A DNA stretch of 64,000 nt from Brachyhypopomus gauderio (Eukaryota; Chordata; Actinopteri; Gymnotiformes; Hypopomidae), in the NCBI RefSeq assembly GCF_052324685.1, contig NC_135213.1:36777578-36841577 (forward strand), in the 5' to 3' direction. The translations under genes and the position numbers were made by a program. The notes beneath the pieces are model-generated. The model had not been told where the DNA came from. It did no database searches and saw only the letters and a list, made by a program, of their open reading frames with translations. This document shows, piece by piece, positions 1 through 64,000 of the stretch; position 1 is the first letter of the stretch, and every line of letters starts with the position of its first letter.

Positions 1-553
1 TGTTCCTGTGCTGTCAGTGCAGCAGGGAGCGTCTGTCATTTACGCCCCAGGAGAGTCTTTGTTTGTTGGGCCCAGGTGATCGTGGATCGTGGGGTGGCAT
101 CACGCCAACACAGGCAAGCTGTTTCCTGTCCGCCTGGTGACTTCATCCAGGATGAAATCAGAGATTTACCGAGTGCCCAACACTCTCACCCATCTCACTC
201 CTCATTTATCAGCCCTTCCTTTCACACTCCCACCTGTGTGAGCCTCCCCCCCCCCGTTCTCTGGCACGTGATGGCCTAATCCTGGTGCGCAGGAGTGTTG
301 GAGTGAACCATCTGCCGCACTTATCTGGGGGTGTCGTGTAGATGGTGGGAAGAGGCCTGGCCGTGAGGAGCAGACGGCTGGTTTGGTTTTAGTGCTGCCC
401 ATTACGACAGGCGGGGCCCTCCCGTGAATAAGTAGCTGTAAGCTGACTGAACATTCAACAACGAGACAAGCTGAGATGAGTTTACGAGACAGACTGTTAT
501 CCAGTCCAACCCTCTAGTAATATATATGGGCTTTCACATCGTGTGCTGAATGC

Positions 554-555
<2 letters not shown>
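1..555. other. Unique sequence, no gene seen
   Basis: Ordinary mixed-composition DNA between the window edge and the first (TG)n tract. Short open frames exist on both strands but show no recognisable domain, no codon bias and no convincing splice borders. Nothing can be supported here beyond non-coding or intronic sequence. Confidence 0.5.

Positions 556-622
<67 letters not shown>
556..622. repeat. (TG)n microsatellite
   Basis: About 33 uninterrupted TG dinucleotides. It lies 120 bp before the giant CA-rich array, whose + strand is the complementary CA phase, so the two tracts have opposite strand polarity. Confidence 0.95.
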
Positions 623-624
<2 letters not shown>

Positions 625-742
625 AGATAAGACCCTGGCGCAGTACAGCCGTGACTTCCTGAGAGCGGCAGAGTGGAAGACTGAGAGGGGACAGCAAGTG
701 TGTAGACAGCTACACCTGCAGCAGCATGAGAACCAGCAGCTC

Positions 743-3700
743 CCACCCACACACACACACCACCCACACACACACACACCACCACCCACACACACCACCA
801 CCCACACACACCACCACCCACACACACCACCACACACACCACCACCCACACACACACACACCACCCACACCCACCACCACCCACACACACCCACCCACAC
901 ACACCACCCACACACACCACCACCCACACCCACCCACACACACCACCCCCACCCACACACACCACCACCCACACACACCACCACCACCCACACACACCAC
1001 CACCCACACACACCACCCACACCCACCACCACACACCCACACACACCACCCACACCCACCCACACACACCACCACCCACACCCACCACCACACACCACCA
1101 CCCACACACACCACCCACACCACCACCCACACACTCCACCACCCACCCACACACACCACCACACACCACCACCCACACACACCACCACCCACCCACACAA
1201 ACCACCACCCACACACACCACCACACACACACACACACACACCACCACCCACCCACCTACACACACCACCACACACACACACCACCCACACACACCACCA
1301 CACACACCACCACCCACACACACCACCCACACACACCACCACCCACACACACCACCCACACACACCACCCACACACACCACCACCCACACACACCACCAC
1401 CCACACACACCACCACCCACACACACCACCACACACACCACCACCCACACACACACACACCACCCACACCCACCACCACCCACACACACCCACCCACACA
1501 CACCACCCACACACACCACCACCCACACCCACCCACACACACCACCCCCACCCACACACACCACCACCCACACACACCACCACCACCCACACACACCACC
1601 ACCCACACACACCACCCACACCCACCACCACACACCCACACACACCACCCACACCCACACACACCACCACCCACACCCACCACCACACACCACCACCCAC
1701 ACACACCACCCACACCACCACCCACACACTCCACCACCCACCCACACACACCACCACACACCACCACCCACACACACCACCACCCACCCACACAAACCAC
1801 CACCCACACACACCACCACACACACACACACACACACCACCACCCACCCACCTACACACACCACCACACACACACACCACCCACACACACCACCACACAC
1901 ACCACCACCCACACACACCACCCACACACACCACCCACACACACCACCCACACACACCACCACCCACACACACCACCACCCACCCACACACACCACCCAC
2001 ACACACCACCACCCACCCACACACACACACCACCCACACACACCCACCCACCCACACACACCCCACACTCACCCACCCACACACACCACCCACACACACA
2101 CCACCCACACACACCACCCACACACACCACCCACACACACACACAGCCACCACCCACACTCACCCACCTACACACACCACCCACACACACCCACACAAAC
2201 ACACCCACCACCCACACCCACCACCACCCACACACACCACCCACACCCACCCACACACCCACCACCACACACCACCACCCACACACACCACCCACACCAC
2301 CACCCACCCACACCACCACCCACACACACCACCACCCACACACTCCACCACCCACCCACACACCACCACACACCACCACCCACACACACCACCACCCACA
2401 CACACCACCCACCCACACACACCACCCACACACACAAACCACCACCCACACACACCACCACACACACACACACACACACACCACCACCCACCCACACACA
2501 CACACACCACCCACACACACCACCACCCACACACACCACCACCCACACCACCACCCACACACACCACCACACACACCACCCACACACACCACCCACACAC
2601 ACCACCCACACACACCACCCACACACACCACCACCCACACACACACCACCACCCACCCACACACACCACCACCCACCCACACACACCACCACCCACCCAC
2701 ACACACACACCACCCACACACACCCACCACCCACACACGCCACCCACCCACACACACCCCACACTCACCCACCCACACACACACCCACCACCCACACACA
2801 CCACCCACCCACACACACCCACCACCCACACACACCACCCACACACACACACAGCCACCACCCACACTCACCCACCTACACACACCACCCACACCCACCC
2901 ACACACACCCACCCACCACCCACACCCACCCACCCACACACACCACCCACACCCACCCACACACACCACCCACCCACACCCACCTACACACACCACCACC
3001 CACCCACACCCACCCACACACACCACCCACACCCACCACCACCCACCCACACACACCACCACCCACACACACCCACCCATACACACCACCCACACCCACC
3101 CACCCACACACCACCCACACACACCACCGCTCACCCACCAACCCACACACACCACCGCTCACCCACACCACCCACACACACCACCGACACCCACCCACAC
3201 ACCCCACCCACACACACCACCGCTCACCCACCCACACACACCACCGCTCACCCACCAACCCACACACACCACCGCTCACCCACACCACCCACCAACCCAC
3301 ACACACCACCCACACACCCCACCCACACACACCACCACTCACCCACCCACCCACACACACCACCACCCACACACACCACCCACACCCACCACCACCCACC
3401 CACCCACACACACCACCACCCACACACACCCACCCATACACACCACCTACACCCACCCACACACAACACCACCCACACCCACCCACACACACCACCCACA
3501 CCCACCCACACACACCACCGCTCAGCCACCAACCCACACACACCACCGCTCACCCACACACACCACCCACACCCACCCACACACCCCACCCACACACACC
3601 ACCCACACCCACCCACACACACCACCACTCACCCACCCACACACACCACCACCCACCACCGCTCATCCACCCACACACACCACCCACACCCACCCACACA

Positions 3701-6700
3701 CACCACCACCCACACACACCACCCACACCCACCCACACACACCACCCACACACACACACCCACCACCCACACACACCACCCACACACACACCACCCACAC
3801 ACACACACCACCACCCACACACACCACCCACACACACACACCCACCACCCACACACACCACCCACACACACACACACACACCCACTACCCACACACACTC
3901 ACCCACCCACACACACACCCACCCACCACCCACACTCACCCACCCACCCACACACACCCACACACACACACCCACACACACCACCACCCACACACACCCA
4001 CCACCCACACTCACCCACCCACACACACCACCCACACCCACCCACACACACCACCACCCACACACACCCACCCACACACACACACCATCCACCCACACCC
4101 AACCACACACCCACCCACACACACCACCCACACCCACCCACACACACCTACACACACCACCACCCACACACACCACCACCCACACACACACACCACCCAC
4201 ACCCACCCACACATACCACCGCTCACCCACCCACCCACACACACCACCGCTCACCCACACCCACCCACACCACCCACACACTCCACCACCCACCCACACA
4301 CACCACCACACACCACCACCCACACACACCACCACCCACACACACCACCCACCCACACACACCACCACCCACACACACCACCACACACACACACACACCA
4401 CCACCCACCCACACACACACACACCACCCACACACACCACCACCCACACACACCACCACCCACACCACCACCCACACACACCACCACACACACCACCACC
4501 CACACACACCACCCACACACACCACCCACACACACCACCCACACACACCACCACCCACACACACACCACCACCCACCCACACACACCACCACCCACCCAC
4601 ACACACACACCACCCACACACACCCACCACCCACACACGCCACCCACCCACACACACCCCACACTCACCCACCCACACACACACCCACACACCCACCACC
4701 CACACACACCACCCACCCACACACACCCACCACCCACACACACCACCCACACACACACACAGCCACCACCCACACTCACCCACCTACACACACCACCCAC
4801 ACCCACCCACACACACCCACACACACCCACCCACCACCCACACCCACCCACCCACACACACCACCCACACCCACCCACACACACCACCCACCCACACCCA
4901 CCTACACACACCCACCCACACACACCACCACCCACCCACACCCACCCACACACACCACCCACACCCACCACCACCCACCCACACACACCACCACCCACAC
5001 ACACCCACCCATACACACCACCCACACCCACCCACCCACACACCACCCACACACACCACCGCTCACCCACCAACCCACACACACCACCGCTCACCCACAC
5101 CACCCACACACACCACCGACACCCACCCACACACCCCACCCACACACACCACCGCTCACCCACCCACACACACCACCGCTCACCCACCAACCCACACACA
5201 CCACCGCTCACCCACACCACCCACCAACCCACACACACCACCCACACACCCCACCCACACACACCACCACTCACCCACCCACCCACACACACCACCACCC
5301 ACACACACCACCCACACCCACCACCACCCACCCACCCACCCACACACACCACCACCCACACACACCCACCCATACACACCACCCACACCCACCCACACAC
5401 AACACCACCCACACCCACCCACACACACCACCCACACCCACCCACACACACCACCGCTCAGCCACCAACCCACACACACCACCGCTCACCCACACACACC
5501 ACCCACACCCACCCACACACCCCACCCACACACACCACCCACACCCACCCACACACACCACCACTCACCCACCCACACACACCACCACCCACCACCGCTC
5601 ATCCACCCACACACACCACCCACACCCACCCACACACACCACCACCCACACACACCACCCACACCCACCCACACACACACACCCACCACCCACACACACC
5701 ACCCACACACACACACACACACCACCCACACACACACACCACCACCCACACACACCACCCACACACACACACCCACCACCCACACACACACACACACACC
5801 CACTACCCACACACATTCACCCACCCACACACACACCCACCCACCACCCACACTCACCCACCCACACCCACCCACACACACCCACACACACACACCCACA
5901 CACACCACCACCCACACACACCCACCACCCACACTCACCCACCCACACACACCACCCACACCCACCCACACACACACACCCACACACACCACCACCCACA
6001 CACACCCACCACCCACACTCACCCACCCACACACACCACCACCCACACACACCCACCCACACACACACACCATCCACCCACACCCAACCACACACCCACC
6101 CACACACACCACCCACACCCACCCACACACACCTACACACACCACCACCCACACACACCACCACCCACACACACACACCCACACACACACCACCCACACC
6201 CACCCACACATACCACCGCTCACCCACCCACCCACACACACCACCGCTCACCCACACCCACCCACACCACCCACACACCACCCACACACCACCCACACCC
6301 ACCCACACACACCACCCACATCCACCCACACACCACCCACACCCACCCACACACACCACCCACATCCACCCACACACCACCCACACACACCCACCACCCA
6401 CACACACCCACACACACACACCATACACCCACCCACACACACCACCCACACACACCACCACCCACACACACCACCACCCACCCACCCACACACACCACCA
6501 CCACCCACACCCACCCACACACACCACCACCCACCCACCCACACACACCACCACCTACACCCACCCACACACACCACCCACACACACCACCCACACCCAC
6601 CCACACACACCACCACCCACCACCGCTCACCCACCCACACACACCCACACCCACCCACACACCACCCACACCCAACCACCCACACACACCACCACCCACA

Positions 6701-8763
6701 CACACACACCACCCACACACACCACCACCCACACACACCACCACCCACCCACACACACCACCCACACACACCACCACCCACCCACACACACACACCACCC
6801 ACACACACCCACCCACCCACACACACCCCACACTCACCCACCCACACACACCACCCACACACACACCACCCACACACACCACCCACCACCCACACACACC
6901 ACCCACACACACACACACAGCCACCACCCACACTCACCCACCTACACACACCACCCACACACACCCACACACACACCCACCACCACCCACACACACCACC
7001 CACACCCACCCACACACCCACCACCACACACCACCACCCACACACTCCACCACCCACCCACTCCACCACCCACCCACACACACCACCACCCACACACACC
7101 ACCACCCACACACACCACCCACCCACACACACCACCCACACACACAAACCACCACCCACACACACCACCACACACACACACACACCACCACCCACCCACA
7201 CACACCACCACACACACACACACACCACCCACACACACCACCACCCACACACACCACCACCCACACACACCACCACCCACACCACCACACACACCACCCA
7301 CACACACCACCACACACACCACCACCCACACACACCACCACACACACCACCCACACACACCACCACCCACACACACCACCACCCACACACACACCACCAC
7401 CCACCCACACACACCACCACCCACCCACACACACCACCACCCACCCACACACACACACCACCCACACACACCCACCACCCACACACGCCACCCACCCACA
7501 CACACCCCACACTCACCCACCCACACACACACCCACACACCCACCACCCACACACACCACCCACCCACACACACCCACCACCCACACACACCACCCACAC
7601 ACACACACAGCCACCACCCACACTCACCCACCTACACACACCACCCACACCCACCCACACACACCCACACACACCCACCCACCACCCACACCCACCCACC
7701 CACACACACCACCCACCCACACCCACCTACACACACCCACCCACACACACCACCACCCACCCACACACACCACCACCCACACCCACCCACACACACCACC
7801 ACCCACCCACACACACCACCACCCACACACACCCACCCATACATACCACCCACCCACACACCACCCACACACACCACCGCTCACCCACCAACCCACACAC
7901 ACCACCGCTCACCCACACCACCCACACACACCACCGACACCCACCCACACACCCCACCCACACCCACCCACACACACCACCGCTCACCCACCCACACACA
8001 CCACCCACACCCACCACCGCTCACCCACCAACCCACACACACCACCGCTCACCCACACCACCCACCAACCCACACACACCACCCACACACCCCACCCACA
8101 CACACCACCACTCACCCACCCACCCACACACACCACCACCCACACACACCACCCACACCCACCACCACCCACCCACCCACCCACACACACCACCACCCAC
8201 ACACATCCACCCATACACACCACCCACACCCACCCACACACAACACCACCCACACCCACCCACACACACCACCCACACCCACCCACACACACCACCGCTC
8301 AGCCACCAACCCACACACACCACCGCTCACCCACACCACCCACACACACCACCCACACCACCCACACACCCCACCCACACACACCACCCACACCCACCCA
8401 CACACACCACCACTCACCCACCCACACACACCACCACCCACCACCGCTCATCCACCCACACACACCACCCACACACACCACCACCCACACACACCACCCA
8501 CACCCACCCACACACACCACCCACACACACACACCCACCACCACACACACACCCACCCACACACACACACCCACCACCCACACACACACACCACCACCCA
8601 CACACACCACCCACACACACCACCCACACACACACACCCACCACCCACACACACCACCCACACACACACACCCACCACCCACACACACCACACACCACCC
8701 ACACACACCCACTACCCACACACACTCACCCACCCACACACACACCCACCCACCACCCACACT

Positions 8764-8796
<33 letters not shown>

Positions 8797-11700
8797 CCAC
8801 ACACACCACCACCCACACACACCCACCACCCACACTCACCCACCCACACACACCACCCACACCCACCCACACACACACACCCACACACACCACCACCCAC
8901 ACACACCCACCACCCACACTCACCCACCCACACACACCACCCACACCCACCTACACACACCACCACCCACACACACCCACCCACACACACACCCAACCAC
9001 ACACCCACCCACACCCACCCACACACACCTACACACACCACCACCCACACACACCACCACCCACACACACACACCACCCACACCCACCCACCCACACACA
9101 CACCACCCACACCCACCCACACATACCACCGCTCACCCACCCACCCACACACACCACCGCTCACCCACACCACCACACACACACACCACCACACACACCA
9201 CCACACACACCACCCACACACACCACCACCCACACACCACACACACCACCCACATCCACCCACACACCACCCACACCCACCCACACACACCACCCACATC
9301 CACCCACACACCACCCACACACACCCACACACACCACCACCCACACACACCCACACACACACACCATCCACCCACACCCACACACACCACCACCCACCCA
9401 CCCACACACACCACCACCCACACCCACCCACACACACCACCACCCACACCCACCCACACACACCACCACCTACACCCACCCACACACACCACCCACACCC
9501 ACCCACACACACCACCACCCACCACCGCTCACCCACCCACACCCACACACACCACCCACACCCACCCACACACCACCCACACCCAACCACCCACACACAC
9601 CACCCACACACACCACCACCCACCCACCCACACACACCACCACCCACACCCACCCACCCACACACACCACCCACACCCACCCACACACCACCCACACACA
9701 CCACCCACACCCACCCACACACACCACCACCCACCACCGCTCACCCACCCACACACACCCACACACACCACCCACACACACCACCACCCACACACACCAC
9801 CGCTCACCCACACCACCCACACACACCACCACCCCACACACACCACCACCCACACACACACCACCACCCACCCACACACACCACCACCCACCCACACACA
9901 CCACCACCCACCCACACACACACACCACCCACACACACCCACCACCCACACACGCCACCCACCCACACACACCCCACACACACCCCACACTCACCCACCC
10001 ACACACACACCCACACACACCACCCACCCACACACACCCACCACCCACACACACCACCCACACACACACACAGCCACCACCCACACTCACCCACCTACAC
10101 ACACCACCCACACCCACCCACACACACCCACACACACCCACCCACCACCCACACCCACCCACCCACACACACCACCCACCCACACCCACCTACACACACC
10201 CACCCACACACACCACCACCCACCCACACACACCACCACCCACACCCACCCACACACACCACCACCCACCCACACACACCACCACCCACACACACCCACC
10301 CATACATACCACCCACCCACACACCACCCACACACACCACCGCTCACCCACCAACCCACACACACCACCGCTCACCCACACCACCCACACACACCACCGA
10401 CACCCACCCACACACCCCACCCACACCCACCCACACACACCACCGCTCACCCACCCACACACACCACCCACACCCACCACCGCTCACCCACCAACCCACA
10501 CACACCACCGCTCACCCACACCACCCACCAACCCACACACACCACCCACACACCCCACCCACACACACCACCACTCACCCACCCACCCACACACACCACC
10601 ACCCACACACACCACCCACACCCACCACCACCCACCCACCCACCCACACACACCACCACCCACACACACCCACCCATACACACCACCCACACCCACCCAC
10701 ACACAACACCACCCACACCCACCCACACACACCACCCACACCCACCCACACACACCACCGCTCAGCCACCAACCCACACACACCACCGCTCACCCACACC
10801 ACCCACACACACCACCCACACCACCCACACACCCCACCCACACACACCACCCACACCCACCCACACACACCACCACTCACCCACCCACACACACCACCAC
10901 CCACCACCGCTCATCCACCCACACACACCACCCACACACACCACCACCCACACACACCACCCACACCCACCCACACACACCACCCACACACACACACCCA
11001 CCACCCACACACACCACCCACACACACACACCCACCACCCACACACACACACCACCACCCACACACACCACCCACACACACCACCCACACACACACACCC
11101 ACCACCCACACACACCACCCACACACACACACCCACCACCCACACACACCACCCACACACACACCCACTACCCACACACACTCACCCACCCACACACACA
11201 CCCACCCACCACCCACACTCACCCACCCACACACACCCACACACACACACCCACACACACCACCACCCACACACACCCACCACCCACACTCACCCACCCA
11301 CACACACCACCCACACCCACCCACACACACACACCCACACACACCACCACCCACACACACCCACCACCCACACTCACCCACCCACACACACCACCCACAC
11401 CCACCTACACACACCACCACCCACACACACCCACCCACACACACACCCAACCACACACCCACCCACACCCACCCACACACACCTACACACACCACCACCC
11501 ACACACACCACCACCCACACACACACACCACCCACACCCACCCACCCACACACACACCACCCACACCCACCCACACATACCACCGCTCACCCACCCACCC
11601 ACACACACCACCGCTCACCCACACCACCACACACACACACCACCACACACACCACCACACACACCACCCACACACACCACCACCCACACACCACACACAC

Positions 11701-12310
11701 CACCCACATCCACCCACACACCACCCACACCCACCCACACACACCACCCACATCCACCCACACACCACCCACACACACCCACACACACCACCACCCACAC
11801 ACACCCACACACACACACCATCCACCCACACCCACACACACCACCACCCACCCACCCACACACACCACCACCCACACCCACCCACACACACCACCACCCA
11901 CACCCACCCACACACACCACCACCTACACCCACCCACACACACCACCCACACCCACCCACACACACCACCACCCACCACCGCTCACCCACCCACACCCAC
12001 ACACACCACCCACACCCACCCACACACCACCCACACCCAACCACCCACACACACCACCCACACACACCACCACCCACCCACCCACACACACCACCACCCA
12101 CACCCACCCACCCACACACACCACCCACACCCACCCACACACCACCCACACACACCACCCACACCCACCCACACACACCACCACCCACCACCGCTCACCC
12201 ACCCACACACACCCACACACACCACCCACACACACCACCACCCACACACACCACCGCTCACCCACACCACCCACACACACCCACACACACCCACCCACCC
12301 ACACACACCC
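743..12310. repeat. 11.6-kb C/A-only satellite with higher-order units
   Basis: The + strand is almost entirely C and A. It is built from CACACA and CCACC/CCCACC modules, with rare G or T only in a few recurring variants such as CCGCTCACCC, CCTACAC, CACACGCC and CACTCACCC. Those variants act as markers and show larger repeats. The block beginning CCGCTCACCCACCAACCC starts at 3127, 5059, 7877 and 10340. The stretch from about 7.5 to 9.9 kb is repeated nearly base for base 2463 bp downstream (2454 bp later in the block), and the first kilobase contains a 595-bp duplication (around 850 and 1445). Lack of T and G removes stop codons, so huge His/Thr/Pro frames result; they are not genes. The minus strand is G/T-only with GGTGG clusters. 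The array most likely grew by repeat slippage followed by unequal exchange of kilobase segments. Confidence 0.95.
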
Positions 12311-12402
12311 TCGGAACCCTGGAGGCTGGTGGGGCTGACCAGGGCTTGGGGGGGCAGCTCTCTCAGGGCCAGGAGCAGGAGGGCAGCAGATCGAGCTAGA
12401 AG

Positions 12403-12404
<2 letters not shown>

Positions 12405-12451
<47 letters not shown>
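12405..12451. repeat. (GA)n microsatellite
   Basis: About 23 GA dinucleotides, starting about 95 bp after the end of the C/A satellite. A homopurine/homopyrimidine tract of this kind can form triplex DNA. Confidence 0.95.
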
Positions 12452-12454
<3 letters not shown>

Positions 12455-12522
12455 TCTCCAGTCTTCCTTCCTCCCTTCTAAACATTCACACGACCTGCCC
12501 ATCTTTTGTGTGGGTTCTTCAG

Positions 12523-12524
<2 letters not shown>

Positions 12525-12575
<51 letters not shown>
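12525..12575. repeat. (TG)n microsatellite
   Basis: About 25 TG dinucleotides ending in a short G run. Confidence 0.95.
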
Positions 12576-12577
<2 letters not shown>

Positions 12578-12627
12578 GGGTGGTGACTCCTGTTTCTGTC
12601 AGCTCTGTGTGTCGGGCGTGCAGGCAG

Positions 12628-12710
12628 GGCCCAGATGAAGCGATGTGTGTGCGTGCGTGCGTGTGTGCGTGCCTGTGTCCGTGCGTGTGTGATAGGGCCC
12701 AGGTGGAGCG

Positions 12711-12796
<86 letters not shown>

Positions 12797-12817
12797 TAGG
12801 GCCCAGGTGGAGCGATG
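12628..12817. repeat. Triplicated GGGCCCAG-GCGATG segment with (TG)n
   Basis: A short unique motif, GGGCCCAGGTGGAGCGATG or a close variant, occurs at about 12629, 12697 and 12799. The first two copies are each followed by a TG-rich run; the longest run is 12712-12795. The unit duplicated together with its microsatellite, showing local tandem growth of a compound repeat. Confidence 0.85.
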
Positions 12818-13259
12818 GTTCACTCTGCGTGTTTATTCACTTTATTCAGAGAAACAGAGCACAGCCTATGCTCCAATTCTACAGTCACTTTCGCTGTCTG
12901 TTATTTTATATAAGTTGTTATTTTTGCAAACTTGAGGATATTTGTAGAGAAGTAAACACCCCCTTCATACAGTATATCAAAACTTCACAGCTTCATTTTT
13001 CACAAATACGCCATGCTACAATCTTCTAGCTGTCGTATATGACGGCTGAACAGGTTTTGTGTGTTTTGCTGCTGTTAAATAGGCCACAGGATTCATTGAA
13101 TATTCATGCTGCCTGAATGTTTGTTATTGACACCATTAGCATATTTCTCCCAGATGAGTCCAGACACCCGCAACAGAGCTCGCAAAATTCCTTCTTCCCG
13201 TGTCTCCATCTCACACTCCTACTGCAGGGTAGTGTATGTCATCTGTGGCACTGGAAAAC

Positions 13260-13470
13260 AACCTCCCCCCCTCCCCCCTCCTCCCCTCCCCGCCCCCACC
13301 CCCGTGCCCCCCCCCCACACACACAGGTAGTCTGGGGGTGCATTAGTCTCCCCCCCTCTCCTCCCCTCTCCTCCACCCTCCCCTCCTCCCCTCTCCTCTC
13401 CTCTCCCCTCCCCCCCCCCCTCTGTGTCCCCCCCCCCACACACAGGTAGTCTGGGGGTGCATTAGTCTCT
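13260..13470. repeat. C-rich pyrimidine tract, duplicated about 120-bp unit
   Basis: Two copies of a module: a CCCCTCC-rich pyrimidine run, then CCCACACACACAGGTAGTC, then GGGGGTGCATTAGTCTC. The shared unique part lies at about 13312-13352 and 13434-13470. The pyrimidine-only part has i-motif and triplex potential. Confidence 0.85.
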
Positions 13471-13599
13471 TCCCTGCATCTGTCGTCCTCCCTGACAGCT
13501 TAGATGTGAAAACAAAAAGCAGAAGGACTGAGAGAGGAGATAAGATGAGCCCAAAAGACGAGTAGATCCATCCTTCCCTCCGAGCCCTGTAGCTTTCAG

Positions 13600-15012
13600 G
13601 TGGGGGAGGGGTGTGGTGGGGGGGGTGTAGTGGAGGGGGTGTGGTGGGGGGTGTGGTGGGGGGGTGTGGTGGTGGGAGGGTGTGGTGATGGGAGGGTGTG
13701 GTGGGGGGGTGTGGTGGTGGGGGTGTGGTGGAGGGGGTGTGGTGGGGGGGTGTGGTGATGGGAGGGTGTGGTGGGGGGGTGTGGTGGTGGGGGTGTGGTG
13801 GTGGGGGGGTGTGGTGGTGGGAGGGTGTGGTGATGGGAGGGTGTGGTGGTGGGGTGTGGTGGAGGGGGTGTGGTGGGAGGGTGTGGTGGTGGGGTGTGGT
13901 GGAGGGGGTGTGGTGGGAGGGTGTGGTGGTGGGGGGTGTGGTGGTGGAAGGGTGTGGTGGTGGAAGGGTGTGGTGGTGGGGTGTGGGTGTGGTGGTGGGG
14001 GGTATGGTGGTGTGGTGGGGGGGTGTGGGTGTGGTGGTGGGGGGTGTGGTGGGAGGGTGTGGTGGTGGAGGGGGTGTGGTGGAGGGGGTGTGGTGGGGGG
14101 GTGTGGTGGTGGGAGGGTGTGGTGGTGGGGTGTGGTGGTGGGGGTGTGGTGGTGGGGGGGTGTGGTGGAGGGAGGGTGTGGTGGTGGGGGGGTGTGGTGG
14201 TGGGGTGTGGTGGTGGGGGTGTGGTGGAGGGAGGGTGTGGTGGGGGGTGTGGTGGAGGGGGTGTGGTGGTGGGGTGTGGTGGTGGGGGTGTGGTGGGGGG
14301 GTGTGGTGGGGGGGGGTGTGGTGGGAGGGTGTGGTGGAGGGGGTGTGGTGGTGGGGGGTGTGGTGGGGGTGTGGTGGTGGGGTGTGGTGGGGGCGGGTGT
14401 GGTGGGGGGTGTGGTGGGGGTGTGGTGGAGGGGGGTGTGGTGGGAGGGTGTGGTGGAGGGGTGTGGTGGGAGGGTGTGGTGGGGGGGTGTGGTGGGGGTG
14501 TGGTGGGGGTGTGGTGGGGGTGTGGTGGGGGTGTGGTGGGGTGTGGTGGTGGGGGTGTGGTGGTGGGGTGTGGTGGGGGGGTGTAGTGGAGGGGGTGTGG
14601 TGGGAGGGTGTGGTGGTGGGGGGGTGTGGTGGGGGGTGTGGTGGAGGGGGGTGTGGTGGGAGGGTGTGGTGGAGGGGTGTGGTGGGAGGGTGTGGTGGGG
14701 GGGTGTGGTGGGGGGGGTGTGGTGGTGGGTGTGGTGGTGGGAGGGTGTGGTGGTGGGGTGTGGTGTGGTGGAGGGAGGGTGTGGTGGGAGGGTGTGGTGG
14801 AGGGGGTGTGGTGGAGGGAGGGTGTGGTGGGGGGTGTGGTGGTGGGGGTGTGGTGGAGGGGGTGTGGTGGAGGGGGTGTGGTGGTGGGGTGTGGTGGTGG
14901 GGGTGTGGTGGTGGGGTGTGGTGGGAGGGTGTGGTGGAGGGGTGTGGTGGGGGGGTGTGGTGGGGGGGTGTGGTGGTGGGTGTGGTGGAGGGGGGGGGGG
15001 GGGGGGGGGGGG
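13600..15012. repeat. 1.4-kb G-rich minisatellite ending in poly-G
   Basis: More than 80 imperfect units of GGTGTGGTGG followed by GGGG, TGGGGG, AGGGG or AGGGAGG (about 12-20 bp each). The + strand is made of G and T with scattered A and almost no C. It ends in an uninterrupted G run at about 14992-15012. Regular runs of two to seven G make it a strong candidate for G-quadruplex formation. Open frames rich in Gly, Val and Trp are compositional artefacts. Confidence 0.95.
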
Positions 15013-16199
<1,187 letters not shown>

Positions 16200-16458
16200 A
16201 CAGAGACCTTAGCTGCATAATAACCAACACAAAACTGCATAGTTTGCATTTTTTGTTTGTTTTGTTTTGTTTGTTTTGTTTTGTGTCATTATCAGGGGAC
16301 AATATGCTGGAAATAGAAGCTTTAAACTGTAACCGTAAAAAGCAGGACTGAGAGAGAGAGAGGGAGAAAGAGGGAGAGAGAGAGAGTGTGTGAGAGGATG
16401 AGAATCAGAGGGGGGTGAGACATGGTGATGGTGCACCACAGACTTCAGACTGCATTCT

Positions 16459-16735
16459 AGATCTGTGCAGTGTAGATCTGTGCAGTGTAGATCTGTGCAG
16501 TGTAGATCTGTGCTGTGTAGATCTGTGCAGTGTAGATCTGTGCTGTGTAGATCTGTGCTGTGTAGATCTGTGCAGTGTAGATCTGTGCAGTCTAGATCTG
16601 TGCAGTCTAGATCAGTGCTGTGCTGTGTAGACCTTTACATTGTAGATCTGTGCAGTCTAGATCTGTGCTGTGCTGTGTAGATCTGTGCTGTCTAGATATG
16701 TGCAGTGTAGATCTGTTCAGTCTAGATCTAGTCTG
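16459..16735. repeat. 15-bp minisatellite carrying AGATCT
   Basis: About 17 tandem units of TGTGCAGTGTAGATC, with TGTGCTGTGTAGATC and TGTGCAGTCTAGATC variants. Most junctions create AGATCT, and some CTAGATC. A few units are 5 bp longer (TGTGCTGTGCTGTGTAGA). Confidence 0.95.
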
Positions 16736-16952
16736 TTATTGGTGCTCCAAGCTGAAATAGTCATGCATCAGTTTCCTAAAATCTCAATATTACTATTTTA
16801 ATGATGGACCGAATAACATCACTACTAATTGTCAGGTAGTGACTTGTTTGCAAATGCATATTTAAAGCTTAAGAAATCCATGTTGTTTGAAGCCTAAAAA
16901 ATTCTGTTAAAGTTTCAAAATATGGGTGTGTTACTATGGGGTGTGAATTCAG

Positions 16953-17225
16953 GGCAGTCATGGCCTGGCGGTTAGGGAACTGGTCTTGTGACCGGAGGGT
17001 CGTGGGTTCGATTCCCAGACAGGCCATGACTGAGGTGCCCTTGAGCAAGGCACTTAACCCCAACTGCTCCCCGGGCGCCGGGCTAGGGCTGCCCACCGCT
17101 CTGGGCACGTGTAATCCACAGCCCCCTAGTAATCACTAGTGTTTGTGTGTTCTGACTGCACAGATGGGTTAAAAGCGGAGGACAAATTTCGATTGGGGTG
17201 TAAAAAATCACAATTGACAAAATAT
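16953..17225 (+). mobile_element. tRNA-derived SINE
   Basis: The element starts with a tRNA-like head, with an A-box-like GGCCTGGCGGTTAGGGAACT at about 16972 and a B-box GGGTTCGATTCCC at about 17004, the RNA polymerase III promoter layout. The body that follows includes TTGAGCAAGGCACTTAACCCC, the widely shared body of fish tRNA-derived SINEs, and an A/T-rich 3' part. I recognise the body from teleost SINEs in general and cannot name the subfamily. Clear target-site duplications were not identified. Confidence 0.85.
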
Positions 17226-17452
17226 GGCACATTTCTAATATTCTGGAAACATTTTACTAGTGGTGAGTAAAAATGTGTTTCCCTAAAACATGTTTATAAC
17301 TTGAAATGATCCAAAGAGCATTTTTTTCACTACAATTAATGCAGCATTTCACTGCACCTGTAGTTAAAATAGTAGTTAATGTTGGATGGTGATGCACATG
17401 TAGATGCAATACATGCATTTCAGAACAACGCTCACAGATATATATGACTGTT

Positions 17453-17507
17453 TCTATACTATTCTATTCTATTCTATTCTATTCTATTCTATTCTATTCT
17501 ATTCTAT
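17453..17507. repeat. (ATTCT)n pentanucleotide microsatellite
   Basis: About ten tandem ATTCT units. It is an AT-rich pentanucleotide repeat that stands out among the dinucleotide repeats of this window. Confidence 0.9.
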
Positions 17508-18525
17508 ATGCACAGTCATATGAATATTTCAGCTTGTGTGTGTGTATTCTCATTATTTGTTCCTGGGTTCCTGGGTAGCTGCTTCATTGTGTCTTAGCAG
17601 AGCAGAAATGCACAGCTGAGATTTGACGTGGACATGGATGAGCAGATCCAGTGTGAATCCAGCATGCCACTCAAAATCAGATGGAGCCTCCCCACACCAG
17701 CGTGGGCTGTAGGCTGCCGGTCCAGACTAACAGATCAATTAATGACTGCTGAGATATGGAAGATGGTTAGAAACAGAACTCCTATAACATTTGTTCGAGT
17801 TTTTTACTCATCACAAAAACTTGGTATTAGATATATCTCAATGGTGGGGCCGATGCCATCACGAAGCTGTTGATGGCAAATGATACAACTGGTCTTGGAA
17901 TCAACTTCAAGGCAAAACAAAGTGCAATCATTACATAAAGATCTGGTCAAAAATGAGCTTCCTGTGTAAGTCTTCCCATCACATTCAGCCTTTCTTTCTG
18001 TGTACTTTTCTTCAGGATATCATAAATTTTCTATACTACCCTGCAAGGCAGCTGGTAATTTTGAAGTTATGTAGTTATATTATGCACGCTTAGGGAGTGA
18101 GTGAGTAATTTTAGGAGAATGGCGTTATATCTTACATTATGAGTGTTTCAAATAAAATATTGCGCTTTCGACACCCTGCAGGTGTTTAAACCTGGGGCGT
18201 CCCCTGGGTGAGGTAGAAATGTTAAACAGTTTGTTTGGTTTGGAGTCTGTCTGGTCTATTCTTAGTCCAGTCTGCAGAACCTTCTGGAATGTTCTGGTGT
18301 GATTTATGCGTGTAGATGTTTTAATTGTCCGATGCTTAAGCACGTGTGGTGGTTTGGTTGAGTGTGTGTTCACATGGTTTGACCAGGCGAGGTTTTTCTT
18401 CCACAAAGCGGCAGTGTTTAGGAGTTTCACAGGTACAATGGTGTCTAGTTCTCACCTGTGGCAGTGTACAGCAGGAGAAGTATTATTCCAGACAGTACTG
18501 GGTGATGAAGAGCTGCAAAACCCGA

Positions 18526-18529
<4 letters not shown>

Positions 18530-18567
<38 letters not shown>
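18530..18567. repeat. (CT)n microsatellite
   Basis: About 19 CT dinucleotides in unique DNA. Confidence 0.9.
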
Positions 18568-18571
<4 letters not shown>

Positions 18572-21500
18572 GCTCTATCAGAGTAGCTTTATGTGTACAA
18601 TTCCTGTAAAAAGAAATAAACACATCTGAACTGTGTTTAATTCAGGTCAAATTCACATCTGACACAATCTGTAAAGCCAGCGGAAGCAGAAAACGTTTCA
18701 GACCAAACTAAAAGCTCTTCTTTAAGGACCTGACCTGTAAGCCGCATGCGAGCGCTAATCAGAGCGGATGAACACAAAGAGCTGTGTGGCGGCTGCGGTG
18801 TTGTGATCCGCCCGGCACCGGGTACTGACCTTCTGGTCCAGGCCAGGGCAGCTTGATGAATCGGGCCTGTCTCCTCCAGAGACGTTGGTCCATACGTTGG
18901 TCCTGGAGAAAACGCTCTTCGTCTGGGAACACTCGAACACCCTGCAGCTGCATGTCGTGTGTGTGTGTGTGAGTGTGTGTCTGTGTGTGTGCGTGTGTGT
19001 GCCCAATAGCCATTAGGTCCAACTCAACACATTCTCCTGGGGATTTCCTTGGGTCTATTTGATGGAAAGAAACTGTAAAATATGTTGGCTTGTACACTGC
19101 GATGAAATTTTTGCTTTTTCCATGATTTTTTTTTACTGAATTCTTTCTAATAAAACGCTGGGTGTTGATGTCCAGTAGACATGTCAAGTACTTTATTTTA
19201 CTTGAAACTACCACTGTGAATCATAATCGTATTACTTTTGATGGTTTTCTATTGATTTTAAGCTGATATTTTTCATTCTTGGATATACAGTGTCTGTCTC
19301 ACACTTCAGATCAAAACTAATTCAATATATGCAGACCATTAACCTTGGATTTACACTGAACTCTCTGTGGAGACTTGTCCAAATTACCATAACACCAGTC
19401 AACCGTGCACAGTCTCTGCACAGGTGTTGCACCATTCCCTCGACGCGGTGACAGACGCTGCCGCTGTAAGCTAACGTGCGCTATGGCATATATTTCGGGA
19501 GAGGGCTGTCTTCTGGGTCAGTACTCGGAGGGGAACGAAATGTGTGCCAGATCTGGCAGCACAGTTGTGTTGGGGAGCACCGATCAGGAGACACGTGCCA
19601 GGCTCGGTCGTATCGCCATATACGTTTGTATATGCTCTACGTACACTGGATGGTTTTCAGCCTACAGTGTAACCACCTAGACTGCTAGCAGAATAGCGTT
19701 CTGGCAATATTATCATTCCTGTTGTGCTATTGTATTTAGTTTCTATAACTAATTGATATAGTAACTCATTTAACTAATTAATTCATTTAATATTATAGCT
19801 AATGGATTTAGATGTATGAACAAATGTATCATCAAATATTTTTAGTTAAGGCTAGCATCTAAAACACCCGCTGAAATCTGGTTTTGTGTGTGTGTGTGTG
19901 TGTGTGTGTGAGGAGGGTATTCTGCTGGCTTTCTCAGACATTTAGTATATATTTCACACAATGCCTTTGCAATTAACTGTAGACCACTGTGGGCCTGAAC
20001 ATCCCACTGTTGTAGGACTGATGGGCCTTACAGGCATGTGTGGAGCACAGCTCTCTCTTTATTTCGCTGTGTTGGTTGTATTGTCATGAAGGCCTGCACT
20101 GTAGTGTCAGTAGTACTTATGTTTAGTATGTCATTCTATGTACTCAACTAACAATTTGCAGATGCCACAAAATGAAACCAAAAACTGTTGCGAAACTACC
20201 AAACTACTAGTCTAATTAAAAATAATATCTGTTCCCCCCACCACATTTTTCCACTGATTAAAGCTCTTTTTTAAGACTCTGCCTTCAAAGACACAGGTTC
20301 TCCCAATGGCTCCCCATCTCTCCACCGTAGAGCTGTATCAGTGGCCCCTAACCTCTTTATAGATAAACTATTGATCATCCTCGCTCATCCTCCTGAGCAA
20401 TTCTCTTGAAAATTATTCAAAACCCACAATTTAGATGCTCCTCTGCGCAGCTCATTAATCAGAGATGTGTCTGCACCCACAGCCCTCAGAGAAGGTCTTC
20501 AGTAATGCAGACTAGAATTCAAATAGCATTTTTCTGTCTGCTGTACAGACCCTCTGCTTAGGGAGGGGTCTCACAGACACACACACACACACACACATAC
20601 AGTACTGCTGGTGCAGCTTAACAGAGACAGACATTCTGACACTTGTCTATCCATGCAGTGAAGTGTAAATTAGACAGTACAGGAAGGGGAAGGTGCCTTA
20701 ATGACTGAAGGATGAATTCTTACATTTTCATACGCTATCTGTGTCGATAGATAGAGAATGATTGGCATTATATTCTTTCCATCTGTCAGTATGTCTCTCT
20801 CTCTCTCTGTCCCTTCCTTTCTCTGCCCATCACCCCCCCCCCCCAAACACACACACACACCTCCTTTGCTTTTCTCTTTCTCCGCCTATAATATTGCTCA
20901 TCGCCCTCCTGCCTGTCACCACGGCGACCAGCGGTATCAGGCTCATGGTGAATCTGTCATCATGTCAGCAGAGAGGCTCAATTAAAAGAGCACCCAGGAC
21001 CCAGGTTCAAATTAATGATGACACCTTCATTTTTCCAGAAGCATCTGTGGGCTTCCTCACCCGACCTTGCTGTGCTGCCCTTTGTATGAAAGACAGGAAA
21101 TTTTCACAGGGGTCTTCTTTCTTTTTTTCTCAGATTTCCCTGAATTTTGCCTCTCATCTACTCATTCTCTGTTCTGTCAGCTCTATCTGCCTCAGACAGT
21201 CTCCTTTTAAACAAAGACATGAATCGGTGATGTCTCATACAAAGGTTCACAGCTGCACCGAAATGTTCTCCGAAGAACCGTCTTCTTTGTCGTTGCACTG
21301 TACACTAAGAACTAGACGGTGGAACCCCTGAACCTCTCGATTCACCACATCACTCCCTGGTTCCTCACCTCCTTGCTCAACACTCCTAGTGCTTTACCTG
21401 TGCACACCAACCCTGGAGGCAAAACAATACCACCGACAGAACTGTTCATACAGACCAACGGGGAGAGCTTAAACTGACAAAGCAGGTAGTATGGAGGGTG

Positions 21501-23427
21501 ATAGCCAGGTTCCAGGTCATTAACGCTTGGACAACAAAGAGGAAGGTAATGCTTGATATCTCCCCCTTCTCCAAACCCCAAACCATTTTTTATTGCAGTG
21601 GAGTCATATTGATCTATGGCTCAGATGATGAAATGGGTCCGCAGCTGATTTTAAAAAGCCACAGAGCCTTTGCAGGGGTCAGATAACCCTGAGCAATCTA
21701 TCCCTTTTGGTTGAAGGCCATGCTGGAGATGCCCTCTTTGTTTAGTGCAGCTTTCGAGTTAAGCACACGTCAATCAAAGAACAGTCTCCCTTCACCCTGT
21801 GTGTTTGAGTTTGACTGTAGTGAGCTGGCTACGAGCACAGGGTTATTGTTGGTTTGGTGTTCACCCCTCTTAGGTATCACATGTGTGTCTCAGCAGAGGC
21901 TGTAATTACACTGTTTTCATAGCTCTCGCTTTACGTCCTTCAACGCATTCAGCAGTGCAGGAGGTGAAATGTTCGAGTTCAGTGTCTATCACTTACATCC
22001 AGGAAATATGTGTCTATGACTGAACTGACTGAATTTTCCTACAACTCTAGTTTCATAAGTCATTGGCTGTGATGTGGCATATTTCACCTTCATATGGAGC
22101 ACTCTATTACGCTGCCATGAGTAAAGAATGAGTCAAGGTGAGAATGTTATTATGGCAGTATTATATCTGTGTCGAGCTCGTCGGGATTTATAATGCGTGG
22201 ATGAGGAATCCGCACCACGGCATCATCATGTTTCATGGAGCTATTTTAGATATCATCTAGCGCGGTGTCACTGGAGTTAGCATTAGGGATAGTTCGCTCA
22301 TATCGTTGGACGTCTGCTGCCTGTCTGAGACGGATTAAGACACTAAGGTCAAAGAGACACAGAGACACCAAGCTATCCAGCTGCTCTGGGGCATCCTTCA
22401 CATTAAGTCAAAGGTACACTCCAGTTCTTTAATTTAATTGGAAGGTCACCAGTCATGTAACGCCAGCTAGCCTGTAATTAACACCCCCCGTCCCCCCGTA
22501 ACTTGTTTAAATGTCCTCTTCCTGATATATCCACACATAGTGTGTCTTTTTTATGTTGATGGAAGGCAGTGGCATTGAAGTGCAGATTTTACAGCACATC
22601 TCTTAAGCTGGGGTTCTAGTTATTGGTCCTCTACTCCCGCCAGTTTGTAACATCGAGAGCGTCTTTGTCATAGACATCTCATTCCTTACGTCACTGCCAT
22701 TTCAAAGTCTGCTGGGTATTAATTACAAAGATGACAGAAAAGACACGCGGATAGAGAAGATGACACAGAGTGCTCTTAACTTAAGAGGTTTGGTTTTGTT
22801 CCGTAGTGTCAGCCATCTTTCCACAGAGCAAATTCTTCCACAGCCTTGGTGGTTTGGTTAAAATTTATTGTAATTTACTTACACTGCCACAGTTGAGTTT
22901 GGTTTTATTTCAGATCGTGTGTTTCAAATAAAATGTTGACTTTATGCTACACGTGGTTAAAAACTATGCCATGAAATATTAATGAACATGTATAGGCAGT
23001 TTCTTTTAAATATAGCCCAGTAAACAAGTTCTGTCATGCTTGATACACAAAGATTTTCAAACCACAGAAATGAAGGTTGAGTCAAATGATGCCTTCAAAC
23101 ACCCCAACCCCAACACATATCTGGGATGCATTGCCAAATTTATGACTCTGAGTGATGGAATCACGATTTTGCCTCCAGTGGTTATGAATCAGTGAAGCGG
23201 GACTTTATTAATCTGCGTACCACGCTGAACATAGCGGAACATTCCAGACAGTTTGCTGAGATAAACTCGCTACTCAGACATTAAGCAGACAAGAGTTCCA
23301 TCCTGTTGCTGGTCCAGGGGATTGGGACTATTGTCATAAGCTACACAGCCATCTAGCTAGTGTTGACTTTAAGGACGTTATCTGCTGCAAGGCCTGGATT
23401 AAGTTGTCATCGCCGATATTGCACGCA

Positions 23428-23535
23428 GCCTCACACACACCTCAGGAATGCTAGCTGCTAGCTGCCTCAGACACACCTCAGGAATGCTAGCTGCTAGTTG
23501 CCTCACACACTTCAGGAATGTTAGCTGCTATGTTT
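23428..23535. repeat. Three-copy tandem repeat with GCTAGCTGCTAG
   Basis: Three imperfect copies of a roughly 40-bp unit containing CCTCACACACACCTCAGGA and ATGCTAGCTGCTAG. The GCTAGC core is self-complementary, so each unit can form a small hairpin. Confidence 0.8.
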
Positions 23536-24131
23536 TGGTTGCCTTATAAGGCCATATATTCAACAAGTTTACAATATATTAGCATTTTGTGCTAACTAAT
23601 TTTGCATAAGTTGCTGTTTTATTATACAAATTAATGAGGAGTTGAGCCTCTTAAAAGTGCTGTCAACTGTTGAGGAGCAAGAGCGTGGAAGATTATGCAT
23701 GAGAAGTATGAGAAGTTGTGTGTTCAAGATTAGGCCTACAAGCACATCATCTGGAGGTAAACTTATGGGATCTTAAAAATATAGAGGCTGATGCCTATAG
23801 TGTTGAGAAGGGGCTTAATCGCTGCACTTTGATCACTGCACGGCTGTTCCTACAAGGAAATGGCGCCTCTTTCAAATTTCGTATCGCTTCTATTTCTCAA
23901 TAAAATTTATGGCAAACTGCCTTCACGGTAAATGCTATTATTAACAAGAGTTGCATCCATTAGTTATTATTAGTTAAACTAAATTCATTGTTTCATTTCA
24001 CCAATGAAAGTAATAAAATGCTTTTTAGTCAGTAAAACGATTACGTTGCGACAGAATCAGAAAACGTTTGTGCTTATATTCCGTGATGATAAACTACTAC
24101 ATAGCACCTACAAGCAACTACATAGCACTTT

Positions 24132-24186
24132 TGTAAGTCGCTCTGGATAAGAGCGTCTGCTAAATGCCATAAATGTAAATGTAAAT
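24132..24186 (+). mobile_element. SINE/LINE 3'-tail fragment
   Basis: CGCTCTGGATAAGAGCGTCT, followed by GCTAAATGCCATAAATG and two TAAATG repeats, is the highly repeated 3' tail shared by teleost SINEs and their partner LINEs. Only the tail is present. Related decayed tails occur near 36480 and 62770. Confidence 0.75.
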
Positions 24187-24239
24187 AAACGTGGCATAAC
24201 TGATTGCGCTAAAACCAAACAAAAAAACAAAAAAAAAAT

Positions 24240-24905
24240 AGATTTGTATCGAAAAAGACAAATTATACCACAGTTAGTTCCGACCCTACAATGTGATTGG
24301 CTGAGAGGCGATCTAGGAGTGCCAATATTACACGTTATAGCACTGTAACCGAAGCTCTCCATGTATTACTCCGCCACATACAGGTAACCTAGCAACGAAG
24401 CAGCGTTTACAAGCCAAACAGCGCAACTACAAACAAGCAGCAACATTAAATATTTTGGCTTCGAAAGCATTTGTTTCGATCTGAAACTGGAGGATGAAGC
24501 TATAAATGACCAGCCTCATTCCTCCAATGAGCCAAGGTTTGTCACGCTTACAAATAATGATTTGGATGAGCTGGAAATGCAGAGAAACGAAGTTAATACC
24601 GTAAAATCCATTATCAATAATTGTTGTACTTTATTTTTAATAAATACAATTTTATCAACAGTTGTTTTTGTGTATATTTGCCTCTATAATATTTATTGGG
24701 TAAGGCTGTTCCATTGAGTGGAACTATTTTAACTGGCGGAGTGTTTTTAACCAAACAGGTCGTATTTTCTCGTCCTCTTTAACTCAAAATCTTTCAATAA
24801 ACAGCGATAATGGAACTGTGGTATAATCGCAATAATACACTCGAGGTTCGAGCAGTGCCAACATTAAACGTTATAGCACTCCCTCTCGTGTATTATTGCG
24901 TAAGT
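24240..24905 (+). mobile_element. Degenerate DNA-transposon relic with Crypton-like N-terminal coding fragment
   Basis: A frame around 24442-24610 encodes about 55 residues beginning NIKYFGFESICFDL and containing NEPRFVTLTNNDLDELEMQ. I recognise this as the N-terminal region of fish KIAA1958-like/Crypton-derived tyrosine-recombinase proteins. The frame then runs into AT-rich DNA, so the recombinase domain is missing. The fragment is bracketed by related sequences: GTGCCAATATTACACGTTATAGCAC near 24320 (19 of its bases recur) and a similar run ending in ACGTTATAGCAC near 24856, followed by CTCGTGTATTATTGCG. This looks like an internally deleted, non-autonomous copy. The family assignment is from memory of the protein family and is moderate. 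Confidence 0.5.
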
Positions 24906-27900
24906 AATTCTAGTACAAATACATATTAAACAAACAGGCATGACAAACAAGGCTTTTAAACGTTCTTAAACTACTTTCTGCCCTAGCGATTATTCGTGAG
25001 GCGACCCATTACATCAGCAACGTTTTTGCTTTTAATTTAATCTTTTACGGAGCAGTGTTAATTTGTTTTCATATGCATGATAATTAATTATTATTGTCAA
25101 TTAAATGTTTATTGGAGCTATTAAAATGCTATTTTAAAAAGGCGTTCTTTGAGACACTGGAAGATACACCTGTGTGCAGGTGATCAGGATGACCACCTCT
25201 GCCTTATTTTGACGGGGGAAATTGCACTAGACCATACTGCAAACCTCCGCCGCACCACTGTATACTTGTGTAGTATATGAGCATATAGCTCGAATACAGG
25301 TAATTACATCGCTTACGTTATTGACACGTTCATCATAGTATAGCTACATGACGGCGAAGACAAAGGTTATGAAAGCTACTTGTAATGTAGCAATCTGTTG
25401 GTGTCTATTGCTTGGTATTGCAGAATTACGAGTGCTACCCTCGGTGTTTGCAGTTAAACAAAATGATGATGATGACAAATAATAAAGTAGTGTGTTGTGT
25501 CTACACTATTGTCACTATATGGGTTTGTTTTCTTTTTCAGTAAAATAAATGTATTTTTAAATGTCCAGGTTCACTTTCACACAGGTCGGTATGCTTATTA
25601 ACCTTTCAGTGTCGATACAGCACAACCCCCTTTATTTAATCCCCAACTGACACTGAAGTGTCAAAATTGGCTGATATTTCAAACAGAAATTAACATTTTG
25701 AAGGCCACTCTTGGAGTAATTATGTGCAATTTCAAATCTGCGACTTGTCATTCGAACCTAAATGGTAGTGACAGTATTTGCATGTCTAATATCTCGAAGA
25801 CGTTAGATGAGTAGTGGATTTCACATTTAAATTCGGAATTAGAAACGAATCTGAACTGTCCTAAATGATTCTTTCTTTGTTCTCCGTCTTTGTGGAGGTT
25901 CAGTGTGTGTGGAGGTCTAAGGTCAATGAAGCCTCTTGCAGATATTGAAGTGGACAGCTGGTCTCGCCAAAACCGGGTTTCAGTGTGAACTTCATTTGAA
26001 TATGAAACGTTTATCGTTTTAAAAGCAGTCCAGCCCACGGATGAAAACACTGTTTTGTTTACGGGCGGTAGGATAAATATTAAAGGATTGCTTCTGGCAG
26101 ACTTTTAAAATCTCACCATGACGCTAAAAAGAACTCATCCATAAAATAATGAGTCGACGGTAAGTGGTTTGCTCAACAGCGGGAAAATGTTTCGAACAAA
26201 CAGATTTGTGAAAGGTAAACACGGAGGCGAAGTGCGCTCGCGCCTCATCAGTGCACGCTCTGCGCTCGCAGACAGGCTGACGCGCGCCGCCGGAGCCGCG
26301 CTTCTTTACACAGCAAAGATGGCGAGGAGTCTGATTGCTTATGTATTGCCCGTGCGATGTCCAAATGCGGCTGAAAGGGAGCGAATCTGTTTGCAGATCG
26401 GTCTTTGTGCGTCGCTGCGAGAATTAATGTGGGAGCCGCTCAGCTGGGCCGAGATCTTTGTTAATATGCAAGCCCGGTCCCTATACTCTCGCGGCGGCAA
26501 GCCCATCAAAGTTATCATCGTCCTAAAGAGCTCTCTCCATCCATAATGAATGAGCTATTGTATATCTGAGACTGCGGTCTATATCAAAAGCATAAAGACA
26601 AAGGAAATAGATGGAGAGGGGTTTCTCACCAGATGGGTCACTTCTACAACCAGTTCACTTCATTTAATCAACAGGGCTGAAATTAAACCAATTTATTAAT
26701 TACTGCTATGCTCATTCTTTATTGGGGGGAGATGTAAGAAACAAAAGCCATTTCCATAGCAACCCTAATTGAATATTTCTGAAATGATTAATGAATGGAT
26801 TGCTTTGCTCCGCACTTTACCAAATCTGACTCTCTTTCCTGACTCTTAAACTCTTGTTTAATCAAGATGTCGGGCGTAAAGATTCATTATTTGCACTGTG
26901 TAGGAATGGGATTCTAGCAAATGCTGTCTTTAGCCTTATGACGTTGGGGGTGGTGGTGTATATACATATTGTGGTGAAGTGAAAATGGCGAATTAAATGT
27001 GGAGGATTGTTTAGTCTGTATTAAGGAAGCATATGTGGACCCAGACATGTGCATTAGCCCGAACCGCACATGTGCAGAAAGATCTATGAATACAACCACT
27101 CTGAACATGGGAACATGGGCTATTTAGCATCAAACCCAGCATATAGCACATACATGTGACATGTGTATAAAATATTATGCATATACATGTGACATGTTAG
27201 CAAAAACAAGGTATTGCACTTTTAGAAAATGTATTAAAAAAGTTATCACCATTACCTGATGCCTGAATCCTTTCAGCAACCGACTGCAAACACACAATAA
27301 CTCTGAAATGAAAGTCGTTGCTTTGCGAATGTGCCACGTTCAGCAGGTGTTGGGTTTGTTTACTTTGGGGAATCTTGTATGGGCTATCTGGGACCCCAGA
27401 TGGGCGGATTCAGCCGGTCTTCCCAAGACCCCGTCCTGCCCCAGGAGAGTCGGCCCAAAATGTTCTCATTCCAGTTTTTGCACAAGCAGCCTCTGTAAAT
27501 ATTTTTTTTGCTTGAGCTGTTCTTATGGTGCCATTTGGTGAGAGTATGAGAAAGGATTTAGGGAGATTTTCTGAGGCTTTTGTTTAATAGGCATGCAAAT
27601 GGATTCCCAATATGTGAATCAGTTCTGCTCAGCTACACCATGAAGGCCTGTTCACCCGTTGTAAATTATTGCCATACAAATGTATATTTGGGTGCAATCA
27701 ATTCAAATTGGTCCAAGTCTATGATTGGCATACTTTTTTATTTTGTACATTAACATATTAGGGAATAGGATTTGCATAATGATTTGTTTGTTTTATGGTA
27801 AGGACAATTCTGAAGCATCCCTGAATTATTTGAGCGTAATCATATCACCCTAGCTACAAGGCATGCAGTTGCTTTCTGGGCTTATTGATCTAATGCTGGA

Positions 27901-28860
27901 TCATTCTTGAGGATTCACCATACTTGTCAAATTCATCTTCAATGAGCTTCAAAGCTGCTGCCATCTAAATTCACACCATGCTGGCTTGGTGGGGTTCAGT
28001 GTTGTGGTAATTGGTGCCAATGGTGTAGAAAGGGACAGATAAAATGGTGTCTTTGCCCCTGAACTTAGCCCGGAGGTGAAGCATTTCGATTGGCCGCTAT
28101 GGCCCCAGCCGGGGGGTGGGGGGTTCAGAGAGAGCTTATGTTATACTCCGTGGACCAATTAGTGCAAAGGGGGGGAGTTGTTACCCAGGTGTTGGCCACT
28201 CACAAGTGTAATTTAGGCTTTGCTTCATTGGAACAGCACCGATGCAGGCGAGACCAGTGAAGGGCGTTGAGCTTCAAAGCTCGGAGGGGATCATGTGGAG
28301 TTTTGGTGACGCTCCACTGCTGATCCTGTGTGTAAGCCTCGTGTCTGGGAGAGGCCTTTCAGAAATGCAAATGTATTCTACGTATTATCTGCTCTGGCCT
28401 TTGGCTGAAAAGCTCTAATGCGTTCCTAACAAAAGACAGTGAGCCATGATACATAGAATTTTAAAAGGAGCTTAATTAAAGCAGAGCTGTATTTTTCACA
28501 GCTCCAACTATAAAGTAATCCATTTGTGTTTAACTGAGAGTGTTTGCTCTCAAAGTAAAAAAATATATATTAAAAAGGTCTTCAGTGGAGGTTTGCTGTC
28601 AGAGCATTTTAATGAGATGAAGGAATCTGAACTCCTAACTCTCCAGGTGGTGCGTATATAAATCCAGCCCCCCTATACGAGAGCTTGTGTAAGAGTAAGA
28701 ACGCACGTAAAGGACCTGCCATGCGTGGAACAACACAGCAGAAGGTTCTTTCCACCTTTGCGAGCAATGCTGGTGTTGTGTGTCTGTGGACCGTTCAGTT
28801 CTGCTGGTCACTGAAAGTGCACCTAGAGATTGTTACAAAAAGAGAAAACAAAACGCAAAG
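24906..28860. other. Gene-free intergenic stretch with a CpG-rich patch
   Basis: No gene is supported. At 26215-26330 the DNA turns abruptly GC- and CpG-rich inside AT-rich surroundings, and 26380-26850 has the even, low-repeat look of conserved regulatory DNA. An open frame of 125 codons (26169-26546) crosses the patch but has no recognisable domain. Confidence 0.4.
26215..26530. promoter_or_regulatory. Candidate CpG-rich regulatory patch
   Basis: This segment holds CGCGCCGCCGGAGCCGCG and several GCGCTCGC motifs, unlike its AT-rich flanks. It could be an isolated CpG-island promoter (for example of a non-coding RNA) or a distal enhancer of rgmb, 19 kb away. Composition is the only evidence. 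Confidence 0.25.
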
Positions 28861-28862
28861 GA

Positions 28863-29600
28863 AAGGTGGGGGTAAGGTGGGGGTAAGGTGGGGGTAAGGT
28901 GGGGGTAAGGTGGAGGTAAGGTGGGGGTAAGGTGGGGGTAAGGTGGGGGTAAGGTGGAGGCAAGGTGAAGGTAAGGTGGGGGTAAGGTGGGGGTAAGGTG
29001 GAGGTAAGGTGGAGGCAAGGTGAAGGTAAGGTGGGGGTAAGGTGGGGGTAAGGTGGGGGTAAGGTGGAGGCAAGGTGATGGTAAGGTGGGGGTAAGGTGG
29101 AGGTAAGGTGGGGGTAAGGTGGAGGCAAGGTGATGGTAAGGTGGGGGTAAGGTGGAGGTAAGGTGGGGGTAAGGTGGAGGTAAGGTGGGGGTAAGGTGGG
29201 GGTAAGGTGGGGGTAAGGTGGAGGTAAGGTGGGGGTAAGGTGGAGGTAAGGTGGGGTAAGGTGGGGGTAAGGTGGGGGTAAGGTGGAGGCAAGGTGAAGG
29301 TAAGGTGGGGGTAAGGTGGGGGTAAGGTGGAGGTAAGGTGGAGGCAAGGTGAAGGTAAGGTGGGGGTAAGGTGGGGGTAAGGTGGGGGTAAGGTGGAGGC
29401 AAGGTGATGGTAAGGTGGGGGTAAGGTGGAGGTAAGGTGGGGGTAAGGTGGAGGTAAGGTGGGGGTAAGGTGGGGGTAAGGTGGAGGCAAGGTGAAGGTA
29501 AGGTGGGGGTAAGGTGGGGGTAAGGTGGGGGTAAGGTGGAGGCAAGGTGATGGTAAGGTGGGGGTAAGGTGGAGGCAAGGTGAAGGTAAGGTGGAGGCAG
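28863..29600. repeat. 11-bp minisatellite GGTGGGGGTAA
   Basis: About 67 units of 11 bp: GGTGGGGGTAA with GGTGGAGGTAA, GGTGGAGGCAA, GGTGAAGGTAA and GGTGATGGTAA variants. The variants recur in ordered blocks, which implies duplication of multi-unit segments. Almost every unit contains GGTAAGG, similar to a 5' splice-site consensus. The Thr/Leu/Pro frames on the minus strand are artefacts of the 11-bp periodicity. Confidence 0.95.
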
Positions 29601-29723
29601 GATGAGCCGGTGGATGTCAGGGCAGGCAAAGTCGGGGATGTCGAGAACTGAGTGCCCTGAGTCAAGCCCCACTCCTGAGATGGTATAAAGGCTTAGTGAA
29701 TAATTCATCTGGCTCCTGCAGCA

Positions 29724-29726
<3 letters not shown>

Positions 29727-29785
<59 letters not shown>
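29727..29785. repeat. (AC)n microsatellite
   Basis: About 29 AC dinucleotides. A short (TTTA)n run follows at 29873-29897. Confidence 0.95.
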
Positions 29786-29790
<5 letters not shown>

Positions 29791-29899
29791 CCAGACAACA
29801 AGGTTCTGCAGAGTTCATTGGCTAGTGAATAATGAAGCAGAGCACTCTGGGATGGCCCGTCGCAGAGGGCCGTATTTATTTATTTATTTATTTATTTTG

Positions 29900-31540
29900 T
29901 AAATGCGATGTTTGTGACATGAATCTAATTTCCTAGCCATTTCGTCTGGGTGAAATCGAGGACAAAGACCCGGGGTGGAAGATCAGGTCCAAGATCGCCA
30001 GGACTGTTGCTGGTGAGAGGACCGCGAAGGTCGCACGGAGGTCACTCCAGCCTCCGCACATGCGGTGAAGGAGAAATTGCTTTGCCCGACATGGACAAAA
30101 GACGTGTCTTATGCTTCAGGCTTTAGCTGATAAATGTGGCCCAAATTCCAAACCTAGATACATGAGTCTGAAACACATATTTCATGATCATCTTGGCTGT
30201 TGGTTGCACACCACTGAGCAACCGTAAGATATAACTAATCATTAAAAAACATTAAAAACTGCGTGGCTATTCTTATTACTGATATGCACTACCGTTCCGA
30301 TTTTTTTCCTTTAAAACAGAGAGTTATAGTGAAAAATCAGAAGGAAAAACATCTGGTAGAAAGCTGAACAAAGCCAAAGCAGTGTTATAAAAATATATTG
30401 TACATAGCATTGCACAATAGTATTCTCTCCTTTTTTATACTGGGACTCAACTTGACCTTGAACCACACGTTCATCTATACCAGGAGACATCTGCCCTTGT
30501 TGAGGACTTCCGCCTGTGGTGTTTATTGCCTTTGCTTGATATATAGTGAGTGAAGACCTGGTCTCTGGAGGCAACAGCCGCCGGCCGTATTCTGCAAACC
30601 TCAATCAAGAAGACAAGAGAGGCGAGGAAGTCCCACGTTTCCTTTCTACGACCTCCGGACCAACCAGACTTGCCAGTGGCCCTCATATTGCAAGGCTTTT
30701 TATTTTATTAGTTAGTTATTCAGGCTCAGAAGGCCACGCTTCCCACAACACAACAGTAAATAAAATGCTGCAAACCAGAAGGTTTCCACCCAGACTGGTT
30801 CAGAGGGTGAGGATGGACCGCGTGTGTGAAGGCTACACAAAACAAATGTGTCTTCGAGGAAGGACTTATGTGCACCTTAATGAGATATGAGACTTCATGG
30901 GCTGCATACCATCCATATGATACAGTGCTGACTCTCTCTGTGAGCTCGGAGTCTGTGCAGTGATTGTCTAGCAAACGTCACGGGTGTCCAGGACGGTTCT
31001 TCATGCTGCAGTATGTTTTAGGTTGGAGCCTTTGTAGGAATGTTCTGGAAATACATCAGCCAGGAGAATGTTTAATATAACAGGGGAGGTTATTAGTGTA
31101 CCACAGCTGCCATTAGCAAATTACACCTTTAATAAGAGGTCACCAATAAAACATACTAATCTCGGGAAACATTGGTATGGGAGAAGCTGGGGTTTCCATA
31201 AGTCATTTCCATAACCGACATTAATTATAATGCGGATGTTCTCTTAGCTGCATTAGCAACTCCTGTAAAACAGGGATGAATATGCAAATATCCTTCAGCT
31301 TGTTGGATCATAGAGAGATGCTAAGGTTAAAGAAACAATGGTGGTGGCTCAATAATATCAATACTGACGCACTTGTCTTCTAAACTTTTTGCTTATGTGG
31401 AAATGGGCAACGTTCAGGGAAAATGAGGTCCTGCTTGAAGCAATGTGATCCGTGGCCCTGGGGAAGATGGCACTCTTATTGCGTTTCATTTCCTTCTGTA
31501 GATCATTTGCAATGTAACGAGGTGAAGGGAGTATATGCAA
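29900..31540. other. Gene-free intergenic stretch
   Basis: Unique AT-rich DNA with no supported exon. The part from 31060 to 31340 has the unbroken, repeat-free character typical of conserved non-coding DNA, but no comparison is available. Confidence 0.4.
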
Positions 31541-31542
31541 GT

Positions 31543-31610
<68 letters not shown>
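31543..31610. repeat. (TG)n microsatellite
   Basis: About 33 TG dinucleotides. Confidence 0.95.
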
Positions 31611-31611
<1 letters not shown>

Positions 31612-31846
31612 CACGGAGGAAAACAGAAAGACCTGCCAACTTCGGGATCGCACAAGCCAGGTCTAAATGTCCCAGACAGATGCAGATGATGTTCAGACGT
31701 CTGTGGTCACCCTGCAGTGACCATAAATATTGTCAGCATGGTTGTGGGTTGTGTCAGCGTCACCCAGGTGCACTGCCTCAGGATGCAATCTAATACACAC
31801 TTCAGAGAGGAGCCTGAGGAAATTCAGCTTGGGTTTCATGGCTGAG

Positions 31847-31847
<1 letters not shown>

Positions 31848-31893
<46 letters not shown>
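31848..31893. repeat. (TG)n microsatellite
   Basis: About 23 TG dinucleotides followed by an interrupted G run. Confidence 0.95.
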
Positions 31894-31895
<2 letters not shown>

Positions 31896-31899
31896 AAGG

Positions 31900-34800
31900 G
31901 GGGGGGGGGAATAAAACAAACCCCTCCCTGCTGTGTCTAGTCTTGGATGTGTTGATCTGTTGTTCAGTTGTTACGTTAAGCAGGTCAGCTGTGCTGTTAT
32001 TTTCTTCCTCCTGCAAGGGCAAAGGGAGATAGCTGTGTGTCCCTCTCTGTTGACGTCCAGCATGACAGATGCACCTGTGAAGTCCCAGTCCTGCAAACCA
32101 GTGATAAAGAATGCTTTGAAGTGTTCCGGAACATGCTAGGACATCGTGCCATAATCCCGACACGTTTTCTCAGAAGTGTCGCACTGTCTGCTCCACTTCA
32201 AAGTGGGTCATAAACAATCTCATTGTTGCGCTGAAACATCACTGCTGTTGCATGTTTCAAACCGCTCGCAATCAGCGCTCAAAAAAATGGGCTGTAACCA
32301 CAGAACATGGCTTACTCACAGCGGTGAAAGAAACAGAACGCAGAAATCTGATTCCCTTTGCATTTCTGCCTTGGAGAAATACGGTACAGTCACTCAACGG
32401 TTTGATTAATGCATGATTCTACGCAAGATCTCAGTGCTTCGTCTTTTATAGACATGGTTAGGTCTCCACTGCCTTGTGGTTCCATTATAAACAGAATGAG
32501 AAGAGCTGACCTTTTAAACACGAGGGACCTTCAGAGTGTTTGGCAAAGGAAGTAAGACACACTCAGATGTTCAGCTTGGTCAAGGCAGGATAAATATTTG
32601 GGTAGCTCCAACACTTCAAGAATGGGCTTTTAGAAAACCAGCAGCAAAAAGGAGCTACACGGCAATAAATCCTGACAAATACACAAAAGCCTAAAACAGC
32701 AATTAATGATCCATGAGAGGGTTACAACATGAGTGTACCACTCCTCTTTAAGCAAGCAAGAAAAAAAATGCAAATCATGTCAGTTAAATCTGAAGCTGTT
32801 TTTTTATTGCTTTTATTATTAAAAATTGATAGGTATGCATTTGCAGCTGTGTAAACAAATGGGTCTTTAGTAATATCTCCCTGACCTTTAACCTGTCCTG
32901 TCATTTACTGGTGTAGGATTGTGTATTTCAGGGAGGAGGTTGTGTGTTTCGTGGGAGGCGGTCTCATGTATATTCACCCAAATTAATTGTACCTGATGTC
33001 ATCGGGAAAATCAGCAGTGAACAGGCAAATCAATTTGCAGGAACAAATATATCTTAATCAATACAAAAACCAAGTGCTAATTAAATTAGATAAAACCTTA
33101 AACTTAATTAACTTAGTTTTCCACAACAGTGTCCATGCTCCATGCTGACATGTCTTTTCTAATCTAACATGCCCATCCTCAGCTCTGGGACACAGCTGAG
33201 ATGGTCATCAGACTCTTGTCTTGCAGGTAGATGTCAAACGATTCTCCTAACGTTGGCTGACTTTGTGTCGGATTGCAAATGCCCATTGGTTATTTTTTGA
33301 GGTTGAGCATCTCAGTGAATGTTTGAATTGTACACCAATGCAGATCAATCATACTTAATCAAATCCTGTTGATGGGTAGAAATGCAAAACTAGCCTGGAG
33401 TCAGCAGCAAAGGCCCAGTTTCTACCAATTGTGTACAGATCAAGTCCTTTGCCGTTTAAGGCCTGATTAATTGAGTGCTGAAAGCAGCTCCAGGGGATCT
33501 GCTTAGTTTCATCAGCTCCACACACAGATCCTACCACTCTGTCAGAGGAGGTGATGTCTCCTGTAGATTCTTTAGCCAACCTCTCAGTTATTATCATGAT
33601 CTGAATTTTGCATGAACAAGAGCTAAACCCCAAAATGATGCTTTTATGACTTATAGGTAGAGTCTACCCTCACATTCACAGATCAGATGGATACATTTCC
33701 CCATGAAATTGGGAGTGATGAAGAGTATCTTGTCTAGGTTTTCTTTGCTCTGTTTATTGTTTCATGGCTTTCGTGGTTCCCCAGCAATTTGGTATCTCTG
33801 TTGAAAAGCAAGCAAGTTCCAACTTTACCTTGGAAATATTTCTCTATGTAGAAGTGGATAAAAGAATGATTTTAGCTTCAAGAAAGGCTGATTGTGATGG
33901 AAACGTGAGCATAGATGCGTCTGGAAAAAAGTCACCGCTCTCCTACCGATCTTAATTACTCGTCTCTCGGCCAGACGAGTGACTCTTAAGTCAGATGGCC
34001 GCAATTATGGTTCAATCAGACCCCCGACATTGCACTGTTTGGAGGGTAAGATGGGCCAGTGGGGTTGTGTCTCATTTGCATTTCATCAGGGAGCGTAGCT
34101 CTAAATAGCCCATGATTACTCTGCAGAGAAGCTGGAGGATGTTTTGTGTGGTAAATATTAATATACACTAAATATCAGCAGCAGAAATGGTCATTATTGT
34201 TCCCATTATCATGGAGCCCAGATTGATCTTCTTGGCATTTTAGGTAATACCACCTAAATTACTTCGCCCTCATTTTCCACATTCATGCTGTGATTATTAT
34301 ACAGTCCATGGACCACTGTGATTGTCCTAATTCACTGAAAATGTGCTTCTAAAACAGAACAAAACCCACCAAGGTTAACCTCTTAGATTATACTGCAAGA
34401 TTATTCATGGAGGGTCGCATCCTGACATTTTTTATTCATTGTCTCGAGGTTTTCAGCGGGGTGTCTCAGCAATGCAGGAGTCTCATCAGCGACTGAGCGA
34501 GGATGACTTCACGCGTGGAACATGACGGCCACCCGCAGTGCTGACAGTCGAATTCCTCAATAAGGCCTGCGGGGGGCGCTGTCTTATTCAAATGCATCCT
34601 GGGCTTTTGTTTGGGTGCCGGGGCTGATTAAAACAGAACTGAACGTCTGTGGCAGTCTGGACGTATGCTGGCGAGCCGGGAGCGGAGCCGGTGTGAATTC
34701 CGGCAGCTCCCTCGCATTGTGTTCATTACTCCACTGTTTGTTTTGACATTTCCCTGACGGTGCCCGAAGATCGGAAGACTGACCTACTCGAAGTGGTCAA

Positions 34801-36900
34801 AATGGCCAGCCCAGAAGTTAGCCCCCCCCCATCCAGACACCCGTCACTGGAGGTTCTGTCTCTGAGACCAATGCAACCCCGTCTGTCGTGATCCGACTTT
34901 TCAAGGGTCTTCTGCTGGCTGGGAAACGAGACGATTGGTTGGGGTTCAGGTGTTCCAGAAGGAAGCAGATGGTGCTGGAAGACCTCCACCCAGAACTGAA
35001 GCAGTGAATGCAGCACAAGGGGCTGACTGCGAGAAAGCACCACCTTTCATTTCAGAGACGGACGCCAACTTTCCAACCTCCGCCTCTCCACCGCCGTGGC
35101 TCATCCGCTGTTCGTGCCAGGGCTGCTTCTTCAGTCTCCACACGCTTTGCCAAAGAAATGTGCAGAACACTGCACTGTTCCTGAGCCTTTGTTTATTATT
35201 TTTAACTGGGTGGTGTTAAAGAATGCAGCTTCTTTATTGCTACAAGGAAGAAAACTGTCTTTCAGAAAGCGTAAATGCAGACACTTAGTGTAGTGTTTAC
35301 AAAGAGCTATGCAACAGCTTTGAGCTCACAGAGATGACATGATAGGCACGTGTTGGCAACAAAGAGGCCTTGTGCAGTGATAAAAAAAAGTGGAAAGGGT
35401 TGTGCATTTTATATCAAGGTCGAATTAGTATGAAGTGGTTGATGATGATAAATATCTAAGAACATCCATGTCAAAGAATGCAAAGCGTGAAACTGAATCC
35501 CTTCGCTTTTGAATACGGTGTTGATTATAGTGTGAACTCAGCAAAAAAACTTGAGTATCCGAAGATTCGCTAAATACTTGACTAGAAATTGGAAATGAAT
35601 ATCACAGCACCTTTTGTGACGATAAAGATTTCAGGTCTAAACAAGACAACCGTGGTTGAGTCAGATTATGATGGCCTGGCAGACATCTGAATAGTAAAGA
35701 ACGTGAGTATGTTGTATTTTGCAGCACTTAAGATCTGAGTTTGTTTATCTTAGCAACCCAATTTCTCTCTGTTTAAGTTATTCTAGTTTTACTGGTTTTA
35801 ATTGACAAGTGGATAAAAAATGTAAATTAATTAATCTTTCATGGTGTTATCTTAGTGGATGTCTGAGGACCTGCGGGGGGGGGGGGGGGGGGGGGGGTCC
35901 ACGTGGCTCGGTCAGCTGGTTCAGTCACGCTGACGGAACACATCTCCCAGTACTTACCAGTTCCCGTAACTAAATGGAGACAACAGAGTAACTGTGATAA
36001 CTGTGTCGGATATGAAAAGTGTTTTGTGTAGCTTTCAGACTTCAGTCTCACTACTGAATCACGTGTCACTTTGCTGCAGGCACATCCCAGTGTATCGACA
36101 AACGGAAACCATCCGTCAAGCAATTACCATGGCGACTGGCACACTGATTCTCTGGGAAGAAACCCTCAGAGGACAGAGCAGACATGGTTCCTACAGGGAC
36201 CCTCTAACATCATGCAAAACTGGGGTAAACAATAGAGGGGTAAACAATAGTGGGGTAAACAAAACACATGCAGTGTTGTCGTTACCTGCTGTTTCTCCCA
36301 CAGGGACTCAGGGTTCAGTCCAGACTCATGCCCCATGATATATCAATACGAGTCCTTGGCCAAGACTCCTGACTCCTGACTCCTGACTCTACGTTCATGC
36401 ATCTCTGTAACTCCGCCCACCTCTGTAACTCCGCCTACTGCTGTAACTCCGCCCACATCTGTAACATGGATGAAATTGTTGCTCTGGATAAGAACATCTG
36501 CCAAAATGTGTCAAATGAAACCAGCAACAAACTGTTTTTCAAAATTTAATACATAACGGGTCCCTGCAAAGAATGGTAGTATAATGGTAATATACAATGC
36601 ACTAACTTATTCAGCATGGTAATATAAACAAACTACAGATGCTCGTGGACAAATACGGACCCAGAGCATTGTGGGAGACACAAAAAGAAAGCGGACTCCC
36701 ATCTGTAAGTGGGTAAAGCAGGTCTGTGGACGGCCGTGCAGGGGGCCAGCTGTTCAGGGACTGGGGGAGTGATTTGTTCTCAGCGGTGCTCTTTTATGGA
36801 GGGTGCTGACAACGTGGCGAATGTTGAGGAAGTAGGCGGCCATTTTACCTCCCATCCCTCAGCGGAGCAGATGGTAGGAACACTTGTCTCACTACCAGTA
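31900..36900. other. Gene-free intergenic stretch
   Basis: About 5 kb without a supported gene. It includes a 22-bp poly-G (35876-35897), a three-copy GGGGTAAACAATAG repeat (36220-36262), short repeats of GACTCCT and of CTGTAACTCCGCCCAC (36361-36465), and a decayed SINE tail near 36480. The part from 33950 to 34360 is even, AT-rich and carries an octamer-like ATTTGCAT; it may be conserved regulatory DNA. Confidence 0.4.
36220..36465. repeat. Cluster of short tandem repeats
   Basis: Three units of about 14 bp (GGGGTAAACAATAG), then three of GACTCCT, then three to four of about 18 bp (CTGTAACTCCGCCCAC with variants). Confidence 0.8.
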
Positions 36901-36909
36901 CCCTGGCAT

Positions 36910-36910
<1 letters not shown>

Positions 36911-36980
<70 letters not shown>

Positions 36981-36989
36981 ACTCACACA

Positions 36990-37044
<55 letters not shown>

Positions 37045-37045
37045 A

Positions 37046-37122
<77 letters not shown>

Positions 37123-37124
37123 CA

Positions 37125-37161
<37 letters not shown>

Positions 37162-37163
37162 CA

Positions 37164-37226
<63 letters not shown>
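36911..37226. repeat. (CA)n microsatellite, about 315 bp
   Basis: Long CA tract with CCACTCACACAC and CCCACTCAC interruptions at about 36979, 37042, 37120 and 37160. The interruptions recur with similar flanks, so blocks have duplicated. Confidence 0.95.
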
Positions 37227-37228
<2 letters not shown>

Positions 37229-37229
37229 C

Positions 37230-38985
37230 GCCTCAGCTGCTAACTCTGCTCAAGTCATGGCAACAGGGAGGTCTTAGTTTGTGCACTATATCTACAAACA
37301 TTCACATACATATGGAAGATAAGTAAACAGCCTTAAATCGTTTACAACAGTACAGTCAGCAGTACGGTGAATAATAAGAGTTTTTTGTTTTAATAGTGCA
37401 AAGTTAGCTCACACAAACCAGTTCTTTTCATCGGGGTTAGAACCATTCCCAAAAGCTTTGAGGAATTTTAACATCTGCCCCGGCACACATGGGAACACAG
37501 ATGTGCATAGACAAAAAAAAAATACAAATCCCAGATTTCCTGTCTTTTGCAGTTCTGGGGCCATTCGCTCCTCGTAATTGGGCTTTGAGAAAAGGTCTTG
37601 CTATTCCCGAGCGACTAAGATCAACTTCGAGACGGATTCGGGATAGATGCTTTTTTTACTGCCTCATATCTTGCAAATGCAAACTTTCTAAAATTACACT
37701 CCGAGGAGTAATCTGATCATTTTTAATAGAGCCGTGAAAATGTAAGCAGACAACAGCTGAGAAGTTACTGGTAAATCCCTTTTTAGGATAAGACTGTTAT
37801 TGCTGAAAATTCTGTTTAAACCAGTAGAATCCACATTCTCTGACCAGACCTACTTTAAAGTGTATTGCTAACGCATATATTTCAAGACCAGCAGCACACC
37901 TGTTTCTTCAGGTCAAGGTCAAATTTTGCCAGAAAGCAGATGCATGAAATGGCCAGGCAAACGGAAACGAATGAGGAATGAACGTGATCTGTGGATTGCG
38001 ATCTGCCTGTTCGTCTCCCTGCCCGTTCTACGGAAATGATGTTAACAACGAGTCCTGCACGTTTTGCCTGGGAGGACCAGATATGGCAGTAAATATCCGC
38101 TGGAGAGGGTGAGTAATAGACATGATGAATTCCCCTCATGAATACACTGGCTGTGAGCCATACTGCAGGAGGCGTTATCACTGAGGTTGGGACCGACAGG
38201 CTCAAACTACACGTGGCACTCTTACGTTGTGGTTTTCGTTAAAAAAAATTAAACATTATTGTAAACATAAATTTTACAGTAGCATTTTTATGTGCTCATA
38301 GTCATTGAATGAAATAGCTAAATCATACTGCGTTGGACTGTTTAGCTGAAGCACCAAACCTCCAAACCACCAAAGACCTTGAATTCCACGTTTAGGCCTT
38401 AAAATCAATTTTGTCGTTCTTGCCTTAGGAGACTGAAGAGCTCATGACATGTTCAGGGGAGGGGCAACACAGGGCCCCGCCTCCAACAGGAAATGACAGC
38501 TGTCCCTCTGCCGCCTCCATCACCCAGGAGACACCAGGGGATAATGAAACGGCACGCACACATTTGGCCTCGTGCGCTCCACCCAAACGCAATCCACTGA
38601 GCTCCTGCACAAGAGCCGTTCGATGTTATAATTACTGCGGAGACGGAGCCCAAACGTGTGCGCAGTGTTTCAGGATCGGGGGGGGGGGGGGGGGGCGGCT
38701 TCCCTGTGCAACAGCTATGCATTAAACATGAAGCTCATATGCTACACTGTACTGCCCGCCCTCCCTGGAGAGAGTGTGAAGAGGATGAGGGAATAGACCC
38801 AGATCTCTGGTTTGGTGTGTGTGGGGTAAAACAACAGACACCTTGAGTGAAAGTGTACACACGTTCGCTGTGTTCAAACTGTAATTTGCTGCTTGCACAC
38901 GTTAATGTGTAATGACGAATTATTTTCATTTATGTGTATTGCACATTTATGTGTATTGCATTGCAATGTTGAAAAAGAGTGAGGG
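37230..38985. other. Gene-free intergenic stretch
   Basis: No supported gene. An 18-bp poly-G lies at about 38679-38696. Confidence 0.45.
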
Positions 38986-38988
38986 GGT

Positions 38989-39125
38989 TGTGTGTGTGTG
39001 TGCGTGTGTGTGTGTGTGTGTATGTTTGTATATGTGTGTGTGTGTGTGTGTCTGTGTGCGTATATGGGTCTGTGTGTGTGTATGTGTGTGTGTGTTTGGG
39101 TGTGTGTGCATGTGTGTGTGCGTGT

Positions 39126-39176
<51 letters not shown>

Positions 39177-39330
39177 CGTGTGTGCGTGTGCATGTGTGCG
39201 TGTGCATGTGCGTGTGTGTGTGCGTGTGTGTGTGAGTGTATGTGTGTGTGTGTGTGTGTGTGTGCGTGTGTGTGTGTTTTGTGTGTGTGTGTGCGTGTGT
39301 GTGTGTGTGTGTGTGAGAGCGTGTGTGCGC

Positions 39331-39426
<96 letters not shown>

Positions 39427-39440
39427 ATGTGTGTGTGTAG
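38989..39440. repeat. Degenerate (TG)n tract, about 450 bp
   Basis: TG-rich tract with many TGCG, TATG, GTGAGCG and TTTG interruptions in its first 340 bp. A pure (TG)n run follows at 39338-39424. Confidence 0.95.
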
Positions 39441-39550
39441 GGAGGAGTGATGAAGCCAGGTGGTTCACTCTGTGTCAGTGTGTAATATTTTGCTGACGGT
39501 GAACATTTCCCAAGGGACCTGAACAGCATTCAGACGTGCTTCACAAAGCC

Positions 39551-39846
39551 AGGTGGAGGAGGTGTAGGAGGTGGAGGAGGTGGAGGAGGTGGAGGAGGTA
39601 GAGGAGGTGGAGGAGGTGGAGGAGGTGGAGGAGGTAGAGGAGGTGGAGGAGGTAGAGGAGGTGTAGGAGGAGGTGGTGGAGGAGGAGGAGGTGGAGGAGG
39701 AGGTAGAGGAGGTGGAGGAGGAGGTAGAAGAGGTGGAGGAGGTAGAGGAGGTGGAGGAGGAGGAGGAGGAGGAGGTGGAGGAGGTGGAGGAGGTAGAGGA
39801 GGTGGAGGAGGTGGAGGAGGTAGAGGAGGTGTAGGAGGAGGTAGAG
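39551..39846. repeat. GGA/GGT trinucleotide minisatellite
   Basis: About 300 bp of GGAGGAGGT units with TAGAGG and TGTAGG variants. The + strand is nearly all G, A and T. The proline-rich minus-strand frame here is a composition artefact. Confidence 0.95.
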
Positions 39847-40260
39847 GTTGCTTCACCTGCTAGTAGACATTAGACCGGAGGAGCACAGTCTTCCACTCAG
39901 GACATTTGCTAGATGAGGCTACAATGTTTCATTTGTTACATTATTTCATCATCTTATTAAATTATGACATAATAAACATTCTGAAGAATCATGTGCATCA
40001 TGGGCTGTGATGCGTATTGGCTGTAATTGGTTGGATGGTGCTGGTGCGGTGCTGATTGGTCGGGTCTGTCTAGCCTCTGCGTGTCTGGAGATGTGTTGTA
40101 GGCCAGCTAACGAGCACCTGCGATGGCCTGGAGAAGCCTCGTGTTCACCCGCAGCAGCTGCTGATGGTCAGAAGGCTCGAACAGGCCAACCAGAGATCTC
40201 ATGATCTTCATGCGCTTCATTAGATTTTTCTGTCAGCTGCATTCTCAAGAGGGGATGGGG

Positions 40261-40262
<2 letters not shown>

Positions 40263-40341
<79 letters not shown>

Positions 40342-40349
40342 TGTGTGAT

Positions 40350-40381
<32 letters not shown>

Positions 40382-40448
40382 ATTGTGTGTGTGTGAGTGT
40401 GAGTATGAGTGTGTGTGTGTGTGTGTGCGTGTGTGTGTCTGTTTGTAT

Positions 40449-40535
<87 letters not shown>
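40263..40535. repeat. Compound (TG)n / (GA)n microsatellite
   Basis: About 220 bp of TG-rich repeat with TGATTG and TGAG interruptions, then about 24 GA dinucleotides (40485-40533). Confidence 0.95.
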
Positions 40536-40681
40536 TGTGTAAACAAGGGTGTGTGTCATTTGTATTCCAGTAACTGGATTTACAGCCCCTAGTGAAGAGA
40601 CCCTCCAGGAATTTGTGCATGTGAGTGTGCTTATGATCACATATGCATAAGGGTGTGTCCATGCATGTGTATGCATATATA

Positions 40682-40716
<35 letters not shown>

Positions 40717-41429
40717 ATGTACATGCTTGCCTGTGTGTGTAACTAGTCTTGTGGTCCCTTCCAGAGAGACCCTGTGAGCACAAAAGCACCCTTGTCTTAA
40801 GGTGTCGTGGGGCAGTGTGTATCAGACACAAGATTGAATGTCCCTTAAGCATTCAGGAAGCCAGTAACGGGGGCAAAGCCATGGCAGCCTAGCACCAAAG
40901 AGCCTTTTGACGGTGGCCAAAACAGATGGCTGGGAATGGAGAAACAAGGTCAGAGGACAGCGAACACAACTCTCCCTCCTTTCTCCTCGCCGCATTCGAT
41001 ACGTTAGAGCATCGTCTCCTGTCCGTCTCTCCGTTTTAATTAAAATGGAGGCTATGGAATAAGAGGCTGCTTGTCTCCCCTGGAAGGTGCTTAGGGAGAG
41101 CTAAAGTGGCTCGGCTCGGACCCCACGCATGAAAGGAGCCACTGTGCCAGCCGGTCGGAGCGCGACCGGCCGGAGATGACCCGAGCGTGATTGATAATAG
41201 CCACGTCGATGTTTAGTGGACATGCATCTACACGGCGAGCTGATAACTGGAGTGGGTAACATGACCTCAGGCTGGTCCCTGCCACGGCACCCTGACACAA
41301 AGAGGCCGGCCTCTCTTCCATGTTGTCGGGGCTTAATCTGGCACTATCGGTGCCTTCTTGGCCTGTGTTGGATGTTTGCATGGTGCTCTCTGTGGCAGGA
41401 AGTCACACTGGACATGGGAGTGTTAGAAT

Positions 41430-41535
41430 GCTAACACATTACCCCCCTCACAACTAACAATTATCCCCCCCTCCCACTAAAACATTAGCCCCCTCCCACT
41501 GACATGTTAGCCCCTCCCACTAACACATTAGCCCC
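41430..41535. repeat. Degenerate CTAACACATTAGCCCC repeat
   Basis: Four to five imperfect copies of a 22-30-bp unit combining a C-rich run and CTAACA(C/T)(A/G)TTAG. The core CTAACxxxTTAG is nearly self-complementary. Confidence 0.7.
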
Positions 41536-41687
41536 TTAACAAATAAGGCTCTGTAACAATTTGTTCACTGCTAGACCAGTTTGTTTAGTTACAAAATGCA
41601 CCTTCAAACCAGTTCAGTTTCTGTGTCAGTAAAAAAACAACGTTCCCCAAAACTTCACTGTAAAGCGCAACACTTTAAATTACACAT

Positions 41688-41760
41688 TTTATTATTATTA
41701 TTTTTATTATTATTATTATTGTTATTATTATTATTATTAAGAAGAAGAAGAAAAAGAAGG
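41688..41760. repeat. (ATT)n microsatellite passing into GAA repeat
   Basis: About 16 ATT-type trinucleotides followed by AAGAAGAAGAAG. Confidence 0.9.
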
Positions 41761-42282
41761 ATACATGCTATATAATAACATTCATAAAGTTAATAGTAAC
41801 CGTATTCATTTTCTCTGAAGGGCAAAACTGTGTCATAAATTAAGTCATGTAAAACTTCAACATTTTTGTTATAATCCTGTGAATCACGTCATTCTGTTCA
41901 AGTCTGGATCTGGGAGGACTGTTCGTGCCTTTACACTGACTAGTGTTAAACCTCTCATTTCTGGCTTCCCCCTGAGCTCTGTTAGAGATTTAGAGCTGAA
42001 TCTGTACTCTGTGGTGTATGTCCTAATAGAACAGTGGAGTTTCACAGAAAAAGATGGTCTTAAAAGCCTGAAGGAGAGTTACAGTTCCCAGACAAAGAAG
42101 ACTTCATATGTCAAGAGCTATACATATTCCAATATGATATTTAATTGTTTACTTAATACAGCACCAATTTGTGGCAAGACGATTTTGGAAACATTCCTGG
42201 GAGAATTTGGCCTATGTTGGCATGACTGTGATCATGTGATCATGTGATCGCTGTGTGTTTGTCAGCTGCACTTTCATACTGT

Positions 42283-43087
42283 GCTCTATTGGATTCAGAT
42301 CTGGTGACTGGGGAGGTCACTGAAGTACACTGACAATGTCATGGTGATGGAACCAGTTTAAGGTGATTTATGCTTTATGACAGGATATCAGGTAGCCCAA
42401 TGTGTACCCAAAAACATTTCCCACACCATTACTCTGCCTCTACCAGTCCGGACTGCCGACCCAAGCCAGCTTGGCTCTGTGGATTTATGGAAATTTCTGA
42501 CCCTCCGATCTGCATATTTCAGGAGGAATTGAGATACATCAAACGAGGTGTCGTGTTTTCAGAAGTTTCAACTGTCCAGTTTCAGTGTACCATGTGACCA
42601 CGGTAACCTCATGTCCTTGCTGGTGTTGGAGGCCATTCACCTCAGCATTTAATCGGTTGCATGTTCGCGGATGCATGTGTGGTCAGGGTGGTTTGCAAGA
42701 GACACTGAGTGATCATAAGCCTCCTGTTAGCTCCTACCAGACTCTCCATCGTCCTCACGCCACGTCAACGAGGCTTTTCCACCCACAGAACCACCGCTGG
42801 GTGCTTTTACACACAGTTCTGTGTAATGACTGCAGACTTTAAAAATCCAAGGAAATCAGCAGATTCTGAACACGCAAACCAGCCCGTCTGGCGCTGATAA
42901 CCGTGCTATGGTCAAAACCACTCAGGTTACCTTCCTCTCGCCATTCTGATGTTTGATGTGAACGTCAACTGAAGCCCTTGACCTGTTTGCATGTATTTCC
43001 TCAATTTTGCAGCTGCTACGTGATTGGCTGACTGGATAATGACATGAACGAGCAGGTGTACGAGTGAAAAAAAAAATGGCCAGACTG
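42283..43087 (-). mobile_element. Tc1/mariner transposon relic, broken transposase
   Basis: Read on the minus strand, the segment near 42440-42390 encodes GRVMVWEMF, the Tc1 VMVWGMF block, followed at once by a stop. The segment near 42320-42283 encodes PPQSPDLNPIE, the signature around the second catalytic Asp of Tc1/mariner DDE transposases; its preceding Trp is a stop codon. The N-terminal end near 42950-42870 encodes an ARRAGL-type helix-turn-helix fragment. The part between VMVW and PPQSPDL (which should hold the DNAPCH-like region) is deleted, and frameshifts and stops occur throughout. It cannot encode active transposase. Terminal inverted repeats were not resolved. Confidence 0.85.
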
Positions 43088-43089
43088 TG

Positions 43090-44430
43090 TTGATAGTGTA
43101 AATTCTTTTAAAGGTGATATTCTGCACTTCAGACTCATAGTCATTTAATGTTATTTCAACTAGAGCATTCTGAAGGCTCACAGACGAACGTAAGCGACGG
43201 ACCGGAGGTCGGACGCGGCTTCGTTTAGGGGCTGGTCCTTCCTCCATGGCGGTGCTGGGGGGTTGGGTGGAGTAGCCTGCTGCCCACCGCCAGCTACAGC
43301 GACAAAGCAGTGTAAGCGATACAGGACGAAGCCCGTGGACCAGAATAGAAATCACATGGAGACAGGAGAGTAGAAGACGGCTATTTACGGGCTTGTAAAA
43401 CGGGATGCGAGAGGTCAGCGCTCTCAAACAGGAATTTAATACGTGTGAGCGTATTTAGAAGGCGCCATTGCCTTTGGTTGATGCTTGTCCACTTGTATAG
43501 ATGGTTAATAAGATTTTTTGCGTAAACGGCGCTGCTAGAACCCGTACACATGGACCTGATGTCACACTCTTCTTAATGACAGCTGCGGGGTGCTGATTAA
43601 TTTCAGCAAAGGCCATCATGGGTTGACTTTAAATGAGAAGAAACAGCCTGAAAAGTAAAATATCGGGATGCTACTCTTGATTTGTAGTAATGGGAATATG
43701 ATGATTAATAAAATTGCTCTGTGGCTTTCAAGGGCGCATAAAGTCAGAAGAATAACTAGTAATCGACCGCTGTTGAAGACAGGACAAACAGGACAGGACA
43801 AAAGCCTCCAACAGCATATCTACGCTCTATTCAGCCAGTCAATAAGCGATTAACACAGAATGTGCCGCATATGTTTTCAAGGTCTCGGAGACTAAAGAGG
43901 CGAGAAACCAACGAGCTTCAGACTAGCAGCTATGTTATATCTCAGTACTCAGTAGAACTCAGTACTCAGTATTAGTAGAAGACTATAGAAACCAGCTGTA
44001 GCAACCCAGCTTAAGAAGCTTTTGACTGTGGTCAAGGAAGTGGTTTTGGTCAGCTATCCCTTGAAAACATAGAAGAGTTATGGATAAGGTATAATCCACT
44101 GAGAGCCAACATGTTTATTTGAGCCATGATCCTATTCTTGGTCCTACTGAAAGCTTCCTGTGCACCTCAGTAGATTTTAAACAGGGGCCTTTAAGTCATT
44201 GGGCAGAAGAGGATTACTGTGTTAAACCTCTCAAACCACCAAACTTCCTTCAGCTGTTGAAGAGAAAAGATGTTATGCTGGGTTAAGATACACAACAAAA
44301 ACCTTTTAATTGTGCAAGTGTGGTATATACAAAAGAAATGGGAATTCAGGAAAAAAAATCAGGCTTAATTTTGTTAGATATATTTGTCTTGTTTGAATTT
44401 TAACTTTCATGCTCCAACCACTCCCCAGCG
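43090..44430. other. Gene-free intergenic stretch
   Basis: Unique sequence with no supported exon, RNA gene or repeat between the Tc1 relic and the (CT)n tract. Confidence 0.45.
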
Positions 44431-44432
44431 AG

Positions 44433-44550
<118 letters not shown>

Positions 44551-45119
44551 GTGTGCGTGTGTGTGTTTGAGAGAGAGAGAGAGAAAGCATGAAAGGGAGT
44601 GTATGTGTCTGTATGAGAGAGAGAGTGAGGGGGAGTGTGTGTGTGTGTGTACAGCTGTAGCCTCCTGAGTGGGTCTGCGGATGTAATTTTGAATTTGTGA
44701 TCAGTATTAGGTATTACTACTCATGTTCTAACAAATGCAAGAATATTAACAATACTTTCATGAAAAAAATAACAAAATTGTGTCTGATTGCAGATTTTAG
44801 TTTGAGCCTTTTTTTCGTCCTTTTTTTTTTTCATGGACGGAATTTTGATTTCATAGGGGGGGGGCAACAAATGGCTTGAAAACTGGGGCGCGGGGTTTAT
44901 CAAAACCGTCTTTTGAAAAAGTGCAGGGGACATGTTGGACATGATGCAGAGACAGGTTCGTGCAGACTTGCACAAGATTGTGATGTTTAGTGATTAAAAA
45001 CGTTATAAAAGCATGTATTACATTAATTCATATAGATGAATATTTATAATTACATTATGTACGTCATGTCATGCCGTTGATATTTTTCAAAGGGTTTTGT
45101 AAACGTTTAAGCTTCTTAA

Positions 45120-45661
45120 TCGCAGCTCTTCTTTATTGCTCGCTCGCTCGCGCACGGCTGTTCCCGGGACGTTCCTGGCGCGAGGGAGGCGCTTGCAGCG
45201 GCACGCGGGCGGGGTTTCCGCTAAAGCCACGTGAGGTTGATCGCCATCGATCACAGGAGAGACGGGGTAGAGTTCCGCGTGCAGGAGACATGGGATGTGT
45301 GCGTCTCCCGGACGAGTGCGGGGCGCAGATTGAGCTCTGGTTTCTGTCGGATTGACGATTTCGCAACGGACTTCCGCACCGCGTCCGTGCAGTTCGAAGA
45401 GCGGACGGTCCGTTGGACCCGCGCATCTGGACGAACTCTTTGGGATCAGACTTGCTTAATCCGTGACTTTGTTTTCCGCTACTTCCAGGCGGCGGCTCTC
45501 GGTCCGTAAAAGTATCAGCCCAGCTGCGATTGAACACAGTTGCGCATCGGAGGGAAACGTGAAGATCCAAACCCGAAAGCCGAGTGCACGTTGTTGTCAC
45601 ACGTCCCCGAGTTGGTCCCCGTGGAGTGAGTCGCTCACTATCGCGACCTGGATGGAAGGTT
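45120..45661 (+). promoter_or_regulatory. rgmb: CpG-rich promoter and 5' UTR of rgmb
   Basis: DNA changes sharply from AT-rich (before 45120) to CpG-rich, with GCTCGCTCGCGCACGG near 45138, a GC box GGGCGGGG at 45207-45214 and an E-box CACGTG near 45230. No TATA box is evident at the CpG edge, which fits a dispersed CpG-island start. Upstream ATGs exist (for example 45290 and 45652). The one at 45652 opens a 14-codon frame that overlaps the rgmb start at 45662. Confidence 0.6.
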
Positions 45662-45696
45662 ATGGGGGAACCAGGATCTTACTACCCCGGGGCTGA
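45652..45696 (+). other. Upstream ORF overlapping the rgmb start
   Basis: ATG at 45652 opens a 14-codon frame ([14 protein letters not shown]) ending at 45696. It begins 10 bp before the rgmb ATG and overlaps it in another frame. Its context is weak (T at -3) while the rgmb ATG has G at -3 and G at +4, so leaky scanning would be needed. Translation is not shown. Confidence 0.4.
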
Positions 45697-45758
45697 CTGC
45701 CTCCCACACCCATCTCCGATACTGTATCTGCTTCTTCTGTCCATCTTGGGCCACATCG
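45662..45758 (+). CDS. rgmb: rgmb coding exon 1 (signal peptide)
   Basis: It encodes M1 to the first base of Gly33. The donor is ATCG|GTAATG. The start at 45662 is chosen because it alone gives an in-frame signal peptide joining exon 2 (phase 1) and it has purines at -3 and +4. Confidence 0.85.
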
Positions 45759-48700
45759 GTAATGACCGTCTCTCTCCTAGTGCTCTCTCTCTTTGGTCTG
45801 TAGAAGTTCAGGTTTTTCTTTAGAGAAACACCCAGAATGGCAGAAGGTAGGGTGTAGAGAGCACTCCATCCATGACCATCTGATGCGATTCAACATTAAA
45901 ACGTGGTGAAAGTTCTTGCGCGTTGCTGAACTGCAGCACCGTGCAGAAGGTTGTGTGTGGTGGCTGTGCAAAAGGTCCATGGTGTTGGGTGATACACACC
46001 GATCCTCTTACAGTCAATATCCTACAGACAGGACCGTTAGCTCAGGACCGTCCTCGTGTATATTTTTAAAGGAGAGGCTTTCTCTAATGTCTATAACTTT
46101 AGTTTCACACTTCAAGTTTAGTTCCTCGTGTCGAGGGAAACTACATCCTAAATGCTATAAAGTGTAAATGTTACTAAATGCTGGTTTGCTTATTTTCAAC
46201 GTAGAGATTGGGCGAATCTGATGATTTAATGATCTAACTCATGATGACTTAAAGGGTATTTATCGCCGAAAATATCTTTATTCTTTTAAAAATATTGTGG
46301 TTGCCCTAAAATACCAATAACAAAAAATTGTTATTTTGCGTTTTACACAAGAATTGATTTCAACTACAGTAAATAAAAAAATATAAATACGTTTTTGAAT
46401 GTCCGGTTTGGGGAGCTTTTCTCCACATATCCTGGACTGTGAATAGAAGACTGAATACTTCACGTTTGGTTCCGAGCTCTCACTTGTTCGAGAGACGTGG
46501 CGGTGATTTTGGGCCCCGCCGTGTTCGTGTCATTGTGTGCTAATGGCAGCAGGAACACCGCTGCATGAGCACTGAGCGGTCACACCTTCGTAATTAATTT
46601 AATGTGTGTCCTGAACCGTGTTGCTGTTGTTGTTGTGTGTGTGTGTGTCTAAAACCCCTCTGCAGCTTTTAAACATTCCTTAAACATTTTAAAGCACCTT
46701 TTAAAGTATCAAAGCATTTTAAAGTATCAAAATGTGGCCCGAACTGTATTTTTAGATACATATTGCAATGTCGATTATTTAAAGTGAATCCGCTTCATCG
46801 ATTCTGTCTGTGTGGTGATCCACACCCTTTCAGACTCTCGTGTCTGTCTGACAGCAATTCTGAAGATGTTAATCTCTTCTTGGTCTGATAGCTTAAAGAT
46901 TGGAGCAAATTTCCGTCATGGTGGTATAATTGTGTTATTGTGCAAAGTGATTTGTCATGGACGCTTTAACCTGTGGAAGATCAATGTGCCTCTGAAATGG
47001 GTAGACGAGATCATTCTTTGTTTCTGTAATGGGCGGTGTGGTGTGGCCGGACCACTGAGTGGGTGGAGGTCCAGAACTGCAGTGGTGGTCCTCAGTGGTG
47101 TTTTACTGGATTACATCGCTAGTGATTCAGTGACAGCTGGGTTATGTGGCTGATTCTCTCATTTCTTTTGTCTTCTCTCATTCCTAAGCGACTAACATTT
47201 TAGTCCTCGCTATCGTATGAAGGGTTGGAGAAGTTCACGTTTTACTCTCCACAAGGTTTCTGGTCAGTTAGTCTTCTGTACATGCAGCATGATTTAGGTT
47301 CCAAAACCGTTTCTGCCCAGCGAAAGATACTCAGACGTCTGCATACAGCTCACCAAACACATCGCGGCAGATCGAGGCCGGGGAGATGTCATTCTGACCC
47401 GCAGATTTGCAGGCCCCCTGTTGTATGCAGAGGTTAAAGTTCACAGCAGAAGGAAAGAGACTCTCTGCGGTTGACCCCTCTGCCCTGGCTAAATTCCACA
47501 TCTTGAAGTTACACTCGCAGCGTGCCAGCAATGGCCGCTCTGTAGCTGAGATCGCCTCAGGAGTGGAGGGCCACCCTGAGAAAATATTTCCAGTGGCTTT
47601 AATTGCAACAAGAGTGTGCTCTGTGCACCGAAAAAAAGCACACTTCAGCCGTGCAAATTACCTTGGCCTGTGAAACAAACACCTTGTTTCTGTCTCTCTC
47701 TCTCTCTCTCTCTCACTCTCACACTCTCTCTCTCTGGTTTATTACGAGTTTGGTTTTACGATCCTGACTGAACCAGAAAGGAACACCAAGGACTTTGTTC
47801 TTTGTACCCCGGAGATGCTAAAAGTGAGGCCATCAAGGTTTAGACTTTCTTCATCTGAGAAAGTCAGATCTATTTAATGGCTATCATGAAACAGGCATAC
47901 ACCTATCTATCTATCTAATGGCTTATAGCTCCTATACCATCAATATGTGGGTCATTTTTTTTTGTTTTGTTTTTTTGCTTTTACTTTTGCTTTTGCTACC
48001 ATTTGTGCCATTTGCAAAGTTAGTAATTCTCTACGTTTCAGATGTAACCGAGAGGAAGTTGTGGAGGTTCAGTTCAGCCTTTCTCTTTGGCAGTTCTCTG
48101 AGACATTCTAACACAGGCTGTGATAGGTGCATTTGAACACCCTCTGCAGTCAGTAGAAGTTTATGGTCTGCTGTTCCCACCTGGGGGACCCCAAGACATT
48201 CCATTCCTCGCTCGCTCTAAAATTACAAACAGCCTTCAGCTTGAGCAGATGAAGAAGGCTGGCATACTCTCCCTCTCTCCTGCCGTCTCTCTCTCCTCAT
48301 TCCTCCTCTTATCAACCCCCCCACCACCACCACCACCCCCCTCCCCATCATTATTGTTATTGGTATGGCCGTAGATCCAATTGCAATTCGCAGCGGCCAT
48401 TTTGACACAGGCGTCTCGGGTAACGGGCTAATTACGTTTCGGCTACCTATCCATGAAGAACGGCTTGTGTCCATGGCTGCCGTGAATCGGATTTGCATGG
48501 ATCTCAGATATTAAGGCCTTGTGATTGGTGCTCTGATCATACGCACTCTCTGGGAGAGGCCTGCAGCTGCAGCGCTGAACATTTCACTGACCTGTGATCA
48601 GTCTCCCCTCCTGTAGCCACCGTGACTGAGACTCCAAAAAGTGTCCTCTGATCAGTCTTGCGGGGCGACACCCTGCCACTGCATCACGCAGCTGCTGGCT

Positions 48701-51700
48701 AAAAATAAGTTTGCACGGGGCCCCCGTGAGTAGACTGTTCACGGGTGAGAAGTTCTGTATTTCCACCTAAAATGGCTAAAATGTCTTTGGTCTTTTGTCA
48801 TTTTTGGGGCATTTCTTGCCTTTTTTTCCGGTCATCCATAGATTGGGGCGGGCGTGTAATTCTTACATGTGAGGATGTGGTGCCACTCTTTAAGGTTTTA
48901 CCCAGGTTCGGTGTGAATGACGAACAATGAATGATTGAGATCAGTATGGGCTTTTAAAACCTCTGTTTTGTTTTTCTGTATGGAATTCCAGGGTTGGATT
49001 TGGGTTCTTTGCAGTGTAGCCGAACTGATGTAGCCCCGTATCAACCTGTCTGGGATTAATCCCTGTACTCCTAACCCTCCCCATGTGGGATTAATCCCTG
49101 TACTCCTAACCCTCTCCATGTGGGATTAATCCCTGTACTCCTAACCCTCTCCATGTGGGATTAATCCCTGTACTCTTAACCCTCTCCATGTGGGATTAAT
49201 CCCTGCACTCCTAACCCTCTCCATGTGGGATTAATCCCTGCACTCCTAACCCTCTCCATGTGGGATTAATCCCTGTACTCCTAACCCTCCCCATGTGGGA
49301 TTAATCCCTGTACTCCTAACCCTCCCCATGTGGGATTAATCCCTGTACTCCTAACCCTCCCCATGTGGGATTAATCCCTGTACTCCTAACCCTCCCCATG
49401 TGGGATTAATCTCTGCACTCCTAACCCTCTCCATGTGGGATTAATCCCTGCACTCCTAACCCTCTCCATGTGGGATTAATCCCTGCACTCCTAACCCTCC
49501 CCATGTGGGATTAATCCCTGCACTCCTAACCCTCCCCATGTGGGATTAATCCCTGCACTCCTAACCCTCCCCATGTGGGATTAATCCCTGTACTCCTAAC
49601 CCTCTCCATGTGGGATTAATCCCTGCACTCCTAACCCTCTCCATGTGGGATTAATCCCTGTACTCCTAACCCCCTCCATGTGGGATTAATCCCTGTACTC
49701 CTAACCCTCCCCATGTGGGATTAATCCCTGTACTCCTAACCTTCTCCATGTGGGGTTAATCCCTGCACTCCTAACCCCCTCCATGTGGGATTAATCCCTG
49801 TACTCCTAACCCCCCCATGTGGGATTAATCCCTGTACTCCTAACCTTCTCCATGTGGGATTAAGGCCCTTTCTCCTGCTTTGCCTTTGTACCACAACATG
49901 GCTTCGGCTGTTCCTCCATATTGTTTTACAGCTTGTTAGTGAAACCCAATCTGGCCACTGCTCTGCCAGCCAAGCACTGTCGGCTGAGGATGAGAGCAGA
50001 GGTCTGATCTCCCACCACTGAACTGCGCCATCATCCGATAATCACATCAGATGCATTTGAGCGGCCTGTGGTTGGCAGCGCTCGGTCCTGCGAGGCTGGA
50101 GTGGGAGGTTCTTACCGTGCAAGACTGGGTCATTACAGGAGTGTTAATGGAGGGCCTGCAGCTGATATAAGATTATGAGAGGCCTTTCCTTCACTCCCCC
50201 CCCCCCCCCCCCCCTCACTCTTTTACTCTCTCTGAGGTAATGCAGTAAGTCCACACTTGGGCCAGTCACAGCTAATGGTGTGTGGATGATCTCTTTCTCT
50301 CTCTCTCTCTCTCTTTATCTCACTTTCTCTTGCTCTTTCTCTGTCTCAGGCGATTTATTTTGTGCTATGTCATTGCTGGGTAATGGAGTCAAGTGAATTG
50401 TTTGTGAACATTACATGATCAATAATGAAACAGAGCCTCTTTCCATTTTTAAAACAAATAAAAGCCGTCGTGACATTAGCACACGGTAGTCTTTTCCCTC
50501 ACGCCACGCACTTTTGGACTTCTACAAAGCCAGCAAACAGCTCAAGTGGATCTCGGCCCACAGGCGAAAGTGGATTAACATAAGCGTTTAAACGGCATTT
50601 GAAGTGAAGGCAGTTGAATATTAGCCTACAGAGTGGCTGGAGTTGACTCTGTGATAAGCTGTTTTTAGTTTGCTTGCCCGGGTGCGAGCCACAGCCTGCG
50701 GAGGCTTTACTGTAGAGAGAATAGCCGCGCGTCTCCTTTGAGGTGCCGTTTTATTTGATGTTATTGGTGCAGTAAACAGGCTCTTCTGGTGATAACGGGA
50801 GGTTTTACACAGTTGTTGAGTCGGATATTTCTGCCTTCGTACTGTGGTGTTAAGCAAGTCCTGGAATCCGTCCTTGAAGAAACACTTATGCAAGACATCC
50901 CCTTGCTTAAGAATGTCTAGTTCGGACTGATCTAGGACATGTAGGAAAATATTGAATGTTTACACAAACCTTGTACATATACACAGGATCCTGTTTCTGG
51001 AGATTTCTTCCTTTTTAAAACTGTTAATGGTGTGTGAGTGTGTTTCATGCTGCTCTTAAATGCTATTATGTAATGAGTTATTTGCTGTGTGATTCCCACA
51101 GTATGTGATCATTTAAAAACGTGTGATCTTGTGAACATGTTCACGTTACTGAGAGCATGGTTGGGTTTTACTTCTATTCTTATAACAGTGCATATGTATT
51201 TTATTTCATACTAATTAAAAACATAATTCGTAAGGTAAAATAAGTTAATGAGATATTAGTCGATATCCCATGTACCACAATATTAAATACTGTAGAATTT
51301 AAGATCTTGAAAACACTGTTACTCTAATTAATGAACATTAAAGCACTGATAATATACACGGGATTCACGGTTCATGTGTGGAGTTAGTCTGATAGTATGC
51401 TGTATATCTCTTTGCTATGCTCTTAATTTAAGCTGTTAGACGACAGCAAGCAGTCGTTCATTTGAGCAAAACCACTTGTGAAAAGCTGTTTCCATGGAGG
51501 CGTGCTAATATTCCTCTGTAGTGTCTTTGTTGGTGCCGTTGGGCGCAGTCATCTCTGGATGGAGTAGCACTAATGCCCCCCCCCCCCCCCCCCCCCTCTC
51601 GCCCCCCAGGGGAGAGCCAGGTGCAGACCCCGCAGTGCCGGATCCAGAAGTGCACCACCGACTTTGTGTCGCTCACGTCGCACCTCAGCCCCTCGCTGGA

Positions 51701-54088
51701 CGGCTTCGATGCCGAGTTCTGCAAGGCCTTGCGCTCGTATTCCGGCTGCACGCACCGCACCGCCAAGAGCTGCCGGGGAAACCTGGTCTTCCACTCCGCC
51801 ATGCTGGGAATCACCGACCTCATGAGCCAGAGGAACTGCTCCAAGGACGGGCCCACGTCCTCCACCCACCCCGCGGCCCCCGTCGAGCCCTGCAACTACC
51901 ACAGCCGCTACCACCACCAGGTGGCGCTGGCCGGCGCCCGAGGGCCCGAGCCCCAGCGCCCTGCCTTCCTTTTCTGCGGCCTGTTCGGAGACCCGCACCT
52001 GAGGACTTTTAAGGACCAGTTCCAGACCTGTAAGGTAGAGGGGGCGTGGCCCCTGATCGATAACACCTACCTGTCCGTGCAGGTAACCAACGTGCCGGTG
52101 GTACAAGGCTCAAGCGCCACGGCATCCAACAAGGTGAGCTGCTAGCGTGTGCTTTGTTTACCTGTTTACTTTTACTACCACTTAGCATATATTTTTTTAA
52201 TGTATTTTTCTTTTTAACACTTCACGGCATTTTTACTGTGTCACTGAATCTCCATGTTTTAATTAAGAGTAAAAAAGGTGTCTTAACTAGAGGTATGGAT
52301 GTTTGATAGGCCACAGAGCTATTTCAGCTTTGACTGCAGGTGCAGGCTGGACAGTGTGGAGCTCCTGTCCTGTAACACGTCTGTGAAACGTCTGCAGTGC
52401 TGTTAATGACTCAGTATAGCCCAAGCTGGACTGCAGCCCTTAATAAGACAGGCATGAACGAAGCCTCTGTCTCCGTTTGTCCAACTGAATGTCTCTCTCT
52501 GTCTCACTCTCTCTGTCTCCGTTTGTCCAACTAAATGTATCTCTCTCACCAGCCTGTCTTTCTCACTCTGCTGTCTGTTTATCTGGGCTGATACTCTCTC
52601 TGTCTCTCTCTCTGTCTCCCTCTCTCAGTTTCTGTATCTCTCTCTCTCTCTCTCTCATATACATACCATCCACCATTGCAGTACACTGACTGTCACATGC
52701 TAAATGCCCATAAATGTCTGTTTTCGCTCTGTGAGAGTGCCATCTTATTTTTTGATACCAGAAGAAGACCAGCAGGTCTTCTTTCTCTTTTTCTCCTTAA
52801 TGATGAGCGTTAAGCTAATCTGAGGTGATGTGAGGGCGCTAGTGCCTGGCTGGACTACGCTAATACTAACCAACTCTCATTTGTGACCTTTTGACTTTGG
52901 AGGTGGGGCCCATTAGGAACTGTTTGCCCGTAATTATTAGCGCCCCCTGCTCAACTGAGGCTCTTTCAGCCACCTTTCTGGACGGCCGGCTCATGGCCAT
53001 TTTTCATGTGTGTCATGCGAACAAAGCTTGCATTCACCCTTCACTAACGTAACACCACACATCTTGTTCGTCAGTAGGCTTCCTCTCCTTTTGCGGCGTT
53101 ATGGACTTGCGTGATTCTAACCCTCTACAGTAGATTCGTATGGGCATATGTCCACAGCTTAAAACATTGTTTCTGGCCGACACCCACTGGCGTTATTGCT
53201 GTTATTACTTTCATAATGATTTATGATTTTGACACACTGCGTAAAAACCTGGCATTAATAATTTGTACTTAACTGCTACATGAATAAACATTGAAACTGT
53301 GATGGTCTGATGTGTCCAGAAGATGCCGATTCCAAGATTTTGCCTAAATACACACCCAGACGAAACACTGAGCACAATGTATTTTCAATTTTCAGATCAC
53401 AATAATATTCAAACCGTATCAGGAGTGCACGGAGCAGAAGGTGTACCAGGCCGTGACGGACGATCTGCCCGCTGCCTTCATGGACGGGTCCGTCATGGGC
53501 GGCGACAGCGAGAGCCGCAGCCTCCTGATCGTGGAGAGGACGGCGGGCCGGGAGGTGGAGCTCCACGCCGCCTACATCGGGGTCACCATGGTGGTGCGGC
53601 AGCTGGGTCGCTACCTGACGCTGGCTGTCCGCATGCCCGAGGAGCTCGCCATGGCCTTCGACGAGACGCAGGACCTGCAGCTCTGCATGAACGGCTGCCC
53701 CACCTCCGAGCGCATCGACGAGGAGGGGCACCTGCGCCTGCCCGTGCTCGGCCTCCAGCAGGGCGGCGCTCTCGCGCAGACCAGGCCCGGCCCGGTGGCG
53801 GCCGCTGTGGCGGCCCAGAAGGGGGCCTTCACGCTGGAGAGCGCCTCCAGGAAGTGTAGCGAGAAGTTGGAGGTTAAGGACATCTACTTCTATTCGTGCG
53901 TGTTTGACCTCCTCACCACCGGAGACGCTAACTTCACCTCGGCCGCCTACAACGCCCTGAAGGACGTGGAGATGCTGCACCCCAAACGGGAGCGTTGGCA
54001 CATTTTCCCACGCTCCGGAGCGACGTCGGGACGGCCAGCCGCCTTGAGCGTTCTCCTCGTCTGTCTACTCACAGCCGCGATGTCGTAG
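45662..54088 (+). CDS. rgmb: Repulsive guidance molecule B (DRAGON), complete, 3 coding exons
   Basis: Coding exons 45662-45758, 51610-52133 and 53396-54088 join in frame to 437 codons, the length I recall for human RGMB. RGM proteins are GPI-anchored cell-surface co-receptors for BMP2/4 and ligands of neogenin, acting in axon guidance and BMP signalling. Residues 1-33 form a signal peptide with the hydrophobic core [11 protein letters not shown]. The N-terminal RGM domain starts at about C42 ([17 protein letters not shown]) and includes [11 protein letters not shown] and [13 protein letters not shown]. The partial von Willebrand D domain has FGDPHLRTF, whose Asp160-Pro161 bond is the family's autocleavage site. 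The end is hydrophobic ([15 protein letters not shown]), as expected of a GPI signal. [16 protein letters not shown] and [12 protein letters not shown] match RGMB better than RGMA, and linkage to an ERAP gene supports RGMB. Introns are phase 1 and phase 0. Exons 2-3 are strongly GC-rich at third positions. Confidence 0.95.
47695..47735. repeat. (CT)n microsatellite in rgmb intron 1
   Basis: Short CT-rich tract, interrupted. Confidence 0.85.
49051..49863. repeat. 35-bp minisatellite with GGGATTAATCCC palindrome
   Basis: About 23 units of 35 bp. Each carries TGGGATTAATCCCTG, then TACTCCTAACCCT or CACTCCTAACCCT, then CTCCATG or CCCCATG. Units differ at only a few positions (T/C before ACTCC; CTCC/CCCC). 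GGGATTAATCCC is a perfect 12-bp palindrome containing two inverted TAATCC sites, the core bound by K50 (Otx/Pitx/Gsc-type) homeodomains. The array lies inside rgmb intron 1. Confidence 0.95.
50196..50214. repeat. Poly-C run
   Basis: An uninterrupted run of 19 C in rgmb intron 1, followed by short CT repeats to about 50340. Confidence 0.9.
51576..51609 (+). promoter_or_regulatory. rgmb: Splice acceptor of rgmb exon 2 with 21-C tract
   Basis: The acceptor is a run of 21 C (51576-51596), then TCTCGCCCCCCAG and the exon at 51610. The polypyrimidine tract that U2AF reads is thus a mononucleotide repeat, prone to length change. The exon start is fixed by the phase-1 join completing Gly33. Confidence 0.8.
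51610..52133 (+). CDS. rgmb: rgmb coding exon 2
   Basis: It completes Gly33 and encodes residues 34-207. It holds the N-terminal RGM domain with its cysteines, one N-glycosylation sequon (NCS), the GDPH self-cleavage site (G159-D160-P161-H162) and the conserved [12 protein letters not shown]. The donor is AACAAG|GTGAGC, phase 0. Confidence 0.95.
52134..53395 (+). other. rgmb: rgmb intron 2
   Basis: A 1.26-kb phase-0 intron, GTGAGC to TTTTCAG. It holds CT-rich DNA (52485-52650) but no other feature that I can support. Confidence 0.85.
53396..54088 (+). CDS. rgmb: rgmb coding exon 3 and stop
   Basis: It encodes residues 208-437 and TAG. It includes [38 protein letters not shown], the neogenin/BMP-side C-terminal domain [18 protein letters not shown] with NFT sequon, and the GPI signal. 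An Ala/Gly-rich loop (about residues 330-350, [15 protein letters not shown]) has drifted from the mammalian sequence. Antisense open frames over this exon are shadows. Confidence 0.95.
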   Translation: MTIIFKPYQECTEQKVYQAVTDDLPAAFMDGSVMGGDSESRSLLIVERTAGREVELHAAYIGVTMVVRQLGRYLTLAVRMPEELAMAFDETQDLQLCMNGCPTSERIDEEGHLRLPVLGLQQGGALAQTRPGPVAAAVAAQKGAFTLESASRKCSEKLEVKDIYFYSCVFDLLTTGDANFTSAAYNALKDVEMLHPKRERWHIFPRSGATSGRPAALSVLLVCLLTAAMS

Positions 54089-56190
54089 TCCGACTGGCCA
54101 AAACTGTTTCCACAGAAAAAAAAAAAGAATAAATAATCAGAAAACTGGGGAGGAGAGTATGAACAAGCAGAATGTTACTTGTATATACTGTGTGAATGGA
54201 GGACACAGGAGGCATCGCTTTCTATGACTGTAAATTGTGTACATGCCATTTTCAGGAGACCTGTTTTTTTACGTGTGTGCTTTTTATGTGATTTTGATTT
54301 GTTGCCCTCCGGAGAGGACATCCCAATGGAAGCACTTTATTTTTTAGGTTGCAACTACAGAACAGTGTTCCACAGAACCAGAACCCAGCGACCTGGGATT
54401 GTTTCTTGATTCCCACAAGCGCTTTTTTAGAAACCCTTTTGCGTGCGTCTGAACGTAGGCAGGACTCACCATGGAAACTCAGACTGACGTGACAGTAGGT
54501 TATTTGAATTGTGCACCTGCCCTGGTGTTGTGATTGGTGTCAGAGGAAATAGTTATCTGTTTAGAAGTTTCTCATTTGTAGCCTAGAATTCAGTGTTTAA
54601 CATTTGTCCGAGTGTAAATTAAAAAAATGAAGAATTCAAACAAAAACAGCAGATATAGGTTGAAGTGAACCTAGTGTTCAGTAAATTTCACAGGTGTATT
54701 TTTGTACATTTCCCATGAAGGTTGCCCACTGGGGAATTGTTCATTTGCGTTCAGTTAAATTCCTCCTTTTTATCAACGACAATCAGAATTTTTTTTTTTG
54801 CCAGCACTTCAAATACAGATGTATATATTGAAAGGTTGCAGATGGAATGAGGAGGGGAAAAACATCTCATAGTTCCAGTCTGATTTGATTAAGACTTTCC
54901 TGTATGTCAGCTAGTCCGGCGTTACGCTCACTGAGGAAGGCGGACAGAAGGGATTTCTGCCTCGCTGCAGTGACGTGTTTGGTTTGATGATGTCCACATA
55001 TGGCTCCAGGTGTTCTGATGCATCCTCAGTTTGATCTCGGTTCACTACTAATGTACAGTCTTTCCTTTACTTAGTCTCAGTGGCCAGGCATGCTGGGACA
55101 TCAAGTATAGTAAGGTTTGGGGTTTTTGTTTTCTTTTGTTTTTGTCCTCTAACCAAAGATCTTTTATGTTATTTTTCTCTCTCTCAGCTTATAGCTGGCA
55201 CAAATTATACATCAATTGGATATTTACACTGTTGATACCTGAGTTAGTCATATTTGCTGTCTGATACACTAGGTGTCCTTAAATGCTCAGTGGGAGAGAT
55301 TTTTTATTTTAAAAAAATTCTACGGGCTGTTTGGGGATCCCACGTGGACGTTCCTCATTAATTCCTCATTGGTTGTCTCAATACTTTCAAATATGTCACT
55401 GAGTTCATTCATGAGGTATTCCAACGATCTACATGTTCTGAAAAAGCTCACTGTTCTTTGAGTGCGCGTTTCACCGATTATGCCAGCAATGCTTTATGGT
55501 CATACTTTATGGTGAATGCCTTACAGTGCATCCAGAATGGAAGCCCATAATAACACTCCCAATCTAAATCCTCCTTTGTACCATATTCCTTTTTAAATAT
55601 TTGCTACTGTAGACTCATGTTTGCGCATTTGTTGATTTGCAACTACTGTCTGTGCTGCAGAGCTGCTATCATACTGTGACTAGTGTAATAGATTGTATTT
55701 GGAACACTGGGAGTTTTGCCAGCAGTGATTGGCCAAATTCTAGATGGGCTGTACTGATTGGCCAAATCTTGGATGGTCTATGTTGATTGGCTGAAAACTA
55801 GATGGGCTTTATATCGTTGAATTATGGAGTATTTAAAACCAGAGCAAGGCATCTGAGTGCAATTACTGCAAAGGTTAGCCTTCATCCTGTGTTTTTGTTT
55901 TGTTGCGTTTGATCTTGTGATTTTGTTTTATTTTTATCGTGAGTTATTTCTGTTTTTTGTGAAGAGTGACTGCTCGATGTTTATACTTAAATTATTTATG
56001 AAATATAGTGTCTTGTTAGAGAAGTTAAGCTCCATATTCTTGCTGTTTGGATATAAAGTTTCAGATGTGATTGTACTGCCACCTAGTGGACCACCATTGT
56101 TACATCAGTGTTTTAGTATTGTACTGGATGCGGTGACTAAAAACAGAAACAAGGAAAAGGTGTGTTTTATTTAAAACATTAAATGAAAAT
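54089..56190 (+). other. rgmb: Probable 3' UTR and downstream region of rgmb
   Basis: AT-rich DNA without a gene. AATAAA at 54128-54133 lies only 40 bp after the stop; ATTAAA variants lie at 54618 and 56178-56183. RGM transcripts commonly have long 3' UTRs, so a distal end is possible. The true cleavage site cannot be seen from sequence. Confidence 0.45.
56166..56171 (-). terminator. ptcra: Candidate poly(A) signal of ptcra
   Basis: TTTATT on the + strand gives AATAAA on the minus strand, about 670 bp after the ptcra stop. It is the first canonical signal I found downstream of the ptcra stop; it would make the two converging transcripts (rgmb and ptcra) end close together or overlap. Confidence 0.35.
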
Positions 56191-56838
56191 ACATAAACTT
56201 TGTTGGATCTGATTGGTCATTGATTCAGCCTGATATGTATGTTCTTATATAGGCAGTGTGCCATTTAATTTACATAATTTACATTTATACTCAACAACGT
56301 ATTGGGTTGTGTTGTGGGCTGTGCCATGTAACACATGAGAATTATGTTCCATTAAATCCACAGAAGTAAGCATGTTCTCAAGTCTCTGCACAGAACTGTC
56401 TCACAATTCAGCTACTCAAACATTTGGAAGGATTTACAATCCTCATCAACGTCCTCTTAACGTGAGAAGTGACTCGACTGACTTCAGCAGAAGGAGAAAT
56501 GTTCCAAAACTGCCTGGTGCACTTCACCTGTTGTGTTCTTCGGAGGTTCCTCGAGGTTGGTTTGTGATCAGATAGCTCCTGCTCCCACCACCTCATGCAG
56601 CACCTGTGCTCTGCTGCTGCCTGCTTGGTTTCGTTGTCTGATCCTAAACTGGAGGGTGACCCCAAAATTCAAAACACGCGCTCAAAATGCAGCTAGGAGT
56701 GGGTGACCTTCTTCCATTGTGCCTTTGGATCACAACTGTTATATTTACTACACGACATTCTGAAAGAGAAAAAACATATGAATATTGAGTAAGTATTGTA
56801 AGAATATTTAGCAGGGCAGTGATGTGACAATATAGACA

Positions 56839-56948
56839 TTACCACTTAATAACAGCTTGTGCAGTCATCAGGACATTGAATACAGTGATCTTGAAGAAGA
56901 TGATTCTCAGAACGTAGATAATCAGAAGGTCTGTGTGTATTTGGATAT
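56839..56948 (-). CDS. ptcra: ptcra exon 4 (transmembrane, stop)
   Basis: Acceptor CCCTTCCAG. It encodes the membrane segment IIYVLRIIFFKITVFNVLMT, then AQAVIKW and TAA. A GTAATG beginning one base before the end of the Trp codon could serve as an alternative donor to a further tail exon; none was identified downstream. Confidence 0.8.
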
Positions 56949-57834
56949 CTGGAAGGGACAAAAAGAAAAAATATATTTATTTATATTCTTAGTCATATCG
57001 ACACAACTACTGAATTGCATGTTTTAAATTGGTTCATTTTAGAAGCTTTCTGGATATCACTAACCATTGAACAAATCAGATTGATGCTTGGAACACATAT
57101 CCTGTGTGTCCTTGTCATCTACAGATGGAGGAAGAAGATACATCAAATCTAATGGTATATTAAGCAGCTGTAGATTGTATGCACACATCCACCAGGCCTG
57201 ATTCAGAAGCTCACGTGCACTACACACTTCAATGTTCTCGCTGATCTAGCCCTTCTGATTGAGAGTCAGACTGCCTGATATGCTGATGTAGACATTACGA
57301 CCAGGATCGTTTTAGGACACTATGATTTACCTGTTTGTAGTCCAACGGTGGGGCTGTGCATGAACTGAGCAGGTCTTCTGTGACTCAGGAAGCATGTGTA
57401 GGTGTTCCATTCAGGAGGCCCCACAGACTGCATGGACGTGGGATCAAACACATTGAAAGTGCTTTCTTCCTCTCCGACTACATTGTACATGACAGGACCT
57501 GATCCACTGGTGCCTCTGCGGATCCAGGAGATCCCTGCATCCCTGTTCAGGGCGTCATTGAACACACAGACCAGGATGGTCAAACCCCCAGGATCCATTG
57601 GGATGTGGAAAAAGGGAAATAAAGTTCCATAAGGGGCAGACTTCACCCCTACTATGTTATTCACTGTCAAAGAGATACACACACACAAACACGTACAAAA
57701 CAACTTAAAAAAGTTTCAACTTCACCTAAGATGAAATAACACATTACGGGAAATGATCTGAATTTATCAGATTAAAAGTTGTTTTTGTTTTACTCACACG
57801 TAACGAGCAGGACGGTGTTGAAGCGGTGCAGCAT
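56839..57834 (-). CDS. ptcra: Pre-T-cell antigen receptor alpha (pT-alpha), 4 exons, very short tail
   Basis: Minus-strand exons 57834-57798, 57663-57331, 57118-57065 and 56948-56839 all have GT/AG borders, share phase-1 joins and give 177 codons. pT-alpha pairs with TCR-beta in immature thymocytes and, with CD3, signals beta-selection. Residues 1 to about 22 are a leader (MLHRFNTVLLVTLNNIVGV). Residues 26-121 form one C-type Ig domain with Cys45 (TILVCVF), Trp59 (ISWI) and Cys103 (YTCFL). The small third exon is an acidic connecting peptide with a single Cys132 for the interchain bond. The membrane segment (149-170) has Arg156 and Lys161 five residues apart, then VFNVLMT, as in pT-alpha and TCR-alpha. 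The leader joins the C-type domain directly, with no V or J segment, and a small Cys exon precedes the membrane exon, as in mammalian PTCRA. No N-glycosylation sequon is seen, and only about seven residues follow the membrane, unlike the long mammalian tail. A diverged TCR-alpha-constant-like orphan is the main alternative. Confidence 0.75.
57065..57118 (-). CDS. ptcra: ptcra exon 3 (connecting peptide with Cys)
   Basis: A 54-bp exon with acceptor CATCTGTAG and donor CAATG|GTTAGT, phase 1 to phase 1. It encodes DDKDTQDMCSKHQSDLFN. Its size, acidity and one cysteine match the small connecting exon of PTCRA and of TCR-alpha constant genes. Confidence 0.7.
57331..57663 (-). CDS. ptcra: ptcra exon 2 (Ig domain)
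   Basis: Acceptor CTTTGACAG, donor ACAG|GTAAAT, 333 bp, phase 1 to phase 1. It encodes the single C-type Ig domain with the Cys45/Trp59/Cys103 triad. Confidence 0.85.
57798..57834 (-). CDS. ptcra: ptcra exon 1 coding part (leader)
   Basis: ATG at 57834-57832. It encodes 12 residues plus one base, with donor ACGT|GTGAGT (strong). The start is the only ATG in frame before a hydrophobic stretch. Confidence 0.7.
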
Positions 57835-57975
57835 GGTCGCGGTGTGCGCCCTGCCAAGCCACGCCGGGGATTAGCGACTCCTGATCACGTGACTTCTCAC
57901 CCGCCACGGAATCTTTCCACTGTGGTGCTCCTCCCTCTGGAGGCCCTCTGCTAAAATATAGATGCACTGAGGTCC
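57835..57975 (-). promoter_or_regulatory. ptcra: Candidate ptcra promoter
   Basis: On the minus strand TATATTTTAG lies at 57960-57951, about 120 bp upstream of the ATG, as a possible TATA element. A RUNX core (TGTGGT on +, 57921-57926) and an E-box CACGTG (57886-57891) lie between it and the start. RUNX and E-box factors act in thymocyte genes; binding here is inferred only from motifs. Confidence 0.4.
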
Positions 57976-58561
57976 AGGGCAGGAGTTACATATCTACGGT
58001 CATCTTCACGGTGGGTTATTTTGGCAACGTGACATTATGGGATTAAGTTTTGAAGTGACGCCGTGAGTAACTGATTCACCGTGTTTTCTGTAACTCTGTG
58101 TTTAGTAAGATCACACCTGTTTGGCGGTTTGTGGTCAAACAATGATCTGAACACCAACGGCTTTTGTACATCTGTGTATTTGTATGTGATCCGTCCCTAT
58201 CATACCCTAATGAGTGAATTAGGTTAATCATCCTCTTCATTATAAGATCATTTTCCTCAGTAAAATCTAATATTTTTGTCTCACTTGTCAGGAATGAGAT
58301 ACATGAACATATGGTACTGTAGCCCACAACCATTTTAGATATGCTTCACGTACATGTATTAACACAGACACTAAAATAACCAGCACAAACATCCACTTAT
58401 CACCCCCCCCCCCGTATTACTGAAAAAAGTTGCTGTATTATGCTGAGATGTAATCAGCTTTACACTGCAGAAACCAAGAGGTGCTTTGCTGAACGTTTTA
58501 TTCAGACCACCAGAATTAAGCATTTGTCATTCAGTGGCCTTTCCATTTCTGTGTGCATCAC

Positions 58562-58563
<2 letters not shown>

Positions 58564-58602
<39 letters not shown>
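58564..58602. repeat. (TG)n microsatellite
   Basis: About 19 TG dinucleotides between ptcra and erap2. Confidence 0.95.
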
Positions 58603-58879
58603 TGCGTGCGCACATCACCAGTTATAACTACGGAAGCAATGAATTTAGGAACCTCGAAGAAAAGGAGCTTTAGAACCCCGAGGAATGAATGCTGTTATAA
58701 ACATCTACTTTTTCTAATATAAACCGATTCTTCCTCATAGAAATTCAAAAGCATATATAAATAAAGCAGTTTGAAATTTCAAGGCGCTTAACTTTAATTA
58801 TGCACTGGTCTGTTATGACATTACTCTGTCCCGACTCGTTGACGACCGTAAGTCATTTGTCCCCGAGATGCCTGGTCCG

Positions 58880-60166
58880 TTGGTGGGTGTCCAGACCTCC
58901 TCTGCACTAACACGAGGTGTTGGTGTGTGTCCAGATCTCCTCTCTGCACTAACACGAGGTGTTGGTGTGTGTCCAGATCTCCTCTCTGCACTAACACGAG
59001 GTGTTGGTGTGTGTCCAGACCTCCTCTGCACTAACACGAGGTGTTGGTGTGTGTCCAGATCTCCTCTCTGCACTAACACAAGGTGTTGGTGGGTGTCCAG
59101 ACCTCCTCTGCACTAACACGAGGTGTTGGTGTGTGTCCAGACCTCCTCTGCACTAACACGAGGTGTTGGTGTGTGTCCAGATCTCCTCTCTGCACTAACA
59201 CGAGGTGTTGGTGGGTGTCCAGACCTCCTCTGCACTAACACGAGGTGTTGGTGTGTGTCCAGACCTCCTCTGCACTAACACGAGGTGTTGGTGGGTGTCC
59301 AGACCTCCTCTGCACTAACACGAGGTGTTGGTGTGTGTCCAGACCTCCTCTGCACTAACACGAGGTGTTGGTGTGTGTCCAGACCTCCTCTGAACTAACA
59401 CGAGGTGTTGGTGTGTGTCCAGATCTCCTCTCTGCACTAACACGAGGTGTTGGTGGGTGTCCAGACCTCCTCTGCACTAACACGAGGTGTTGGTGTGTGT
59501 CCAGACCTCCTCTGCACTAACACGAGGTGTTGGTGGGTGTCCAGACCTCCTCTGCACTAACACGAGGTGTTGGTGTGTGTCCAGATCTCCTCTCTGCACT
59601 AACACGAGGTGTTGGTGGGTGTCCAGACCTCCTCTGCACTAACACGAGGTGTTGGTGTGTGTCCAGACCTCCTCTGCACTAACACGAGGTGTTAGTGGGT
59701 GTCCAGACCTCCTCTGCACTAACACGAGGTGTTGGTGTGTGTCCAGACTTCCTCTGCACTAACACGAGGTGTTGGTGTGTGTCCAGACCTCCTCTGCACT
59801 AACACGAGGTGTTGGTGGGTGTCCAGACCTCCTCTGCACTAACACGAGGTGTTGGTGTGTGTCCAGACCTCCTCTCTGCACTAACACGAGGTGTTGGTGG
59901 GTGTCCAGACCTCCTCTGCACTAACATGAGGTGTTGGTGTGTGTCCAGATCTCCTCTCTGCACTAACACGAGGTGTTAGTGTGTGTCCAGACCTCCTCTG
60001 CACTAACACGAGGTGTTGGTGTGTGTCCAGACCTCCTCTGCACTAACACGAGGTGTTGGGTGTGTGTCCAGATCTCCTCTCTGCACTAACACGAGGTGTT
60101 AGTGTTTGTCCAGACCTCCTCTGCACTAACACGAGGTGTTGGTGGGTGTCCAGACCTCCTCTGCAC
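58880..60166. repeat. 40-42-bp minisatellite upstream of erap2
   Basis: About 31 tandem units built from CCTCTGCACTAACACGAGG, TGTTGGTG and TGTGTCCAGA or GGGTGTCCAGA, then CCTCCT or TCTCCTCT. Units are 40 bp, or 42 bp where CTCTCTGC replaces CTCTGC. The two GTGTCC/GGGTCC types alternate in blocks. Every unit carries AGGTGT, a T-box half-site. The array fills the interval between ptcra and the erap2 promoter. Confidence 0.95.
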
Positions 60167-60169
60167 TAA

Positions 60170-60286
60170 CATTTGCATGCAGCAGCGCAGGAAGGCAGCA
60201 CGCGCGCGGGGGAGTTGTGGGCCGGGCACTTAAAAGGGAAAACGAAAGCTTGTCTGTGCGCACGACAATGAATAGCCGAAATTCAG
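60170..60286 (+). promoter_or_regulatory. erap2: erap2 promoter and untranslated first exon
   Basis: A CpG-rich segment (CACGCGCGCGGGGGAG) directly follows the minisatellite. It holds TTAAAAG at 60231-60236 (TATA-like) and GAAAACGAAA at 60238-60247, a perfect GAAANNGAAA interferon-regulatory-factor core. A donor CAG|GTAACC at 60286/60287 suggests a short non-coding first exon starting near 60260. ERAP genes are interferon-inducible in mammals, which fits the element. The transcription start is inferred. Confidence 0.6.
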
Positions 60287-61037
60287 GTAACCTCACGACG
60301 TTCGCTCCATAATGTGATTCAGTGTCGTCGTTTCGTGGTCTAAATGGCTAAAGTCATGTTGCGAAGCGCTCGTGGTGTTTCTGTTATGAAAACATGCAGC
60401 GCACGAGGACAAATGTCCTTAGTGCATCCGAGTTGATCACCCTTTGTAGATGTGAGCGGACAGTAGTGTCACGTTACACAGTATGCAGCGATGGCGGACT
60501 GACAGATCCCGTGTGCTGTTGCTCTGTGCCCTGCTGAAGTTTAAACTGCTGTTACACTTTGCCGTAAACACGTTGGACGTTGTTTTGACCGTGTAGTCTG
60601 TATCCTAGAAAACGCAGTCGTCGTTCATCTGCGTTCTGCCTGCGGGAGTGCTTAATATAGCCTAAGAAAAGGACGACATTGTGGCCTGAACGTACACAGT
60701 AAAATCATAGTAAATTTATGGTCATGGTTAATTAAACGCTACTAATTTTACTGTGCAAGCCCTACTGTAAGTATGTTGGAATGTACTGGAAATAACTACT
60801 GTACTGGTGTTGAGCTGTAGACTGAGAAGGAAAGGTCAAGAACTCTAGCTTATTAACTCATGTAGGTCAAAGTTTCCACATCTCAATTGGGACGTTTTTG
60901 TTTTTCCTCAGGTTCAGCTGTGCACAGATCCTTATCCAGACATCTTAGAATGTGAAAGGAACTGTAAAGTGTTAATACTACTTGTCTTTCACCAGGAGAA
61001 GCACTATTCCATTCAAAAGCTCTTGTCATATTCCATC

Positions 61038-61522
61038 ATGCACGTTTTATTGTTTTCTGTGATCTTGCTGACGCTGCCTGTCAGAAGCCTGTCCTCTGAA
61101 AGCGACAGTGACCACTTGGCTACCAACGGTCTCCCTTTCCCCTGGAGCAAGGTGCGCCTTCCGAATTACATCATTCCAGTTCATTACCACCTCCTCCTCC
61201 ATCCCAACCTCACAACGCTGAGGTTCAGCGGCTCCGTCAAGATCGAGATCGACGTGAAGAACAACACTAACTGGGTCGTCCTGCACTGCAAAGGCCTCGA
61301 AATCACCACGGCGACCGTGCTGGACGAGAGCGAAGCTCACCTGTTTGAGAAGGTGCACCCTGTTCTGGAGTACCCGCCCCACGAGCAGATCGCGATCTTC
61401 TCTCCTAAGATCCTGACAACTGGAGAGAAATACTTTTTGTATTTGGAGTTCAGTGCAGCGTTGGGAGATGGCTTCTACGGCTTCTACAAGAGTTCGTACA
61501 AAACGCCGAGTGGAGAAACGAG
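61038..61522 (+). CDS. erap2: erap2 coding exon (residues 1-162)
   Basis: The exon's 5' border is CACCAG|GAGAAG at 60996 or CCTCAG|GTTCAG at 60912, so 42 or 126 bp of 5' UTR precede the ATG. It ends ACGAG|GTAAAA, phase 2. It covers the leader and most of the N-terminal beta domain, with NLT and NNT sequons. Confidence 0.9.
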
Positions 61523-63888
61523 GTAAAATTCATGTGAACAAAACAGTGTTGGCCAGCGTGTGGAAGAGAATGATAACTATTACTCACTCTTCACTCTGCT
61601 CAATTTGATCCCAGGTTCTTGGCATCTACTCACTTTGAACCCACCTCCGCACGAATGGCGTTTCCCTGTTTTGATGAGCCCATCTTCAAAGCCAACTACT
61701 CTGTCCGGATAAGAAGGGGACCCCTGCACATAGCCCTGTCCAACATGCCCATTGTAAAGCATTTTAACATCTGCATATACAAAATATAAATGTGTTTATA
61801 CCACAAATACTACACACTCTCAATACATTTTATTGGCTTCACTGAAATAACTACCATGTCAGAAATAACAAAGATGTAAGCACTGTCCTTTCTGTCCTTG
61901 AGTTTCTTTAAAGGCACATGAAAATGTAATTTATTGTTATATTTATTAGGAGCAAACGGTGGAATTGGCCAGCGGTTTGTTGGAAGATCGCTTTGAAGCA
62001 AGTGTGCAGATGAGCTCTTATCTTGTGGCCTTCATCATCTGTGACTTCAGGTCTGTTAGCAGACAAACGTCAACGGGAATCGATGTAAGTCAGCTGTGCA
62101 GTCCGAGATGTTGTTCCTAACGATTTTGTTCCCTTTATGACACGATACGGATTGATTGATTGATTTTTATTTATGTAAGTTGTTGTCTTTCCTACTCCCA
62201 TCTGCTCATAATAACGAGTATTTCTTTGTAAGGTTTCGGTTTATGCTGTTCCGCACAAGTGGCACCAAACCCACTACGCTCTTGAAGCTGCTGTCAACAT
62301 TTTGGAGTTTTATGAAAAGTACTTCAATATCTACTATCCGTTGCCCAAACTAGGTAAACATGGACTGTTTCTCAGTTTGTAGTGAATGCTGTGCTCTTAG
62401 TACTGTTTGAATTCATTTTGTATTTCTCTTTTTTATCTAGATTTGATAGCTATTCCAGATTTCCAGTCTGGAGCTATGGAAAACTGGGGTCTGACCACCT
62501 ATAGAGAGACCTCCCTCCTTTACGACCCTGACGTCTCATCCACCTCAGACAAACTGTGGGTTACTATGGTGATAGGACACGAGCTGGCCCATCAGGTGAG
62601 CGTTGCACACCTGTCCTAGTTGCTGTACCTGTACCTGTGTTTGTTAGCACTTCTAGGTATCGCTTTTACTCCTGTAGTTTAGTGGTATTCTTGTTCAAGG
62701 ATATCTTGAACTCTGACCTATGTACTGTACTATCTAGGAGGCATTCTGTGAGCAGATGGCAAAACACTGTGTATGTCACTCTGGATGAGATCGCCTGCTA
62801 AATGCCCCAAATGTAAATGTAAATGTCAGAACTAAGTGGACATTGTCAGCTCAAACAAGTGCATTGTGTTAAGACCGCACTGCAGTACAGAAACTGAGGA
62901 GATAGGTGGCACTGGTGAGCAGCTTTAGCTTATTACCCAAGTGCCAAAGGTGTATCCAGAAGAGTAAATGATACAGTGAACAAACTGAACACGAATGCTA
63001 CTGAACATTCATGTCCACATTGGCAATGGTATTTTAGGTATTAGTATAAAACCGAATGCTTGATTGCTGGATAAAAGCCAGGGACATACAAACTGACGGG
63101 GGGGGGGGGGCTCACGGTGGCGAGACGTGCACACATTCAACCTAGGCTTTATTTATTGAAAAGGCACAGTTAGCACTGAGCATATACAGTACATATAACA
63201 CACAACGTAGCGAGACACAACTATTGGACTCAACAAAGACAAACACGGAAAACAACTAAGATGCATATTAAATACTTACAACATAACAAGCCCCGAGTGT
63301 GACACATAATGAGGATAACGAGACGACACACACACACAACCACACCCACAGGAAGTACATACATGGCTACAAACAGAGAGGGGTCCGGGCCTGTACTATG
63401 ACACAAACTAGTCAAAATTATACTTTAATGCTAATCAATTATATTCATACAGCACTTATGCACTAAATTGAGGATTAGCAAGACGTTAGCAATGTGCTAT
63501 ATTATCTGAAATGTGTATCCCTGTCCCACAGTGGTTTGGAAACTTGGTCACTATGGAGTGGTGGAATGATATATGGCTTAATGAGGGATTTGCGCGATAT
63601 ATGGAATTTGTTTCTGTTGAGGCTACGTACCCACAACTAAAAGTGGTATGCTCCCATTTCTTAAGTGTTTTATCTTTTGTTACCAGTTTTAGAAAACTAT
63701 TAAAATATTCTACAAGACACAAGGCAACTTTTTTGATTTCATGCTCTGATTTCCAGGAGGACTACTTGTTGAACACCTGCTTTGCAGCCATTGGACAGGA
63801 TTCACTTAACTCATCTAGACCTATAACAAGCTCTGCCGAGAACCCCACTCAGATAAAGGAGATGTTCGACACGGTGTCTTATGACAAG
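61038..63888 (+). CDS. erap2: Endoplasmic reticulum aminopeptidase 2-like, partial (residues 1-427)
   Basis: Seven coding exons (61038-61522, 61615-61753, 61950-62084, 62233-62353, 62441-62595, 63532-63645, 63757-63888) splice in frame; the gene runs off the window. This M1-family zinc aminopeptidase (oxytocinase subfamily) trims N-terminal residues of peptides in the ER for MHC class I. It has a signal sequence ([20 protein letters not shown]), the N-terminal beta-domain ([20 protein letters not shown]), the exopeptidase motif GAMEN (304-308), HELAH (340-344) with third zinc ligand Glu363 in WLNEGFA, and catalytic Tyr425 in [31 protein letters not shown] and DSLNSSRPI resemble ERAP2 more than ERAP1. 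The residue matching ERAP1 Gln181 and ERAP2 Asp198 is His168 ([13 protein letters not shown]). The ATG at 61038 is chosen because it begins the hydrophobic leader. Confidence 0.92.
61615..61753 (+). CDS. erap2: erap2 coding exon (residues 162-208)
   Basis: Acceptor ATCCCAG, donor CCATT|GTAAAG. It encodes [16 protein letters not shown], including the S1-pocket position His168. Confidence 0.92.
61950..62084 (+). CDS. erap2: erap2 coding exon (residues 209-253)
   Basis: Acceptor TTTATTAG, donor CGAT|GTAAGT. It encodes [20 protein letters not shown] and the CDFRSVS block. Confidence 0.92.
62233..62353 (+). CDS. erap2: erap2 coding exon (residues 254-294)
   Basis: Acceptor TTTGTAAG, donor CTAG|GTAAAC, phase 1. 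It encodes VSVYAVPHK and [17 protein letters not shown]. Confidence 0.92.
62441..62595 (+). CDS. erap2: erap2 coding exon (GAMEN and HELAH, residues 294-345)
   Basis: Acceptor TTATCTAG, donor CATCAG|GTGAGC, phase 0. It carries the substrate N-terminus-binding GAMEN and the zinc-binding HELAH. Confidence 0.95.
62596..63531 (+). other. erap2: erap2 intron with SINE-tail remnant
   Basis: A 936-bp intron that splits HELAHQ from WFGNLVT. It contains a decayed SINE/LINE tail (CACTCTGGATGAGATCGCCT, then GCTAAATGCC, 62775-62826) and a poly-G run (about 63099-63110). Confidence 0.85.
62765..62828 (+). mobile_element. Decayed SINE/LINE 3' tail
   Basis: CTCTGGATGAGATCGCCTGC, then TAAATGCCCCAAATG and TAAATG repeats, are the same tail as at 24132 with several substitutions. 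No head is recognisable upstream. Confidence 0.6.
63532..63645 (+). CDS. erap2: erap2 coding exon (residues 346-383)
   Basis: Acceptor TGTCCCACAG, donor AAAGTG|GTATGC. It encodes [20 protein letters not shown], with zinc ligand Glu363. Confidence 0.95.
63757..63888 (+). CDS. erap2: erap2 coding exon (residues 384-427)
   Basis: Acceptor GATTTCCAG, donor GACAAG|GTGAGA. It encodes [10 protein letters not shown] and ends with the catalytic tyrosine block DTVSYDK. The last 112 bp of the window are the start of the next intron. Confidence 0.93.
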
Positions 63889-64000
63889 GTGAGAGGTCGG
63901 TAGTACTTCCATGGGAAGGTTCCCGATGCTGCCTTCTAGCGTAACATCGTCCTTGTGAGGTCGGATTTGTGCCATTTCGCGTTTGTGGGTCTGTTCCCAT

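Follow-up and report, generated by a model that had tools for sequence, protein, structure and literature searches.

In mammals, the pre-T-cell receptor (pre-TCR) alpha chain, or pTalpha, is a surrogate chain with which newly formed T-cell receptors are tested, and its gene, PTCRA, is laid out with a leader exon and a small exon for the connecting peptide. Four papers (PMC11759298, PMC6747487, PMC8559430 and PMC10464911) state that teleosts or fish lack PTCRA or that it has not been identified in them, and PMC9138301 mentions an indirect suggestion that ectotherms are without the gene. In PMC12529555, no PTCRA is reported for axolotl, its absence from Xenopus and zebrafish is repeated, and an origin in amniotes is favoured; PMC9614664 also places the origin in amniotes. 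No fish PTCRA is named in the excerpts of PMC7824517, PMC10183603 and PMC9365674, and no report of one was present among the open-licence literature matches listed; such a report, or an automatic annotation, may already exist. A fish gene of this layout would open a direct route to studying how TCR beta chains are checked in fish. It would test the amniote-only view of PTCRA, and the debate on the role of the mammalian tail would gain a nearly tail-less pre-TCR of natural origin.

A candidate for such a gene lies on the minus strand (57834–56839) of a stretch of 64,000 nucleotides from Brachyhypopomus gauderio, referred to here as the window. For the annotation of the window, 521 stop-to-stop ORFs of at least 45 codons were collected beyond 15.5 kb; 88 were low-complexity or repetitive and were dropped, leaving 433. 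The Pfam annotation covered eight ORF stretches. RGM domains (RGM_N and RGM_C) were located at 51522–54085 on the plus strand, the best PDB match being RGMB (72 of 102 residues identical in the first gap-free block), and an M1 aminopeptidase with ERAP2 as its best PDB match begins at about 60849, also on the plus strand. The neighbours named in the original prediction, rgmb and erap2, were thus supported by domains and by structural database matches. According to an excerpt of PMC9614664, amniote PTCRA adjoins CNPY3 and RPL7L1 or POLR1B. That synteny was not seen in the window, in which the nearest genes recognised from the eight stretches given to Pfam are rgmb and the erap2-like gene.

Several repeats were observed along the window. 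Very long, strand-skewed simple arrays, CA-rich and GTGG-rich (742–12310 and 13600–15006), make up most of the first 15 kb; the GC skew is near −0.98 over 4–12 kb, and its sign flips between the CA-rich and GTGG-rich arrays. A UnaL2 LINE 3' element (Rfam RF00436, 70.5 bits) occupies 24120–24173 on the plus strand; this element, short introns and the distance between the RGMB of the window and its best PDB match would all fit a fish. Upstream of rgmb there is a 35-bp tandem array (49051–49863; 23 copies, 96% matches), and a 40-bp minisatellite of about 32 copies (58879–60171) lies between the 5' end of the candidate gene and the erap2-like gene.

The candidate gene has four exons. The coding part of exon 1 (57834–57798) spans 12 codons, the start codon (MLHRFNTVLLVT) among them, plus a single base, and ends at the phase-1 donor T/GTGAGT (the slash marks the junction). 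Exon 2 (57663–57331) encodes the last part of the leader, then a single Ig domain of the C1 type that carries Cys45, Trp59 and Cys103. Exon 3 (57118–57065) is a 54-bp connecting-peptide exon with a single cysteine, Cys132; a leader exon and a small exon of this kind are shared with PTCRA. Exon 4 (56948–56839) encodes a juxtamembrane stretch, then a membrane helix that contains Arg156 and Lys161, followed by VFNVLMT, AQAVIKW and TAA. When joined, the exons gave one open frame of 534 bp, i.e., 177 residues and the TAA stop. The introns measure 134, 212 and 116 bp; all three are GT-AG and in phase 1. Their donors ranked 7th, 1st and 8th among the 215 GT sites in 55000–58499, as scored with a weight matrix. 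It had been predicted that four minus-strand exons with matched phase-1 joins encode Cys45, Trp59, Cys103, one connecting cysteine and the Arg156/Lys161 pair, and that N-glycosylation sequons are absent; the frame was found intact, each of these residues was located in the translation as described, and the 177-residue product contained no sequon. The leader, encoded by exons 1 and 2 joined, is a modest signal peptide (best 11-residue hydropathy, 1.85). In the region just upstream (57835–58400), neither a CSL site nor a TATA box was found. Five E-boxes (CANNTG) were present, including CACGTG at 57891 and CAGGTG at 58119.

The original prediction also held that no V or J segment is involved, and the scan of the window agreed with this. 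The J motif [FW]GxGT did not occur in the six frames beyond 15.4 kb, and a simple V-domain regular expression had no match in the window. When up to three mismatches were allowed, no 23-spacer RSS was found (2.95 expected by chance), and the two 12-spacer RSS found were at chance level (3.00 expected). With its own leader exon in frame and no V or J segment found in the window, the gene has a non-rearranging layout.

The helix motif R-x4-K-x4-[ND]-x-[LIVMF]-[LIMVF]-T was present a single time when positions 15401–64000 of the window were read in six frames. In 60 first-order Markov simulations it occurred 0.08 times on average (1 at most), and a stricter form appeared in none. The candidate helix was compared, without gaps, with four references, namely human PTCRA, human TRAC, TRDC and, from the PDB, 6mf8. 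The score was 47 for PTCRA (9/25 identical), 45 for the TRAC helix of 6mf8 (10/25), 41 for human TRAC (9/25) and 37, the lowest of the four, for TRDC (9/25). Full shuffles did not reach the score for any of the references (0 of 20,000 for each). When R and K were kept fixed, the score was reached by none of 20,000 shuffles for PTCRA or 6mf8, by one for TRAC and by 26 for TRDC. A search of the PDB (177,635 sequences) with the C-terminal 55 residues gave one chain at E<=10, a TCR alpha C region; this match is weak (E 0.27) and, alone, not significant. As a control, the helix end of human PTCRA itself was searched against the PDB and had no match at E<=10, and hence little can be read from the candidate helix not matching PTCRA there. 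By these scores, the candidate helix belongs to the TCR alpha/delta/pTalpha type, with a likeness to TRAC about equal to that to PTCRA. Such a helix predicts assembly with CD3 and zeta, and by itself leaves the extracellular partner unnamed.

For the Ig domain, Pfam reported C1-set alone, with E values of 0.012 for the whole protein and 0.0042 for exon 2, both below the curated cutoff. A phmmer search of the PDB with the full protein gave 3358 matches at E<=10, and the best 60 were all antibody chains; neither TCR nor PTCRA chains appeared in that set. Matches to Ig light chains were single-stretch and went down to 7e-05; the domain is therefore a C1 domain. A reading as IgM was considered and rejected, the full-protein value of 2.3e-06 being a sum of weak matches to repeated C domains (best single-stretch i-E, about 0.2). 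The domain was also aligned to eleven human domains, with 400 shuffles for each. The z-scores were highest for IGKC (8.3), IGLC2 (6.9), IGHM CH4 (6.8) and IGHM CH3 (5.6), followed by PTCRA (4.3) and CH1 (4.1), and the low end was formed by B2M (2.1), TRDC (2.0), TRGC (1.8), TRBC (0.7) and TRAC (0.3). By the same measure, the bona fide human PTCRA domain also had the C domain of an Ig light chain as its closest neighbour (IGLC2, z 6.5), and its likeness to TRAC (z 3.5) exceeded that of the candidate domain. Trp59 and the similarity to Ig-type C1 domains separate the candidate domain from TRAC, and these comparisons point to an ordinary canonical C1 domain, distinct from that of TRAC. An AlphaFold model of exon 2 alone was of low confidence (pLDDT 42.6), its strand pattern being compatible with an Ig domain. 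Viral contigs scanned with the exon-2 protein gave six pattern matches, with no relative among them.

The original prediction had named the gene PTCRA and had proposed a profile search against PTCRA and TCR-alpha constant domains. That search did not support the name: neither PF15028, the Pfam model for PTCRA (for which HMMER filters may hide matches above about 0.1), nor DUF1968, the model for TRAC, matched the product at E<=10. In control searches, PF15028 detected human PTCRA at 7.7e-72 over residues 20–144, and thus excludes the helix, and DUF1968 detected human TRAC at 2.4e-38. BLASTP of the product against human PTCRA gave no alignment at E<=100. MAFFT aligned the two proteins end to end with 23% identity. 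PMC9614664 gives a much higher value, at least 49% (data not shown there), for PTCRA of human versus non-mammal tetrapods. A likeness to PTCRA after Cys103 (R..Q.MH), noticed post hoc, was weak, and was reached by 844 of 20,000 shuffles. The exon plan, the C1 domain and the helix type stood, but the name PTCRA itself was not supported, with PF15028 unmatched, other neighbours at the locus and a helix about as much like that of TRAC.

The tail of the product is short. Only AQAVIKW follows the helix motif, and a further exon spliced from GTAATG near 56842 would have bearing on this. Exon 4 was therefore assessed in two forms, unspliced (177 residues) and spliced at GTAATG (176 residues). In the latter, a possible intron 4 of 83 bp (56842–56760, minus strand) has the donor GTG/GTAATG and the acceptor TTTTTTCTCTTTCAG/A. 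The donor score is modest (4.21; 22nd among the 215 GT sites in 55000–58499), and the acceptor, 83 bp beyond it, has 13 pyrimidines in 15 positions. Since joining to this acceptor creates a TGA stop (TG/A), the tail remains short with or without the splice, at 6–7 residues across the two forms, and the short-tail claim held. The sequence beyond may be a 3' UTR exon (56759–56166, minus strand), ending at the first AATAAA (56171–56166), with an earlier ATTAAA at 56269. The contrast drawn earlier with the tail of mammalian PTCRA fared less well. According to PMC9614664, non-eutherian mammals have shorter PTCRA tails with fewer prolines or none. PMC10373305 finds that the tail does not control localisation, describes it as poorly conserved in both sequence and length, and refers to mouse studies on both sides of whether it is needed. 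The weight of a missing tail is weakened because shorter, proline-poor tails are reported and the mouse evidence is divided. A short tail thus has precedent, as far as these descriptions go.

Taken together, we consider it probable that the gene in the window is complete, does not rearrange, and encodes a chain of the TCR alpha type with a function like that of pre-TCR alpha. The best reading of its product would be a pTalpha-like partner for TCR beta, signalling through CD3. The chain would be made without V-J joining in thymocytes in which TCR beta is rearranged and TCR alpha is not. Its single C1 domain would pair with the TCR beta constant domain, Cys132 may link the two chains by a disulfide, and CD3 and zeta dimers would be recruited by the helix residues Arg156 and Lys161. 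Because the chain is almost tail-less, the complex would be expected to signal via CD3 ITAMs alone. Against a pTalpha-like role, the z-score of the domain with PTCRA is lower than those with IGKC, IGLC2, IGHM CH4 and IGHM CH3, PTCRA itself is more like TRAC than this domain is, and the signal peptide is unimpressive. The unmatched Pfam models, the BLASTP result, the antibody chains that fill the best 60 PDB matches, the upstream region in which no CSL site or TATA box was found and the low-confidence AlphaFold model likewise count against it.

Different origins are compatible with a pTalpha-like role. That the gene is a true orthologue of amniote PTCRA, older than amniotes and either relocated or retained at another locus, is a tentative possibility; the same exon plan, the C1 domain with its Trp, the end-to-end MAFFT alignment and the helix score with PTCRA, the highest of the four, all speak for it. 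However, PF15028 did not match and the flanking genes are not CNPY3, RPL7L1 or POLR1B (both of these tests being amniote-based), the identity is far below the tetrapod value given in PMC9614664, the likeness after Cys103 is weak, and searches of Xenopus and axolotl in the literature recovered no PTCRA. It is possible, though less likely than not, that ray-finned fish possess a working pre-TCR alpha by common descent with amniotes, beta-selection via an invariant alpha surrogate being older than amniotes and missed elsewhere. If that were true, the nearly tail-less chain would point to an ancestral receptor that relied on CD3 alone for signalling. The gene may instead be an independent fish invention, in which a TRAC- or TRDC-like membrane end was combined with an Ig-type C1 domain and came by convergence to fill the role of pTalpha or a similar role. 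We regard this as possible, if short of probable. It would account for a locus unrelated to that of amniote PTCRA, for TRAC being the sole (weak) PDB match of the helix, and for the possible 3' UTR exon after the helix, a layout like that of TRAC and TRDC, but the C1 domain itself is neither TRAC-like nor TRDC-like by z-score.

Other explanations do without a pre-TCR. The gene might encode an Ig receptor chain that associates with CD3 in mature T or NK-like cells and does not pair with TCR beta, which would fit a helix that predicts CD3/zeta assembly and does not name the partner outside the cell. We find this unlikely, as one C1 domain with a connecting-peptide cysteine suggests the layout of a TCR-chain partner, and the product is without a ligand-binding V domain. 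A pseudogene or a displaced constant-region relic, to which a tandem repeat just upstream of the gene might point, appears very improbable in view of the intact frame, the GT-AG ends of all three coding introns and the presence of a start codon and leader.

When the candidate, read as a pTalpha-like chain, is set beside the known systems, Ig light-chain and IgM constant domains are the closest to its C1 domain, both by z-score and in the phmmer search of the PDB. Unlike the candidate, Ig light chains have no membrane helix, and the IgM membrane stretch aligned in the PDB search is without the R-x4-K pair. The TRDC helix, like that of the candidate, has R-x4-K and an NFLLT-like end; the helix score with TRDC was nevertheless the lowest of the four, and no V/D/J context was found in the window. 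With TRAC the candidate shares LRI...K...FN.LMT in the helix and a connecting-peptide cysteine, and its possible UTR exon resembles the UTR exon that follows the helix in TRAC. It differs from TRAC in its own leader exon and canonical C1 domain with Trp59, and in leaving DUF1968 unmatched; constant exons spliced to a rearranged J were not found, there being no J motif and no RSS above chance in the window. From PTCRA of amniotes the candidate differs in its lack of a match to PF15028, its locus, its lack of sequons and its stretch of only 6–7 residues past the helix motif, and the helix end of the candidate, FNVLMT, reads closer to TRAC than to PTCRA. The features held in common with PTCRA are a single C1 domain with C-W-C, a one-Cys connecting peptide, an R-x4-K helix followed by N/D and T, and no V-J joining. 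We liken the candidate to PTCRA mainly because it joins a C1 domain of the Ig type to a helix of the TCR alpha type, as PTCRA does; the argument concerns layout and not sequence identity.
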